NCBI GenBank assembly: GCA_945881735.1
Contig: CAMCVF010000012.1
Span: 1 to 61,235 of the forward strand
Origin: Methylotenera oryzisoli
GTDB lineage: Bacteria > Pseudomonadota > Gammaproteobacteria > Burkholderiales > Methylophilaceae
DNA: 61,235 nucleotides
Direction: 5' to 3'
Part shown: positions 1 to 61,235 of the stretch, piece after piece
Numbering within the stretch: position 1 is the first letter of the stretch
Layout of the letters: each line of letters opens with the position of its first letter
Notes under the pieces: generated by a model
Databases searched by the model: none
Seen by the model: the letters and a program-made list of their open reading frames with translations, nothing else
What the model was told of the DNA's origin: nothing
Translations under genes and position numbers: made by a program

Positions 1-258
1 CAGCGTTATGTGGGGCAGGTAAAAGAAGAAGTAAATCGCGAATTGCGTTTTGAGGAATTGCAGAAGTTGCAGCAAGACATCAAACAATCTGCGGAAACCA
101 TGCAATCAAATATTCAGCAACAGGCTGCAACAATCGAAAACGCTATCACCAGCCATGATGGTCCTTTAGAAGAGACTAAACCACTCGTTGCACAAAAGCC
201 AATACGTAAGGCGCGTGCAGCCAAATCGGGTGAAGCGGCATCAAAAAAAACCGCATAA
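1..258 (+). CDS. tatB: Sec-independent translocase subunit TatB (3' part; 5' end outside window)
   Basis: The reading frame is open from the first base and stops at 256-258, so the gene begins to the left of the window. The visible part starts QRYVGQVKEEVNRELRFEEL, which matches the amphipathic/charged region that follows the single membrane helix in TatB. A Gln-rich helical stretch and a basic Ala/Lys-rich tail follow, as in other TatB C-termini. TatB forms the twin-arginine signal receptor with TatC in the inner membrane. The next gene would normally be tatC, but none is present on this side. A Tat substrate (PhoX) lies 1.7 kb downstream. The assignment rests on the conserved post-helix segment, because the diagnostic N-terminal helix is not visible. 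Confidence 0.8.
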   Translation, partial: QRYVGQVKEEVNRELRFEELQKLQQDIKQSAETMQSNIQQQAATIENAITSHDGPLEETKPLVAQKPIRKARAAKSGEAASKKTA

Positions 259-716
259 ATCAAGTCCGCATAAATAAATTCATAGTGAAGATGCTTTCAA
301 TTTAAATCGCAACTTGCTTAAACACCATATCTAATTAAAAAATAAGTTACCTAAGGATGTCGCATTGGGTTTGGTAAAGATTTAATGCAAGGTCCGAGCG
401 TACCTGCAAATATTGTAGAGAATGCCGATAGCGGCTTAGTTGAAGGAGGGCTATTGAAATGAAATAAGTTATATCAGACAAATAAAGCCGAAATAATCAG
501 TCATATCATCAGCTTAACTGATTTATCTTTGCTTTTTTGCTACTGATTCAAGGCTTATCTTATTTGTTGTAAGTCAGTTTTGTAACAAGTCAGTAATATT
601 ATATGCGCCATATGAAAGCACCAAAATTCTTCGCCAAGTATTTGTGCTAGAAAAATAATCATCGAATCTGATGAGCTTAATTAAACAAAAAAATGAATTA
701 ACGTGATGAAAAGAAA

Positions 717-863
717 TTAATTCATCTGTTCTGCAACCCAATATTTATTAGCCTTCTTGGCTGTTATTTTCGAGATTGCATCCATGTCATTTAATTGAAC
801 ATTTAAGTCAAAGTTTGTATTGCGCGTTGCCAGAATGGATGCGCTTAATGCTCTATCTATTCT
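717..863 (-). pseudogene. Possible 3' remnant of an unidentified gene
   Basis: The minus strand holds 48 sense codons between an in-frame stop at 864-866 and the stop at 717-719. The translation reads like a soluble-protein C-terminus, including the segment NTNFDLNVQLNDMDAISKI and the ending KYWVAEQMN. There is no ATG near the beginning and no ribosome binding site. I do not recognise the family with confidence. A truncated gene is the simplest explanation; chance openness in AT-rich DNA is the alternative. Confidence 0.3.
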
Positions 864-950
864 CTAAAAATCCTCTTATCAGAGCTAGTCCATTAATCAT
901 CAAACATTAATAAATGTTTTCTGCATTCCCTTGCTATTATTTATCAAAAT

Positions 951-1033
951 TTTAGTACCAGATGAATTAGTACTTTAGTACCAAAAGGAATTAGTACTTT
1001 AGTACCAGAAGAAATTAGTAACAGAAGTAATTA
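951..1033. repeat. Tandem imperfect repeat (about 24-bp unit, three and a half copies)
   Basis: The unit is close to TTTAGTACCARAWGAATTAG, followed by TAC. Copies lie at 951-973, 974-997 and 998-1020, with a decayed partial copy at 1021-1033. Each junction brings two GTAC palindromes together around a TTTA core. The repeat ends about 50 bases before the PEP-CTERM gene, in the position expected for an upstream activator or repressor array. No such array is known to me for this gene type. Confidence 0.7.
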
Positions 1034-1081
1034 GCTTTGCTTTAAATTTAATTAACCGTACTTAAATAAAGGGAAATAAAG

Positions 1082-1756
1082 ATGAAATTCAAAACACTTA
1101 CTTTAGCTGCTTTGATCGCTTTATCAGTTAACGCTGAAGCCGCTCAAATTCAATCAGCTTCAGCTACTTTTACTGGAACACTGACTGACTTCAACACTTT
1201 TGATGGTTATGTTTTACCGCAAAATAATGTTACAAGTCTTGATTTAGGCAATGGCATTAGTATGACAAGCTCAGAATTTTCAACTGTGGGTCAAAATGCA
1301 TTTGGTTTAGACCAAAACGGATTATGGACTACTGAAGGTAATAGCAATCGCGATGGTAACTTTGTATCGACCGACTTCACAGGTATTGGTCGGATTACTT
1401 TCAATTTTAACGCAGCAATGCAAAATGTGGGCATCTTTGCTAATCAATCTCAAATTTTCGGAGTCAACAACAGCTTACAGTTATTTGCTTTTGACATAAA
1501 CGGTAATGTGCTAGAGAGTTTCACAAGCTCTATTGATACCGACGTAGATGGTTACGACGAAGGCAAGTTTGTTGGTTTTGCACGTTCAACGGCTGATATT
1601 TATGGCTTTGCTTTAGAGAATGTTAGCTCAAATAATGGTAGCTTTGTTGCAGATAACTTACTAGTGTCATCAGTGCCTGAACCAGAATCATACGCCATGT
1701 TGTTAGTTGGCTTAGGTGCTATTGGCGCTGTTGCTCGCCGTCGCCGTGCAAAATAA
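1082..1756 (+). CDS. PEP-CTERM sorting domain protein 1 (extracellular, function unknown)
   Basis: The 224-residue protein has a Sec signal peptide (MKFKTLTLAALIALSVNAEA, cleavage near residue 20) and a C-terminal PEP-CTERM tail. In the tail, VPEPESY starts near residue 198, followed by a hydrophobic helix and an RRRR cluster. This tripartite tail is the recognition signal for exosortases, which cleave and process the protein at the inner membrane before it reaches the surface or matrix. The middle region is rich in Asn, Gly, Phe and Thr and beta-prone; I recognise no enzyme motif. A GGGAAATAAAG stretch just upstream supplies a Shine-Dalgarno-like AGGGA. It stands alone, with its own upstream repeat array and a following hairpin. 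Confidence 0.85.
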   Translation: MKFKTLTLAALIALSVNAEAAQIQSASATFTGTLTDFNTFDGYVLPQNNVTSLDLGNGISMTSSEFSTVGQNAFGLDQNGLWTTEGNSNRDGNFVSTDFTGIGRITFNFNAAMQNVGIFANQSQIFGVNNSLQLFAFDINGNVLESFTSSIDTDVDGYDEGKFVGFARSTADIYGFALENVSSNNGSFVADNLLVSSVPEPESYAMLLVGLGAIGAVARRRRAK

Positions 1757-1767
1757 ATTAAGAATAT

Positions 1768-1803
1768 GAAACTGACCACTTTCGATCAATAGAGGTCAGT
1801 TTC
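1768..1803 (+). terminator. Hairpin after PEP-CTERM gene 1
   Basis: GAAACTGACC at 1768-1777 pairs perfectly with GGTCAGTTTC at 1794-1803 across a 16-base loop. It lies 12 bases after the stop codon. There is no strong U-tract behind it, so it may be a 3' stabilising hairpin or a weak terminator. Confidence 0.5.
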
Positions 1804-1986
1804 AGTTGAATCACCAATCGTTTTGATTTTACTTAATTAGCCCAGGCTTACAGTTCGGTATTGTCATTAACGTGAAAGAAAGTGTTTTATTTGTTCAAAT
1901 CAACCATTCATTTGAGTGTTTTGAACTTAATGCGTCAGTAATCCAAAATCAAGTAAAGATTTTTTAAATTTTCTAGGAGAAATGTA

Positions 1987-4197
1987 ATGAAGGGTATTAA
2001 GCATCCAAACAACGATGTTTCACTCAACGATTCTGGCAACACATCAATTGTCGAGGTTCTAAACAATGTTAACTTAAATCGTCGTCAATTCCTCATGACC
2101 AGTATCAGCTCATCAGCATTGGTTGCTGCTGGCGGTCTTACATTATCAGGCTTTGCACATGCAGTCACTTCACCTACTGTTGGTGGTGCTTTAGCTGGTG
2201 CAAGTGTACCTTCAACAACTGTTGGCGCGCCTACTGTGCCAATCACTTTTACTCCAATCGGTCCAAACCTAGCAGCAAGTGGTGTGGACTTAGTAACGGT
2301 TCCAACTGGTTATACAGCCAATCTATTCGTGGCTTGGGGTGACCCAATTGTGCGCGGCGGTGTGGCTTTTAGTGGAAATGCAACTGAAACTGCTGCCCAA
2401 CAACGTTTAGCCTATGGTGAACATACCGATGGCATGCATTTCTTCCCATTTGCCGAAAGAAACGGTGAATTCAGTAGCGAGCGTGGTTTACTTGTTTCTA
2501 ACAGTGAGTACACCCATGAAGCAATTTTACACCCAGACGGTCAAGACAACTTCACTATTGCTAAGGCGCGTAAATCACAAGCAGCGCACGGTGTTAACAT
2601 CATGGAGGCAAGACGTGTAAGAGGTAACTGGGGCGTTCAACGTAACTCCCTTTACGGCAGACGTATTGATGCCAATACCAGAATGCGCATCAGCGGCCCA
2701 GCAGCTGGTCATGCATTAATGAAAACTCTTGATTACACCATTACCGATTCAGCAACTACACCAACTGGTGGCATGACAGATGGTACTTATTCCTACGGTA
2801 CAGTCAACAACTGTGCACATGGCTATACCCCATGGGGCACCTACTTAACCTGCGAAGAAAACTTTAACGGTTACTTTGGTAGCACAAGCGTTGTAAATAC
2901 TACTGCAACTTTTTCTGAAAACAGCAAACTATACCGCCGCTATAACATTAATGCTGCAGGTTTTGGTTACAAGTGGCATGAAGTAGACCCACGCTGGGAT
3001 GTTAATGTTAATTCTAACGGCCCGAATACATTCGGTTGGGTTGTTGAAATTGATCCATTTAACACGAAAAGCGTGCCTGTTAAACGTACCGCACTCGGCC
3101 GTTTTAAACATGAAAGCGTGCAATATGTGGTAGACGCAGCCAACGACCTTGGTATGTATTCAGGTGACGATGAGCGTAACGACTATATCTACAAATTTGT
3201 AGCCAACGCGAAATATAACCCAAATAACCGCGCTGCAAACCGTGATATTCTTGACAATGGTACGCTATACGTTGCACGTTTTGATGCAGGCCTCACAGGC
3301 GTTTGGTTGCCATTAACACCGGGCAGCATTGGTATAGGTGGTGTGGCCTTACGTGACAACCCAAACTTCGCGGGTGCTAACGATGCTGAAGTGCTGGCTA
3401 AGATCTTAATCAAAACACGTATGGCTGCCGATGCTGTTGGCGCAACCATGATGGACCGCCCAGAATGGATTGGTGCACGTCCACGTGTGAATGGCTTCTT
3501 AGATATTGAACTTTACTGCACAATGACCAATAACAGCCGTCGCGGTACGGGTACACCAAGTGTTAATGCTGCCGACGGATCTACCGCAGCTGCCAGTGCT
3601 AACCCACCTGTTGATGCAGCTAACCCACGTGCTAACAACGTGCACGGTGGTGTTATCCGCTGGCGTGAAGATGGCCGTAGCGTTCGTGCAACCACCTTCA
3701 CATGGGATATCTTTGTACAATGTGGCGATACGCGAACAACTAAAACAGCTAATGCTACCAATAACTTTAGAGGTGACATTGTTGACAGTCCAGATGGCAG
3801 TGCAGATTACGGCGCACCAGACGGCTTATGGTTTGATGACTTTGGTCGCATGTGGGTGCAAACAGACTCAGGTAGTGGTACTGGAGACTTTGTGAACTTG
3901 GGTATGGATCAAATGGTGTGTGTTGACCCAAGCACGAAAGAAACGAAACGTTTCTTAACGGCTTGTAAAGAAGCAGAAGTTACTGGTGTGACGATGTCAC
4001 CAGACGGTAAAACGATGTGGGTTGGTATTCAACACCCAGGTGATGCTGGAACTGCGGCAAGTCCACAAGCCACTTCAAGTTGGCCGCATAGCCAATGGAA
4101 TCTTGAAAGTGATGGCGTAACACCGCTTAATCCAGGCCGTCCACGTTCAGGTGTAGTGGTCATTACCAAAAATGATGGTGGCATTATCGGTACTTAA
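1987..4197 (+). CDS. phoX: Tat-exported PhoX-family alkaline phosphatase (DUF839)
   Basis: The protein has 736 residues, near the usual PhoX length. A long N-region of about 30 residues precedes the twin-arginine signal NRRQFLMTS (Arg32-Arg33), a hydrophobic stretch and an AHA-type cleavage site near residue 59. Family signatures follow: NCAHGYTPWGTYLTCEENF (residues 275-293, with Cys276, Cys289, Glu290 and Glu291), KHESVQYV, YSGDDERNDYIYKFV and PDGLWFDDFGRMWVQTD. Characterised PhoX enzymes are periplasmic or extracellular Fe/Ca phosphomonoesterases that fold in the cytoplasm and leave by the Tat system, releasing phosphate from organic esters. Start choice: ATG at 1987, preceded by TAGGAGA at 1974-1980. 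A strong terminator follows. Upstream, TTGTCAT at 1861 resembles half a Pho box but is not convincing alone. Confidence 0.9.
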   Translation: MKGIKHPNNDVSLNDSGNTSIVEVLNNVNLNRRQFLMTSISSSALVAAGGLTLSGFAHAVTSPTVGGALAGASVPSTTVGAPTVPITFTPIGPNLAASGVDLVTVPTGYTANLFVAWGDPIVRGGVAFSGNATETAAQQRLAYGEHTDGMHFFPFAERNGEFSSERGLLVSNSEYTHEAILHPDGQDNFTIAKARKSQAAHGVNIMEARRVRGNWGVQRNSLYGRRIDANTRMRISGPAAGHALMKTLDYTITDSATTPTGGMTDGTYSYGTVNNCAHGYTPWGTYLTCEENFNGYFGSTSVVNTTATFSENSKLYRRYNINAAGFGYKWHEVDPRWDVNVNSNGPNTFGWVVEIDPFNTKSVPVKRTALGRFKHESVQYVVDAANDLGMYSGDDERNDYIYKFVANAKYNPNNRAANRDILDNGTLYVARFDAGLTGVWLPLTPGSIGIGGVALRDNPNFAGANDAEVLAKILIKTRMAADAVGATMMDRPEWIGARPRVNGFLDIELYCTMTNNSRRGTGTPSVNAADGSTAAASANPPVDAANPRANNVHGGVIRWREDGRSVRATTFTWDIFVQCGDTRTTKTANATNNFRGDIVDSPDGSADYGAPDGLWFDDFGRMWVQTDSGSGTGDFVNLGMDQMVCVDPSTKETKRFLTACKEAEVTGVTMSPDGKTMWVGIQHPGDAGTAASPQATSSWPHSQWNLESDGVTPLNPGRPRSGVVVITKNDGGIIGT

Positions 4198-4228
4198 TCG
4201 TTTTTAAATCTTGTTGATTTAGTTCACT

Positions 4229-4275
4229 AAATTCGGGCTGTGTTAGGCGTTGCTTAATACAGTCCGAATTTTTTT
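4229..4275 (+). terminator. Rho-independent terminator of phoX
   Basis: AAATTCGG-GCTGT and ACAGT-CCGAATTT form a long stem with a 15-base loop. A run of T ends at 4275. It lies about 30 bases after the phoX stop codon and separates phoX from the exosortase operon. Confidence 0.85.
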
Positions 4276-4385
4276 GCAAAAGCGGTCATTATTTTTGTAC
4301 AGAAGTTGTCATTCTTTTTAAAGTTATTAATGATGATGCAAAATCTATAAAGAATAAACTTATCTTTAAGCATCAAGAGGTAAAT

Positions 4386-5147
4386 ATGCCTTTAATATCA
4401 TTCATTGTACTCACTTTTTTTTACCCTTTACTGTCCTTTGCAGAAAGTACAGTGATACCCTCCCTCAAAGATGCTACTTTAATTGAGCAAATCTCTCCTG
4501 AGTTGGCCGCCGGCAGTGCGGAATTTATTTATATTGGTAGAATCCAACGTGGATTATGGAGTAGAAGAGGCTTGGTTCAATTTGATTTATCTTCGATTCC
4601 TAACAATGCAACGATTCAATCCGCTATCTTAAAACTGCATGTTGCAAATGGCAGAGCAGAAGCTTTGGATTTAAAAGTGCATAGAGTAACCAATAGCTGG
4701 GGTGAAGGAGCGACAAATTCCATTGGTGGAAAAGGGGGCTTTGCAGCGCCAAATGAGGCAACTTGGGTTAGCCGTTTTTCTGGTACAACACTAAAATGGT
4801 CTGCCCTGGGAGGAGATTTTTTAAGTACCATTTCTGCAAGGCAAGAACTTAGTGATGCTGGAGGTGTTAGCTACGACATTACTGATGCTGGATTAGTCAA
4901 CGACGTGATATTTTGGCTGAACAATCCTGGCCAAAATCATGGTTGGCTGCTCGAGGATGATACAGCGTATTCAGCAAAAGCACTGGCGAGTAGGGAGCAT
5001 CCAAATGCAACCATCAGACCTCAACTCATTATTCAATGGACACCCCAAACTTCTGAAGATGACTCCGGTGATGTACCTATTCCATTAGGGATGCTGATTT
5101 TGCTATCGGGTGGTTTGATTTATTTAAACAAACGTCATACGAGCTAG
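4386..5147 (+). CDS. DNRLRE-like surface protein with non-PEP C-terminal anchor
   Basis: The 253-residue protein has a Sec signal peptide (MPLISFIVLTFFYPLLSFAE). Its body fits the DNRLRE/jelly-roll pattern of secreted beta-sandwich proteins: RRGLVQFDLSSIP, AILKLHV, VHRVTNSWGEG, then a strand-rich end with RPQLIIQWTP near residue 218. The tail is VPIPLGMLILLSGGLIYLNKRH: a short Pro-containing lead, one hydrophobic helix, then Lys-Arg. It resembles an exosortase-type sorting signal in layout but lacks the PEP triplet. It is the first gene of a four-gene operon; the next Shine-Dalgarno overlaps its stop codon. AAGAGG upstream at 4375-4380 supports the start. The substrate role is inferred from position and tail; the domain name is from motif memory. 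Confidence 0.7.
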   Translation: MPLISFIVLTFFYPLLSFAESTVIPSLKDATLIEQISPELAAGSAEFIYIGRIQRGLWSRRGLVQFDLSSIPNNATIQSAILKLHVANGRAEALDLKVHRVTNSWGEGATNSIGGKGGFAAPNEATWVSRFSGTTLKWSALGGDFLSTISARQELSDAGGVSYDITDAGLVNDVIFWLNNPGQNHGWLLEDDTAYSAKALASREHPNATIRPQLIIQWTPQTSEDDSGDVPIPLGMLILLSGGLIYLNKRHTS

Positions 5148-5157
5148 GAGAATGATG

Positions 5158-5799
5158 ATGATGAAAACACTATTTCAGTTGATGATTTTTTTAACGTTTC
5201 CAATGGCTTCTTTTGCCGCCACCTATGATGAATCTACTGATGGTGACTTGTCCAACGATAGATTAAATCCTACTTTATTTCAGTTAAGTTATGGCACGAC
5301 TAGCCCAAATGGCATAGCAGGTAACAATGTTGTCAATGGAAGTGTTGGTAGGGTTGGTAGCACGATTGACAGAGATTATCTACATATCATCGTACCCACA
5401 GATTTTGTATGGTCTGAATTAAAAGTAGGCAATCAAACACAGGTTGGTAGTAACTCCTCTTTTATTGGATTATCTGCTGGAAGTTCGATGCCATTAGACC
5501 CGTCAGCGCAAAGTGCAACTGGCTTGCTTGGCTTTAAACTCTATAACTTAAATGATAGAGGACAAGATATCTTAGATGACATGGGCGTTAGCCAAAATGG
5601 CTCAAGTGGATTTATTACGCCACTTTCTGCTGGCAGCTATACGCTTTGGATTCAAGAACTGGCGCCTGGAAACTTTAATTACCGATTTAATTTAATTCTG
5701 ACTCCTGTTCCTGAACCAGAAAGCTATGCCATGCTGTTAGTGGGCTTAGCTATTATCTTTATGTTTTCAAGGCGCAAAATCGCCAAGTTAACTATCTAA
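5158..5799 (+). CDS. PEP-CTERM sorting domain protein 2
   Basis: Four consecutive ATG codons occur at 5152, 5155, 5158 and 5161. AGGAG at 5146-5150 is best spaced for 5158 or 5161, so 5158 is used. The product has a Sec signal peptide ending near FPMASFAA, a beta-rich middle with Asn/Gly/Ser, and a PEP-CTERM tail: VPEPESYAMLLVGL, hydrophobic helix, then SRRK. The VPEPESYAMLLVGL block is identical to that of the protein at 1082-1756, while the rest differs. The body resembles the pre-peptidase/beta-sandwich type of secreted domain, but no function can be read. It lies between the DNRLRE-like gene and the exosortase, so it is the strongest candidate substrate of that enzyme. Confidence 0.85.
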   Translation: MMKTLFQLMIFLTFPMASFAATYDESTDGDLSNDRLNPTLFQLSYGTTSPNGIAGNNVVNGSVGRVGSTIDRDYLHIIVPTDFVWSELKVGNQTQVGSNSSFIGLSAGSSMPLDPSAQSATGLLGFKLYNLNDRGQDILDDMGVSQNGSSGFITPLSAGSYTLWIQELAPGNFNYRFNLILTPVPEPESYAMLLVGLAIIFMFSRRKIAKLTI

Positions 5800-5806
5800 A
5801 TTCTGT

Positions 5807-6400
5807 ATGAGCGAAATAAAACCTATCGCAGGTGTTGATTACTGGCCAAATGCTGACGAATGGAAAAAGCAACCAACACCTCCGCCAAAGCCGCCTTCGC
5901 TGATTTTTCATGCTATATTATTTTTATTAGTGTTTACAATTCTGCAAGTTGGTTGGCTGTTAGTGCGCGATAACAACTTTGGTCATTTTATACGTGGTGA
6001 TCTCACCGTTAAGCCCTCTGTTAGTTTAATTAATACATTGTCACCATCCATCCATGCAAGCGCTTTAGGTAATCAAATAAAAGCAAAGGGCGGTGGTTTG
6101 GTGATTAAGCTAGGCTGTGAAGGTGTTGAGGCTTTGTTTATTTTAATTGCCGCTATAGTCAATGCGCCTTTATCACGTATGGCGAAATTGAACGGAATTT
6201 TGTGGGGCACATTATTGATATTTGTTGTTAACCAAGCCCGTATTGTCGCGTTGTTTTATGCATTTCGTGCTGATAAGTCTATATTCCATTTTTTGCATGG
6301 CACGGTTGCACCCTTAATGCTCATTGTAATCGCAGGTCTATTCTTTCATTGGTGGATAGTAAAAAATTCTGCTAATAAACCTGTCGCTGAATCAGTTTAA
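5807..6400 (+). CDS. Small exosortase (XrtH-like single-domain type)
   Basis: The 197-residue inner-membrane protein has about four or five hydrophobic helices. The exosortase catalytic set is present in order: Cys104 in LGCEGVEALFILIAA, Arg145 in VNQARIVALFYAF, and His164 in HFLHGTVAPL. Exosortases are cysteine-protease/transpeptidase-like enzymes that cut C-terminal sorting signals such as PEP-CTERM. A hydrophilic N-terminal extension of about 30 residues ending in TPPPKPPS precedes the first helix. The short length and the adjacent partner protein fit XrtH-type enzymes better than the long EpsH/XrtA type, but subfamily is an inference. The start is 7 bases after the preceding stop, and the next gene starts immediately after the stop, so the operon is tight. 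Confidence 0.8.
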   Translation: MSEIKPIAGVDYWPNADEWKKQPTPPPKPPSLIFHAILFLLVFTILQVGWLLVRDNNFGHFIRGDLTVKPSVSLINTLSPSIHASALGNQIKAKGGGLVIKLGCEGVEALFILIAAIVNAPLSRMAKLNGILWGTLLIFVVNQARIVALFYAFRADKSIFHFLHGTVAPLMLIVIAGLFFHWWIVKNSANKPVAESV

Positions 6401-7030
6401 ATGAGCCAACCATATACGCTCATACTACGCTTCATCGTGATAGGATTATTCTTACTCGTTGCGAGTTATCAATGGGGTGAGCATCTCCTTAAAACGCTGA
6501 TTCCACTCTATGAGTGGATGGTAAAAGCACTTGATTACCGTTTTGGTTCAGTCATTTTTAGTATTAATAAGCAACATGGCGAACCGTTTTTATTATTACA
6601 AACAACTTACGCCATGCCAATTCATATGGGCATTCAAACGATCGTGCCTAATTCCCCCATTCCTAGTGCTGCACGCATGCCATTAGGCAACGTGTTATTA
6701 CCATTTATTTTAATTTTTACAACCATATTATCTTGGCCAAACACTTACGCTAAACCAAAAGCCTATTTATATTCGGTACGCATATTAATTGCTATACCGA
6801 TATGTCTAACCATTATGTTGATTGATATTCCAACACAATTCTTAAAATTAATTTGGGAGAACTTAAATAATCAACTTAACTTAAACATCAGTCAAAGCTT
6901 GCATTATTTTACCTATTGGAGTGACTTTTTAAATGGAGGAGGCTTAATAGCGCTCAGTATTGCCTCAGGCATTTTAGTCGTTGGCATAACTGACTTCTTA
7001 ACTAAACCCCATATGATTAAAAGTAACTGA
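6401..7030 (+). CDS. Exosortase-partner membrane protein
   Basis: The 209-residue protein begins directly after the exosortase stop codon. It has an N-terminal hydrophobic helix (residues 8-24), a periplasmic-looking middle of about 70 residues with alternating polar/aliphatic strands, then helices near 98-114, 126-146 and 185-203. This layout (one helix, extracytoplasmic domain, a Pro-containing approach to a second membrane bundle) resembles the membrane proteins described beside XrtH-type exosortases. No catalytic motif is visible. Its role, perhaps substrate presentation or stabilising the exosortase, is inferred from the tight operon. It is the last gene of the operon. Confidence 0.55.
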   Translation: MSQPYTLILRFIVIGLFLLVASYQWGEHLLKTLIPLYEWMVKALDYRFGSVIFSINKQHGEPFLLLQTTYAMPIHMGIQTIVPNSPIPSAARMPLGNVLLPFILIFTTILSWPNTYAKPKAYLYSVRILIAIPICLTIMLIDIPTQFLKLIWENLNNQLNLNISQSLHYFTYWSDFLNGGGLIALSIASGILVVGITDFLTKPHMIKSN

Positions 7031-7259
7031 TGGATATATATTAAGCGCTTTCGAGATTCTTTCTCATGGCGATGTACTTAGACTTAAAGACCCTTCGACA
7101 TTTAAATTTTGCTTTTCATTTAGCACTAAATACATTTCATTTTCTTTTTTCTTGATATTTCATTTTAAATGTCCGCATACAGCATCTTAGAAAGAATTAG
7201 AATTATCAACTGTATTATTAATTTAACATAATATACATTATACGAATATAAGTAATTAT

Positions 7260-7287
7260 CAAAAGGGCTGCAATATCGCAACCCTTT
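7260..7287 (-). terminator. Terminator of the BamE-like gene
   Basis: On the minus strand AAAGGGTTGC, a short loop and GCAGCCCTTTT form a stem just after the stop of the gene at 7305-7676. The 3' arm ends in a T run. It also lies at the end of the opposing exosortase operon, so it may act in both directions. Confidence 0.75.
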
Positions 7288-7304
7288 CAGTTATTCTTTA
7301 TTTA

Positions 7305-7676
7305 TTAGCGATTATTAAAAAAAGCGATGTTCATTACCCTATCGTTTACAAAAGTAAGTTCTGTTTCTTTGTAAGTACGTTTTTTGTCGTAACGTACATT
7401 GTGTTTGTAGTACCACATTTCTACTTTAACAGGCTTCTGGCCTTTTTCTCCTTCAACATTTTTGCCGATTACAGCACCTGCATTGGTTGGTTTAATAGCA
7501 AGTTGTTTTTTTGCTGGCGCGCCTAATTTATCAATGACTATTTTTTTTGATTTACCGTTAAAGTTGTCTAAAAACTCATCTTCAGTATAAGTTTTACCTG
7601 CGGCGTTAGATAAGCTTGAAAAGATTAAGGCTATCAAACCAACGGCTAGTACTAAGTGTGTTTTAAAATTCTGCAT
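7305..7676 (-). CDS. Secreted BamE/SmpA-like small protein
   Basis: The 123-residue protein has a clear Sec signal peptide (hydrophobic core LVLAVGLIALIFSSLSNA, cleavage near residue 25). No lipobox Cys is present, so unlike BamE it is probably not a lipoprotein. The mature part has the BamE/SmpA order: a helix with GKSKKIVIDKLGAPAKK, then strands VEMWYYKHNVRYD and ETELTFVNDRVMNIAFF. This resembles the small two-helix/three-strand fold used by outer-membrane assembly factors and by many unrelated periplasmic proteins. It is monocistronic with its own terminator. Its specific role is unknown; BamE itself is not implied. Confidence 0.5.
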   Translation of the reverse strand: MQNFKTHLVLAVGLIALIFSSLSNAAGKTYTEDEFLDNFNGKSKKIVIDKLGAPAKKQLAIKPTNAGAVIGKNVEGEKGQKPVKVEMWYYKHNVRYDKKRTYKETELTFVNDRVMNIAFFNNR

Positions 7677-7756
7677 ATATCTTTATTCCTATTTTAAATA
7701 AATTGGCAAATAGACTAATTGGTATAAACACAATTGCCTGCGTCTTGTTGACAATA

Positions 7757-8533
7757 TCAACTGAATGTTAGCTTTAATCCATCATAGGAAGCAAAGGCAT
7801 TTGCGACCTGTTGACTAGCAAGCCTTGTATTTAAAGATTGATATTCTAATTCATGCGTCATATGAATCATATAACTTTGTTTTGCTTTTATACGACTAAT
7901 ATAATCAAGGCTTTGTTCAATATTAATATGTGTGGGGTGCGCTTTTTCCCTTAAGCAATCTATTAATAAAATATCCAAATCCTTTAATAGCGCGAATGAT
8001 GATTCTGGAATCTCAGAAACATCGGTTAAATAAGCCAAATTACCAATGCGGTAGCCATAAATAACAATTTTTCCATGTAAAACAGGAATGGGGGTAATTG
8101 GCGCGCCAAATAAACTAAAACTTTCATGAATCACTTCTGCACGCAACACGGGCAAATCCCAAAAATCACTGGGTTGGCGCAATGCGTAGCCAAATTTTGC
8201 TTGTATGTGCGCTACGGCATCTTCTTTTGCATAAAGTGGTATTTGTACACGTTGAATCTGGCAAAATGCGCGCAAATCATCAATGCCATGAAGGTGATCC
8301 GCGTGCGTATGAGTGTAAAGTACAGCATCAACACGTTTAATATTTTCACGCAAGGATTGATTGCGCAAATCGGGCCCTGTATCGATTAGAATGTTTTCAC
8401 CCGAATCTATCGTGATTATGCTTGAACAGCGCGTGCGTTTATTGCGTGGATTATCGGATAGGCAAGTCGCACAGCTACAACCAACCACCGGCGTACCAGC
8501 GCTTGCGCCTACTCCTAAAAGTGTAATCTGCAT
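7757..8533 (-). CDS. MBL-fold metallo-hydrolase (PhnP-like)
   Basis: The 258-residue protein has the metallo-beta-lactamase signature THTHADH at residues 74-80. A later His (VLHGKI) and Asp (LTDVSE) complete a two-metal site. GCSCATC at residues 18-24 matches the extra Cys zinc site seen in PhnP, a cyclic-phosphodiester hydrolase. In this gene order (next to tatD) the family is common in betaproteobacteria outside any phosphonate operon, so a C-P lyase role should not be assumed. Its start is 7 bases after the tatD stop, so the two are probably co-transcribed. Substrate unknown; likely a cyclic phosphodiester or similar phosphoester. Confidence 0.8.
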   Translation of the reverse strand: MQITLLGVGASAGTPVVGCSCATCLSDNPRNKRTRCSSIITIDSGENILIDTGPDLRNQSLRENIKRVDAVLYTHTHADHLHGIDDLRAFCQIQRVQIPLYAKEDAVAHIQAKFGYALRQPSDFWDLPVLRAEVIHESFSLFGAPITPIPVLHGKIVIYGYRIGNLAYLTDVSEIPESSFALLKDLDILLIDCLREKAHPTHINIEQSLDYISRIKAKQSYMIHMTHELEYQSLNTRLASQQVANAFASYDGLKLTFS

Positions 8534-8540
8534 GGTTGCT

Positions 8541-9326
8541 TTAACATGGCTTAGCGTCAGCTTTTGCCTGTTTAAACAGGTTAAAAAAGTTATATGTCGT
8601 GGCCATCATCACTTCTTCTAAAGAAATGCCTCTAAGCGTCGCAATTTCTTGCGCCACATATCTAACATAGGCAGGCTGATTGGTTTTTCCCCTAAATGGA
8701 GTTGGCGCCAAATAGGGTGAATCGGTTTCCACCAACACTCTATCTAGGGGAATGGCTTTCGCGACATCTTTGAGTTGCGTTGCGTTTTTAAAGGTGACAA
8801 TGCCAGAAAAAGAGATATAAAATCCCATTTCAATGGCTGCTTGCGCCACTTCCAAGCTTTCTGTAAAGCAATGCATCACCCCAGCCACTCTATTGGCGCA
8901 CTCTTCTTGCATGATGCGTAAAGTGTCTTGTGCGGCACTTCTGGTGTGAATAATCAATGGCTTATTGGCTATAACAGCTGCGCGAATATGCGTTCGAAAA
9001 CGTTCACGTTGCCATTCTAAATCGCTGGTTAATCTAAAGTAATCTAATCCCGTTTCGCCAATGGCGACAATTTTAGGATGATTTGCAAGCTGCACCAGCA
9101 TATCCACAGAAGGCTCTTCGATGTCTTCATAATCGGGATGAACTCCCACGGAGGCATAAAAATTCTCATATTGCTCGGCCAAGCTTAATACTTCGGGAAA
9201 CTTATCTAAGGTAACAGAAACGCATAGCGCATGACCCACCTGCGCCTCTTGCATGGATAGTCTTACAGACTGAATATTAGCGATAATTTCAGGAAAATTA
9301 AGATGGCAGTGTGAATCTACAAGCAT
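8541..9326 (-). CDS. TatD-family metal-dependent deoxyribonuclease
   Basis: The 261-residue protein has all TatD amidohydrolase-fold landmarks in order: DSHCHLNFPE at residues 4-13, GVHPDYED, GETGLDYF, IIHTRSA, VMHCFT and LVETDSPYLAP. These supply the His, Glu and Asp ligands of the divalent metals. Family members are 3'-5' exonucleases/DNases of the cytoplasm. Despite the name, the gene has no part in the Tat translocon. Length is typical. It lies in the holB-pilZ-tatD order common in proteobacteria, where it is often annotated ycfH. Confidence 0.88.
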   Translation of the reverse strand: MLVDSHCHLNFPEIIANIQSVRLSMQEAQVGHALCVSVTLDKFPEVLSLAEQYENFYASVGVHPDYEDIEEPSVDMLVQLANHPKIVAIGETGLDYFRLTSDLEWQRERFRTHIRAAVIANKPLIIHTRSAAQDTLRIMQEECANRVAGVMHCFTESLEVAQAAIEMGFYISFSGIVTFKNATQLKDVAKAIPLDRVLVETDSPYLAPTPFRGKTNQPAYVRYVAQEIATLRGISLEEVMMATTYNFFNLFKQAKADAKPC

Positions 9327-9412
9327 AAGGTGACCAAAACAGATGTATTACAAAAAACAATAAGCACTATTAACCAATTTAAAGAAATATATAAAAAATT
9401 ACATCGCATGTA

Positions 9413-9793
9413 TTACATGGTATGCGTGGCGCGATTGGATTTTAAGGTGCCGCCTAAGATGGATTCAATTTTATTACGCACTTCTAAACCACCATCTTTT
9501 TCGCTAAATTGCACCCCAATACCCTGAGGTCGATTAGCAGAAGCGGTCGGCGTTATCCAAACAACTTTACCAACAACTTTGAATTTAACTGGTTCATCAA
9601 CTAAGCTTAGTAGCATAAATACTTCTTCACCAATTTTATAAGCTTTGTTGGTGGGAATAAACAACCCGCCGCCCTTAATATAAGGCATAAAAGCGGCATA
9701 CAAGGCTGATTTTTCTTTAATTGCCAGCGATAAAACGCCAGGCTTGTTCACCGATTGATCAGCCACTGGATTAACGGTTGTTTGTGTACTCAA
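9413..9793 (-). CDS. pilZ: PilZ-domain protein, type IV pilus/c-di-GMP type
   Basis: The 126-residue protein matches the single-domain PilZ of type IV pilus biogenesis. The segment FIPTNKAYKIGEEVFMLLSL, then KVVGKVVWITP and GIGVQFSEKDG, are the usual PilZ strand motifs. The N-terminal RxxxR c-di-GMP loop is not obvious, as in the pilus PilZ group, which works by protein contacts rather than nucleotide binding. It sits between holB and tatD, the standard location of this gene in pseudomonads and betaproteobacteria. A 56-base spacer separates it from holB. Confidence 0.85.
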   Translation of the reverse strand: MSTQTTVNPVADQSVNKPGVLSLAIKEKSALYAAFMPYIKGGGLFIPTNKAYKIGEEVFMLLSLVDEPVKFKVVGKVVWITPTASANRPQGIGVQFSEKDGGLEVRNKIESILGGTLKSNRATHTM

Positions 9794-9849
9794 TTGAAAA
9801 TTTTCCCTTTCTTTTAATTAATTCAATTACTTAATTAAAAAACATAAGC

Positions 9850-10854
9850 TCAAAATTGTGTGCTAATTGTTTTTGCGCTGAATATTTTAGTATAGTGCAA
9901 CAGTATATTTTCAAGCTGCATTTCGTTGCTTAAAGGATGATTTGCCATCTTTTTCGCATAGACCAACTTTTGCTGAAAACCTAACAACAAATTCAAGTTT
10001 ACGCTTTTGCACAATGCTTGCAAAGCGCTAATATGCTGAGTGTGATATTGAGATTTTTGCGTTAACTTATAAGTGGTTAAATCAAAAATCCACTTTTGCA
10101 AAGTGTCAATTGCAAGCTCCATACCTAATGATAAAAGCATAGTTGCGCACATAAAGGGTTGCAATTTTGCACCCAATGCCAGCTGCTTAATTAAATCAGC
10201 AGTCAAATCTGCATCGGCATCCGCCTGCAAAGCAATTAAAGGTGCTCCGCCTGCGTAATCCAATAAACTTTCAGCGTTGGCTAAATTTTGTTGTTCAAGC
10301 CAATTTAGGGCGACCTGTCTAGTAGGTAATTGCATATCAATTGCTTGACAGCGGCTGGTTATAGTAGCCAGCAAGCGCTGAGGTTGATTGGTCACTAACA
10401 AAAACAGCGTATTGGCTGGAGGCTCCTCTAACATCTTTAATAAGGCATTTGCAGAAGCCACATTTAACGTTTCGGCAGGCGAAATTAAAATAACGCGATA
10501 GCCATTGACCTGATGTTGCGATAGACTCAAATAATCAATCAGTTGTCGTATCTGTGAAACCGATATTTGGCTTTTTTTAGCCGTTTTTTTCTTAGGTGCA
10601 TCATCTGATGATTCGATATCCTCTGGACTAATCATGCGAAAATCGGGGTGATGCATTTCTTTGAACCAAAGGCAGCTCATACACTCACCACAAGCATGCG
10701 TTTCAATTGGGGCTTTGCATAAAAGGCTGCGCGCTAACTCCAATGCAAAGTCTTGTTTGCCAATACCAGCACATCCACGCAACAGTAATGCATGTGGCAA
10801 AGTCTCACGCTTTTGCATGATATGCTGCCATTGATTTTTTTGCCAAATATACAT
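9850..10854 (-). CDS. holB: DNA polymerase III subunit delta'
   Basis: The 334-residue clamp-loader subunit has the modified P-loop GCAGIGKQDFALELA (residues 28-42). A Cys-rich zinc module follows (CKAPIETHACGECMSC, residues 47-62), and the sensor region LLKMLEEPPANTLFLLVTNQP ends with the SRCQ motif ITSRCQ. Delta' is the stator of the clamp loader that opens and loads the beta sliding clamp during replication. An insert of Lys/Asp/Ser-rich residues near 80-95 is unusual but falls in a variable loop. It is 5 bases downstream of tmk, matching the common tmk-holB pair. Confidence 0.9.
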   Translation of the reverse strand: MYIWQKNQWQHIMQKRETLPHALLLRGCAGIGKQDFALELARSLLCKAPIETHACGECMSCLWFKEMHHPDFRMISPEDIESSDDAPKKKTAKKSQISVSQIRQLIDYLSLSQHQVNGYRVILISPAETLNVASANALLKMLEEPPANTLFLLVTNQPQRLLATITSRCQAIDMQLPTRQVALNWLEQQNLANAESLLDYAGGAPLIALQADADADLTADLIKQLALGAKLQPFMCATMLLSLGMELAIDTLQKWIFDLTTYKLTQKSQYHTQHISALQALCKSVNLNLLLGFQQKLVYAKKMANHPLSNEMQLENILLHYTKIFSAKTISTQF

Positions 10855-10859
10855 ATTAA

Positions 10860-11480
10860 TTATATAGTTGCCATTATATTTTTAACTAACACTTCAACTT
10901 TATCAATGGACTGATTAGCATCAATAATATGAAAGATGTGTGAGTTTTCGGCTGCTCTTTTTAAATAAGCCTGGCGTAATTTCTCAAAAAACTGGGCATT
11001 TTCACGTTCAAATTTATCCGGCTCACGCGCACTTCTCAGCCTTTGAATACTAATTTCTACTGGGACATCAAATAGCAAGGTAGCATCTGGGCGCAAATCG
11101 TCTTGTACCCAAGTTTCAAGCTGTTTAATTTTGCTTGGCAACACCCCTTTTGCCCCACATTGATATGCATAAGTTGCATCGGTAAAGCGATCTGAAAGCA
11201 CATAAGCGCCACGCGCCAAGGAAGGCTCAATGACGTTGGCAATATGCTCTCGTCTAGCCGCAAACATTAAAAGTGTTTCAGTCTCAGCATGCATAGACTC
11301 ATGCAGCAATAAGGCTCTTAATTTCTCGCCTAGCACTGTGCCACCTGGCTCACGGGTTGATACTACCTCTACACCACGCGACTCCAGCAGCTCTATAATC
11401 AGGGGGATATGCGTGCTTTTGCCTGCGCCATCCATGCCTTCTAAAGTAATGAATTTGCCTTTTTGTTCTCGATTATTCAT
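10860..11480 (-). CDS. tmk: Thymidylate (dTMP) kinase
   Basis: The 206-residue protein phosphorylates dTMP to dTDP in the cytoplasm. The P-loop EGMDGAGKST is at residues 14-23, TREPGG follows near 41, and the DR-type motif LSDRFTDATYAYQ near 94-106. The lid segment SAREPDKFERE carries the basic residues of the type II kinases. Its start overlaps the mltG stop by 4 bases (ATGA), showing translational coupling in the pabC-mltG-tmk-holB run. Confidence 0.93.
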   Translation of the reverse strand: MNNREQKGKFITLEGMDGAGKSTHIPLIIELLESRGVEVVSTREPGGTVLGEKLRALLLHESMHAETETLLMFAARREHIANVIEPSLARGAYVLSDRFTDATYAYQCGAKGVLPSKIKQLETWVQDDLRPDATLLFDVPVEISIQRLRSAREPDKFERENAQFFEKLRQAYLKRAAENSHIFHIIDANQSIDKVEVLVKNIMATI

Positions 11481-12484
11481 TTTTTAGTCTTTGGTTTTAA
11501 TTGGTATTTGCTAACGGCTTGATTATGTTCTGCCAATGAATTAGAAAACGCATGACTGCCATCGCCCTTGCCCACAAAATACAATGCCTTGGTTTGTTGG
11601 GGATGTAATGTGGCTTCGATTGATGCCAAGCCCGGCATAGCAATTGGCGTTGGCGGCAATCCGCTGCGGGTATAAGTGTTATAAATAGTATCCGTTTGTA
11701 AATCTTTACGGCGAATATTGCCATCATACTTTTTGCCCATTCCATAAATTACCGTTGGGTCGGTCTGCAAGCGCATGCCGATGCGTAATCGGTTAAGAAA
11801 AACGCCTGCAATCATTGGCCGCTCAGAGTTTTTTCCCGTTTCTTTCTCTACAACTGAAGCCATAATCAGCGCTTCATAGCTGTTCTTGTAAGGCAAATTA
11901 GGCGCTCTATTATTCCAAGCTTGATTTAACTTAGCCTGCATGGAGTCGTAAGCGCGCTTTAACAAAATAGTATCTTGCGTACCGCGGTCGAAGTAAAAGG
12001 TATCAGGAAAAAACAAGCCTTCTGCATGCGCCTCACCATTGCCTACCAACTTCATAATTTCAGCGTCTGATAATGCTTGTGTTGTGTTTTTAATCGCATC
12101 ATTTTTGGCTATTTTTTCGCGCATCTGCTTGAATGTTTTACCCTCAATAAAGGTAATACTACCCTGAGTGGCTTTGCCACGATTAAGTGACAGAAGCAAT
12201 TGATAAGGGGTGACATTTTTATTTAAGGTGTAATCGCCTGCTTTTAAATTTTGTTCTTTTTCTAGTATTTTTGCCAATAGAATAAAGGGCCAAGGGCTAC
12301 CCAATACTTTCTGTTCTACTAGTTGATTGGCAATACTTCTAAGTCCGCTTTTTGGTTGAATAATGATTTCTTGCGCCTGCGGGCTTAGTTTTAGCGATGT
12401 TCTAGCGTATTGAAATAACAATACACTACATAAAACAGCTACGATTATGCTGGCATTTATACCGAATCGGATTAATCGCATCAT
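11477..12484 (-). CDS. mltG: Endolytic murein transglycosylase MltG (YceG-like)
   Basis: The 335-residue protein has one N-terminal membrane helix (ASIIVAVLCSVLLFQYA) and a large periplasmic domain. The catalytic segment ASVVEKETG (residues 209-217) is followed by ERPMIAGVFLNRLRIGMRLQTDPTVIYG, the hallmark of MltG. The enzyme cuts nascent glycan strands and so ends their growth. Its 4-base overlaps with pabC upstream and tmk downstream place it in the conserved fab-pabC-mltG-tmk-holB operon. Confidence 0.93.
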   Translation of the reverse strand: MMRLIRFGINASIIVAVLCSVLLFQYARTSLKLSPQAQEIIIQPKSGLRSIANQLVEQKVLGSPWPFILLAKILEKEQNLKAGDYTLNKNVTPYQLLLSLNRGKATQGSITFIEGKTFKQMREKIAKNDAIKNTTQALSDAEIMKLVGNGEAHAEGLFFPDTFYFDRGTQDTILLKRAYDSMQAKLNQAWNNRAPNLPYKNSYEALIMASVVEKETGKNSERPMIAGVFLNRLRIGMRLQTDPTVIYGMGKKYDGNIRRKDLQTDTIYNTYTRSGLPPTPIAMPGLASIEATLHPQQTKALYFVGKGDGSHAFSNSLAEHNQAVSKYQLKPKTKK

Positions 12485-13299
12485 ACTTGTAATATTTTTC
12501 TTATATCAGCTGCAAGTGGAGTGGGCGACCAATCTATTTGTAAAATACTTTTAGCCTGCAATGCGCCATAAATGCTATTGGTGATGATGACTACGTCGGC
12601 AGAAAGTAGTTTTGGCAGAGTAATATTTTCAACATTAACCGTTAAACCAAGCAAATGCCCCAAATCGATCACACGCTGTCTAGTTACGCCCGCAATGCCA
12701 CACTGATCTAGTTTGGGCGTAATTAGGGTATCGCCAAAACAAACAAAAATATTCGCCGCCGTGCATTCAATCACTTGATCATGGTCATCTAGCATAATGC
12801 CATCCATAATGCTGGGGTCTGTCCACTCCATACGCGCCAGGACATTTTCTAGCCGATTTAAATGCTTGACACCAGCCAGCAATGGTTGTGATGCCAGTGG
12901 TGTTTTACATACATGTAGATTTACACCTTCACTGAAGTAACTATCGGGGTAAGCTCGAACTTTCGATTTAATTACTACCCGCACAGGGCTAGTTACTGCA
13001 GGGGGCGCATAGCCTCGTTCGCCCTCACCTCTGGTGATAATAATTTTTGCAATTGCTGTTTCGTCTGGCATAAACAATTGCTGTAAATCACTCATTAGCA
13101 ATTCGGCACTTGGGCAGACAATTTTAATCACGGCGCAATCCGCTACTAATTTTTGATAATGCTGCGGCCAACATTCAGGCATTCCATTGCGCATAATCAA
13201 TGTGCGAAAAACTCCATCACCGTAAGCTAATCCACGATCCAATGGCGAAACTGTTTGTTCAAAACTTCCGTTAACGATAAATGATTGTGAATGCGCCAT
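12481..13299 (-). CDS. pabC: 4-amino-4-deoxychorismate lyase
   Basis: The 272-residue fold-type IV PLP enzyme makes p-aminobenzoate for folate. The early motif DRGLAYGDGVFRT (residues 21-33), Lys145 in AGVKHLNRLENVLAR (Schiff-base lysine), and ECTAANIF and CGIAGVTRQRVI are the expected landmarks. Branched-chain or D-amino-acid aminotransferases share the fold. Position between fabF and mltG is the standard pabC context and settles the choice. Confidence 0.88.
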   Translation of the reverse strand: MAHSQSFIVNGSFEQTVSPLDRGLAYGDGVFRTLIMRNGMPECWPQHYQKLVADCAVIKIVCPSAELLMSDLQQLFMPDETAIAKIIITRGEGERGYAPPAVTSPVRVVIKSKVRAYPDSYFSEGVNLHVCKTPLASQPLLAGVKHLNRLENVLARMEWTDPSIMDGIMLDDHDQVIECTAANIFVCFGDTLITPKLDQCGIAGVTRQRVIDLGHLLGLTVNVENITLPKLLSADVVIITNSIYGALQAKSILQIDWSPTPLAADIRKILQV

Positions 13300-13328
13300 G
13301 TACGCAATTAAACCATAGCTACAGCCAA

Positions 13329-13363
13329 TAAAAAAGCCTGCAACGCTTGAATTGCAGGCTTTC
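13329..13363 (-). terminator. Terminator of fabF
   Basis: On the minus strand AAAGCCTGCAA and TTGCAGGCTTT pair perfectly across an 8-base loop, followed by a T run. It lies about 55 bases after fabF and just before pabC. It therefore separates the fab genes from pabC-mltG-tmk-holB, or attenuates transcription between them. Confidence 0.85.
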
Positions 13364-13415
13364 TGTTTTAATCAGTTTGTTGTGAGTATTGTTAAGCTTA
13401 TATTTTTTTATGAAA

Positions 13416-14651
13416 TTAGATTTTCTTAAAAACTAGACTGCCGTTTGTGCCACCAAAACCAAAGTTGTTTTTAAGCGCGTATTCAATTGGCATGTCACGT
13501 GCCGTATTGGCGCAATAATCTAAGTCACACTCTGGGTCTTGATTGAAAATATTAATTGTTGGCGGAGAAATTTGATGATGAATCGCAAGCACCGTAAATA
13601 CGGACTCTAAACCACCTGCGCCGCCTAATAAGTGCCCTGTCATGGATTTCGTCGAGTTAACAACTATTTTGCTTGCATGCGCGCCAAATGTGGCTTTAAT
13701 CGCATTGGTTTCGTTAGCATCACCCAATGGCGTAGATGTACCATGCGCATTTACATATTGCACTTTACTGGCATCAATACCCGCATTTTTCAACGCGTTA
13801 TTCATAGAACGACGCGGTCCGTCCATATTTGGTGCCGTCATATGATAAGCGTCAGCACTCATGCCATAACCAATTAGTTCAGCGTAAATGCGCGCACCAC
13901 GTGTTTTTGCGTGTTCATATTCCTCTAACACCATTACACCAGCACCTTCGCCAATCACAAAGCCATCACGGTCTCTATCCCAAGGGCGGCTTGCAGTTGC
14001 AGGGTCGTCATTGCGGGTAGAGAGTGCACGTGAAGCTGCAAAACCACCAACTCCTAGCTCTGTAATAGCGGCTTCTGCACCGCCCGCTAACATTACATCG
14101 GCATCGCCATATTCAATCATGCGTGCTGCATCGCCAATAGAATGCGTACCTGTTGTGCAAGCCGTTACAATTGACACATTAGGGCCTTTTAAGCCAAGCA
14201 TAATACTTAAGTTGCCTGAAATCATATTGATGATGGTACCGGGAATAAAGAATGGTGAAATTTTGCGTGTACCACCTTCATCATATATATCGTTAGTCGC
14301 TTCGATTGAAGCTAAACCGCCGATACCAGAGCCAATGGATACACCAATTCGCTCACCATTTTCTTCTGTAACTTCTATACCTGAATCTTTAAATGCTTCA
14401 ATACCAGCTATTAAACCAAAATGAATAAACCTATCCATACGGCGTGCTTCTTTTGCCGATAGATAATTTTCAACATTGAAATCTTTTACTTCACCCGCAA
14501 TTTGCGACGTAAAAGCAGACGGATCAAATTTGGTGATGCGTGCTATACCCGATTGGCCTTTGACAATGTTAGCCCAAGCTTTTTCTGTGCCGACTCCCAC
14601 TGGGGAAACAACACCTAAACCCGTAATTACAACCCTACGTTTTTCGCTCAT
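13416..14651 (-). CDS. fabF: Beta-ketoacyl-ACP synthase II
   Basis: The 411-residue condensing enzyme of fatty-acid elongation uses malonyl-ACP. The Cys-His-His triad is visible: Cys165 in [10 protein letters not shown], His in [13 protein letters not shown] and His in [11 protein letters not shown]. The C-terminal glycine loop [14 protein letters not shown] is also present. KAS II also adjusts membrane fluidity by elongating C16:1 to C18:1 in well-studied species. It follows acpP, separated by a terminator-like hairpin, so the acpP:fabF ratio is probably set there. Confidence 0.95.
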
Positions 14652-14740
14652 TATTTAGATTTCACCGTTATACACATGATTATAGATTCATGGTTAAATT
14701 GAAGATTGAATGGCATGAAAAAATGACTACTCAACAAAAT

Positions 14741-14765
14741 TCAGCCCTCATATTAAGAGGGCTGA
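14741..14765 (-). terminator. Hairpin between acpP and fabF
   Basis: TCAGCCCTC and GAGGGCTGA pair perfectly across a 7-base loop. On the minus strand the stem is followed by ATTTTGTTG. It lies 21 bases after acpP, where partial termination would favour abundant acyl carrier protein over FabF. Confidence 0.75.
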
Positions 14766-14785
14766 AAATTGAAGGGTATATTGAA

Positions 14786-15022
14786 TTACTTAAGGTTTGC
14801 GTTAACGTAATCAATCGCTTGTTGCACTGTCGTGATTTTTTCCGCTTCGTCATCTGGAATTTCACAGTCAAACTCTTCTTCAAGCGCCATTACTAACTCC
14901 ACTGTATCTAGTGAATCGGCACCCAAATCATCTACAAATGATGATGCATTTTTTACGTCAGCTTCATTTGCACCTAATTGTTCACAAACAATTTTTCTTA
15001 CACGTTGTTCGATGTCAGACAT
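14786..15022 (-). CDS. acpP: Acyl carrier protein
   Basis: The 78-residue acidic protein has the DSL motif [18 protein letters not shown], with Ser37 the 4'-phosphopantetheine site. It carries growing acyl chains through fatty-acid and lipid A synthesis in this same window (fab genes, lpxA, lpxD). The minus-strand leader holds AAGGGG upstream of the ATG. It lies between fabG and fabF as in most proteobacteria. Confidence 0.97.
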
Positions 15023-15136
15023 CTAAATACCCCTTTGATTAAAAATTAGCTTCTAGCTAAGAGCGTATTCTAACAAAACTCTGGAATAAAACAAAAATGC
15101 TTTTTAAATAAATATAATGATTAACTTATACAAATT

Positions 15137-15892
15137 TTACGCCATGTACATGCCGCCATTCACATGTATAGTTTCTCCAGAAATATAAGCTGCGTTTGGG
15201 GAAGCTAAAAAAGCCACTGTTGATGCGATTTCTTTCACATTACCCAAGCGTCCAAGCGGCACGCGCTCAAGCATTTTGGTTTTAATGGTTTCTGGCAGTT
15301 CTGCCGTCATATCTGTTTCAATAAAGCCTGGTGCCACACAATTAACGGTAATATTGCGGCTTCCTACTTCTGAGGCTAATGATTTTGTAAAGCCGCTCAT
15401 ACCGGCTTTTGCCGCGGCATAATTGGTTTGCCCCGCATTACCCATATGACCTACTACGCTAGAAATACTAATAATGCGGCCTGTACGCGCTTTCATCATA
15501 GGGCGCAGCACCGCTTGGCTCATACGGAAAACGGATTTTAAATTAGTTGAAATAACCGCATCCCAATCCTCATCGCTCATGCGCATCAATAAAGTATCGC
15601 GTGTGATACCTGCATTGTTTACCAAAATTGATATGTCGCCAAATTGGGCAGCTATCTCTTTTAAAACAAATTCTACTTGAGTGATATCGTTCACATCTAA
15701 AGCCATGCCAACACCTTTAATGCCCGCTTGTTTAAAATTAGACTGTATGCTTTCAGCACCACTGGCACTGGTTGCCGTGCCAATCACTGTCGCCCCTTGC
15801 TGACCCAGTTCAGCGGCAATTGCTGCACCAATGCCACGACTTGCTCCTGTTACCAAAGCAATTTGGCCATTTAATAATTGAATATTTGACAT
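15137..15892 (-). CDS. fabG: 3-oxoacyl-ACP reductase
   Basis: The 251-residue short-chain dehydrogenase has the NADPH motif TGASRGIG (residues 15-22), NNAG (92-95), Ser145, and the catalytic Tyr158-x3-Lys162 in NYAAAKAG. FabG reduces 3-oxoacyl-ACP to 3-hydroxyacyl-ACP. The C-terminal VNGGMYMA ending is typical. It sits between fabD and acpP, which distinguishes it from the many other SDRs. Confidence 0.95.
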   Translation of the reverse strand: MSNIQLLNGQIALVTGASRGIGAAIAAELGQQGATVIGTATSASGAESIQSNFKQAGIKGVGMALDVNDITQVEFVLKEIAAQFGDISILVNNAGITRDTLLMRMSDEDWDAVISTNLKSVFRMSQAVLRPMMKARTGRIISISSVVGHMGNAGQTNYAAAKAGMSGFTKSLASEVGSRNITVNCVAPGFIETDMTAELPETIKTKMLERVPLGRLGNVKEIASTVAFLASPNAAYISGETIHVNGGMYMA

Positions 15893-15918
15893 TAAGTAAA
15901 CCTCTTAACTAATTGATT

Positions 15919-16845
15919 TTAATTATTACTTATAAATTCTGAAAGTGCATCATTTGAAATCAAAGCAACGCAAGGTAATTCCGCCACAATGCGCTTAGTA
16001 AGTCCAGTCAATACTTTTCCTGGACCACATTCCGCACTATTAGTAGCACCGCTTGCATAAATCGCTTGCACCGTTTCTACCCAACGCACTGGACTGTAAA
16101 GCTGGCGCACCAATGCTTGTTTAATTTCAGCCGCATTCACATAACTGGCTACATCCGCATTATGTAAAACGGGTATTTGTGGCGTTTGTACAAACACATT
16201 TTCTAAGTAAACAGCCAACTTTTCTGCCGCAGGTTTCATTAATGCACAATGCGAAGACACGCTAACAAGCAATGGCAATGCTCGTTTCGCACCTTTTGCT
16301 TTGGCGATTTCCATGCCACGTTCAACGGCGGCTTTATTGCCTGCAATCACCACTTGGCCAGGTGAGTTTAAATTAACCGCTTCGCAGACCTCACCTTGTG
16401 CCGATTCTAAACATACCGCGCGAACCGTTTCGTCATCCAAGCCAAGTATAGCCGCCATTGCACCCACGCCTTCAGGTACGGCGCTTTGCATTACTTCTGC
16501 GCGGTATTTAACTAGAGGCAAAGAATCTGCATAGCTAAGTGCACCAGCAGATACTAAAGCGGCATATTCACCCAAGCTATGCCCTGCTAAAATACTGGGT
16601 TGCTTGCCACCAGTTTGTTGATATGCGCGCCAAGTAGCAATACCTGCAACGAGCATTAATGGTTGTGTATGTTGCGTCAAATTAAGCAACTCATTAGGCT
16701 CCGTCGCCATAGACCAAAAATCCACACCCAAAATATCAGACGCTTCAATAAAGGTTTGTTTGATAAAAGGGTTATCACCAAAGCCGCTCATCATGCCAAC
16801 GGATTGTGAGCCTTGCCCCGGAAAGAAAAATGCAAATTGATTCAT
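15919..16845 (-). CDS. fabD: Malonyl-CoA:ACP transacylase
   Basis: The 308-residue enzyme loads malonyl groups on acyl carrier protein. PGQGSQ at residues 9-14 and the nucleophile GHSLGEYAAL (Ser90) are clear. VSSHCALM near residue 198 supplies the catalytic His. The final Gln-x-Gly region reads ECGPGKVLTGL. The length is typical. It forms a run with fabH and fabG. Confidence 0.95.
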   Translation of the reverse strand: MNQFAFFFPGQGSQSVGMMSGFGDNPFIKQTFIEASDILGVDFWSMATEPNELLNLTQHTQPLMLVAGIATWRAYQQTGGKQPSILAGHSLGEYAALVSAGALSYADSLPLVKYRAEVMQSAVPEGVGAMAAILGLDDETVRAVCLESAQGEVCEAVNLNSPGQVVIAGNKAAVERGMEIAKAKGAKRALPLLVSVSSHCALMKPAAEKLAVYLENVFVQTPQIPVLHNADVASYVNAAEIKQALVRQLYSPVRWVETVQAIYASGATNSAECGPGKVLTGLTKRIVAELPCVALISNDALSEFISNN

Positions 16846-16885
16846 ATTTTAGTTATTTAAATTAAGGATAATATTTAACTGGTGT

Positions 16886-17860
16886 TTAGTACTTGATAAG
16901 GGCTGAACCCCAAGTAAAACCGCCACCAAACGCCTCCATCAAAATCACATCGCCACGTTTAATGCGCCCATCTTTTATCGCCACATCCAATGCCAAAGGA
17001 ATAGATGCGGCAGATGTATTGCCGTGCTTATCAACGGTTACTATAACTTTATCCATGCTCATGTCTAGTTTCTTTGCCGTCGCCTGCAAAATACGAATGT
17101 TGGCTTGATGCGGCACCAGCCAATCAATATCACTTTTTTGCATGCCATTTGCGGCTAAAGTTTCATCCACAATTTGGTCTAGTGTATTGACTGCCATTTT
17201 AAAAACAGCGTTGCCTTCCATGATGACGGTGTCTGATGTTCCATCTTGCTTGCGTGGCACATGTAGCATTTTTTCATAGTTGCCGTCCGCATGTAAATGC
17301 GTTGAAATAACGCCTACTTCAATTGAGGCTTGCAGAATAATAGCGCCTGCTCCATCACCCCACAAAATGCAGTTGCCACGGTCTGTATAATCAGTAATGC
17401 GCGAAAAGGTTTCAGCGCCTATTACCAGTACGCATTTTGCGCCACCTGCTTTAATGAAATTATTAGCGGTTGTCAGAGCATAGACAAATCCACTGCACAC
17501 GGCTTGAATATCAAATGCAGGGCAGCCAGCAATACCCAACTTTCGCTGCACAATAGTTGCAACGCTTGGAAATACTTTATCAGGCGTGGTAGTTGCAACA
17601 ATAATTAAATCAATAGCATTGGCTTCTATGCGAGCACTTGCAATTGCATTTTGCGCGGCATTAAAAGCTAAATCACTGGTAAACTCGTCAGCAGCAGCAA
17701 TATGCCTTTCACGAATACCAGTACGGCTAAATATCCACTCATCGGTGGTATCCACCATTTTTTCTAAATCAGCATTGCTTAATATACTTTGCGGTAAATA
17801 GCTGCCAGTTCCTGCTATTCTTGCATTCTTTTCTGTATCACTAGAGTGTAATTTGGTCAT
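16886..17860 (-). CDS. fabH: Beta-ketoacyl-ACP synthase III
   Basis: The 324-residue initiating condensing enzyme joins acetyl-CoA to malonyl-ACP. The triad is Cys122 in [11 protein letters not shown], His in [11 protein letters not shown] and Asn in [10 protein letters not shown]; the end, [13 protein letters not shown], is also typical. Its start overlaps the plsX stop by 4 bases, so the two are translationally coupled, as usual for plsX-fabH. Confidence 0.95.
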
Positions 17861-18930
17861 GCGCCAATGCCTTCTTCTGCCAAATTATCGGCATCAAATG
17901 CGTTATTTTGTTGCTGCAAATGTTCAATTTCTAATTGTTCGGTAATACGGCGCAAAACACCACTTCGCGCTTCTTCAATGGCGACATGCAAGGCGTAATA
18001 AAACGCTAATTCATCGGCACCGCCATGACTTTTAACCACAATGCCGCGCAGGCCTAAAAAGCTAGCACCATTGTAACGGCGAGGGTCTAAGCGTTTTTTA
18101 AAGGCTTTCAGCACTGGCATCGCTCCTAAGGCCATTAATTTTGTGAGCCAGTTCCGTTTAAATTCCATGGTTAAAAACTTGCCCATCATGTGCGCCAAAC
18201 CTTCGGTGGTTTTAAGCGAGACATTACCCACAAAACCATCGCACACCACTAAATCAGTGGTGCCTTTAAAAATATCGTCGCCTTCAATATTGCCATAAAA
18301 ATTAAGATGACTGGCGCGCAATAATTCAGCCGCTTGCTTAACGACTTCATTACCCTTAATATCCTCAGAGCCAATATTTAATAAGCCTACGGTAGGATTA
18401 TCCTTATGTTCTACACAGCTAACTAGCATAGCACCCATTACGGCAAACTGCAGCAAATGCTGTGGGGTACAATCTGCGTTTGCACCTAAATCCAGCATAT
18501 AGGTCCTGCCTTTTTCGGAAGGTAGAGACGAAGCAATCGCCGGCCTATCGATGCCTGGTAAGGTTTTTAGCACAAAGCGTGCTGTCGCCATCAAGGCGCC
18601 TGTATTACCAGCGCTGACGCAAGCATTAGCCTCACCCGACTTAACCAAATTAATGGCTACGCGCATAGAAGAGTCTTTTTTGTTTTTTAAGGCGCTTTGG
18701 GGTGATTCATCCATTAATACTACTTGCGTAGTTGGATGTATTCGTAAACGCGGACTGACCGCCGATTTATATGCTTTTAGTGAAGCTTGTATAGCATCTT
18801 CAAAGCCGACCAACACAATATTAAGCTGATCATCTTCCTTAATCGCTTTTAGAGCGGCGGGAACGATAACGTGAGGGCCATGATCGCCACCCATCGCATC
18901 AATTGCAATTGTAATATCCATTAAAGCCAT
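17857..18930 (-). CDS. plsX: Phosphate acyltransferase PlsX
   Basis: The 357-residue enzyme makes acyl-phosphate from acyl-ACP for phospholipid synthesis. The N-terminal DAMGGDHGP (residues 12-20) and the [20 protein letters not shown] and [14 protein letters not shown] motifs are diagnostic. Two starts are possible: ATG at 18930 or ATG at 18921, nearer the conserved region; neither has a good Shine-Dalgarno. It follows rpmF as in most Gram-negative bacteria. Confidence 0.93.
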
Positions 18931-19049
18931 TAGATGTTAAGGATGAAATGTTTGTCAATAAATTTAGGCAATCAATCATCCGTTGGTGGGTTTTGTATAT
19001 TAGTTATCTGCATAAACACTAAATATGCAAACGCGCTTAATGTGCAAAC

Positions 19050-19071
19050 GCCGCACTTTTCAAAGTACGGC
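19050..19071. other. Hairpin between rpmF and plsX
   Basis: GCCGCACTTT and AAAGTACGGC pair with one mismatch across a 2-base loop. No U-tract follows in the minus direction, so a processing or stability element is more likely than a terminator. Confidence 0.45.
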
Positions 19072-19137
19072 GCGCTAGATAAAACTTTTAAAGTCAGCTT
19101 ATTTGTCAATAAAATTAGCCAAAAGACTAATTAAATC

Positions 19138-19317
19138 TTATTCACCCTTAGTAGACAACACTTTACGACCACGATAGTAGCCAGATGGGCTTACATGGTG
19201 ACGCAAATGCGTTTCGCCAGTTGTAGGCTCTAAAGCTAAAGGTGGGTTAACTAAGAAGTCATGTGATCGGTGCATACCACGTTTAGAAGGTGACTTTTTG
19301 TTTTGCTGAACTGCCAT
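19138..19317 (-). CDS. rpmF: 50S ribosomal protein L32
   Basis: The 59-residue basic protein is encoded on the minus strand from an ATG at 19315-19317 to a stop at 19138-19140. It begins [20 protein letters not shown] and contains the typical [16 protein letters not shown] segment. The usual Cys zinc residues of some L32 types are absent, as in other betaproteobacterial L32 proteins. A GGAG-type Shine-Dalgarno lies upstream (CTCC at 19324-19327 on the plus strand). It sits between yceD and plsX, the standard order. Confidence 0.95.
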
Positions 19318-19464
19318 TAGAAAACTCCAAAAAAATTCTTATGCAAATGCTGTAAATAGTTAATTTCTAATTGTAATTGAATTTGCTGTAAATTGCAAAC
19401 ATAACCAAAATAAATAGCGTTAAATCAGCCAATTCGGCTCTTTAAAATGATTAATCGCCCTAAA

Positions 19465-19977
19465 TTAGGACGATTTTTTTATCAAATCTTTAAGTACTGC
19501 AAATGGATTAGGCTTTTTGTCACTTTGCACTAAATGCTGCTTGCATTCTCCTTGCTGCTCAGATGAATGTGTAGGTGCGATTGGAAACGCAATTAATAGC
19601 TCATCTTCCACCAATGCTGGCACTGACATGACAGGTGAAATTTCCAGCCAATCTAAATCATCGTTTTCATCAAGCTCTGTAAGCTCACTGTCGGTGATTA
19701 AATAATCATATTCTAATTTTAATCGAACAGACATGGGATTTAAACAGCGCTGGCAGGTGGTTGGAAAATGGGCATCCAAACTTAAATGCAGGCTAGGCGA
19801 GCTGTATTTTTTATTATGCCCAGTTAGAGTGAATTTAATATTATGCTCATCTGTAACTATTTGCGGCATCAGCAAAACATCAGTCAGCCTTTCCATCTCT
19901 AAAATAGCTAATGTACCAGCCATGGATTGTTCTGATAGTGCAAATTCAAGGTTATTAATTGACAGTATTTTCATCAT
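19465..19977 (-). CDS. yceD: YceD/DUF177 protein, 23S rRNA accumulation
   Basis: The 170-residue cytoplasmic protein has the DUF177 features: CQRCLNPM near residue 91, and acidic segments near DENDDLDWLEISP and PALVEDELLIAFP. In E. coli and plants this family is needed for normal 23S rRNA levels. It heads the yceD-rpmF-plsX-fab run. The two Met codons at the start are equivalent choices. It diverges from pycA across a 131-base promoter region. Confidence 0.88.
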   Translation of the reverse strand: MMKILSINNLEFALSEQSMAGTLAILEMERLTDVLLMPQIVTDEHNIKFTLTGHNKKYSSPSLHLSLDAHFPTTCQRCLNPMSVRLKLEYDYLITDSELTELDENDDLDWLEISPVMSVPALVEDELLIAFPIAPTHSSEQQGECKQHLVQSDKKPNPFAVLKDLIKKSS

Positions 19978-20033
19978 ATGTTTTAAAATAGTTTAAATAT
20001 AACAATAAGATATATTTTTAAGAACGAGCTTAT

Positions 20034-20061
20034 TTTGCGTACACCTTCAGCATGTTATAAT
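20034..20061 (+). promoter_or_regulatory. Sigma70-type promoter for pycA
   Basis: A perfect TATAAT at 20056-20061 is preceded by TG one base upstream (extended -10). A weak -35 TTTGCG lies at 20034-20039 with a 16-base spacer. The start codon is 48 bases further on. This is the best promoter match seen in the divergent yceD/pycA gap. Confidence 0.55.
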
Positions 20062-20108
20062 CTCAAAGTTTAAATACTAAAGTTGTTGTAAACTCTATAA
20101 GGGTCCAA

Positions 20109-21527
20109 GTGTTCAAAAAAATTCTTGTTGCTAATCGCGGTGAAATTGCAGTTCGTATTGTACGCGCTTGCTCCGAAATGGGTATCAAATCTGTTGCCAT
20201 CTATGCAGAGGCAGATCGCCACGCATTGCATGTAAAAAAAGCGGATGAAGCATATAACATTGGTACTGACCCCGTCGCTGGCTATTTAAATGCACATAAT
20301 ATTGTCAACGTAGCAGTAGCAGCTGGATGCGATGCACTGCATCCAGGATATGGTTTTTTATCGGAAAATCCCGAATTAGCCGAAATTTGCGCGCGCCGTG
20401 GTATTAATTTTATTGGTCCAAATGCTTCAGTCATTCGTCAAATGGGTGACAAAATACAAGCACGTAACGCTATGACGGATGCCGGTATTCCATGTACCCC
20501 AGGCAGTGATGGCAATCTTGAAAGCTTAGACGATGCGCTTAAATTAGCCAATAAAATTGGCTACCCAGTCATGCTGAAAGCCACCAACGGCGGCGGAGGC
20601 CGCGGTATTCGCCGTTGCGATTCTGAAAAAGATTTGCTCATTAATTACGATCGTGTGATTTCAGAAGCCAGTAAAGCATTTGGTAAGCCTGAAGTATTCT
20701 TGGAAAAATGCGTGGTGCATCCACGTCATATTGAAGTGCAAGTATTGGCTGATAGCCAAGGCAACGTGATTCATTTATTTGAGCGTGATTGCTCTATTCA
20801 GCGCCGCAATCAAAAATTGATTGAAATTGCCCCTTCACCTCAATTGAGTCAAGCGCAACGCGACTACATTGGCGGTTTAGCGGTTAAAGCAGCCAAAGCA
20901 GTGGGTTATGAAAATGCAGGCACGGTTGAGTTCTTGCTAGATTCTGACAATACGTTTTACTTTATGGAAATGAATACCCGTTTGCAAGTTGAGCATACTG
21001 TGACTGAAACCATTACGGGCGTAGATATCGTACAAGAGCAAATCCGCATTGCTTATGGTTTGCCACTGCAATACAAACAAAGTGAAATTAGTTTCCGCGG
21101 CTTTGCGATGGAATATCGCATCAATGCAGAAGATCCTAAAAACGACTTTTTGCCTAGCTTTGGTAAAATTACTCGTTACTATTCACCAGGTGGCCCAGGT
21201 GTGCGCATGGATGCAGCAATTTATACAGGTTATGTGATTCCGCCCTATTACGATTCGATGTGTGCCAAGCTAACTGTGTGGGCATTAGATTGGGAAAGCG
21301 TTGTAGAGCGCGGTCGCCGTGCGTTAGGTGACATGGTGGTATATGGCGTTAAAACGACTATTCCTTACTATCAAGAAATTATGAAGCATCCTGATTTTAA
21401 GAATGCAGAATTTAATACTAGCTTTGTTGAAACGCACCCAGAGCTAACCAACTACGCAACCGAACTGCCGCCAGAACTGATTGCCGCTGCTATATCCGCT
21501 GCAATTGCTGCACACGAAGGCATTTAA
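20109..21527 (+). CDS. pycA: Pyruvate carboxylase subunit A (biotin carboxylase)
   Basis: The 472-residue protein starts at GTG 20109, 5 bases after AAGGG. It has the biotin carboxylase order: KILVANRGEIAVRIVRAC at the N-terminus, ATP-grasp glycine loop KATNGGGGRGIRR near residue 160, EVQVLADSQG, and MNTRLQVEHTVTE. It carboxylates biotin with bicarbonate and ATP. Acetyl-CoA carboxylase AccC is similar, but pairing with the transcarboxylase subunit downstream and a length above 450 residues point to the two-subunit pyruvate carboxylase. The pair makes oxaloacetate, the anaplerotic step needed when one-carbon units are the carbon source. Confidence 0.87.
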   Translation: MFKKILVANRGEIAVRIVRACSEMGIKSVAIYAEADRHALHVKKADEAYNIGTDPVAGYLNAHNIVNVAVAAGCDALHPGYGFLSENPELAEICARRGINFIGPNASVIRQMGDKIQARNAMTDAGIPCTPGSDGNLESLDDALKLANKIGYPVMLKATNGGGGRGIRRCDSEKDLLINYDRVISEASKAFGKPEVFLEKCVVHPRHIEVQVLADSQGNVIHLFERDCSIQRRNQKLIEIAPSPQLSQAQRDYIGGLAVKAAKAVGYENAGTVEFLLDSDNTFYFMEMNTRLQVEHTVTETITGVDIVQEQIRIAYGLPLQYKQSEISFRGFAMEYRINAEDPKNDFLPSFGKITRYYSPGGPGVRMDAAIYTGYVIPPYYDSMCAKLTVWALDWESVVERGRRALGDMVVYGVKTTIPYYQEIMKHPDFKNAEFNTSFVETHPELTNYATELPPELIAAAISAAIAAHEGI

Positions 21528-21556
21528 GAAAAAGTTTTTAATAGAAACGACTGATT

Positions 21557-23410
21557 ATGAGCAAAATACACCTTACCGAACTTGTTTTACGCGATGGGCA
21601 TCAATCGTTGATTGCTACGCGCTTGCGCACCGAAGATATGTTGCCTATTTGCAGCAAATTGGATGCAATTGGTTTTTGGTCATTAGAAGCTTGGGGCGGT
21701 GCCACATTTGATGCCTGCGTTCGCTATTTAAAAGAAGATCCATGGGAGCGTTTGGTTAAGTTGCGTAAAGCCCTGCCTAACAGCCAAATTAATATGTTAT
21801 TGCGCGGCCAAAACTTACTGGGTTATCGCCATTACTCAGATGATGTTGTACATGCCTTTGTACAAAAGTCTGCAGATAACGGTGTGGATGTTTTCCGTAT
21901 TTTTGATGCAATGAACGACACCCGCAATTTGCGTGAAGCGATTAATGCCGTTAAAAAAGTGAAGAAGCATGCAATTGGCACAATCTCTTACACGACTAGC
22001 CCTGTGCATGATGTTTCTTATTTTGTGAATATGGCTAAAGAGCTTGAAAGTATGGGTTCTGACAGTATCGGTATTAAGGATATGGCTGGATTATTGACGC
22101 CGCAAGTAGCTGCCGATTTAGTTAAAGCCCTCACTCAAACCGTCAGCTTGCCGATTCATGTTCATAGCCACTCTTCATCGGGCTTAGCGAGCATGGTGAT
22201 GCTGAAAAGTGTTGAAAATGGCGCATCGATTATTGATACTTGCAACTCTTCTTTTGCTGAAGGTGCCAGCCACCCAAGCACTGAAAGTATCGTTGCAGCG
22301 CTAAAAGGCACTGAATACGATACGGGATTGGATCTTGTAAGGTTGCAAGAAATTACCGCTTATTTCCGCGAAACGCGAAAAAAATATTGGCAATTTGAAA
22401 GTGATTTTACAGGTGTTGATACCCGCGTTTTAGCAAACCAAGTTCCAGGCGGCATGATTTCTAACCTATCGAATCAACTAAAAGAGCAAGGCGCGCTTGA
22501 CCGCATGGATGAAGTGCTGGCCGAAATTCCACGTGTGCGTGAGGATTTAGGCTACCCTCCTTTAGTGACGCCGACATCGCAAATTGTTGGTACACAAGCC
22601 GTATTAAATGTAATGACTGGTTCACGCTATAAATCGGTAACCAATGAAGTTAAAAATTTTTTAATGGGCCAATATGGCCAATCACCAGCGATGGTAAATG
22701 CCAGCGTTAAACAACAAGCAGTTGGTGATGCCAAAGTGATTACATGCCGCCCCGCCGATTTAATTGAGCCAGAAATGGCTAAATTACAAGCTGAATCAGA
22801 CCGTATTGCAAAATCTGAAGAAGATGTTTTAACCTATGCCATGTTTCCTGATATTGGGAAAACCTTTTTGCAAGAACGTAATGCAGGTACGCTTAAAGCC
22901 GATCCATTATTAACTAAAGAAGCCGCTAATACTGGCGCGGCGCGTTATGCACCTAACGAATTTAAAGTTACGTTACATGGCGAAACTTTCCATATCAAAT
23001 TAACTGGTAGCGGCCATGCTGGTGAAGAGCAACGACCTTTCTATGTGTCTGTAGATGGTATTGCTGAAGAAGTGATTGTAGAAACATTAAGCGAGATTGA
23101 GGTTTCTGGTAAAGGCAGTAGCACTGGCGGCAAGAGTGTAGGTAAAAAGAAATCAGGCGCAACCGCTAATGGCCGCCCTCGCCCACATCATACAGGCTGT
23201 GTAACCACAGCCATGCCGGGCACTATTGTGGCGGTAAAAGTAAAAGTGGGTGATAAAGTGACCGCTGGCGATGGTGTTTTAGTGATAGAAGCCATGAAAA
23301 TGGAAAACGAGATTCAAACTTCTAAAACAGGTACTGTTGTTGCTGTGCATGTAAGCAAAGGCGACACCGTAACGCCTGACGAATCTTTATTAGAAATTCA
23401 ACCAGAATAA
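21557..23410 (+). CDS. pycB: Pyruvate carboxylase subunit B (carboxyltransferase plus biotin carrier)
   Basis: The 617-residue protein has an N-terminal HMGL-like carboxyltransferase domain (LVLRDGHQSLIATRLRTEDM; metal ligands in HVHSHS). A conserved carboxylase region and a Gly/Ser/Lys-rich linker near residues 515-535 follow, then a biotinyl domain with EAMKMEN and biotin site Lys581. Oxaloacetate decarboxylase alpha has the same plan, but no membrane subunits (OadB, OadG) lie nearby and a biotin carboxylase does, so pyruvate carboxylase is favoured. It starts 29 bases after pycA and ends at a strong terminator: a two-gene operon. Confidence 0.87.
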   Translation: MSKIHLTELVLRDGHQSLIATRLRTEDMLPICSKLDAIGFWSLEAWGGATFDACVRYLKEDPWERLVKLRKALPNSQINMLLRGQNLLGYRHYSDDVVHAFVQKSADNGVDVFRIFDAMNDTRNLREAINAVKKVKKHAIGTISYTTSPVHDVSYFVNMAKELESMGSDSIGIKDMAGLLTPQVAADLVKALTQTVSLPIHVHSHSSSGLASMVMLKSVENGASIIDTCNSSFAEGASHPSTESIVAALKGTEYDTGLDLVRLQEITAYFRETRKKYWQFESDFTGVDTRVLANQVPGGMISNLSNQLKEQGALDRMDEVLAEIPRVREDLGYPPLVTPTSQIVGTQAVLNVMTGSRYKSVTNEVKNFLMGQYGQSPAMVNASVKQQAVGDAKVITCRPADLIEPEMAKLQAESDRIAKSEEDVLTYAMFPDIGKTFLQERNAGTLKADPLLTKEAANTGAARYAPNEFKVTLHGETFHIKLTGSGHAGEEQRPFYVSVDGIAEEVIVETLSEIEVSGKGSSTGGKSVGKKKSGATANGRPRPHHTGCVTTAMPGTIVAVKVKVGDKVTAGDGVLVIEAMKMENEIQTSKTGTVVAVHVSKGDTVTPDESLLEIQPE

Positions 23411-23426
23411 GTACTTAGCACTTTAT

Positions 23427-23457
23427 AAAAGCCGATAGCACCATCTATCGGCTTTTG
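23427..23457 (+). terminator. Terminator of pycAB
   Basis: AAAAGCCGATAG and CTATCGGCTTTT pair perfectly across a 6-base loop, followed by GTTTTTT. It lies 16 bases after the pycB stop. Confidence 0.93.
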
Positions 23458-23500
23458 TTTTTTAATAGCCAATTAATTTTAGTTTTATTAATAATAAATT

Positions 23501-24082
23501 ATGAAAAAAATCTTAATCCTAGCCTCATCCTCCACCTACAGGCGTGAGCTTTTAAAAAAGCTACAAATTCAGTTTAGTAGTGTTGCGCCGCATGTAGATG
23601 AAACCGCATTCGAAAACGAAAACCCCTGTGAAACCGCTTTGAGGCTTTCACAAGATAAAGCCAGAAAAGTAGGGATTGAATATCCGCATGCCTTGATAAT
23701 TGGCAGCGATCAAGTAGCCAGTCTGGATGGGCTGCAACTGGGCAAGCCACTCAATCATCAAAATGCCACTAAACAATTACAAATGATGCGTGGACGTGAA
23801 GTAACGTTTTATAGTGCCTTATGCTTGTTTAACGCCGCTACTGGCCATATGCAGTCTGAAGTTATGCCTTATTTGGTTCGCTTTAGGCAATTAACTGACT
23901 CTCAAATTGAAAACTATTTAAACAAAGAAAAACCCTACCAATGTGCGGGCAGTGCAAAATCGGAAGGATTAGGCATTGCGTTAATCGAACGTATGCTGGG
24001 CGAAGACCCTAACGCATTGATTGGCTTACCTTTAATCAAGCTTATTACCATGCTGGAAAACGAAGGTGTCAGCGTAATCTAG
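23501..24082 (+). CDS. Maf-family nucleotide pyrophosphatase
   Basis: The 193-residue protein begins [16 protein letters not shown], and [29 protein letters not shown] and [14 protein letters not shown] follow, all Maf family landmarks. Maf proteins hydrolyse non-canonical or modified nucleoside triphosphates. The SSS-Y-R start resembles the YceF subgroup (7-methyl-GTP) more than YhdE (dTTP/UTP), a tentative call. It is plus-strand with a following DUF4139 gene about 40 bases away. The rnhB-lpxB side of the neighbourhood is typical of betaproteobacteria. Confidence 0.87.
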
Positions 24083-24123
24083 TGAAAATCGTTATGCTTT
24101 TATGACTAATTAGGAGAATCATT

Positions 24124-25575
24124 ATGTTTAAACGCCACATAATCACTTTAGCGATTACCAGCCTAATTTCGATGGGAGCATATTCTTTGGAAAATGCGAC
24201 CAGTGAAACCACCAGCACTTTAAACGACCAACAAAGCGTTGCTGTAACCATTTATAACGACGATTTAGCCTTGGTAAAAGATACGCGCAAAATACAATTA
24301 AATGCTGGCATAAATGCACTTGCGTTGAGCAATGTAAGCGCCCAGATTCGCCCAGAAACCGCCTTATTGCGTAGCATTAATTCACCAGGAAGTCTAAATT
24401 TATTAGAACAAAATTTTGATTTTGATTTACTGACTCCTGCAAAATTATTAGAAAAATATGTGGGTAAAACGGTTGGTTTAATTAAAACGAATCCAGCTTC
24501 AGGCCTTGAATCAACTGAACAAGCGACTGTTTTATCGGCCAACAATGGAGTGGTGTTAAAGATAGGCAATCGCATTGAAACCGGTATTAATGGTCGTATT
24601 GTATATGACAATGTACCCGCAAACTTACGCGATCGCCCTACTTTAGTGACTCTAATCAATAACAAAGGTGCTACAGATCAAACCATTGAGTTAAGCTATC
24701 TAACAGGTGGTTTAGGCTGGAAAGCGGATTATGTGGCGGAATTAAATAGTAAAGAAAATATGCTGGATTTATCTGGCTGGGTCACCTTAACCAACAGTAG
24801 TGGCGCGGCTTATAAAAATGCAAAATTGCAATTGGTAGCAGGTGATGTCAGTCGCGTGCAACAATCAACACGCGACATGGAATTGCAAATGCGCAAAAAC
24901 AAAGTGATGATGGCAGAAGCCATCGCTCCGATGGCAGAAGAGTCATTGCTAGAATATCACTTATATTCACTAGAGCGCCCTACCACTATTGCCGAAAATC
25001 AAATTAAGCAAGTCGCCTTATTATCGGCCACCAGTGTGCCTGTGCGTAAAGAATTAGTGTTGCGTGGCGCTGATTACTATTATCAAGGCCAATATGGCGA
25101 AATTGGCAGTAAAATGAAAATTGGTGTTTTTATTGAATTTGACAACAAAGAAGCCGCAAAATTAGGCATGCCTTTACCAAAAGGGATATTGCGCGTGTAT
25201 AAAAATGATAGCCGAGGCAATTCTCAATTTGTGGGTGAAGACAAGATTGACCACACACCAAAAAATGAAACGGTGCGTTTAAAGCTGGGCGATGTCTTTG
25301 ATGTAAACGCCGATAAAAAACAAACTGATTTCAAAGTACTGCCAAGCTCATCTAAAGGCAATAATTTATATGAAAGTGCTTTTGAATTAACCCTTAAAAA
25401 TACTAAAAAAGAAAAAGTAACTGTTACTGTACAAGAGCCCATTAGCGGCGATTGGAAAATCATCAGTGAGAGCAAACCACATACCAAAGTAAATAGTCAT
25501 TTGGCTGAATGGAAAATAGAAATTCCCGCTGAAGATAAAGTGACGCTAATTTACAGAGCACAAGTAAAGTACTAA
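24124..25575 (+). CDS. Secreted DUF4139-domain protein
   Basis: The 483-residue protein has a Sec signal peptide (hydrophobic core IITLAITSLISMGAYS). It is otherwise beta-rich with a helical linker near residues 250-280. VAVTIYNDDLALVKDTRKI and ELSYLTGGLGWKADYVAEL match the DUF4139 layout, and the end, WKIEIPAEDKVTLIYRAQVKY, is typical. Function of the family is unknown; some members are linked to mucoidy. TAGGAG at 24111-24116 supports the start. It is 13 bases before the next gene. Confidence 0.85.
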   Translation: MFKRHIITLAITSLISMGAYSLENATSETTSTLNDQQSVAVTIYNDDLALVKDTRKIQLNAGINALALSNVSAQIRPETALLRSINSPGSLNLLEQNFDFDLLTPAKLLEKYVGKTVGLIKTNPASGLESTEQATVLSANNGVVLKIGNRIETGINGRIVYDNVPANLRDRPTLVTLINNKGATDQTIELSYLTGGLGWKADYVAELNSKENMLDLSGWVTLTNSSGAAYKNAKLQLVAGDVSRVQQSTRDMELQMRKNKVMMAEAIAPMAEESLLEYHLYSLERPTTIAENQIKQVALLSATSVPVRKELVLRGADYYYQGQYGEIGSKMKIGVFIEFDNKEAAKLGMPLPKGILRVYKNDSRGNSQFVGEDKIDHTPKNETVRLKLGDVFDVNADKKQTDFKVLPSSSKGNNLYESAFELTLKNTKKEKVTVTVQEPISGDWKIISESKPHTKVNSHLAEWKIEIPAEDKVTLIYRAQVKY

Positions 25576-25588
25576 TCGGCAAGAAAAG

Positions 25589-26302
25589 ATGAGCACACTT
25601 GGTTCCATATATTTAATTCCTGTCACGCTTGGTGAAGACAATATCAATCAAGTTTTGCCGCCTGATGTGATTGCTTTTGCGCAGAAACTGGATACTTTTG
25701 TGGTTGAAAGTGAAAAATCAGCACGCCACTTTTTAAGCACTATCAAAACCATTAAACCCGTGCGCGAGCTAACTTTAAATTTATTAAATGAGCACACTGC
25801 CGATAAAGATGTTTCTGCACTATTAGCGCCATTATTAGCAGGCAAAAACATTGGCTTAATGTCTGACGCTGGCTGCCCTGGTGTGGCCGATCCGGGTGCA
25901 AAATTGGTTGAATTAGCACATCAAAAAGGCATAAATGTGGTGCCTTTTGTGGGGCCAAGTTCTATTTTGCTTAGCCTGATGGCTAGCGGGTTAAATGGGC
26001 AGCAGTTTTCATTTTTAGGCTACTTGCCTGTCGATAAATTAGCGCGCAACAATAAATTAAAAGAAATCGAAAAGCGTTCACTGTTACACAAAGAAACGCA
26101 GTTATTTATAGAAACACCCTACCGTAATCAACATATGTTAGATGCGATTTTAAGCACTTGCCAACCCAATACAAGGCTATGTGTTGCATGTGATATAAGT
26201 TTGGTTAGCGAATTGATTGTTACTAAATCAATTGCGAATTGGAAAAAGTCGCCTTTACCTGATTTACATAAAAGGCCGACTGTATTCTTGTTGCTAGCCT
26301 AA
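25589..26302 (+). CDS. SAM-dependent methyltransferase, short RsmI-like type
   Basis: The 237-residue protein starts LGSIYLIPVTLGEDN and has GLMSDAGCPGVADPGAKLV and VVPFVGPSSILLSLMASG, the tetrapyrrole-methylase fold motifs of the RsmI family. RsmI itself methylates C1402 of 16S rRNA. This shorter homologue is a separate family found beside maf in betaproteobacteria, with unproven target, so RsmI is not claimed. It converges with rnhB, leaving 18 bases between stops and no visible terminator. Confidence 0.82.
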   Translation: MSTLGSIYLIPVTLGEDNINQVLPPDVIAFAQKLDTFVVESEKSARHFLSTIKTIKPVRELTLNLLNEHTADKDVSALLAPLLAGKNIGLMSDAGCPGVADPGAKLVELAHQKGINVVPFVGPSSILLSLMASGLNGQQFSFLGYLPVDKLARNNKLKEIEKRSLLHKETQLFIETPYRNQHMLDAILSTCQPNTRLCVACDISLVSELIVTKSIANWKKSPLPDLHKRPTVFLLLA

Positions 26303-26320
26303 TTTAACATTAAATTATTA

Positions 26321-26923
26321 CTATTTAATTAGCACCTTAACTGGCGCGTAAGTGAGTCGATGTACTGAAGTAACTCCGTAAATATTTAGCATTTTTATAT
26401 GGTAGGCAGTAGGATAGCCTTTGTGCTTGGCAAAACCATATTTTGGATAGGTTTTATCCAATGCATACAATTCAGCATCGCGTGCTACTTTTGCCAAAAT
26501 TGAAGCCGCTGAAATAGCCTGCACTTTACTATCGCCCTTCACAATTGCCTCGCACGGCCAGCTTATTTTAGGGCATTTATTGCCATCTACTTGCACTGAT
26601 ACTTGGCCTGATTTAGCCATTGCAATCAATTCAGGTGATAAAACAAGCGATTCAATAGCACGCTTCATGGCTAGTAAGCTTGCTTGCAGAATATTGATTT
26701 CGTCGATTTCTTGCGCGCTACAACTGGCGATTGCCCAAGCTAGGGACTTGGCTTTGATTTCTACGCTTAAAAAGTTACGCTTTTTTTCTGATAACTTTTT
26801 AGAGTCAGCTAAGCCAATAATCGGATTATTTGCATCTAAAATGACGGCAGCGGCATAAACACTGCCAGCCAAAGGGCCACGCCCCGCTTCATCTACACCA
26901 CAAATAATTTGCTGGTTGTTCAA
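26321..26923 (-). CDS. rnhB: Ribonuclease HII
   Basis: The 200-residue enzyme has [22 protein letters not shown] at the N-terminus, with the catalytic Asp-Glu pair. A second Asp lies in VQVDGNKCP and another in KVARDAELY. RNase HII cuts the 5' side of ribonucleotides embedded in DNA and removes RNA primers. It ends the long rpsB-to-rnhB run, 16 bases after lpxB. Confidence 0.95.
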
Positions 26924-26939
26924 ACGTCTTTTAATTAAT

Positions 26940-28118
26940 TTATTTTAAATAGCTCAAAATGACGGCGGCGGCTTTTTCTGCCGTATTTTGTTTTAAATTA
27001 AGATGAATATTGGTGAATATTTGCTTAATTTCATCACAATAATTTGTATCGCTTAAAAGTCTAGTGGTGGCATCGACCAAATTTTGTGGAGTGGCTTCCT
27101 GTTGTAATAACTCTGGAACCAAAAACTTGCCTGCCAATATATTAGGTAATCCAACAAATGGCTGATAGCGCATCCGCTTTAATATCCACCAGCTTAACGT
27201 TGGCATGCGATATGTTATTACCATTGGTTTTTTAAGTAAAGCTGCTTCTAATGTCGCTGTGCCAGAGGCCACAATTACAATATCAGCCGCTTCTATTGCA
27301 TCATGGGCATGGCCAAATAATATCTGCAGATTGAGTGCCACATTTGGATATTCAGTATAACTATCGTGAATAGCATGCTCAAAAATTTCACGTGTTTCGC
27401 GTGTAATCAGCGGCACTAAAAACTGGATAGGATGAAACTCTGCAGGCAATGTTGGGTCGGCAACATGTTGCTTAGTGAGTATACGTGCGGTTTTAACAAA
27501 TAAACTGGCATGCTGTTTTACTTCACTTTGACGGCTGCCTGGCAACATGGCGAACACTAACTTATCTTGCTTAATTTTAAGCGTTTCGCGCGCGGCTTGC
27601 GTATCAGGCTCTAATCGGAATTCATCTGCCAAGGGGTGCCCAACATAGGTAACAGGCACATTTTCTGCTTTATACAACACTGGTTCAAAAGGAAATAAGG
27701 CCAAAACATGACTGACAGCACGTTTTATTTTAGCGACACGCCCGCCACGCCACGCCCATATAGAAGGGCTTACATAGTGAATAGCCGTTATATCATTTTG
27801 TTTAAATTTTCGCTCAAGCCACAGGTTAAAATCAGGCGCATCTACACCAATAAAAATACTGGGTTTTTCAGTTAGTAATTGCTGAAATAAGCTTTTGCGA
27901 AGTTTTAATAAGCCATAAAGATGCATAAGCACCTCTACATAGCCACGAACGGACAATTTTTCGATTGAGAATAATGATTTGGCGCCTTCGGCCATCATTT
28001 TAGGCCCAGCAATGCCAACAAAGGTTAAATCACTTCGCTGTGCTTTTAATGCGCGTATCAAATGGCTGCCCAACAAATCCCCTGAGGCTTCACCAGCCAC
28101 TATTGCAATTTTTGGCAT
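26940..28118 (-). CDS. lpxB: Lipid-A-disaccharide synthase
   Basis: The 392-residue GT-B glycosyltransferase has [18 protein letters not shown] at the N-terminus and [20 protein letters not shown] and [22 protein letters not shown], all typical of LpxB. It joins UDP-diacylglucosamine and lipid X into the lipid A disaccharide at the inner membrane. It follows lpxA by 11 bases. Confidence 0.95.
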
Positions 28119-28129
28119 GACGACACTAA

Positions 28130-28909
28130 TTAGCGGACGATGCCGCGGGTAGAAACGGTTAAAAAGTCGGATAGCATGGCAATTTCATGGCAATCTTTTT
28201 GCATATTGGATAGTTCAATTTTAGCTTCTTCTAAACTTAATCCATTACGATACAGCGCTTTGTAAGCGCGTTTAATTTGTGTGACGCTGTCTGGACTAAA
28301 GCCCCGGCGTTTTAAGCCTTCTGAATTGATACCATGCGGCTTGGCATCGTAGCCAGCAGCGGTGACATAAGGTGGAATATCTTTAAAAACGACTGAACCC
28401 ACAGCTGTAATAACGTGCGCACCAATCTTGCAAAACTGATGAATCAGGGTAAATCCACCAAGAATTGCGTAATCATGAATGTCCACATGGCCTGCAAGCG
28501 AGCTATTGTTGGCAAGGATAGTATTATTGCCAATCGTACAATCGTGAGCGATATGCACATAAGCCATCACCCAATTATCGTTACCAATTTTAGTTACCCC
28601 TTTATCTTGAATTGTGCCGCGATTAAAGGTGCAAAACTCACGAATAGTATTATTATCGCCCATTTCTAAAGTGGTTGGCTCATCACGGTATTTTTTATCT
28701 TGCGGCGCCTCGCCTAAGGATGAAAATTGAAAAATCTGATTATTTTTGCCAATGGTAGTTGGGCCTTGTAAAACAACATGGCTGGCAATAGTAGTGCCTG
28801 CATCCACTTTAACATTAGCTCCGATAACAGAATAAGCACCAACCGTAACGCTTGAATCTAACTCCGCTTTTGGGTCAATAATGGCAGTTGAGTGAATTTT
28901 AACAGGCAT
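28130..28909 (-). CDS. lpxA: UDP-N-acetylglucosamine acyltransferase
   Basis: The 259-residue left-handed beta-helix enzyme begins IHSTAIIDPKAELDSSVTVG and has hexapeptide repeats through residue 180. AYVHIAHDCTIGNNTIL includes the catalytic His. The helical C-terminal domain starts near RRGFSPDSVTQIKRAYKALYR. It carries out the first committed step of lipid A synthesis. It lies between fabZ and lpxB as in almost all Gram-negative bacteria. Confidence 0.96.
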   Translation of the reverse strand: MPVKIHSTAIIDPKAELDSSVTVGAYSVIGANVKVDAGTTIASHVVLQGPTTIGKNNQIFQFSSLGEAPQDKKYRDEPTTLEMGDNNTIREFCTFNRGTIQDKGVTKIGNDNWVMAYVHIAHDCTIGNNTILANNSSLAGHVDIHDYAILGGFTLIHQFCKIGAHVITAVGSVVFKDIPPYVTAAGYDAKPHGINSEGLKRRGFSPDSVTQIKRAYKALYRNGLSLEEAKIELSNMQKDCHEIAMLSDFLTVSTRGIVR

Positions 28910-28966
28910 TTTTTGGGATAAATTTACTTACTTTTTGCTTTAAATTAAAACTTTAATTTATTGTTA

Positions 28967-29443
28967 TTATTCATTTTCTATAGCTTTTAAAATACACATC
29001 ATACTAGCTTCAGCAACGATGGCACCGTCTACTGTCGCAACACCAGAGTATTTCCAAATACCTTTTAAAACGCGGTCAATTTTCACATTTAAAATAATTT
29101 GATCGCCTGGCGAAACTGGTTTTTTAAAACGTGCGCTATCGATACCAGCAAAATAGTACACAGAATCATCAGTCGGTTTAGTGCCCATTGTTCTAAAAGA
29201 CAAAATAGCTGCCGCTTGCGCCATTGCTTCAACAATCAAGACGCCTGGCATCACAGGATGGTAAGGAAAGTGCCCTGGAAAAAATGGCTCGTTGACACTA
29301 ACATTCTTTAATGCTGTAATTTCTTTGCCAATCTCCATCGAGATCACGCGGTCAATCAATACAAATGGATATCGGTGCGGAAGGTGGTCTAAAATCTCAT
29401 GAATATCCATTGCGTTTGTATCGTTTTTATTTGATTCTGTCAT
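28967..29443 (-). CDS. fabZ: 3-hydroxyacyl-ACP dehydratase FabZ
   Basis: The 158-residue hot-dog enzyme has [13 protein letters not shown], then [23 protein letters not shown] with the catalytic His and Glu. It dehydrates 3-hydroxyacyl-ACP in fatty-acid elongation, competing with LpxA for the same acyl-ACPs. It lies between lpxD and lpxA. The start follows 8 bases after the lpxD stop. Confidence 0.95.
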
Positions 29444-29451
29444 ATCATTCT

Positions 29452-30531
29452 CTATGTTTGACGTTGAGAAGTTAATTTTTCAACCGTTTCTTCTAAGCTT
29501 TTTATTTTATCTGTTAATTGTTTCATTTTATCTGTTAATTGACTAAGGTGGCGAATATTTGCAGCCGTTTTTAGCCAAGCATCGTGTTCTTGAAACGGCA
29601 TCAATGCTGTATAAGTACCCGATTTTTGAATTGAACGCATAACCATACTGCCAGGTGAAATGGTGACATTATCGGCGATGCTTAAATGCCCTAAAATCAT
29701 CGCTGCGCCACCAATTTTGCAATGCTTGCCTATCACCGCGCTACCTGCAATACCCACACAACCCGCAATCACAGTATGCGCGCCAATGCGGCAGTTGTGT
29801 GCAATTTGAATTAGGTTATCCAGCTTAGCACCCTCTTCAATTATCGTATCATCAATGGTGCCACGGTCGACAGTAGTATTAGCGCCAATATCCACATAGT
29901 TATGTATAACGACACGCCCTATTTGCGGAATTTTAATCCAGTATTTTTGATTGTCTGGCGTTGCGCTTTCGGCATAGCCAAACCCATCATTTCCTATCAC
30001 ACAGCCCGAAAACAAATGGCAGTTTCGCCCAATTTGGGTGTTATGTTTGATGGTGACATTTGCTTCTAATTTTGTGTTGTCGCCAATGAATGAATTGCGT
30101 TCAATCATACAGCCTGGGCCAATCGTTACATTTTCACCCAGCGTGACATTGGCTTCAATTAAAGTATTGGCACCAATACTACAACTATCAGAAATTCGAG
30201 CAGTAGCGTCAATCACCACCGTGGATTGCACTCCGATTGGCGCAACGTACTCTGGATTAAACAATTGCGATAGCCGAGCAAAATACGTATAAGGATTATC
30301 GCTAATAATTTTGGGGAGAGTGGTTAACCCGGCGTGCTCTGGTTTAATGATTACCGCGCTAGCGGTCGTATTATGTAGTTGCGTTGTATATTTAATATCA
30401 CTAAAAAAACTGATAGCGCCCGCTTGTGCAAAACCAAGAGAACCAACTCGTTTAATCAGAGTTCCTTCAAAGCCTGTAACTGTCCCACCTAATTGCTCTG
30501 TGATTTCTTGCAGCGTTAATTGAATACTCAT
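29452..30531 (-). CDS. lpxD: UDP-3-O-(3-hydroxyacyl)glucosamine N-acyltransferase
   Basis: The 359-residue protein has an N-terminal LpxD-specific domain, a long hexapeptide left-handed helix (from [15 protein letters not shown]), and a C-terminal alpha-helical tail. [16 protein letters not shown] holds the catalytic His. The tail carries an internal duplication of the 7-residue unit QLTDKxK, encoded by a 17-base perfect direct repeat at 29504-29520 and 29525-29541. It adds the second acyl chain to lipid A precursors. It lies between skp and fabZ. Confidence 0.95.
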
Positions 30532-30573
30532 AAAAACATCGAGATGAAAAGGGATGTTGAGATAACACCGAGC

Positions 30574-31095
30574 TTATTTTTTACCTAAAAGTTTTAATAC
30601 TTTATCCGTAATATCAATTTTTTTGCTAGCGTAAGCCACTCCCCCGTAAACCACTAAATCGTAGCCATCGGTTTCAGATACGGTTTGTACAGCCTTGTTA
30701 ATACGATCTTGTAATACGGAAAGCTCTTCATTTTTACGTAAATTTATATCCTCACGCAATTCGCGCTGTTTACGCTGAAACTCAATTTTAAGATTTGATA
30801 CGTCGCGCTCTTTATTGCGTCTTTCTGATTCTGAAAGCGTGACGCCTTCTTTATCTAAGCTGACCTCTATATCTCGAATTTGCTTTTGTGTTCGGTCAAG
30901 CTCTTGCGAGCGAGGGCTAAATTCACGCTCTAATTTTTTACCACTTTCAGCCGTTTGTGGTGCTTCTTGCAAAATTTTATCGACTTGCACATAGCCCACT
31001 TTAAGCTCAGCTGCAACTGCGTTACTACTTAAAATAGTAATAAGTGCAAACAAGCTAGCAGAAACTATGGTTTTTAATATTTGATTCAATTCCAT
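30574..31095 (-). CDS. skp: Periplasmic chaperone Skp (OmpH)
   Basis: The 173-residue protein has a Sec signal peptide (ASLFALITILSSNAVAA), then VGYVQVDKILQEAPQ, a long Lys/Glu/Arg-rich coiled coil of about 70 residues, and a C-terminal VVYGGVAYASKKIDITDKVLK. This is the trimeric jellyfish chaperone that carries outer-membrane proteins to BamA, whose gene is immediately upstream. Confidence 0.92.
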   Translation of the reverse strand: MELNQILKTIVSASLFALITILSSNAVAAELKVGYVQVDKILQEAPQTAESGKKLEREFSPRSQELDRTQKQIRDIEVSLDKEGVTLSESERRNKERDVSNLKIEFQRKQRELREDINLRKNEELSVLQDRINKAVQTVSETDGYDLVVYGGVAYASKKIDITDKVLKLLGKK

Positions 31096-31169
31096 CTCCT
31101 CACAACATGGGCCTAGAACCCATTTAAGCTAATTTTCTGTTAATTGGTTATATTATCACTACTGCAACT

Positions 31170-33467
31170 TTAAAACTGCTGGCCAAGCTGGAATTGCAGT
31201 GTTTCGGTCTGATCACTATCTTTTGCATTAAGCGCTTTTGCAAACACCAGTTTTAAAGGACCAAAAGGTGAAAACCAACTAATACCAACGCCGGTTGAGT
31301 ATCGTAATTCACCCAAGCTGAGCGACTCATTTTCTGAGTAAACATTACCTGCATCAAAAAACGTGCTCAAACGAAATTGTGATGAATTTTTAATCAAAGG
31401 TACAGGTACAAATAACTCGGCATTGGCTAATATTCGTCGAGTGCCGCCAACCGCAAAATCTTGGCCTGTTACAGGATCAATATCACGTGGGCCAATTGCC
31501 CCATTTTCATATCCGCGCACTGAGTTTACGCCGCCAAGATAAAAGTTTTTAAAGAACGGATATACATCGCTACCGTAACTATCCGCAAAACCTAGTTCAC
31601 CATTTAACAACAACGTTGTATCACTAAATATTTCTTTATACCAAGCATGCTTATACTCAATTTTGTAATACTGTAAATCTAATCCTGGCACACTAGCTTC
31701 AGCAGTTAAACGCTGTAAAACGCCATCATTTGGAAATAAAGTGTTGTCTCGCGAATCGTGTGTCCAGCCTAAGGAGAGCTGCAATGAGTTATTGCTACAA
31801 CCACTTAAATTTCCGCAAAAATCTAAATACTGTTTTGGGCTATTATCAGACAAATCAATTTTTGTATAATCAGCTGTTAAACCCGCACTAAAAAAGTCGC
31901 GCTCACTTAAAGGCAAACCAAAACGTACCCCTGCGCCATATGAGGAGCTGTTGTATGTACCAATATCTAAGGATTGGGTATTAACATCGCGTCTGTAAAC
32001 ATCAAACCCACGGCTAATTCCATCAGGTGTAAAGTATGGGTCCGTAAACGACAGTGAATAAGTAGTGTTCACTTGACCGGTATTTATTTGCGCCGAAACT
32101 CTGTTACCTGTACCTAAAAAGTTTTGCTGATTAACCGTAACACCTAAAACCACGCCTTCGTTACTGGATAGACCCGCTCCAAACTGCACGCTGCCAGTCG
32201 ATCTTTCGGTTACATTAATATTTATATCGACTTGATCGCTGCTGCCGGGTACAGCTGGCGTTTCAATATTTACATTATCGAAATACTGTAAACGCTCTAA
32301 ACGCACCTTAGAGCGGTCAATTTTATCGCCTGCATACCAAGCCGATTCCAGCTGACGCATCTCACGGCGTAAAACAGAATCACGCGTGCGAGCATTACCA
32401 GTTAAGTTAATACGGCGCACGAACACACGTTTGCCCGGGTCTACAAAAAAAGTAAACGCAGCTGTATGGTTGACTTTATCAATCTCAGGAATAGCATTGA
32501 CATTAGAAAACGCATAACCATCATTACTCAATCTATCACTAATCGCTTTGCTCGATTCAGTGACCAATTGCCTGTTGAAAGTATCATTTTTCGCTATTTT
32601 AATCAACGGTTTAAGGTCGGCTTCTGGAACCTGCAACTCACCAGCCAGTTTTACATCACTAATGGTATATTTTTCACCCTCAGTGACGTTTACAGTAATG
32701 TAAATATCTTGTTTATCAGGTGAAATTGACACTTGAGTCGAATCAACAGAAAACTCTAAATAGCCTTGATTCATGTAAAACGATTTTAATGTTTCCAAAT
32801 CCGCCGTCAGCTTTTGCTTAGAGTATTGGTCGTCTTTATTCCACCAACTCATCCAGTTTGGTGTGGTGAGCAAAAATTCAGCTCGTAAATCTTCTGTGGT
32901 AAAGACGGTATTACCAATAATATTAATATCGCGAATTTTCGCAACTACGCCCTCTTCAATCTCAAAGCGCACTGCAACGCGGTTGCGCTCTAAGGGGCTA
33001 ACAACTGCTTTTACGTTGGCACCATATTTACCTTGCGCTAAATATTGACGCTTAATCTCTTGCTCTGCACGATCCAGCTGCGATTTATCAAAGATTAAAC
33101 CTTCTGAAATACCAATTTGCTTTAAGCCTTCGGTCATTTTGTCAGAAGGAAACGATTTATTGCCACTAAAATCAATTTTGGCAATTGCAGAGCGCTCTTG
33201 CACAGTGACAACTAGCACTTGACCTTCAGCCTCTATACGCACGTCTTTAAAAAAGCCTGTGTTGTAGAGTGATTTAATCGCCTGAGTCGCTTTTTCATCG
33301 CTCATCACATCACCCACTTGTACAGGCAGATAATTAAAGATTGTTCCCGCTTCAGTACGTTGCAAGCCCTCTACGCGAATATCTTTAACTACAAATGGCT
33401 CAACCGCCAACACATGCTGACTTGAGAGTGCAAAAAAAATGGCAGGGATATGGCGGATTTTAAACAA
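31170..33467 (-). CDS. bamA: Outer-membrane protein assembly factor BamA
   Basis: The 765-residue protein has a signal peptide ending near VLAVEP. Five POTRA modules cover about residues 22-420 (FVVKDIRVEGLQRTEAGTIF opens POTRA1), followed by a 16-strand beta-barrel. The conserved L6 motif is in NSVRGYENGAIGP, and the last strand ends with a typical Phe residue (LGQQF). BamA folds and inserts outer-membrane proteins with its partner lipoproteins. Bam lipoproteins are not in this window; the protein at 7305-7676 only resembles BamE in fold. Confidence 0.96.
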   Translation of the reverse strand: MFKIRHIPAIFFALSSQHVLAVEPFVVKDIRVEGLQRTEAGTIFNYLPVQVGDVMSDEKATQAIKSLYNTGFFKDVRIEAEGQVLVVTVQERSAIAKIDFSGNKSFPSDKMTEGLKQIGISEGLIFDKSQLDRAEQEIKRQYLAQGKYGANVKAVVSPLERNRVAVRFEIEEGVVAKIRDINIIGNTVFTTEDLRAEFLLTTPNWMSWWNKDDQYSKQKLTADLETLKSFYMNQGYLEFSVDSTQVSISPDKQDIYITVNVTEGEKYTISDVKLAGELQVPEADLKPLIKIAKNDTFNRQLVTESSKAISDRLSNDGYAFSNVNAIPEIDKVNHTAAFTFFVDPGKRVFVRRINLTGNARTRDSVLRREMRQLESAWYAGDKIDRSKVRLERLQYFDNVNIETPAVPGSSDQVDININVTERSTGSVQFGAGLSSNEGVVLGVTVNQQNFLGTGNRVSAQINTGQVNTTYSLSFTDPYFTPDGISRGFDVYRRDVNTQSLDIGTYNSSSYGAGVRFGLPLSERDFFSAGLTADYTKIDLSDNSPKQYLDFCGNLSGCSNNSLQLSLGWTHDSRDNTLFPNDGVLQRLTAEASVPGLDLQYYKIEYKHAWYKEIFSDTTLLLNGELGFADSYGSDVYPFFKNFYLGGVNSVRGYENGAIGPRDIDPVTGQDFAVGGTRRILANAELFVPVPLIKNSSQFRLSTFFDAGNVYSENESLSLGELRYSTGVGISWFSPFGPLKLVFAKALNAKDSDQTETLQFQLGQQF

Positions 33468-33471
33468 ATGA

Positions 33472-34875
33472 TTAACCCGTAATTAGTCTATTAAAGTCAT
33501 TAAAAATGGCAATGGTCATTAGCAAGCCTAACAACACGAACCCTATTTTGTGCCCAGCTAACATAGTTTGATCTGACACTGGCGAACCCTTAAATATTTC
33601 AACAATATAATACATTAAATGCCCGCCATCTAACACAGGTATTGGTAAAAGGTTGAGCACCCCAATACTTATGCTAACTAATGCCAAAAAGTTTAGGAAA
33701 GTGCCAAGCCCCAAATTGGCACTCTCGCCTGCGAAAGTTGCAATGGTTACTGGGCCACTAATTCCTTTAATTGAAACCTGACCAGTCAACATTCTACCCA
33801 GCATTTTTAGGCTAAATATGGCTGTATCTAAAGTCTTTATTACAGCTTTTTGCAAGCCTTGAATGGCTGTGTATTGTATTTTAATCAATAGCTTATCTAA
33901 TACTGCTTGGTCAATCTTCAAGCTCGCGCCTAGCCTACCAATTTTTTTGCCATTTTCTGTTACTTGCTCAGGCGTTGCCAAAATAGTCAGCATCTCTCTC
34001 TCGCGCGCTATTTTAAATTGCAAAACTTGGTTAGGATTTTTTTTGACCGTGTTAACCACGCTTTCCCAATCCTGCATGCTGACGTTATCAATGCTCAATA
34101 CTTTGTCGTTAACTTGCATATTGGATTTTTGCGCTGCACTATTGGGTAGTATTTCACCCAAAACAGGCGCAAGTGTTGGGCTCATCATCTCCATGCCCAC
34201 TTTTTTGAGAATATCAATCTCAGGGTCGCTATCAATACCGTCAAAGTTCAGCACATGCGTATTCAAGTCATCATTTTCACTTAGCGTTTCAATAGCAACT
34301 ATTTTGCTCGCAAGCGATTGCTGTAATAATATCCAACGCGCATCTGCCCAAGTTTTAATTGGCATGCCAGCTACTTTTTGAATGACTTCACCACTTTTAA
34401 AACCCGCGTTTGCGGCTAAGCTATTATCTTCAACCTCACCCACTATTGGGCGCATACCTGTAACGCCTTGCATTAACAAAACCCAGTAAAGCAAGATCGC
34501 TAATAATAAGTTAGCGACTGGCCCAGCCAATACAATGGCAATACGTTTCCAAACGTTTTGGCGGTTAAAAGCACGTTTTAATTCAGCTTCGGAATAATCA
34601 GTTTTCTCAACAATTTGCCCACTTTCGAGCGCCGATTCGCGCTCAGCTTTTAGCTCACGCTCATCTAGCATTTTGACAAAGCCACCAAGCGGAATGGCGG
34701 CAAGCACAAATTCTGTATTATCTTTACCAAAGGTTTTTTTCCACAGTGGTTTGCCAAAACCAATTGAAAAGCGCAGCACTCTAACATTACACAAGCGCGC
34801 TACCTGAAAATGGCCGTATTCGTGTATCGCCACTAATATTCCAATTGTGGTGATAAAGGCGATTAAGGTCATCAT
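33472..34875 (-). CDS. rseP: RIP metalloprotease RseP
   Basis: The 467-residue site-2 protease has HEYGH at residues 18-22 in the first helix. Two tandem PDZ regions follow (near residues 125-215 and 220-310), then NLLPIPVLDGGHLMYY with the third metal ligand Asp, and final membrane helices. It cleaves anti-sigma factors and leftover signal peptides in the inner membrane. Start overlaps the dxr stop by 4 bases. Confidence 0.95.
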   Translation of the reverse strand: MMTLIAFITTIGILVAIHEYGHFQVARLCNVRVLRFSIGFGKPLWKKTFGKDNTEFVLAAIPLGGFVKMLDERELKAERESALESGQIVEKTDYSEAELKRAFNRQNVWKRIAIVLAGPVANLLLAILLYWVLLMQGVTGMRPIVGEVEDNSLAANAGFKSGEVIQKVAGMPIKTWADARWILLQQSLASKIVAIETLSENDDLNTHVLNFDGIDSDPEIDILKKVGMEMMSPTLAPVLGEILPNSAAQKSNMQVNDKVLSIDNVSMQDWESVVNTVKKNPNQVLQFKIAREREMLTILATPEQVTENGKKIGRLGASLKIDQAVLDKLLIKIQYTAIQGLQKAVIKTLDTAIFSLKMLGRMLTGQVSIKGISGPVTIATFAGESANLGLGTFLNFLALVSISIGVLNLLPIPVLDGGHLMYYIVEIFKGSPVSDQTMLAGHKIGFVLLGLLMTIAIFNDFNRLITG

Positions 34876-36074
34876 GCCATTAATGCTTTCTGTTGTTTGG
34901 CAATATGGTTTTGTGCAAATTTTCTGGCCTCTGCATCAACTGCCTGAAGTTGCTCTAACGATGAAACTGACTCAGATTGTATGGAATTTAGTGCTTTTTC
35001 AATCAATACAGGAATGCTTAAAAAGTGGATTTGGTTGTTTAAAAACGATTCAACTGCTACCTCGTTCACAGCGTTTAATATGGCTGGCGCGGTGCCACCT
35101 AACACTAAAGCATCATAAGCTAACTGCAAACATGGAAAGCGTTTAGTGTCTGGCGCCTCAAATTCAAGCTTGGCAATTTCAAACAGATTAAGAGGTGCTA
35201 CGCCTGATTCAATGCGGTTCGGATATGCCAGTGCATATGCAATTGGTGTGCGCATATCAGGGTTGCCAAGTTGCGCCAGCACGCTACCATCAATATATTC
35301 CACCATGGAGTGAATGACGCTTTGTGAATGCACAACCACTTCAATTTGCTCGGGCTTGGCGTTAAATAGCCAATGAGCTTCAATCACCTCTAAACCTTTG
35401 TTCATGAGCGTGGCTGAATCAATGGTGATTTTGGCACCCATAACCCAATTAGGGTGTTTAAGGGCCATTGCTGGGGTAACTGCTTGCAGTTGTGTTTGCG
35501 TATATCGCCTAAAAGGCCCGCCAGATGCGGTCAGCAGAATTTTGCGAATGCCGCTATCACTTAAATGACTTAATTGCTGTGATGGCATCACTTGAAATAT
35601 CGCGTTATGCTCACTATCAATTGGCAGTAAAGTGGCGCCTCCCGCTTTAACCGCCTGCATAAACAAACTACCCGCCATCACTAAGGTTTCTTTATTCGCC
35701 AGCAAAATGCGTTTACCTGCAAGTGCTGCCGCCATTGCCGGCTTTAAGCCCGCCGCGCCCACAATAGCCGCCATTACAATATCAACAGCCGAATCACTGG
35801 ACACTTGTTCTAAGCCTTTCATGCCAGACAACACGGTTGTTTGGCTACCTGCCACTTTTAATTTTTCACGCAAATTCAGCGCTGAATGTTCATTCAGTAA
35901 TACCGCAATTTTCGGTTTAAATTGCAAACATTGTTTTAACATCACTTCTACATTTGAGTTGGCGGCAAGCGCATAAGCTTCATACAAACTTGCATGTCGC
36001 GCAATTACATCCAGTGTTTGTAAACCAATAGTGCCTGTGCTACCTAAAATAGTAATTTTTTGCAATTTAAGCAA
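34872..36074 (-). CDS. dxr: 1-deoxy-D-xylulose-5-phosphate reductoisomerase
   Basis: The 400-residue enzyme of the MEP isoprenoid path has the NADPH motif ILGSTGTIGLQTLDVI (residues 9-24). LLANKETLVMAG, LPIDSEHNAIFQ and TASGGPF are the substrate/metal motifs. It supplies isopentenyl units for undecaprenyl phosphate (uppS, in this run) and for squalene (hpnCDE, further right). The start overlaps the cdsA stop by 8 bases. Confidence 0.96.
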   Translation of the reverse strand: MLKLQKITILGSTGTIGLQTLDVIARHASLYEAYALAANSNVEVMLKQCLQFKPKIAVLLNEHSALNLREKLKVAGSQTTVLSGMKGLEQVSSDSAVDIVMAAIVGAAGLKPAMAAALAGKRILLANKETLVMAGSLFMQAVKAGGATLLPIDSEHNAIFQVMPSQQLSHLSDSGIRKILLTASGGPFRRYTQTQLQAVTPAMALKHPNWVMGAKITIDSATLMNKGLEVIEAHWLFNAKPEQIEVVVHSQSVIHSMVEYIDGSVLAQLGNPDMRTPIAYALAYPNRIESGVAPLNLFEIAKLEFEAPDTKRFPCLQLAYDALVLGGTAPAILNAVNEVAVESFLNNQIHFLSIPVLIEKALNSIQSESVSSLEQLQAVDAEARKFAQNHIAKQQKALMA

Positions 36075-36894
36075 TCGTATTGAAATAGGAATTGGTGTAA
36101 ATCATGAGTATAGCAATAGGCAAGCTAGGAATAATGCCATCAACTCGGTCCAAAATGCCGCCATGTCCTGGCAATAAATGGCCACTATCTTTAAGATTAG
36201 CCTGCCGCTTCATTAAAGATTCGAATAAATCACCCACTACGCCTAAGCCTACGATAAGCCACAAACCGGGGAAAACAACCATCTGATGAAAACCAAGCCC
36301 ATCATTAAAATAAATAATTGCGCCAAATGCTGTAACGGCAATCATAGCACCTAACACACCTTCCCACGTTTTTCCAGGGCTGATATGTGGTGCTAATTTA
36401 TGTTTACCAAAATTTTTGCCTGCAAAATAGGCTGCACTATCAGCAATCCAAATCGTTGCCAGCAACAACAATAACAACAATGGATCAGCACCTTTTGCAC
36501 AAATTAAAGCCAACCAAAGTGAAGCTATCAGAAGCAAACCCAGTGCAGACATCAGTAATTTATTGCCTATGACCGTTTTTGTTTTAAACCAAATTGGCAC
36601 TACAAAAAACCAAAAAATGGCAACAATCACAAACACTAATAGCGAATTAAAAAAGAATTGATGAAAACCAAATTGCTGCAATAAATAAACGCCAAGCAAG
36701 CCTGCAAAGGCAGCAAAACCCACATAAAATTTATTTTGCATTGAGCTTAATTGAATCATTCCGCCCCACTCATATAAGCCCAATAAGCAAAAAACTAACA
36801 TGGCATAAGCCCAACTGACATTACCTAATATAAATAGTGCAGGAATAAAAAAGGCGAACAATAGGACGGCAGTAATCACGCGGGTTTTAAGCAT
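36067..36894 (-). CDS. cdsA: Phosphatidate cytidylyltransferase
   Basis: The 275-residue polytopic membrane protein has the CdsA signature near the C-terminus: DLFESLMKRQANLKDSG, then LPGHGGILDRVDG. SPGKTWEGVLGA lies earlier. It makes CDP-diacylglycerol, the branch point of phospholipids. It lies between uppS and dxr. Confidence 0.95.
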   Translation of the reverse strand: MLKTRVITAVLLFAFFIPALFILGNVSWAYAMLVFCLLGLYEWGGMIQLSSMQNKFYVGFAAFAGLLGVYLLQQFGFHQFFFNSLLVFVIVAIFWFFVVPIWFKTKTVIGNKLLMSALGLLLIASLWLALICAKGADPLLLLLLLATIWIADSAAYFAGKNFGKHKLAPHISPGKTWEGVLGAMIAVTAFGAIIYFNDGLGFHQMVVFPGLWLIVGLGVVGDLFESLMKRQANLKDSGHLLPGHGGILDRVDGIIPSLPIAILMIYTNSYFNTIA

Positions 36895-36901
36895 ATTTAA
36901 A

Positions 36902-37669
36902 CTAATTACCCGCCGTCAATTGCTCGCTGGTGCGACCAAAACGACGCTCTCTTTGTTTATAAGAACTAATAGCCGCGGTAAATGCCTTGGAGTCAAAATC
37001 AGGCCAAAGCGTGTCGGTAAAATATAATTCGGTATACGCCAACTGCCAAAGCAAAAAGTTACTCACGCGTTTTTCGCCTCCAGTGCGAATAAACAAATCG
37101 GGTTCTGGTGCGTAATGCATGGATAAGTAAGGCGCCATATCTTCTTCAGTAAAGACGCCCTGTTTAGCTGGTAGCTCCTTAATCATTTTATTGGTCGCCT
37201 GTAAAATATCCCAGCGCCCGCCATAATTAGCCGCAATGCTTAAGGTTAAACCGGTATTATTAGCCGTTAATTGTTCAGAAGATTCAATTTGCGCCACTAA
37301 ATCCGCGTTAAAACGCGAGCGGTCACCAATTAACACTAGGCGTATATTATTGTCATGCAGTTTAATCACTTCGCGTTTAAGCGCTTCTATAAATAAACCC
37401 ATCAAGAATGAGACTTCATCATCGGGTCGGCGCCAATTTTCACTACTAAAAGCAAATAGCGTTAAAAACTTTACATCCATTTGCGCGCATTGCTTCACCA
37501 AATCACGCACAATTTCAACACCCCGTTTATGGCCAGAAACGCGCGGTAAAAAACGTTTTCTGGCCCAACGTCCATTACCGTCCATAATCACCGCGATATG
37601 CTGAGGAATTTCAGCTGATTCAGGGATTGCTTGTGTAGAGCTTTTTGATGATTTGGGAAAAAACTTCAT
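36902..37669 (-). CDS. uppS: Undecaprenyl diphosphate synthase (cis-prenyltransferase)
   Basis: The frame is open from a TTG at 37678, but the ATG at 37669 gives a better start and is used. [16 protein letters not shown] holds the catalytic Asp; [21 protein letters not shown] and [17 protein letters not shown] are the substrate-binding motifs. It makes the C55 carrier lipid for peptidoglycan and surface glycans. It starts almost directly after frr. Confidence 0.95.
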
Positions 37670-37678
37670 ACTAAGCAA

Positions 37679-38236
37679 CTAAACCGCCATCAAATCAGTT
37701 TCTTTAGCCTGTAGCAATTTATCCACTTCAACCACCGCTTTATCCGTCATTTTTTGCACTTCATCTTGCGCACGGCGCTCATCATCTTCGCCTATTTCTT
37801 TATCTTTTAACAATTTCTTCAAGGCATCATTAGCATCGCGGCGCACATTGCGAATAGCCACTTTAGCGCCTTCGCCTTCTGTACGCACAATTTTGGTTAA
37901 ATCACGGCGGCGCTCTTCTGTAAGCATTGGCATTGGTACGCGAATCAAGTCACCGTTGGTTGCAGGGTTTAATCCCAAATCGCAATCGCGAATCGCTTTC
38001 TCAACTTTGCCAATCATATTTTTTTCATAAGGCTGAACGTTAATGGTGCGCGCATCGCCCAAATTAACGTTTGCCACTTGGTTTACAGCCACCATTGAGC
38101 CGTAATATTCCACCATCACATGGTCTAGCAAGCCAGTATGTGCGCGGCCTGTGCGTATTTTTGCTAAATCATTTTTAAGTGATTCTAATGATTTTAGCAT
38201 TTTTAAATCGGCGCTTTTTTTAATTTCTTCCAACAT
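37679..38236 (-). CDS. frr: Ribosome recycling factor
   Basis: The 185-residue protein has [53 protein letters not shown] and the C-terminal helix with [19 protein letters not shown], all diagnostic of RRF. A longer frame starts at a TTG at 38248, but GGAG inside that extension is ideally placed for the ATG at 38236, so that start is chosen. It splits post-termination ribosomes with EF-G. Confidence 0.96.
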
Positions 38237-38279
38237 GTGTTTCTCCAACTTTACTTTTTATGAATGCAAACAAAATTAT

Positions 38280-38996
38280 TTAGGATACAACCACGCGGGT
38301 ACCTTCATTTTCACCCATTACTACGCGCATTAAAGCATCGGCTTTAAAAATATTAAATACCGCAATTGGCATTCTCTGATCACGACATAATGTAAACGCA
38401 GTAGCATCCATCACTTTTAAATCTTTTGAAATGGCTTCGTCAAATGTCACCATTTCATATTTAGTTGCGGTGGAGTCTTTCTTAGGGTCTGCCGTGTAAA
38501 CACCATCCACTTTGGTGGCTTTTAATACAATATCAGCATCGATTTCCATGCCACGCAAAGCGGCAGCGGTGTCAGTGGTAAAGAAAGGGTTACCAGTACC
38601 TGCACCAAAAATCACAACACGACCTTTTTCTAAAGCGCGCAAGGCTTTGGCGCGCACATATGGCTCAACAAATTCGATACCTAATGCACTTTGAACGCGC
38701 GCCTCAACACCAATATGGCGCATGGCATCTTGGAGCGCAAGCGCATTCATCACGGTGGCTAGCATTCCCATATAATCTGCAGTGGCCCTATCCATACCCT
38801 CAGCTGCAGGTGCAACACCACGGAAAATATTACCACCACCAATCACTACTCCGACCTCAACGCCCAAATCAACGATTTCTTTAATTTGCGCAACGATATT
38901 ATTAATGGTGCTGCGATTAATGCCGTAGGCATCGTCACCCATCAACGCTTCGCCAGAAAGTTTAAGTAGTATGCGTTTGTAGGCTGGTTTTGCCAT
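38280..38996 (-). CDS. pyrH: UMP kinase
   Basis: The 238-residue hexameric amino-acid-kinase-fold enzyme has [46 protein letters not shown] and [19 protein letters not shown]. It phosphorylates UMP to UDP. It lies between tsf and frr as in most bacteria and is preceded by a strong terminator after tsf. Confidence 0.97.
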
Positions 38997-39163
38997 GATT
39001 CACCCTGCTTTAATAGTTTGATTATTTAATCACAAACACCATAATTTTACTAAATTTTCATACTCTTTAAATTTAGTTTAATGGAGTTTCGTACAGCTTT
39101 ATACGACTTTAAATAAACGTAAATTCAATTTTAGTCATATAGCCTAGCAATAGACGAAAAAAA

Positions 39164-39192
39164 AGTGAGCCTGGCAATTTGCCAAACCCACT
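39164..39192 (-). terminator. Terminator between tsf and pyrH
   Basis: A 13-pair stem with several G-T pairs and a 3-base loop follows tsf by about 17 bases. On the minus strand it is followed by a run of eight T. It separates rpsB-tsf from the pyrH-frr run. Confidence 0.85.
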
Positions 39193-39208
39193 TAATTTTT
39201 AAAACAAT

Positions 39209-40084
39209 TTAAACCTTAGCTGCTGCGGCAACTTCGGCGGCGTAGTCAACTACAACTTTTTCAATGCCTTCACCCACTGTAAACATAGAGAATGATGCAA
39301 CTGAAGCGTTTTTAGATTTTAATAATTGCTCAATCGTCATTTTGTCATCTTTAACAAAGATTTGACTTAACAATGTTACTTCTTTTAAGAATTTTTGCAC
39401 AGTACCATCGGCAATTTTTTCCAACATCGCATCTGGTTTGCCTGCTTCTTTTGCTTTTTCAATAGCAACACGACGTTCGGCTTCAATCAAGCTCGCATCA
39501 ATACCAGAAGCATCTAATGATTTAGGTTTAGCAGCAGCAATATGCATCGCTAAATCTTTTGCTAAAGCGTCATCACCGCCCACTAAATCGACTAAAACGC
39601 CAATTTTACTACCGTGAATATAGCTAACCAATTTACCTTGTACATTTGGACGCACAAAACGACGAGGCGTAATATTCTCGCCAATCTTACCAACCAATTG
39701 TGCACGAGTTTCTTCAACTGTAGTGCCGCGCATTGGCAATGCAGCAACCTCTTCGATATTAGCAGGATTGCTGTTTGATACGATTGTGGCTAATTCACTA
39801 ACGAACTTCAAAAAGTCTTCATTTTTTGCACAGAAGTCTGTTTCAGAGTTTACTTCAATCATTGCACCCGATTTACCATCCGTAGAAATTGCAATGCCCA
39901 CTGTACCTTCAGCCGCCACTCGGCCTGCTGCTTTGCTAGCTTTATTACCAAAACGAACACGCAAGATTTCTTCTGCGCGCATCATATCGCCTTCAGCCTC
40001 AGTAAGCGCTTTTTTACAGTCCATCATTGGTGCATCTGTGCGCTCACGTAATTCTTTTACCATACTTGCGGTAATTTCAGCCAT
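39209..40084 (-). CDS. tsf: Elongation factor Ts
   Basis: The 291-residue protein begins [20 protein letters not shown] and has [11 protein letters not shown], the EF-Tu binding [10 protein letters not shown] motif and the coiled C-terminal region. It exchanges GDP on EF-Tu. It follows rpsB across a hairpin attenuator. Confidence 0.97.
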
Positions 40085-40137
40085 TTTTTAGCTCCTAATC
40101 TTAATTTTCTAAATATTGATCAATATTATATAAATAG

Positions 40138-40162
40138 AAAAAGGGGCTACGAGCCCCTTTTT
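40138..40162 (-). terminator. Attenuator between rpsB and tsf
   Basis: AAAAAGGGGCT and AGCCCCTTTTT form a perfect stem with a 3-base loop on the minus strand, 12 bases after the rpsB stop and about 54 before the tsf start. A partial terminator here is known in E. coli; the same function is inferred. Confidence 0.85.
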
Positions 40163-40173
40163 GCTCTAATGAA

Positions 40174-40920
40174 TTATTCCGCTATTGCAACTTCCGCTGG
40201 TACTATTTCTTCTTGCGCTGATTTAACAATCTCAGCAATAGCATTTTGGCGTCCTTCTAAAACCGCATCTGCCATACCACGTGCATATAAACGAATAGCA
40301 CGTGAAGAGTCATCGTTACCAGGAATAACGTAAGCTACACCATCTGGTGAATTGTTTGTATCGACAATACCAATCACTGGAATGCCCAATTTAGCCGCTT
40401 CAGTAATTGCGCCGCTTTCATGACCAACGTCAATAATGAAAATCGCATCTGGCAGGCCACCCATATCTTTAATACCACCAATTGAGCGCTCTAATTTTTC
40501 GATTTCGCGCTTATAACCTAAAGCTTCTTTTTTGCCGAATTTTTCTAAGCTACCGTCTAATAACATTGCTTCAAAGTCGTGAAGACGTTTGATGGATTGT
40601 TTAACTGTTTTAAAGTTAGTTAACATACCACCTAACCAACGGTGATTAACGTAAGCACAACCAGCACGTGACGCTTCTTCTTTAACGATATCACGGGCTT
40701 GACGTTTTGTGCCAACGAATAAGATGCGGCCTTTATTCGCAGCTAAAGTACGTGTGAACTTCATTGCATCTTCAAATAGTGGCAATGTTTTTTCTAAGTT
40801 TACAATATGAATTTTGTTCCGGTCTCCAAAAATGTACTCTGCCATTTTAGGATTCCAGTAACGGGTTTGGTGGCCAAAGTGAACACCGGCCTCAAGCATT
40901 TGACGCATAGTAACTGACAT
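40174..40920 (-). CDS. rpsB: 30S ribosomal protein S2
   Basis: The 248-residue protein begins [20 protein letters not shown]. The frame is open 20 codons further upstream, but S2 starts at this Met in all relatives, so 40920 is used. [20 protein letters not shown] and [16 protein letters not shown] are standard S2 segments. The upstream leader is the likely site of S2 autoregulation; no defined motif was identified. Confidence 0.97.
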
Positions 40921-41205
40921 TGTATTGCTCCATGTAAGGGTTAACATTACATTCATCCACAATATTTGAAAATTATTCAAACACCCTGTAAGGGACGATG
41001 CATTGATTTAAAAGGCTCAGCGTAGCAAATTGCTAAACTAAACTGTAAGTATTATAGTTAAAATTTGCCTTAGATTCAATTGTTATTCGGTTTTTATACG
41101 CCGAGCTTGTCATGCAACTTAAATACTCAATGATAAAGAAAAAATACCTTTGATTTTACAAAACGCGCTAAGTATCAGACGTTTTTTGTCTGGCAACTGG
41201 CTTAA

Positions 41206-41364
41206 ATGGTTCGCTTTGATAGTTGTTATGAGGATATGCAACCGCTTTATATAGAATGTGAAACAGCCGACTTTCGGCAAGACTTGGATACATGTATAGC
41301 GCTGCGAAAACGTTTAGCAATTGATCAAAAGTATTTGATTATATATGTGGCGGATCTCTTGTAA
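41206..41364 (+). CDS. Unassigned small ORF (52 codons) upstream of map
   Basis: An ATG at 41206 opens 52 codons to a TAA at 41362-41364. The product is acidic, with three Cys residues and a charged ending (IALRKRLAIDQKYLIIYVAD). No family is recognised. No clear Shine-Dalgarno precedes it, and an in-frame stop lies directly before the ATG. The composition looks protein-like, but it could equally be a gene remnant or chance. It lies in a leader-sized gap and is unlikely to be part of rpsB or map. Confidence 0.25.
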   Translation: MVRFDSCYEDMQPLYIECETADFRQDLDTCIALRKRLAIDQKYLIIYVADLL

Positions 41365-41493
41365 AGGTTTGCGCGCCCTGCATGGTATAACCTTCGTTAA
41401 CATGCAAACTCTGGTTCAGCATTTATTAACATTGATTTAACGAATACAAATAAATTTTGAGGCCAAAAAATAATCATTTTGCGCACAAAACAC

Positions 41494-41521
41494 TTGGTCA
41501 ATTAATTAGTTTGGCTATGAT
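41494..41521 (+). promoter_or_regulatory. Sigma70-type promoter for map-glnD
   Basis: TTGGTC at 41494-41499 and TATGAT at 41516-41521 are separated by 16 bases. The map ATG lies 36 bases after the -10 box. Sequence match only. Confidence 0.45.
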
Positions 41522-41557
41522 AAAATCATAATTTACTATTTAAATTTTTCAAAGCAT

Positions 41558-42355
41558 ATGACTATTACCATTAATAACGCTGATGATATCGCAAAAATGC
41601 GTATTGCAGGCAAGCTAGCGTCTGAAGTGCTTGATTATATTGCACCTTTTATTGTAAATGGCGTTACTACCGAAAGACTGGATCAGCTATGCCACGATTA
41701 TATTGTGAACGTTCAGCAAGCGGTTCCTGCACCACTTAATTATGCTCCAGATGGTCATGCGCCATATCCAAAATCGATTTGTACATCGGTTAACCACATT
41801 GTTTGTCATGGCGTACCAGGCAATAAAGTTTTAAAAAACGGCGATACGGTGAATATTGATATTACGGTGATTAAAGATGGTTATCACGGAGATACATCGC
41901 GTATGTTTCATGTGGGTGAAGTTTCTATTCAGGCCAATCGCTTATCTGAACTGACGTACCAAGCGATGTGGCTGGGCATTAACAAGGTAAAACCAGAAGC
42001 CACACTAGGCGATATTGGATTTGCTATTCAAACTTTTGCTGAGAAGAATGGGTTTAGTGTGGTGCGCGAATTTTGCGGGCATGGCATTGGTAAAAAATTC
42101 CATGAAGACCCGCAAGTGCTGCACTACGGTAAACCAGGTACTGGCGTAAAATTACGCGCTGGGATGATTTTTACCATTGAGCCTATGATAAACGCTGGTA
42201 AACGTGATATTAAACAAATGCCCGATGGCTGGACCATTGTCACCAAAGACCGTAGCCTATCAGCACAGTGGGAGCATACTGTGTTGGTTACTGAAACAGG
42301 TTATGAAGTATTAACGTTATCGGCAGGCTCACCTGCTACCCCAAATTTCAATTAA
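41558..42355 (+). CDS. map: Methionine aminopeptidase type I
   Basis: The 265-residue metalloprotease has the pita-bread motifs: NHIVCHGVPG, VNIDITVIKDGYHGDTSRMF with two Asp ligands, CGHGIGKKFHEDPQVLHYG, and IFTIEPMIN. It removes N-terminal Met from new proteins after peptide deformylase (def, also in this window). It is divergent from rpsB, the conserved map/rpsB arrangement. Confidence 0.95.
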   Translation: MTITINNADDIAKMRIAGKLASEVLDYIAPFIVNGVTTERLDQLCHDYIVNVQQAVPAPLNYAPDGHAPYPKSICTSVNHIVCHGVPGNKVLKNGDTVNIDITVIKDGYHGDTSRMFHVGEVSIQANRLSELTYQAMWLGINKVKPEATLGDIGFAIQTFAEKNGFSVVREFCGHGIGKKFHEDPQVLHYGKPGTGVKLRAGMIFTIEPMINAGKRDIKQMPDGWTIVTKDRSLSAQWEHTVLVTETGYEVLTLSAGSPATPNFN

Positions 42356-42360
42356 TTTTG

Positions 42361-44949
42361 ATGACTGATCTTCAGTCTCAGTCAAAGCAGTCTATACAAG
42401 CGTGGCGGCTTGATTTAAAAACACAACAGCAAGCCTTAGAAAAGGCTTTTTTTGTACATCAAAATACGGCAAAGCTACTAAAACAACAATCGTTACTGAT
42501 TGATCGGCTATTAAAAAAAATATGGCTGAAAGCTAATATTGATGCTGATATCGCACTGATTGCTGTTGGTGGCTATGGGCGCAATCAATTATTCCCTTAC
42601 TCGGATATTGATTTGCTGATTTTACTGCCTGATGATGACTTAAATGACGATAAAAATTCGCAGAAAAACCAAAAAATTGAAACCTTAATTGGCTTGTTAT
42701 GGGATATTGGCCTAAACGTTGGTCATAGTGTGCGCACACTGCAAGAGTGTGTTAATGAATCGGCACAGGATGTAACAGTGCAGACCAATTTATTGGAAAC
42801 GCGTTTACTGTGCGGTAAAAAATCTCTTTTTATTACGTTTACAAACGCTGTCACTAAAACAATGGATGCTACCAAGTTTTATACGGCTAAATCTAAAGAG
42901 CAAGACAAACGCCACGCCAAGTTTAACGATACTACCTATAATTTAGAGCCCAATATAAAAGAAAGCCCTGGTGGCTTGCGTGATTTGCACATGATTCTTT
43001 GGCTTGCACTAAGCCAAAATTTAGGCAAAAACTGGACTGATTTAGCAAAAAATAACATTATTACCAAATCAGAATTCCGCCAAATCAAGCGTCACGAAAG
43101 CAATCTGCAAAATCTGCGTATACGCTTACATTACTTGGCTAAGCGCCGCGAAGACAGGCTATTGTTTGATTTTCAAAATGAGCTGGCAAGCGATTTAGGC
43201 TATGTAACCACTCCACGTAAACGCGCTAGTGAGCAACTGATGCAAAGCTATTACACCAGCGCAAAGTTTATCAACTTAATCAACGAAATTCTGTTGAAAA
43301 CCTTTGAAAAAATTGCCAATAAAGCTAAGCCAAAAATCATGCCGATTAATGATCGGTTTGAATCGCACGATGATTTGCTGGAAATCAAAGCGGCAAACGT
43401 TTTGCAGCAATATCCAAATGCTATTTTGGAAAGTTTTTTACTGTTGCAGCAACATCCTCAATTAACAGGTATGAGCGCGAATTTAATTCGCGAATTGCAA
43501 CGCGTTAAAAAAATAGTGAACGTGGACTTTCGTCAATCGACTGATAATAAAGCTACTTTTTTAGCAATTCTATCGCAGCCAAACGGTGTTAATCATTCAC
43601 TTCGCCGCATGAACCGTTATGGAATTTTAGGGCAATACATCCCCGTTTTTGGCAAAATAGTCGGCCAAATGCAACACGATTTATTTCATGTGTATACCGT
43701 GGATGAACATATATTGAATGTGCTAGCCAACTTACGACGCTATGCTAAGCCAGAGCTAAAACACGAATTTCCACTCTGCACGCAATTATTTAGCGATTTT
43801 GACAAACCGCATTTGCTTTATCTGGCAGCGATATTCCATGATATTGCAAAAGGACGCGGTGGCGACCACTCCACACTTGGCACTATTGACGCAAAGCGTT
43901 TCTGCAGACTGCATGGGATGTCCAAAGATGATACCAATTTGGTAGCTTGGCTAGTAGATGCGCATCTTAAAATGTCTAGTACTGCGCAAAAATCGGATTT
44001 GTCTGACCCAGAAGTGATTCAACAATTTGCGCATTTTGTTAAAACTGAAAAGCGCTTGATTGCTTTGTATTTACTTACTGTTGCTGATATTCGAGGTACC
44101 AGCCCTGTGGTTTGGAATGCTTGGAAAGCACGACTTTTAGAAAGCTTGTTTTATGCCTCGCAACATTTGCTCAAAAATACAGGCTTCACCACACAACAAA
44201 CCATTGAAAACCGCCAAATTGAGGCAAAAGAAAAACTCACCCGTTATGGACTAAAACCTGAATCGTATCTAGCGCTTTGGGGAAATGTAGGTGCTGGTTA
44301 TTTTACGCGCTTTGAATCTGATGAAATTGCTTGGCAAAGTCGCTTATTAACACCGCATGTATTATCAGAAAAACCTATTATACGTGCCCGTTTGAGCCCA
44401 AATGGCGACGGTATACAGGTAATGATTTACACGCGCAATCAAGATGATTTATTTGCGCGCATTTGTAATTTCTTTGACCGCATGGCTTACAACATCGTGC
44501 AAGCAAAAATTTACACCACAAACCATGGCTATGCACTTAATAATTTTATTGTTTTAGATCAATCAGGTAAGTCAGTTAGCTATAGTGGATTGTTGAAATT
44601 TATTGAGTTAGAATTAATGCAAAAAATTGTAAGCGACAAGCCGTTAGAAGCGCCGCTACAAGGACGCATTAGTCGCCAAGTAAAATATATGTCGATTAAA
44701 CCGCAAGTAAAAATCAAATCCGAATTACAAGGTCATAATCTCACCTTAGAAATTGTGGCAGGCGATAGACCAGGGCTTTTAGCTTATGTTGCCAATGTGC
44801 TTTTACATCACGACATTGAGTTGCACAATGCCAAAATTAATACTTTAGGTAACCGTGCAGAAGACAGCTTTTTGATTTCTGCAAAACATAACTCCCCAGT
44901 AAATGCCGCAAAGATTGAGCAACTTATAAAAAGTTTAAACAATCTGTAG
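42361..44949 (+). CDS. glnD: PII uridylyltransferase/uridylyl-removing enzyme
   Basis: The 862-residue sensor of glutamine status has an N-terminal nucleotidyltransferase domain (VGGYGRNQLFPYSDIDLLIL). ESPGGLRDLHMI follows, then an HD hydrolase domain (IFHDIAKGRGGDHS), and two ACT domains at the end (from about residue 680 and 790). The ATG at 42361 is preferred over a TTG one codon earlier. It follows map by 5 bases. It controls nitrogen assimilation through PII and GlnE. Confidence 0.95.
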   Translation: MTDLQSQSKQSIQAWRLDLKTQQQALEKAFFVHQNTAKLLKQQSLLIDRLLKKIWLKANIDADIALIAVGGYGRNQLFPYSDIDLLILLPDDDLNDDKNSQKNQKIETLIGLLWDIGLNVGHSVRTLQECVNESAQDVTVQTNLLETRLLCGKKSLFITFTNAVTKTMDATKFYTAKSKEQDKRHAKFNDTTYNLEPNIKESPGGLRDLHMILWLALSQNLGKNWTDLAKNNIITKSEFRQIKRHESNLQNLRIRLHYLAKRREDRLLFDFQNELASDLGYVTTPRKRASEQLMQSYYTSAKFINLINEILLKTFEKIANKAKPKIMPINDRFESHDDLLEIKAANVLQQYPNAILESFLLLQQHPQLTGMSANLIRELQRVKKIVNVDFRQSTDNKATFLAILSQPNGVNHSLRRMNRYGILGQYIPVFGKIVGQMQHDLFHVYTVDEHILNVLANLRRYAKPELKHEFPLCTQLFSDFDKPHLLYLAAIFHDIAKGRGGDHSTLGTIDAKRFCRLHGMSKDDTNLVAWLVDAHLKMSSTAQKSDLSDPEVIQQFAHFVKTEKRLIALYLLTVADIRGTSPVVWNAWKARLLESLFYASQHLLKNTGFTTQQTIENRQIEAKEKLTRYGLKPESYLALWGNVGAGYFTRFESDEIAWQSRLLTPHVLSEKPIIRARLSPNGDGIQVMIYTRNQDDLFARICNFFDRMAYNIVQAKIYTTNHGYALNNFIVLDQSGKSVSYSGLLKFIELELMQKIVSDKPLEAPLQGRISRQVKYMSIKPQVKIKSELQGHNLTLEIVAGDRPGLLAYVANVLLHHDIELHNAKINTLGNRAEDSFLISAKHNSPVNAAKIEQLIKSLNNL

Positions 44950-44973
44950 TGTGCATTTATCAATAATATGCTT

Positions 44974-45276
44974 TTAACTAAATTGGTAGTGCTTGCGTAG
45001 CGGTTTTTTAATATGCCAAACACAAGAGAGCCCTGCCGAAAATGTTACTAAATCGCCAGCAGCAAAGCTAACTGATTCACCGCCATTTATAGGAGTGACA
45101 GTTACTTCCCCTTCTAAGATATAGGCAATTTCTTGTTTTTGATAACTCCAAGGGAAGGTAGAGCTTTCTTTAGTCCAAATAGGCCAAGAGAATACATTCA
45201 TTTTCGCTAATTGTTTAGCATCTGGTTTTTCAACTCGAATAAAGAATGATTTATCATTTAGTGGTTGTTTCATCAT
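44974..45276 (-). CDS. Small cupin protein A (DUF861/EutQ-like)
   Basis: The 100-residue single cupin domain has a W-P-I-W segment, AYILEGEVTVTPINGGESVSFAAGDLVTFSAGLSCVWHIKKPLRKHYQFS. The canonical cupin His residues are mostly replaced, so metal binding is uncertain. It is a paralogue of the gene at 45384-45659 (shared ASW/SWPIW, LLEGE-V-VTP and KHY ending). A terminator lies between them. Function unknown. Confidence 0.75.
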   Translation of the reverse strand: MMKQPLNDKSFFIRVEKPDAKQLAKMNVFSWPIWTKESSTFPWSYQKQEIAYILEGEVTVTPINGGESVSFAAGDLVTFSAGLSCVWHIKKPLRKHYQFS

Positions 45277-45294
45277 AGGCTCTCAAAAACAAAA

Positions 45295-45333
45295 AAGCCT
45301 AGCTCTAAAATAGAAGCTAGGACTTTTATTTTA
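45295..45333 (-). terminator. Terminator between the two cupins
   Basis: CCTAGCT and AGCTAGG pair across a 9-base loop, followed on the minus strand by CTTTTTTG. It ends the transcript of the cupin at 45384-45659 and precedes the second cupin. Confidence 0.75.
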
Positions 45334-45383
45334 AGCCTAAATTAAAAAAATAAAATTTAATCAAGCTTTTAAAAACCACTAGA

Positions 45384-45659
45384 TTAAGAATGTTTGTAAT
45401 GTTTTTTCAATTGCTTAACAACTTCCCATTGTGATTTCATGCCCTTTGGGAAAACAACGAAATCACCTGCTTTAATAACCACTTTTTCGCCACCTTGTGG
45501 TGTCACATGAATTTCGCCTTCTAGTAAATAAGCACTTTCTGTCATACCGAAATCTAATGGAAATTTAGACACTTCTTTTTCCCAAATAGACCAACTAGCT
45601 ACGCCTAGCTCTTTTAGTTTCTCTTCTGACGGGTTATGGTCAACAATAATTTGGCTCAT
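45384..45659 (-). CDS. Small cupin protein B (DUF861/EutQ-like)
   Basis: The 91-residue single cupin domain reads LGVASWSIWEKEVSKFPLDF, SAYLLEGEIHVTPQGGEKVVIKAGDFVVFPKGM and SQWEVVKQLKKHYKHS. One His of the first cupin motif remains (IHVTP). Similar proteins act as small-molecule or carbohydrate-stress-linked proteins, mostly uncharacterised. Plausible duplication partner of the gene at 44974-45276. Lies next to tRNA-Ser. Confidence 0.78.
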   Translation of the reverse strand: MSQIIVDHNPSEEKLKELGVASWSIWEKEVSKFPLDFGMTESAYLLEGEIHVTPQGGEKVVIKAGDFVVFPKGMKSQWEVVKQLKKHYKHS

Positions 45660-45701
45660 ATTAAATCCTTAAAAAAATAATAATTGTACTGTTTAAAAAC
45701 A

Positions 45702-45729
45702 AATGCCGCTTAAAATCTAAAGCGGCATT
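45702..45729 (-). terminator. Terminator of tRNA-Ser
   Basis: AATGCCGCTT and AAGCGGCATT pair perfectly across an 8-base loop just after the tRNA on the minus strand. A TGTTTTTAAA tail follows. Confidence 0.85.
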
Positions 45730-45736
45730 AAAAAAA

Positions 45737-45826
45737 TGGCGGAAGAGGTGAGATTCGAACTCACGGTGGGCTCGCACCCACGACAGTTTTCAAGACTGTA
45801 GCATTAAACCGCTCTGCCACTCTTCC
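45737..45826 (-). tRNA. tRNA-Ser(UGA)
   Basis: Minus-strand 90-base tRNA with the long variable arm typical of tRNA-Ser. The acceptor arms GGAAGAG and CTCTTCC pair, the anticodon loop CTTGAAA gives UGA, the T loop GTTCGAATC is intact, and CCA is encoded. Confidence 0.96.
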
Positions 45827-45967
45827 TTATATAAAACCTTTGTTACTTTTAGACTATTTTTAAATGGTCTTCAGAAATGTAGCAGCCTAAATTAAAATCG
45901 CGAGCAACATAACTATTAGTTGCGAATAAAACTAAGTTATATTCACAAACAAAATTATAGCAAACAT

Positions 45968-46501
45968 TTAATCATCTTGAAAATCCTGATTTGGAAAAAG
46001 TACATCAGTAAAGCCAAAATCTTTTAAATTTTTAATGCGCATGGGGTACAAAATGCCATTTAAGTGGTCGCACTCGTGTTGCACTACTCTGGCATGAAAG
46101 CCGCTAACCAAGCGATCAATCGAATTTCCAAATGGATCAAAGCCTGTGTAATGTAAACGTGTATGCCTTGGAACAATGCCGCGCATGCCTGGTACAGACA
46201 AACAACCTTCCCAACCATCTTCGATTTCATCTTGAACAGGTGTTAGAACAGGGTTAATTAAAACGGTATAAGGCACTTGTTCAGCATCGGGATAACGTGG
46301 ATTGCTACCGACTCCAAAAATAACCACTTGCAAACTCACGCCAATTTGTGGTGCAGCAATACCCGCGCCGTTCATGTGCGCCATGGTGTCTTGCATATCT
46401 TGTATTAATGCATGCAATTCTGGCGTATTAAATTGTGCAACAGGCTCTGCTTGTTGAAGCAAATTTGGATCGCCCATGCGTAAGACTGTTTTGATTGCCA
46501 T
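45968..46501 (-). CDS. def: Peptide deformylase
   Basis: The 177-residue metalloenzyme has all three motifs: [16 protein letters not shown] and QHECDHLNG, with the metal-binding Cys and two His. It removes the formyl group from nascent proteins. GIAAPQIG replaces the more common GLAAPQ, a conservative change. The start follows the upstream phosphorylase stop by 17 bases, so the two may share a transcript. Confidence 0.95.
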
Positions 46502-46518
46502 TTTAAATAAATACCTTA

Positions 46519-47268
46519 TTAGTTTGCGCTATGAACAGATACTATCTCTTCAATTAAGGCGCGTACTCTAATCATCGTCAAATCTAAATTGGTAATGACA
46601 TCTTCATATTGAATACCATTAGCACTATCGCCCCGCCCTGCTGCTTGATTGGCTATTGGACAAAGCGCCGCATATTGCAATCCAAGCTCACGCGCTAAAA
46701 CCGCCTCAGGCATGCCCGTCATGCCAACTAAGGTTGCCCCATCGCGCTCTAAACGATTAATTTCGGCGGCGGTTTCTAGTCTTGGGCCTTGTACACAGGC
46801 ATAAACGCCACCATCGAGCACAATTTGTTGAATATTTTTTGCCGCTTGCTTACATAATTGACGTAATGAATTGGAATAAGGTTCGGTGAAATCAATATGC
46901 TTAACGGGTAACTCAATACCATCGTGATAGGTATTTTTACGGCCATGCGTGTAATCTAAAATTTGATTAGGCAAAACAATATCGCCAGCCTTTAAATTAT
47001 TGCTAATACCGCCAACAGTTGCAATGGCTAATAAATGCGTTACACCAACAGAATGAAGCGCCCAAATATTGGCACGATAATTCACGGCATGCGGTGGAAT
47101 CGTGTGGCCGCCACCGTGTCGCGCTAAAAACACCACATCTTCACCCGCCATTTTGCCAAAAATAAGCGGTTGCGATGCTTCTCCGTAGGGTGTGCGTGCA
47201 ATTTGATGTCTAGTAACCGTTAAATTATCTAATTGCGTTAAGCCTGTGCCACCAATTATTCCCAACAT
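46519..47268 (-). CDS. S-methyl-5'-thioinosine/thioadenosine phosphorylase
   Basis: The 249-residue protein is a PNP/MTAP-family enzyme: [49 protein letters not shown], and [15 protein letters not shown] with [19 protein letters not shown]. The length and the GMTGMPEA segment fit the S-methyl-5'-thioinosine phosphorylase of Pseudomonas type better than eukaryotic MTAP. It salvages the 5'-methylthio purine made by polyamine synthesis. Substrate preference is inferred. Confidence 0.8.
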
Positions 47269-47321
47269 ATAATACCTAACCTATAAAAGCTTCATTATTT
47301 GTGATTATTGTAGCGCATGAT

Positions 47322-47350
47322 AACCGCTTGCGCTGCAGGATTAAGCGGTT
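47322..47350. promoter_or_regulatory. Inverted repeat upstream of hpnC
   Basis: AACCGCTT at 47322-47329 and AAGCGGTT at 47343-47350 form an 8-pair perfect stem with a 13-base loop, followed by TTATGG. It ends 19 bases before the hpnC ATG, so it may be an operator or a small attenuator. Confidence 0.5.
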
Positions 47351-47369
47351 TTATGGCATACTTTACGCT

Positions 47370-48251
47370 ATGAATGTAAACAACAAGACAATAGACCTGA
47401 TGAAAGATAGCCTTGCGAATAGCTTGGAAGTTTCTCAATCACATTACGAAAATTTTCCTGTCGCCTCATACTTTTTGCCTAAGCGCTTGCGTCATCCAAT
47501 CGCGCTTATTTACACTTTTGCGCGGCAAGCCGATGATTTTGCCGATGAAGGTGACCATAATCCTGCCACCAGACTTGCTAACTTACAAGGCTTTAAAGAT
47601 CAACTCGATTTAATCAAATCGAATAGCAAAACAAATTCGCCTTTTTTTACCGAATTTGGTGGCATGGTTAGCGAATATAATTTACCGCTTGCGCCCTTTT
47701 ATGATTTGCTGGATGCGTTTAGCCAAGACGTAACTAAAACCCGTTATGCCAATTTTTTGGAGCTTTTAGATTACTGCCGTCGCTCTGCCAACCCAATAGG
47801 CGCTTTGTTATTGAACCTATTTGGTAAAGCCTCACCAGAAAATTTAACCTACTCGGACCAAGTATGCACGGCTTTACAGTTGATTAACTTTTATCAAGAT
47901 ATTGCGATTGATTTTGATAACGATCTCCACCGAAGCCGCATTTACTTATGCCAAGATGAAATGCGCGAGTATGGCGTAACTGAGGCACAAATTGCCAGCC
48001 ATCATGTCGACAGAAATTGGGAGCGGTTTATGCAGTTTAATATTGAGCGCGCCCAAAAGATGCTAGATGCCGGTAAGCCTTTAGAGCATATTTTGTCTGG
48101 CCGTATTGGTTTAGAAATGCGCATGATTATTGGCGGTGGTGACCGCATTTTATATAAACTAAAAAATGTTCAAGGTGATATTTTTAAACACAGGCCACAC
48201 TTAAAATTGTGGGATTGGCCGTTGATTCTTTCAAAAGCTTTACTTACCTAA
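47370..48251 (+). CDS. hpnC: Hydroxysqualene synthase HpnC
   Basis: Aspartate-rich motifs of head-to-head prenyl synthases are present: FARQADDFADEG and NFYQDIAIDFDNDLHRSRIYL. The protein has 293 residues from the ATG at 47370. A longer frame to 47301 runs through an inverted repeat, so the later ATG is preferred. HpnC converts presqualene diphosphate to hydroxysqualene. It is the first gene of hpnC-hpnD-hpnE. Confidence 0.9.
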   Translation: MNVNNKTIDLMKDSLANSLEVSQSHYENFPVASYFLPKRLRHPIALIYTFARQADDFADEGDHNPATRLANLQGFKDQLDLIKSNSKTNSPFFTEFGGMVSEYNLPLAPFYDLLDAFSQDVTKTRYANFLELLDYCRRSANPIGALLLNLFGKASPENLTYSDQVCTALQLINFYQDIAIDFDNDLHRSRIYLCQDEMREYGVTEAQIASHHVDRNWERFMQFNIERAQKMLDAGKPLEHILSGRIGLEMRMIIGGGDRILYKLKNVQGDIFKHRPHLKLWDWPLILSKALLT

Positions 48252-48283
48252 CACTTCCATTCAATTTTCTGATTAGCTATTAC

Positions 48284-49129
48284 ATGACGCCACAGCAATA
48301 TTGCCAACAAAAAGCTGCACAAAGTGGCTCTAGCTTTACTCTTAGTTTTATTTTCTTACCTAAAACACAACGCCAAGCCATGGTTGCCCTGTATGCATTT
48401 TGCCGCGAAGTGGATGACGTGGTAGATGAATGCACCGATTTTAATGTGGCGCAAACCAAGCTTAATTGGTGGAAAACAGAAATTAATAACCTATATGCCA
48501 ACACACCGCAACACCCTGTAACCAAAGCATTACAGCCCTTTGTTGCACAGTTTAATCTTGCTAAAGAACATTTTTTAGAAATTATAGATGGCATGGAAAT
48601 GGATTTAAAATTCAATCGCTATGAGGATTTTAAGCAATTGCAATTGTATTGCTACCGCGTAGCCAGCGTTGTTGGTTTGTTATCGGCTCAAATTTTTGGC
48701 TTTAAAAATCGCCAAACGCTTAAGTATGCACATGATTTAGGCATGGCATTTCAGCTCACTAATATTATTCGCGATGTAGGAGAAGATGCACGCCGAGGCC
48801 GTATTTACTTGCCGCTAGATGAGTTAAAAAAAGCGAATGTTTCTGAAGAAGACATTTTGCAAAATCGTGAAACAGAGCAAGTAAAAGAGTTGATGGAATA
48901 TCAAATTGAACGAGCAGAAACCTATTACGATAAAGCCTTACGCACTCTACCTGCTGAAGATGCAAAACAGCAGCGTACCGGGCTAATGATGATGGCAATT
49001 TATCGCACTTTATTACGTGAAATTTTGCAAGACGGCGCACAAAAAGTGTTAAATGCGCGCATCTCGCTAGGTGGCTTTAGAAAGTTATGGTTAGTTTATT
49101 CTGTGTGGTTAAAACAATCTTGGAGTTAA
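48284..49129 (+). CDS. hpnD: Presqualene diphosphate synthase HpnD
   Basis: The 281-residue enzyme begins TPQQYCQQKAAQSGSSFTLS. FCREVDDVVDEC and NIIRDVGEDARRGRIYLPLDEL are the two Asp-rich motifs. The frame extends upstream to 48209 over the end of hpnC, but family members start at this Met. It joins two farnesyl diphosphates. Confidence 0.92.
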   Translation: MTPQQYCQQKAAQSGSSFTLSFIFLPKTQRQAMVALYAFCREVDDVVDECTDFNVAQTKLNWWKTEINNLYANTPQHPVTKALQPFVAQFNLAKEHFLEIIDGMEMDLKFNRYEDFKQLQLYCYRVASVVGLLSAQIFGFKNRQTLKYAHDLGMAFQLTNIIRDVGEDARRGRIYLPLDELKKANVSEEDILQNRETEQVKELMEYQIERAETYYDKALRTLPAEDAKQQRTGLMMMAIYRTLLREILQDGAQKVLNARISLGGFRKLWLVYSVWLKQSWS

Positions 49130-49178
49130 TACTAAAAATAAAAGATTAATCTATGAAAAAAACCGTGAAAAAAATAAA

Positions 49179-50489
49179 ATGCACATAGCAATTATCGGTG
49201 GTGGCATGGCTGGTTTATCAGCAGCTACTGCACTGGCTGAAGAAGGCATAAAAACCACATTATATGAAGCCGCGCCACATTTTGGTGGGCGCGCACGCAG
49301 TGTGGCAATTGAATTTAATAGCCAGACTTTTCAGGTAGATAACGGGCAACATATTTTATTGGGCGCTTATAAAGAAACGCTTAAGTTGCTGGACAAGGTG
49401 GGCGTTGATGAAAAATCCGCTTTTACTCGCTTGCCTCTAGCACTTAATATGCTGTCAGCCCATAACAAGCAAGGATTTAAGCTTGATTGCGCCAATTTTT
49501 TACCGCACCCAATTAATCAGCTATTCGGCTTTTTATTGTGCCAAGGCATAAGCTTTAGTGAGCGTATTTCGACCATTTTATTCATGGTGAAACTAAAAAA
49601 AATTAGTTATCTCTTAACTGAAGATGAACCCTTAAACGATTTTTTGCTAAAGAACGGGCAATCGCACCATTTAATCAACATGTTATGGGAGCCCTTATGT
49701 TTAGCAGCTTTAAACACACCAATTGAGTCAGCCAGCGGCAAAATATTTTTAAATGTGCTGGGTGATGCGTTTAACCATCAAAAAACAGATAGTGACTTTT
49801 TAATTCCTAAATTGGATTTATCGCAAATTTTATCCACACCTATTGCGCGCTATTTACAAGCAAAAGAGGTCAACTTACTTACAAACAAACGTATTCGCAG
49901 CATTAAACCATCTAAAAATGGCTTTGAAGTTTCAACCAGATTAGAGTCGGTTGAATTTAGTCATGTCATTATCGCTACCACGGCCAAAAAACTTAAAGAG
50001 ATGACCGTTAATTTGCCTAAATTAGATTTTGTCACATCACAAACTGAGCAATATGAAGATCAACCTATTTATACTATTTACCTGCAATATCCCTGCCACA
50101 TAAAGTTAGCGCTGCCTATGCAAGGTTTGGTGGATACAACGAGTCAATGGGTGTTTGATCGCGGCCAGTTATGTGGCCAGTATGGCTTAATGGCGGTGGT
50201 CATTAGCGCACAAGGCAAACATCAAAAACTCACGCAAGAGATGCTGGCACTCAAGGTGGCGCAAGAATTACAACATGTTTTCCCACAGTTACCAAAACCA
50301 CTTTGGCACAAAGTCATTGCCGAAAAGCGCGCTACTTTTTCATGCAGTGTTAATTTGCCAAGGCCAGCCAACATTACACCTTACCAGCATTTATATTTGG
50401 CGGGTGATTACACTTATGCGGACTATCCGGCGACGATTGAAGGCGCGGTAAGAAGTGGTTTGGCTTGTGCAAGCCTAATACTAAAATAG
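49179..50489 (+). CDS. hpnE: Hydroxysqualene dehydroxylase HpnE
   Basis: The 436-residue flavoprotein has the FAD motif IAIIGGGMAGLSAATALAEEG and FGGRARSVAIEF, the amine-oxidase/phytoene-desaturase pattern. The C-terminal AGDYTYADYPATIEGAVRSGLACA is the FAD-closing motif. It reduces hydroxysqualene to squalene, completing the three-enzyme path. No squalene-hopene cyclase gene lies in the window. Confidence 0.92.
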   Translation: MHIAIIGGGMAGLSAATALAEEGIKTTLYEAAPHFGGRARSVAIEFNSQTFQVDNGQHILLGAYKETLKLLDKVGVDEKSAFTRLPLALNMLSAHNKQGFKLDCANFLPHPINQLFGFLLCQGISFSERISTILFMVKLKKISYLLTEDEPLNDFLLKNGQSHHLINMLWEPLCLAALNTPIESASGKIFLNVLGDAFNHQKTDSDFLIPKLDLSQILSTPIARYLQAKEVNLLTNKRIRSIKPSKNGFEVSTRLESVEFSHVIIATTAKKLKEMTVNLPKLDFVTSQTEQYEDQPIYTIYLQYPCHIKLALPMQGLVDTTSQWVFDRGQLCGQYGLMAVVISAQGKHQKLTQEMLALKVAQELQHVFPQLPKPLWHKVIAEKRATFSCSVNLPRPANITPYQHLYLAGDYTYADYPATIEGAVRSGLACASLILK

Positions 50490-50491
50490 TA

Positions 50492-51865
50492 CTAGCTATT
50501 GCGCAGTTGATTTAACGCTTGATCTAAACGCTCTACCGCAATCACTCCCAAGCCTGCGATTTTTGCTTTTGGTGCATTGGCTTTGGGTACAATGGCTTTG
50601 GTAAAACCTAACTTGGCTGCCTCTTTCAAACGCACTTGGCCGCCCTGCACTGGTCGTACTTCACCAGCCAAACCAACCTCACCAAATACAATCAATTTAT
50701 TGTCTAGTGGCTTGTTTTTTAGAGAAGAAACAATAGATAAGAGCACGGCCAAATCGACTGCAGGCTCAGCGATTTTAACGCCGCCTACGGCATTGATAAA
50801 TACATCTTGGTCAAAACAGGGAATGCCTGCATGACGATTCAATACCGCAAGCAACATCGCTAAGCGGTTTTGCTCTAAGCCTGTTGCCAAACGTTTTGGG
50901 CTAGGTGCATGACTTTCATCTACTAAGGCTTGAATTTCAATCAAAAGCGGCCGCGTGCCTTCCATCGTCACCGTGATGCAACTGCCTGCCACTTGTTCTT
51001 CATGATGCGATAAAAATAGTGCACTTGGGTTAGAAACTTCGCGTAAGCCGTGCTCTGTCATGGCAAATACACCTAGTTCATTTACAGCGCCAAAGCGATT
51101 TTTAAAAGCGCGAATTAGGCGAAAAGAGGAGTTTTGGTCACCCTCAAAATACAAAACGGTATCCACAATATGCTCTAACACGCGCGGCCCAGCTAATGAG
51201 CCCTCTTTAGTCACATGGCCAACTAAAATAACAGTAATGCCTAATTGTTTAGCCAAACGCGTTAATTGCGCTGAACATTCGCGAACTTGCGCAACCGAAC
51301 CAGGCGCTGATTGCAGCAATTCCGAATATACTGTTTGGATGGAATCAATTACCGCGATATTAGGTTTGTGTGTTTGCAAGGTGGCTAAAATCTTCTCAAG
51401 ATTGATTTCTGCCAGCAACTCCACTTGGCTAGCATCTAAACCTAAGCGTTTGGCGCGCATGGCGATTTGTTGTGGTGACTCTTCACCACTGACATAAATC
51501 GCTTGGGCTGACTTTCCGAAATGACACAACACTTGCAGTAACAAAGTGGATTTACCAATACCAGGGTCGCCACCAATTAGCACCACCCCGCCCTCAACCA
51601 AGCCGCCACCCAATACACGGTCAAATTCGCTGATGCCTGTAGGCGTTCTTTCAATATCGGCGGCTTGAATACTGCTTAGCTTCTGTAATTTGCTAGATGC
51701 TGCTAAACCTTCAAACTTATTGGCATATCGGTTGTTGGATGTAATGGTTTCGGCCACTGATTCAACCAGCGTATTCCAAGCCATGCAGCTTGGGCATTGG
51801 CCTTGCCATTTGGATTCAGAAGCGCCGCATTCTGTGCAGTTGTAAATGGTTTTTGATTTAGCCAT
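50492..51865 (-). CDS. radA: DNA repair protein RadA
   Basis: The 457-residue protein has a zinc finger (Cys10, Cys13, Cys24, Cys27), a RecA-like P-loop (GGDPGIGKSTLL), the RadA-specific KNRFGAVNE motif and a C-terminal Lon-like domain. RadA helps branch migration in recombination. It converges with hpnE, with stops only 2 bases apart and no visible terminator. Confidence 0.95.
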   Translation of the reverse strand: MAKSKTIYNCTECGASESKWQGQCPSCMAWNTLVESVAETITSNNRYANKFEGLAASSKLQKLSSIQAADIERTPTGISEFDRVLGGGLVEGGVVLIGGDPGIGKSTLLLQVLCHFGKSAQAIYVSGEESPQQIAMRAKRLGLDASQVELLAEINLEKILATLQTHKPNIAVIDSIQTVYSELLQSAPGSVAQVRECSAQLTRLAKQLGITVILVGHVTKEGSLAGPRVLEHIVDTVLYFEGDQNSSFRLIRAFKNRFGAVNELGVFAMTEHGLREVSNPSALFLSHHEEQVAGSCITVTMEGTRPLLIEIQALVDESHAPSPKRLATGLEQNRLAMLLAVLNRHAGIPCFDQDVFINAVGGVKIAEPAVDLAVLLSIVSSLKNKPLDNKLIVFGEVGLAGEVRPVQGGQVRLKEAAKLGFTKAIVPKANAPKAKIAGLGVIAVERLDQALNQLRNS

Positions 51866-51885
51866 GTTGCTTAAAAATAATAAGC

Positions 51886-53268
51886 CTAATAGTTATCTTG
51901 AATATAACCCGCGTTGGCAAAGTTTTCAAAACGTGTATTTTCGCCAATAAATGTTAAGCGCACGCGACCAATGGGGCCGTTACGTTGCTTGCCGACGATA
52001 ATCTCAGCAGTGCCTTTATCTTCACTATCGGGGTTATAGACTTCGTCACGATAGATAAACAAAATCAAATCGGCATCTTGCTCAATCGCGCCAGATTCGC
52101 GTAAATCGGACATTACAGGACGTTTATCAGGTCGTTGTTCTACACTTCGATTTAACTGAGAAAGCGCAACCACTGGACAATCCAGCTCTTTAGCTAAGGC
52201 TTTTAAAGAACGTGAAATTTCAGAAATTTCAGTCGCACGATTCTCACCTTGCTTACCAGCAGGAGCCGACATCAATTGCAGGTAATCAATAACAATTAAA
52301 CCCAGCTTACCGCATTGGCGATGCAGCCTACGTGCTCTTGCGCGCACATCAAAACTGCTTAAGCCCGCACCTTCATCAATAAAGATTGGTGCTTCATTTA
52401 ACTTACCCAGTGCGGTGGTCAGCTTTTCCCAATCTTCATCTTCAAGGCGGCCTGTACGCATGCGATGCTGGTCTAGCCGTCCTACCGAACCAATCATACG
52501 CATCGCCAACTGTGTAGATGCCATCTCCATAGAGAATACCGCAACGGGTAAACCAGTATCTAGCGCCACGTTTTCGGCAATATTTAACGAGAATGCGGTT
52601 TTACCCATAGACGGACGGCCAGCCACAATAATTAAATCGCCACCTTGAAAGCCTGAAGTCATGGAATCTAAATCTGAAAATCCTGTTGGAATACCCGTCA
52701 CATCGCTTTGATTATCACGTGAGAACAGCATATCGATTCGCTCGGCTACTTGCGGTAATAACTCTTTAATATCTTGAAAGCCTTGGCTGCTTCTCTGCCC
52801 GCCTTCGGCAATCTGAAAAATCTTCGCTTCAGCTTCATCCAGCAATTGTTGCGCATCACGACCGTTTGGGCTGTAAGCACTTTCGGCAATACCACTACCA
52901 ACCGTCACCAGTTTACGCATAATCGCGCGCTCACGAACAATTTCAGCATATCGGCGAATATTAGCGGCCGTTGGTGTATTTTGCGCTAATGAGGCTAAGT
53001 ACGCAATGCCGCCTATCGTTGATAACTCAGCGGTGCTTTCTAATGACTCAGCTACCGTCACAATATCCGCAGGACGATTACGCTCAATTAGTTTGGCAAT
53101 ATGCTGAAAGATAGTTTTATGATCAAACTGATAAAAATCTTCTGCTCTTAAAATATCAGCAATTTTATCTAGTGCCTCGTTTTCGAGCAGTAAGCCACCA
53201 ATAACAGATTGCTCTGCTTCTATTGAATGCGGGGGGAGTTTAAGAGTGTCTAGATGTTCATCAGCCAT
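51886..53268 (-). CDS. dnaB: Replicative DNA helicase DnaB
   Basis: The 460-residue hexameric helicase starts MADEHLDTLKLPPHSIEAEQ. An N-terminal domain ends near residue 120, and the RecA-like domain carries GRPSMGKTAFSLNIAEN, VIDYLQLM and LSQLNRSVEQRPDKRP. An in-frame TTG two codons earlier is not preferred. A TATAAT lies on the minus strand at 53275-53280, 6 bases before the ATG, so a leaderless transcript is possible. It lies after rplI. Confidence 0.96.
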   Translation of the reverse strand: MADEHLDTLKLPPHSIEAEQSVIGGLLLENEALDKIADILRAEDFYQFDHKTIFQHIAKLIERNRPADIVTVAESLESTAELSTIGGIAYLASLAQNTPTAANIRRYAEIVRERAIMRKLVTVGSGIAESAYSPNGRDAQQLLDEAEAKIFQIAEGGQRSSQGFQDIKELLPQVAERIDMLFSRDNQSDVTGIPTGFSDLDSMTSGFQGGDLIIVAGRPSMGKTAFSLNIAENVALDTGLPVAVFSMEMASTQLAMRMIGSVGRLDQHRMRTGRLEDEDWEKLTTALGKLNEAPIFIDEGAGLSSFDVRARARRLHRQCGKLGLIVIDYLQLMSAPAGKQGENRATEISEISRSLKALAKELDCPVVALSQLNRSVEQRPDKRPVMSDLRESGAIEQDADLILFIYRDEVYNPDSEDKGTAEIIVGKQRNGPIGRVRLTFIGENTRFENFANAGYIQDNY

Positions 53269-53274
53269 AAACAA

Positions 53275-53280
53275 ATTATA
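53275..53280 (-). promoter_or_regulatory. -10 box abutting the dnaB start
   Basis: TATAAT on the minus strand is followed by 6 bases and then the ATG of dnaB, so transcription would be expected to start at the initiation codon. No good -35 box and no Shine-Dalgarno is visible. Confidence 0.35.
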
Positions 53281-53362
53281 CCGAATAAAAAGTATTGCTT
53301 ATGACTATTTGCGGTTGAATATTCGAATTGTGGATGAAAATACGCTTACATAATGTGCAATA

Positions 53363-53387
53363 AAAAAGGCGACCAAAGTCGCCTTTT
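53363..53387 (-). terminator. Terminator after rplI
   Basis: AAAAAGGCGAC and GTCGCCTTTTT pair perfectly with a 4-base loop, giving T runs in both directions. It lies 22 bases after rplI and separates the ribosomal-protein operon from dnaB. Confidence 0.93.
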
Positions 53388-53409
53388 TTTATTTAATGCT
53401 TTCTAAAAA

Positions 53410-53862
53410 TCAAGCTGCTTCACCAACTACAGTAACAGTAATATCTACCACTACGTCGTGATGCAAAGCCACTGTTACAGGGTGATCACCAATAGTTTTT
53501 AATGGACCATTAGGCATGCGTACTTCTGATTTAACCACTTCAAAACCAGCAGCAACAAGGCCTTCAGCCACATCACCATTGGTTACAGAACCGAATAAAC
53601 GGCCATCAACACCTGCTTTTTGTGCCACTGTTAAAACAAAAGCGGCTAATTTCTCACCGCGAGCAGTTGCTGCAGATAAGATATTCGCTTGTTGTTTTTC
53701 AAGTTCGGCACGACGAGCGGCGAACTCTGCTTTATTGGCTTCAGTTGCGCGTTTTGCTTTGCCTTGTGGAATCAAAAAGTTACGGCCAAAGCCATCTTTA
53801 ACTTTAACAATATCACCCAAGACACCTAGGTTTGCTACTTTTTCTAATAAAATAATTTGCAT
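53410..53862 (-). CDS. rplI: 50S ribosomal protein L9
   Basis: The 150-residue protein begins [21 protein letters not shown] with the [12 protein letters not shown] rRNA-binding segment, a long helix and a C-terminal domain ([18 protein letters not shown]). Last gene of rpsF-priB-rpsR-rplI. An AGGAGAAT Shine-Dalgarno is visible. Confidence 0.96.
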
Positions 53863-53883
53863 AATATTCTCCTAAAGCCCTAA

Positions 53884-54117
53884 TTAACCTGGGTGCTTAT
53901 CTGTGTAAGGCATTAAAGCCAAGAAACGTGCGCGTTTAACAGCACTGGTTAATTGACGTTGGTATTTTGCTTTTGTACCCGTCATACGTGCTGGGATAAT
54001 TTTTGCATTCTCTGAAACAAAATCTTTTAACAAATCAACATCTTTGTAATCAACTTCTTTGATGCCTTCTGCACTAAAACGACAGTAACGGCGGCGTTTA
54101 TACATTTCTCTTGCCAT
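53884..54117 (-). CDS. rpsR: 30S ribosomal protein S18
   Basis: The 77-residue basic protein has [20 protein letters not shown] and [20 protein letters not shown]. It pairs with S6 in the small subunit, and the S6:S18 pair is thought to bind the leader of this operon. Lies between priB and rplI. Confidence 0.96.
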
Positions 54118-54138
54118 GATGTAACTCCTAAAATTTTT

Positions 54139-54438
54139 TTAACTGAGCTGTGTTAAAACAGCTTCTAATTGATTAATATGCATGACCAATTGATGACTTT
54201 TTGCACTGCGTTTTGCCAAAAAACCTTTTGCTTTAATTAAAGTACCAATTTGAATATTGAGCTTTGCGATATCACCTAAAGCAACCGCATTCACTTCACA
54301 TTCTACTTTTCTCTTTAATCCCGCTTCTATTTGTTCTGAAGCGTGCTGCAATACAAAACTTAATAAGGGCATGCCTGCTGGTGTGTAGCGTATCGGCTCT
54401 ATTGAAAGCACAAACCCGCTAATCACCAGCGTGTTCAA
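54139..54438 (-). CDS. priB: Primosomal replication protein N (PriB)
   Basis: The 99-residue single OB-fold protein starts at a TTG codon (MNTLVISGFVLS), 2 bases after the rpsF stop. RYTPAGMPLLSFVLQHAS and KAKGFLAKRSAKSHQLVMHINQ are typical. PriB helps restart stalled forks. The order rpsF-priB-rpsR-rplI is standard. Confidence 0.9.
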   Translation of the reverse strand: MNTLVISGFVLSIEPIRYTPAGMPLLSFVLQHASEQIEAGLKRKVECEVNAVALGDIAKLNIQIGTLIKAKGFLAKRSAKSHQLVMHINQLEAVLTQLS

Positions 54439-54440
54439 AC

Positions 54441-54830
54441 TTATACGGCTGCAACCTCGGTTGCAGCTTCTGGTGCAGGCACTGCATCTCTAACCAACAC
54501 TGATTTTGACTTTTCTTCTTTCATCATTGGGCTAGGTGCAGTTACCGCTGTTTTAGTGCTCATTGTTAAATGGCGCAAAACGGCATCGTTGAATTTAAAG
54601 CCATGCTCTAATTCTTCTAATACTGTTAAGTTACATTCAATGTTCATTAAAACGTAATGTGCTTTGTGGATTTTTTGAATTGGGTAAGCCAATTGACGAC
54701 GACCCCAGTCCTCTAAACGGTGCATAGTACCGCCGTTGCTAGTAACCAACGTGCGATACCGCTCAATCATCGCTGGAACTTGCTCGCTTTGGTCCGGATG
54801 GACGATAAAAACTACTTCATAATGTCGCAT
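54441..54830 (-). CDS. rpsF: 30S ribosomal protein S6
   Basis: The 129-residue protein begins [20 protein letters not shown] and has [23 protein letters not shown]. The frame stays open 65 codons further upstream, but that part is the leader RNA and not S6. AGGAGATTTC precedes the chosen ATG. First gene of the operon. Confidence 0.96.
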
Positions 54831-54837
54831 GAAATCT

Positions 54838-54882
54838 CCTTGTGGTTTACAGCCACCCGATATGCTGTCGGTGTGGCAAGGG
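54838..54882 (-). promoter_or_regulatory. Probable S6:S18 leader RNA (rpsF autoregulation)
   Basis: On the minus strand CCTTG and CAAGG close an outer stem. Inside, GCCAC-A-CCGA pairs with TCGG-GTGGC around a short loop. This structure directly before rpsF resembles the conserved S6:S18 ribosomal leader, in which a CCG bulge is bound by the protein pair to repress the operon. The match is by motif and position; covariation was not tested. Confidence 0.6.
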
Positions 54883-55204
54883 TTGAAAAGTACGCGATTA
54901 TAGTCAATAAGACTTTGCAAATCAATCTGATTACATAAAATAAGCAGATAAATCAAAGTATTTGCAACAATAGAGCGAAACAAATGCCTAAATACCTTAT
55001 CGCTTAAGGGATTTAATCCTGTCATCTAACGATGTTTTACCGCTTAGCCCTGTTCAACATCAAAAGCCTGTTGGCTTTCTTTATATCACGGCTTATGGCT
55101 TTAACAAAGCACGGCGGAAAAACCGCCAACAAATGGCGTAATATCTGAAATTATTATAATAAGTTACTTTAATTATTTATTATAATTAATTGATTTATAT
55201 TAAA
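54883..55204. other. Spacer between rpsF leader and uvrB
   Basis: No gene is seen. It holds the rpsF upstream region (including an AAAGCC-TGTT-GGCTTT hairpin at 55063-55078) and the uvrB terminator region, then an AT-rich stretch next to uvrB. Confidence 0.6.
55118..55138 (-). terminator. Terminator of uvrB
   Basis: On the minus strand CGCCA-TTTGT-TGGCG forms a hairpin followed by G and five T (55118-55122). A second possible hairpin, GGCGG-TTTTT-CCGCC (55113-55127), overlaps it, so the two are mutually exclusive. It is 67 bases after uvrB. Confidence 0.5.
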
Positions 55205-57238
55205 TTAACTTAAATCTGGCATTCCTGCACCAAACACTTTTATTTTCAATTTTTTCAACTGATCTCTAAAATCAGCTGCTTTTTCAAACTCTAGGTTTTT
55301 AGCTGCATCGTGCATACATTTTTCCAAACGCTTCATTTCTTTTGCTAATTGCTTTTCGCTTAAACTTTCATAATTGGCTTGATCTTGCGCTGCTTTACGC
55401 TCACGTTGCGCTTCGTCTTTATCGTAAACGCCTTCAATCATGTCTTTGATGCTTTTGCTGATGCCTTTTGGCACAATCCCATTTGACGCATTAAAAGCAA
55501 TCTGTACGCCTCGCCTACGTTCAGTTTCATCCATGGCTGCTTTCATGCTGCGCGTGATTTTGTTGGCATAGAAAATCACTTTGCCGTTTAAGTTTCGCGC
55601 CGCACGGCCTGAAGTTTGAATCAAGCTACGCTCACTACGCAAAAAGCCTTCTTTATCCGCATCCAGTACAGCCACCAGTGAAACTTCTGGAATATCCAAA
55701 CCTTCGCGCAACAAGTTAATACCGACCAAAACATCAAATTCACCCAAACGCAAATCACGGATGATTTCAACACGCTCAACCGTATCGATATCACTGTGCA
55801 AATAGCGCACTTTTACACCATGCTCATTTAAATAATCGGTTAAGTCCTCTGCCATGCGCTTGGTTAAGGTGGTTGCCAACACACGCTCACCTACTGCCAC
55901 ACGCAACTTGATTTCGCCCAATAAATCATCTACTTGCGTATCAGCCGGTTTCACCACAATTTGCGGGTCAATCAAGCCAGTGGGTCGCGCAATCATTTCC
56001 ACTACTTGTTGCTGATGATTTTTTTCGTACTCGGCAGGCGTGGCAGAAACAAATACGCATTGGCGCATGATGCGCTCAAACTCTTCAAACTTAAGCGGCC
56101 TATTATCCATAGCCGATGGCAAACGCCAGCCGTAATCCACTAAATTGGTTTTACGCGATCTATCGCCCAGAAACATGCCACCCACTTGCGGCACAGTTAC
56201 ATGGCTTTCATCAATAATCATCAAAGCATCATCTGGCAAGTAATCAATCAGCGTGGGTGGTGGATCGCCTGGGTCACGTCCTGATAAATGTCGCGAATAG
56301 TTTTCGATGCCTTTACAAAAACCAATTTCGTTTAACATTTCTAAATCAAAACGGGTGCGCTGCTCAATACGTTGCGCTTCTACTAACTTGCCCTCTTTGA
56401 TATAAAAAGCCACGCGGTCTACTAGTTCTTTTTTAATTTTCTCCATTGCCTTAACGGTGGTCTCTCGTGGAGTTACGTAATGACTTGAAGGATATATGGT
56501 AAACCTTTGTATTTTATTAAATATTTGTCCGGTTAATGGATCAAATAAAGTAATAGTTTCAATCTCATCATCAAATAAACTAACGCGTACAGCTGTTTCA
56601 TTATTTTCTGCTGGGAAGATGTCAATCACATCGCCGCGCACCCTAAAACAGCCACGGCTAAAATCAAAATCGTTACGGTCATACTGCATACCGATTAAAC
56701 GGTCAATCGCATCACGCTGGCTAAGCTTTTCGCCCTGCTTTAAGTGCAACACCATGCCGTGATAATCACTAGGGTCGCCAATACCGTAAATCGCTGAAAC
56801 GGTGGCGACAATAATGCTGTCTTCTCGCTCTAATAATGCTTTGGTGGCAGATAGTCGCATCTGCTCAATATGCTCATTAATACTAGAATCTTTTTCGATA
56901 AATAAATCGCGCGACGGCACATAGGCTTCAGGCTGATAATAATCGTAATAGCTAACAAAATATTCAACCGAATTATTAGGGAAAAATTCACGGAACTCAC
57001 TGTATAACTGCGCGGCAAGTGTTTTATTAGGTGCCATAACAATCGCTGGCTTACCCGTGCGCGCGATCACATTAGCCATAGTAAACGTTTTTCCAGAGCC
57101 GGTAACCCCCAACAATGTTTGAAACTTGAGGCCATCGTTAATACCCTGCGTAAGCTTGTCAATCGCTTGTGGCTGATCACCCGCTGGCGGAAAAGGTTGA
57201 TACAACTGATATTTACTATTGGGGAATGAGACGAACAC
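55205..57238 (-). CDS. uvrB: Excinuclease ABC subunit B
   Basis: The 677-residue helicase-like protein has [13 protein letters not shown] (residues 44-56), the beta-hairpin region [41 protein letters not shown], and the C-terminal UVR motif ([29 protein letters not shown]). It verifies DNA damage for UvrC. Start is a GTG. No LexA-type operator was recognised upstream. Confidence 0.97.
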
Positions 57239-57457
57239 GAGGTTTTGCCTAAGTTTAGTGTGTAAATTTAGTGTGGATTTTAGCAGTTTTGAATCTAAAT
57301 GCGTTTTTTTGATTACAAGCCAGTAAGATAAGTTTATTCTGTTAAACGATTTATTCAGTTTTCGAACTAATGTTTAATGTTTGAAGTCATTACGTAATAT
57401 TAAAATCGCTGATGCAAAATGTAGCGATTAAAATAAATCTTAATCTTGGGGATTTTC

Positions 57458-58471
57458 ATGCGTACTTTAGTATTAATAACGGCTCTACTTAGCGCCACTT
57501 CATCTGCTTTTGCCTTTGAAACAGCCAAAATGATGGAAGCTTTTTACAGCGTGGTGATGATACGCGGCTACAACGCATCTGGCGGTTTAGCATATGGCTC
57601 TGGTGTTGTGGTGGGCGAAAATAAAGTGCTCACAAATTGCCATGTTTTACGCGCCACCAAGCAACCTTGGCTTTCGCGTGGTGAAGACACTTACTCTATT
57701 ACCTCAGTTAAGGTGGATGCTTGGCATGACTTATGTTTGGTTTCAACGTTTTCAATGCCATTTAAAGCGGTAGCGCTTGGCAAAAGTACAGACCTTAAGC
57801 GCGGCCAAGAATTAGCTGCAATCGGCCATTCAAATGGTGTACCTGCCCCGCTTACATCAAGCGGCAACGTAAAAGCATTGTTTGATTCAGACAAAGGCAA
57901 AATTATCCGCAGCACCGCAAAATTTATGATGGGCGCCAGCGGCAGTGGTTTATTTGACATGCAAGGCCGCTTGGTAGGTATTAATACATTCAAAACAGCC
58001 GGATTAGGTGGCAGCATTCATTATGCTTTACCTATTGAATGGCTAGAAAATCTTGAAAAAGAGGCAGAAACAACAGTATTTCCTGTGACAGGTAAAGCGC
58101 TGTGGGAAGAAGAAGAAGATAAAAAACCATTTTATATGCAAGCAGCAGTTCCAGAGTCACGTCAAGATTGGCCAAAACTAGCAGACGTTTCGACAAAATG
58201 GACGCAGGCAGAACCTAAAAATACTGAAGCATGGTATGCGCTTGGTTTGGCAAATGAAAATTTAGCTCAACCAGACTTGGCGCTTAAAGCGTTTCAGCAA
58301 GCGGCAAACTTAGATAAAGGTAATTTTGAAGCACTGGTGCATATCGGTATTCTTGCTAAAAATAAAGGCGATGCCGCTGAGATGCATCGCGTTCAAGTGA
58401 TTTTAAACGATATTGATAAAGACTTAGGTTTAGAATATTCACAAATGATGGGTTGTGCAAATGGATGTTGA
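57458..58471 (+). CDS. Secreted trypsin-like serine protease with TPR-like repeats
   Basis: The 337-residue protein has a Sec signal peptide (MRTLVLITALLSATSSAFA). A chymotrypsin-fold protease domain follows with catalytic His62 (LTNCHV), Asp91 (AWHDLCLVS) and Ser161 (MGASGSGLFD). After it, residues about 245-320 hold TPR-like helices (NTEAWYALGLANENLAQPDLALKAFQQAANLDKGNFEALVHIG). No PDZ domain follows, so it is not DegP. An in-frame TTG four codons upstream is not preferred because GGGGAT precedes this ATG. Monocistronic with its own terminator. Probably periplasmic; substrate unknown. Confidence 0.85.
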   Translation: MRTLVLITALLSATSSAFAFETAKMMEAFYSVVMIRGYNASGGLAYGSGVVVGENKVLTNCHVLRATKQPWLSRGEDTYSITSVKVDAWHDLCLVSTFSMPFKAVALGKSTDLKRGQELAAIGHSNGVPAPLTSSGNVKALFDSDKGKIIRSTAKFMMGASGSGLFDMQGRLVGINTFKTAGLGGSIHYALPIEWLENLEKEAETTVFPVTGKALWEEEEDKKPFYMQAAVPESRQDWPKLADVSTKWTQAEPKNTEAWYALGLANENLAQPDLALKAFQQAANLDKGNFEALVHIGILAKNKGDAAEMHRVQVILNDIDKDLGLEYSQMMGCANGC

Positions 58472-58524
58472 TGGCAGATGCTAATTTGCACTGGTACTTT
58501 CTAATTAACCTACCTTAACTCTAT

Positions 58525-58553
58525 AAGAGACCGCTAGATGCGGTCTCTTTTTT
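58525..58553 (+). terminator. Terminator of the protease gene
   Basis: AGAGACCG and CGGTCTCT pair perfectly across a 7-base loop, followed by a run of T. Confidence 0.92.
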
Positions 58554-58656
58554 CTTTTAATTTGCCTTAATACGATGATTCCTTAAAACAATTTTTATGC
58601 GTAAAATAGCCGGTATTCAATTGATTACAAATAATAAGTATTAAGGAAAGTGCATT

Positions 58657-59883
58657 TTGTCCCATTCGTCTTCACAACTGACTCCAGCCCAAGTTTTATC
58701 CAGTCGCGTTCAAAGCATTAAAGAATCTCCCACTCTAGCTATTACCGCCAAAGCAGGTAAATACAAATCTGAAGGCCGCCCAATTATTGGTTTAGCGGCT
58801 GGCGAACCCGATTTTGATACGCCACAGCACATTAAAGATGCCGCTATTGCGGCGATTAATGCGGGCTATACCAAGTACACGCCTGTCAGCGGTATTCCAG
58901 CGCTTAAACAAGCCATTGTGAATAAATTTAAAAATGAAAATGGCTTTGATTATGCCCTAAACGAAGTGATTGTTGGCGTGGGTGGCAAACAAACCATTTT
59001 CAATTTATGCTTAGCGGTACTTAATAAAGGTGATGAAGTGATTGTGCCAGCGCCCTACTGGGTGAGCTATGCTGATATCGCCATGGTAGCAGAAGCGGTG
59101 CCAGTCATTATTCAATGCGGTATTGAGCAAGGCTTTAAATTATTACCTGCACAATTAGAAGCGGCAATTACTCCTAAAACTAAATTAGTAATGTTTAACT
59201 CACCTTCAAATCCAACTGGCGCGGTTTACAGCTTAGATGAGCTAAAAGCCTTAGGTGAAGTACTATTAAAACATCAGCATGTATTAGTTGCTACAGACGA
59301 TATGTATGAACACGTAAATCTAACGGGCGATAAGTTTTACAACATACTCAACGCCACACCAAAATTAAAAGATCGCTGTATAGTGCTTAACGGAGTTTCT
59401 AAAGCCTACTCTATGACAGGCTGGCGTATTGGTTATGCCGCTGGCCCTGCTTACATTATTAAAGCCATGGAAATTTTACAATCGCAATCCACCAGCAACC
59501 CTACTTCTATTTCGCAATACGCGGCTGTTGCGGCATTAAGCGGCTCACAAGATTGCATTAAACACATGGTGGCTGCATTTAAAGAGCGCCACAAATACGT
59601 AGTAGACCGCTTTAACGCCATGCCAGGTTTAAGTTGCTTAATGGCAGGTGGCGCTTTTTATGCTTTTCCAGATGCGCGTGCAACCATTGCTAACTTGCAT
59701 AAAGCGGGTAGGATTAATGCAGCTACCGATATGGCATTGGCAGAATATTTACTGGAAAGCTTTAATGTAGCCGTAGTGCCTGGCTCTGCGTTTGGTGCAG
59801 AAGGCTACTTCCGCATTTCGTTCGCCACGTCAATGGATAATCTACGTAATGCCTTAGATAGAATTGAAAACGCCCTTAATTAG
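58657..59883 (+). CDS. aspC: Aspartate/aromatic-type aminotransferase (class I)
   Basis: The 408-residue fold-type I PLP enzyme has LAAGEPDFDTPQHIKDAA near residue 46, NSPSNPTGAVYS, TDDMYEHV, and VSKAYSMTGWRIGYAAGP with the PLP Lys249. The length and motifs fit the Igamma aspartate aminotransferase group, often also using other amino acids. Start codon is TTG at 58657 after AAGGAAAG. It ends at a bidirectional terminator. Aspartate formation fits with oxaloacetate from pycAB. Confidence 0.85.
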   Translation: MSHSSSQLTPAQVLSSRVQSIKESPTLAITAKAGKYKSEGRPIIGLAAGEPDFDTPQHIKDAAIAAINAGYTKYTPVSGIPALKQAIVNKFKNENGFDYALNEVIVGVGGKQTIFNLCLAVLNKGDEVIVPAPYWVSYADIAMVAEAVPVIIQCGIEQGFKLLPAQLEAAITPKTKLVMFNSPSNPTGAVYSLDELKALGEVLLKHQHVLVATDDMYEHVNLTGDKFYNILNATPKLKDRCIVLNGVSKAYSMTGWRIGYAAGPAYIIKAMEILQSQSTSNPTSISQYAAVAALSGSQDCIKHMVAAFKERHKYVVDRFNAMPGLSCLMAGGAFYAFPDARATIANLHKAGRINAATDMALAEYLLESFNVAVVPGSAFGAEGYFRISFATSMDNLRNALDRIENALN

Positions 59884-59906
59884 TGCTTTAGCCAATTAGC
59901 CAAAAT

Positions 59907-59936
59907 AAAAAAAGGCCTTTTCAAAAGGTCTTTTTT
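59907..59936. terminator. Bidirectional terminator
   Basis: AAAAAAAGGCCTTTT and AAAAGGTCTTTTTT form a stem around a short loop with A and T runs on both sides, between the convergent aminotransferase and DUF421 genes. Confidence 0.85.
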
Positions 59937-59944
59937 ATTGACTG

Positions 59945-60415
59945 TCATTTAGTATCGCACCCTTGAACAGTCACAGTTCCGTTGTTTTCTAATATAGCCA
60001 GCTTAATATCTTTAATCTCAAAATAACCCGATTGACGCAAAGTAGAATCTAACTCTTGCCGTGTTAGTTTTGCTTCATTCATTACCTCTTCATACAATTT
60101 GCCATTGTGAATAAGCACCTGTGGTCTGCCCTCAATAATGGCTTCCAACTTTTTACTTTTAAAAGTGATTAAACCCACCAAGTAATTCACCGCAACCAAT
60201 GTAGTGGCTAATATCAAGCCACCAATTAACGAATTATCACCCGCACTCATCGAGTTTTGAACAGCATTTGATAATATAAGCAACAACACCAAATCAAATG
60301 GCGAAAGTTTGCCAATTTGGCGCTTACCCGTTAAACGCAACAAGACAATCAGAAATACATAAACCACCACACCTCTTGCAACCAATTCCCACCAAGGCAC
60401 TGACATATCAAACAT
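59945..60415 (-). CDS. DUF421 membrane protein (YetF-like)
   Basis: The 156-residue protein has about three N-terminal membrane helices (VVVYVFLIVLLRLTGKR; SPFDLVLLLILSNAVQNSM; LIGGLILATTLVAVNYLVGLITF). A cytoplasmic YetF-type domain with LEAIIEGRPQVLIHNGKLYEEVMNEAKLTRQEL follows. RQIGKLSPFDLVLLLI is the family signature. Function unknown in this clade; related proteins affect spore germination or stress in Bacillus. Stands alone. Confidence 0.85.
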   Translation of the reverse strand: MFDMSVPWWELVARGVVVYVFLIVLLRLTGKRQIGKLSPFDLVLLLILSNAVQNSMSAGDNSLIGGLILATTLVAVNYLVGLITFKSKKLEAIIEGRPQVLIHNGKLYEEVMNEAKLTRQELDSTLRQSGYFEIKDIKLAILENNGTVTVQGCDTK

Positions 60416-60697
60416 AATTCCCTGCTTTCCTTATTGATCACTAATCACTACCAATTGCGAGCTTGGCAAAATAATTATTTCTTACAGCAACAAGCATAAT
60501 CAATTTAACACTTAAAGTTAGTGGCGTTTTATGAAAATAAAATGGCGAAAGCCTAAAAAGTATGAAAAGCAGCGCAATAATGACGAGCGCTGTAGCAAAT
60601 AATTATTTTTTCATCATTAAGCGACAAATTATTGATTGTAACGATTGACCAAAAAGCACTAAGCCAGTATTATCACGCCTTCATAAGTGTAACCGAT

Positions 60698-60773
60698 TCC
60701 TCGATAGCTCAGTCGGTAGAGCAACGGACTGTTAATCCGTGTGTCCCTGGTTCGAGCCCAGGTCGAGGAGCCA
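60698..60773 (+). tRNA. tRNA-Asn(GUU)
   Basis: A 76-base tRNA with pairing acceptor arms TCCTCGA and TCGAGGA. The anticodon loop CTGTTAA gives GUU, TTCGAGCC is the T-loop region, and CCA is encoded. Confidence 0.96.
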
Positions 60774-60780
60774 AATACTT

Positions 60781-60809
60781 AAAGCCCTACAGAGATGTTG
60801 GGCTTTTTT
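60781..60809 (+). terminator. Terminator of tRNA-Asn
   Basis: AAAGCCC and GGGCTTT pair, followed by TTTT, a few bases after the tRNA. Confidence 0.85.
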
Positions 60810-61131
60810 ATGTCTGACACTTTTTCACAAATGTAAGCGTCTGTGTAAGCAAATTAAATCCATTAAGTTTGCTACACCAAGCGGTACCTGTATCAAATAA
60901 ACAATTTACCTGCCTCGTCCATTGAATTGGAGATACGCGTTATATTAGTCTAAGAGGCGCCAGTTATGCATAGTGTCACACTTTTAAATTCTCCACCTTG
61001 CAACATACAACCATTACGTAAATTCATTAGTACTTATTGAGTGAAGCACATAGGGTTAGTTTTAAGATTACGTTCATAATACAATACATGAAGCGAATCA
61101 TTCTGAATCGCCAAACTTAAAGGAAATTATC
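60810..61131. other. Upstream region of pqqA
   Basis: About 320 bases without a gene. An imperfect inverted repeat (GTGTAAGCAAA at 60843-60853 and TTTGCTACAC at 60868-60877) lies in the left part. AAAGGAAAT just before pqqA is its Shine-Dalgarno. No copy of the tRNA 3' end is present, so no integration site is supported. Confidence 0.5.
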
Positions 61132-61203
61132 ATGTGGACAACACCAGCAGCTACTGAAATGCGTTTTGGCTTTGAAGTTACAATGTACGTAATGAACAAG
61201 TAA
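61132..61203 (+). CDS. pqqA: Coenzyme PQQ precursor peptide PqqA
   Basis: A 23-residue peptide, MWTTPAATEMRFGFEVTMY then VMNK, starts at ATG 61132 after AAAGGAAAT and stops at 61201-61203. Glu15 and Tyr19 (spacing E-x3-Y) are the two residues that are cross-linked and become PQQ. The pqqBCDE genes are not in the window; they may follow to the right. PQQ is the cofactor of methanol and related dehydrogenases, in keeping with a methylotroph. Confidence 0.95.
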   Translation: MWTTPAATEMRFGFEVTMYVMNK

Positions 61204-61235
61204 TTCGTTTTACAAGAATATCAAGAACCTATTCA

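Follow-up and report, generated by a model that had tools for sequence, protein, structure and literature searches.

A four-gene unit downstream of phoX

The window, i.e., the whole 61,235-nucleotide stretch of Methylotenera oryzisoli contig CAMCVF010000012.1 that we analysed, carries four open reading frames on its forward strand (4386–5147, 5152–5799, 5807–6400 and 6401–7030), which are separated by 4, 7 and 0 bases and encode, in this order, a DNRLRE surface protein (253 aa), a protein with a PEP-CTERM tail, termed here P215 (215 aa), an XrtM-like exosortase (197 aa) and a companion membrane protein (209 aa). Open reading frames, domain models and alignments bear out the initial annotation in its description of this run, its spacing, the triad of the enzyme and the tails of its neighbours, and our reading of the open reading frames in the first 12 kb revealed no EPS gene. 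A congener (genome G006, locus L009) retains all four genes in unchanged order, with protein identities of 68–75% and dS far above dN in all four.

The unit is preceded on the same strand by the gene for a PhoX-type alkaline phosphatase (1987–4197; PF05787, 499.6 bits), whose product has, by reading, an RR-x-F-L signal. The first gene of the PhoX neighbourhood encodes a 224-aa FxDxF-family PEP-CTERM protein (1082–1756, forward strand; NF038126, 52.8 bits, cut-off 50; PF07589, 36.9 bits, cut-off 20.7), a homologue of which adjoins phoX in several DNRLRE loci. Between phoX and the four-gene unit lies a hairpin followed by a T-run that resembles an intrinsic terminator (4229–4275, forward strand; 20-pair stem, −28.8 kcal/mol, z −6.94, none of 200 shuffles as good) and that was absent from the output of a simple terminator scan. 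An RpoN promoter 5' of the operon was considered and rejected: TGGCAC-N5-TTGC with one mismatch matched the window 11 times against 7.8 expected, with no match near 4386.

An XrtM-like enzyme and its companion

The enzyme exceeds the cut-off of the exosortase/archaeosortase signature TIGR04178 (39.5 versus 23 bits), and its best-scoring NCBIfam model is XrtM (TIGR04300), at 76 bits against a cut-off of 125; the search against subfamily models that the initial annotation had proposed thus places XrtM closest, under its curated cut-off. TIGR04300 matches all 33 relatives of the window enzyme and has this enzyme as its single match in the genome (G000), and the same model also matched seven scanned XrtH-type enzymes. 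Cys104, Asn142, Arg145 and His164 are invariant in all 33 aligned enzymes (window enzyme counted), and we take Cys104, Arg145 and His164 to be catalytic. The proline-rich N-terminal extension noted earlier is present, and a motif within it, KPIxGxDYWPxxxEW, is common to 6 of the 33 enzymes. At E 1, no solved structure is similar in sequence to the enzyme or its companion.

The companion has about four hydrophobic segments and well-conserved WP, DxP and GGG motifs. A comparison with the exosortase models had also been proposed for this protein, and it returned no convincing family: the companion itself matched no Pfam or NCBIfam model at E 1, and scattered weak matches among 26 members (the best, at E 0.0021, to an antiporter subunit model in 2 members) are taken as chance. 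Identity with EpsI or the XrtH-associated protein was rejected, no such model being among the matches of the 26 members at E 1. An HMM built from companions at 11 loci recovered the companion from 20 of 22 additional enzyme loci and from none of 20 XrtH-type loci, and in a class sample the companion was found at all six XrtM-type copies (5 genomes, 2 passing the XrtM cut-off) and at none of seven XrtH-type loci. In a separate set of 11 loci, L046, L055 and L056 were dropped because, by length, they are the contigs of L009, L011 and L012. Overall, it adjoins 31 of 33 related enzymes and is missing from all 27 XrtH-type loci; in an enzyme tree of 54 rows, companion-bearing enzymes are split from 15 companion-less ones at 99/95. 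Both examined loci over the XrtM cut-off (L211 and L212) have the same companion gene. By our own, unpublished criterion, namely the nearest model together with the adjoining companion of over-cut-off members, the window enzyme is thus XrtM-like, although it scores below the cut-off and we found no model for the companion.

Two known systems are similar in outline. The XrtH system (TIGR04177, with IPTL-CTERM, TIGR04174, and NF041730) also has a small exosortase, an IPTLxxWG-like tail and its own membrane companion; however, the window enzyme reaches only 46.2 of the required 86 bits with TIGR04177 and lies on the other side of the enzyme tree, and its companion has no clear profile similarity to nine proteins encoded 3' of XrtH-type enzymes (hhalign probability 5%; the one scanned is NF041730). 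Against the enzymes themselves, the companion gives an hhalign probability of 1%. The classical PEP-CTERM/EpsH system (XrtA/XrtB), reportedly described by Haft et al. in 2006, shares the tripartite tail and an enzyme of the exosortase superfamily, but PF09721 misses the window enzyme, the EpsI model misses the companion, and the tail motif is different.

An LPxW tail beside the enzyme and elsewhere

Many proteins encoded beside these enzymes end in a common tail, D-x-P-(T)-L-P-x-W followed by a helix and a basic end, and different protein families bear it beside different enzymes. A leave-one-out profile detected the tail at 20 of 34 enzyme loci, and at none of 20 XrtH-type and 7 control loci. 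The other 14 enzyme loci have no linked tail by profile, which counts against a module of enzyme and linked substrate. The initial annotation had named homologues without a linked substrate as evidence against its proposal, and this holds in part: by reading, 11 of the 34 loci lack a linked LPxW-tailed protein within the stretch examined, but 9 of the 11 have one elsewhere in the genome (those of G250 and G268 may belong to a second copy of the enzyme).

A whole-genome search (E ≤ 1e-5) covered a first list of 88 genomes minus 13 enzyme-lacking ones plus 5 others, and matched the tail in 23 of 24 enzyme-bearing genomes, in none of 21 with an XrtH-type match only, and in 1 of 35 others. Because 14 of the 24 had supplied training tails, 10 were held out; nine of these matched (five of them congeners of training genomes), some with the tail only away from the enzyme. 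As an exception, G050 has an LPxW tail and no enzyme was found in it. These co-occurrence tests are uncorrected for phylogeny, and the tail differences represent few independent events.

The DNRLRE protein (NF033679, 74.4 bits, cut-off 34; PF24517, 27.6 bits, cut-off 26) consists of a signal peptide (by reading), a DNRLRE/CBM96-like domain and the C-terminal tail DVPIPLGMLILLSGGLIYLNKRHTS, which fits, by its letters, the tail type found beside relatives of the enzyme but has Gly in place of Trp. Tail profile A4 gives it 27.9 bits and matched it at E 5e-6 in the whole-genome search; a profile that includes the congener's tail gave E 1.2e-6. Against its assignment to the XrtM-like enzyme, Trp stands at that position in all 20 training tails, including that of G006, and the match fell to a non-significant E of 0.018 once two close relatives were left out of the profile; the leave-one-out profile did not match the protein. 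IPTL-CTERM TIGR04174 had no match to the protein at E 1.

At E ≤ 1e-5 the genome holds three tail matches, i.e., the DNRLRE protein and two unlinked candidate substrates, an S8 subtilase (contig C5) and a ubiquitin-domain protein (contig C14). The subtilase tail, PTLSEWG, has the IPTL form with Ser at a position where most LPxW tails have Pro and where two tails near XrtH-type enzymes (L090 and L091) also have Ser; it passes the IPTL-CTERM cut-off (23.6 versus 20.5 bits), so that the boundary between the LPxW tail and IPTL-CTERM is not sharp. The DNRLRE tail might have decayed and no longer be cut in this strain, with the enzyme kept for the two unlinked proteins. Such decay would agree with the Gly, with the much better score of the subtilase tail (E 3.7e-11 versus 5e-6) and with the presence, next to the enzyme in L048, a different Methylotenera genome, of a close homologue of the subtilase (86% identity), but we consider it unlikely: relative to G006, the protein has been kept (dN 0.19, dS 1.29), as have D-V-P-x-P, the helix and the basic end of its tail.

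P215 and changes of tail among relatives

P215 has a signal peptide (by reading) and the tail VPEPESYAMLLVGL, which lies above both PEP-CTERM cut-offs (PF07589, 28.8 versus 20.7 bits; TIGR02595, 20.9 versus 16 bits), resembles most PEP-CTERM tails of this genome, and gives no match at E 0.1 with the LPxW profile. Besides the XrtM-like enzyme, the genome encodes XrtB (386.8 bits, cut-off 275) and XrtD (486.7 bits, cut-off 400). The initial annotation proposed that the exosortase is dedicated to both of its neighbours and processes them. Both genes do lie within one short operon, P215 and the enzyme are direct neighbours in G006 as well as in G171 (about 2 kb apart in G052), and one relative, in G197, has an LPxW-like tail. 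Moreover, 8 of the 10 genomes of the order with a near full-length P215 (399 searched) contain the enzyme, no less than the 7 of 12 with the DNRLRE protein; a mere client of XrtB need not show such co-occurrence, which counts against assigning P215 to XrtB. However, this proposal appears improbable: P215 bears a canonical PEP tail here and XrtB is encoded in the same genome, P215 is not near the enzyme in G110, two unlinked candidate substrates exist, and the P215 relatives in G304 and G387, whose genomes have XrtD, end in VPLPA-like tails.

VPLPA-like tails were read in P215 relatives of three genomes, two of which have XrtD over its cut-off, compared with none of the 11 other genomes of that search. 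The third, G178, is an exception in which XrtD was not found (its genome is fragmented); a further one is the window's genome, which has XrtD and yet a PEP tail on P215.

The DNRLRE protein, too, varies in its tail. Its gene lies near phoX in 14 of 16 DNRLRE rows, and at nine enzyme-bearing loci its orthologues end in tails of the LPxW kind or in ones that resemble it more loosely, versus PEP tails in all four enzyme-lacking genomes with a recognisable tail; G064 is an exception, with the enzyme present and yet PEP tails on both DNRLRE copies. The DNRLRE tree is too weakly resolved for a confident count of switches. The better-resolved PhoX tree (13 rows, three without a PEP or LP label) has at least two changes of tail type. 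Beyond G000, a class-wide search found DNRLRE proteins in 8 genomes. The three best matches (G736, G453 and G641), with no recognised tail and no phoX within the stretch examined, were left out of the trees. Judged from these sequences, the tail types of both families (PEP and LPxW, for P215 also VPLPA-like) appear to track, broadly and with the exceptions given, the exosortases of the genome.

Discussion

We consider it reasonably probable that the locus combines an XrtM module, comprising the DNRLRE substrate, the enzyme and the companion, with P215, which would be co-transcribed with the module but be a client of XrtB. The signal peptide would export the DNRLRE protein, and the C-terminal helix would hold it in the inner membrane, where exosortase and companion would recognise the D-x-P-(T)-L-P-x-W-like stretch ahead of the helix. 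Cys104, with Arg145 and His164, would cut there and hand the protein to a presumed acceptor, so that it would leave the membrane and reach the envelope or the surface of the cell. The C5 subtilase and the C14 ubiquitin-domain protein are probably clients of the same enzyme, and P215 would be a functional neighbour whose tail is sorted by XrtB. Of the initial proposal, these data support a small exosortase whose partner is constant and beside which a candidate substrate is encoded; they do not support the claim that both neighbours are its substrates, given the tail of P215, nor that of dedication, given the two candidates elsewhere.

That surface-protein and sorting genes merely co-travel in a neutral mobile cassette, with recombination swapping tails without functional matching, would agree with the patchy distribution of the enzyme (4 of 37 family genomes, 21 of 399 in the order) and its widely differing neighbours, but is very unlikely given the nearly constant companion, the same tail on different families beside different enzymes, and its recurrence in held-out genomes.

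Beyond the XrtM module and its XrtB-sorted neighbour, a bolder proposal is conceivable, though we put it forward only tentatively: XrtM may be a two-protein sortase whose undescribed companion reads the D-x-P-(T)-L-P-x-W tail, the two partner surface proteins of the operon may be deliberately anchored by different exosortases, and families may move among three sorting enzymes by swapping C-terminal tails.

Exosortase specificity has largely been assigned by co-occurrence, and our literature search on exosortases returned nothing on XrtM or the LPxW tail among the matches listed. Here, both a recognition tail and a companion subunit can be proposed for the XrtM subfamily. Because tail type varies among homologues, both of the DNRLRE protein beside phoX and of P215, broadly with the enzymes present, the assignment of tails to enzymes becomes testable in one genome with three exosortases.

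Rhombosortase/GlyGly-CTERM offers a precedent, for which dedicated sorting pairs, in which one enzyme has one target per genome, and homologues with different sorting tails have been described (PMC3237569). With three tail matches in G000, two of them unlinked proteins with tails of the LPxW or IPTL kind, and target status assigned by tail, the present system would not be strictly dedicated in that sense. As in PMC3237569, candidate targets adjoin the enzyme and homologues bear different tails; unlike there, three candidate targets occur together with three exosortases, and the difference in tail can be traced beside one gene, phoX.

An XrtM-like exosortase and its companion

The initial annotation placed four closely spaced genes at positions 4386-7030, and their position and spacing were confirmed: a DNRLRE-domain protein gene (4386-5147), the gene of the PEP-CTERM protein P215 (5152-5799), an exosortase gene (5807-6400), each with a family match, and a gene for a companion membrane protein (6401-7030), separated by 4, 7 and 0 bases. 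This gene order is real, and it is kept in a congener (G006, locus L009), in comparison with which dN is well below dS for all four genes. The four genes are preceded by phoX and a further PEP-CTERM gene, and the 20-pair hairpin and T-run 3' of phoX suggest that the four form their own transcription unit. The cluster of PEP-CTERM gene, phoX and DNRLRE gene (1082-5147) recurs across sampled Burkholderiales with or without an exosortase; phoX stands near a DNRLRE relative in 14 of 16 rows.

The Cys104, Arg145 and His164 reported for the enzyme are present and, together with Asn142, invariant across 33 aligned enzymes. Among NCBIfam models XrtM scores highest for it, at 76 bits against a cut-off of 125, and all 33 match this model at E 0.001; in our order sample this model (TIGR04300) matches 42 of 399 genomes at E 1e-8, one exceeding the cut-off. 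Scored with our own enzyme HMM, fetched loci fell into two classes: 20 loci at 65-86 bits, all without the companion and here labelled XrtH-type, versus those of at least 114 bits, where the companion is nearly always present. The XrtH cut-off was exceeded by all six XrtH-type enzymes scanned, plus one from a class sample. The higher-scoring kind occurs in 21 of the 399 order genomes and the XrtH-type in another 21 (G368 being assigned by score alone). Ahead of the first hydrophobic segment, the enzyme N-terminus (5807-5880) carries a KPIxGxDYWPxxxEW motif, found in six of the 33 enzymes.

An HMM of the companion, built on 11 loci, located it beside 20 of 22 further high-scoring enzymes (31 of 33 overall; absent at L073 and L093, with L057, which stops at a contig end, not counted), but at none of the 20 XrtH-type loci. 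In the class sample (194 genomes), it adjoins all six XrtM-type copies, from five genomes (the match at L213 is weak, 26.8 bits), is adjacent in both genomes exceeding the XrtM cut-off, and stands beside none of seven XrtH-type enzymes. A 54-enzyme tree sets companion-bearing rows apart from 15 companion-less rows (support 99/95). The XrtH system has a companion of its own, NF041730, to which the XrtM-type companion has no detectable homology. By these adjacency counts, the XrtH contrast and the tree, the partner is a near-constant component of the XrtM-type system and not peculiar to the window operon. Searches of Pfam and NCBIfam at E 1 gave nothing for the window's companion and at most weak, scattered matches for 26 members. 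At the companion-less L073 (4337-8912), an LPxW-tailed ExeM/NucH-type nuclease, an XrtM-like enzyme and a P215 relative lie in series.

A putative sorting tail shared by neighbors of several families

In two scans of nine proteins each, enzyme neighbors spanned several families (S8 subtilases, an ExeM/NucH-family nuclease, an LRR protein, DNRLRE proteins and proteins with weak cyclase-like matches). The C-termini of many have D-x-P-(T)-[LIM]-P-x-W-[GA] in common, with a hydrophobic helix behind it and basic residues last. Both prolines and the tryptophan are invariant in the 20 tails chosen for profile building. Leave-one-out profiles recovered the tail in 20 of 34 enzyme loci versus none of 20 XrtH-type and seven control loci; it is visible by reading alone at three more (the window, L052 and L077) and was not seen in the fetched stretch at 11, a number of them cut short by the end of the contig. 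Of the 24 enzyme-bearing genomes, 23 had a match at E 1e-5 in a genome-wide search. Fourteen of the 24 had supplied training tails; among the ten held out, nine matched, five of these being congeners of training genomes. Matches occurred in 0/21 XrtH-type-only genomes and 1/35 others (held-out versus rest, Fisher p 2.7e-9, without phylogenetic correction). Since two subtilase tails exceed the IPTL-CTERM cut-off, the LPxW tail adjoins, and partly falls within, that known model. That enzyme, companion and tail together constitute a variant of the exosortase kind is well supported.

LPxW-tailed proteins of 480-493 aa occur at L053, L058, L061 and L100; the two scanned (L053, L058) have weak cyclase-like and Ig matches. 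A very large protein adjoins the tailed one in L053 and L100, Rhs-like by reading in L100, whose genome (G050) contains no detectable XrtM-like enzyme.

Among DNRLRE relatives, tail type largely tracks the enzyme, with exceptions. Loci that have the enzyme show an LPxW tail (G006, G052, G110, G171, L051, L054), a degenerate LPxW (the window) or a looser VP[VI]PMxW (G178, G304), versus PEP in four draft genomes without the enzyme (G041, G190, G286, G315); G387 has neither enzyme nor recognized tail, and, exceptionally, G064 has the enzyme yet two PEP-tailed copies. A PhoX tree, stronger than the DNRLRE tree, implies at least two changes between LP and PEP labels.

Candidate substrates in the host genome

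The window is contig C12 of the host genome, a 2.02-Mb draft whose closest named relatives are found in Methylotenera and elsewhere in the Methylophilaceae. This genome encodes two more exosortases by PF09721 search: XrtB (386.8 bits, cut-off 275) and the VPLPA-specific XrtD (486.7 bits, cut-off 400). It has 18 PEP-CTERM matches above the Pfam cut-off; 15 stretches were grouped by tail (for L185, at a contig end, the frame that was read was wrong), giving a VPEPET-like versus VPEAD-like split besides two VPVPAA tails, which would fit XrtD.

Three proteins matched the tail profile at E 1e-5: contig C5 encodes a subtilase of 725 aa (E 3.7e-11), C14 a ubiquitin-domain protein of 254 aa (E 2.7e-9), and the window the DNRLRE protein (E 5e-6). 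PTLSEWG in the subtilase tail is the IPTL form. At L048, in another Methylotenera genome, a homologue with 86% identity carries PTLPEWG and lies beside the enzyme. The DNRLRE tail, DVPIPLGMLIL, has glycine in place of the conserved tryptophan, and its score drops to E 0.018 when two close relatives are excluded. P215 has no match at E 0.1; its tail, VPEPESYAMLLVGL, belongs to the VPEPET-like group. The proposal of an operon carrying two dedicated substrates is not supported: P215 is unmatched, and two candidates are unlinked. Given three matches, the system probably falls outside the definition of a dedicated system in PMC3237569, which pairs a single enzyme with a single target.

Near full-length P215 nevertheless co-occurs with the enzyme in 8 of 10 genomes (Fisher p 6e-10, without phylogenetic correction), which suggests a functional bond with the exosortase system despite the differing tail kind. 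By reading, P215 relatives are PEP-tailed in the window, G006, G052, G171, G064 and G423, VPLPA-like in G178, G304 and G387, and LPxW-like in G197, with no clear tail in the G110 frame. A search for XrtD above its cut-off recovered it from G304 and G387 and from none of 12 further genomes, including the fragmented G178; the host genome has XrtD, yet its P215 is PEP-tailed. Cleavage and transfer are inferred here from the exosortase superfamily: most likely, enzyme and companion would cut three proteins at their LPxW-like tails, the DNRLRE protein and both unlinked candidates, and hand them on to an acceptor, and XrtB would most likely do likewise for P215.

In the C14 protein (255-1019, L098), a ubiquitin domain close to the eukaryotic form (PF00240, 99.4 bits) is combined with an LPPW-type sorting tail. 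Proteins with such a domain occur in four of 60 genomes, the host included; bacterial ubiquitin display had no literature match among the matches listed. In the three other Methylophilaceae (L207, L208, L210), the domain follows a signal-like segment and precedes a region that by reading resembles an autotransporter barrel, possibly giving two display routes for ubiquitin within one bacterial family.
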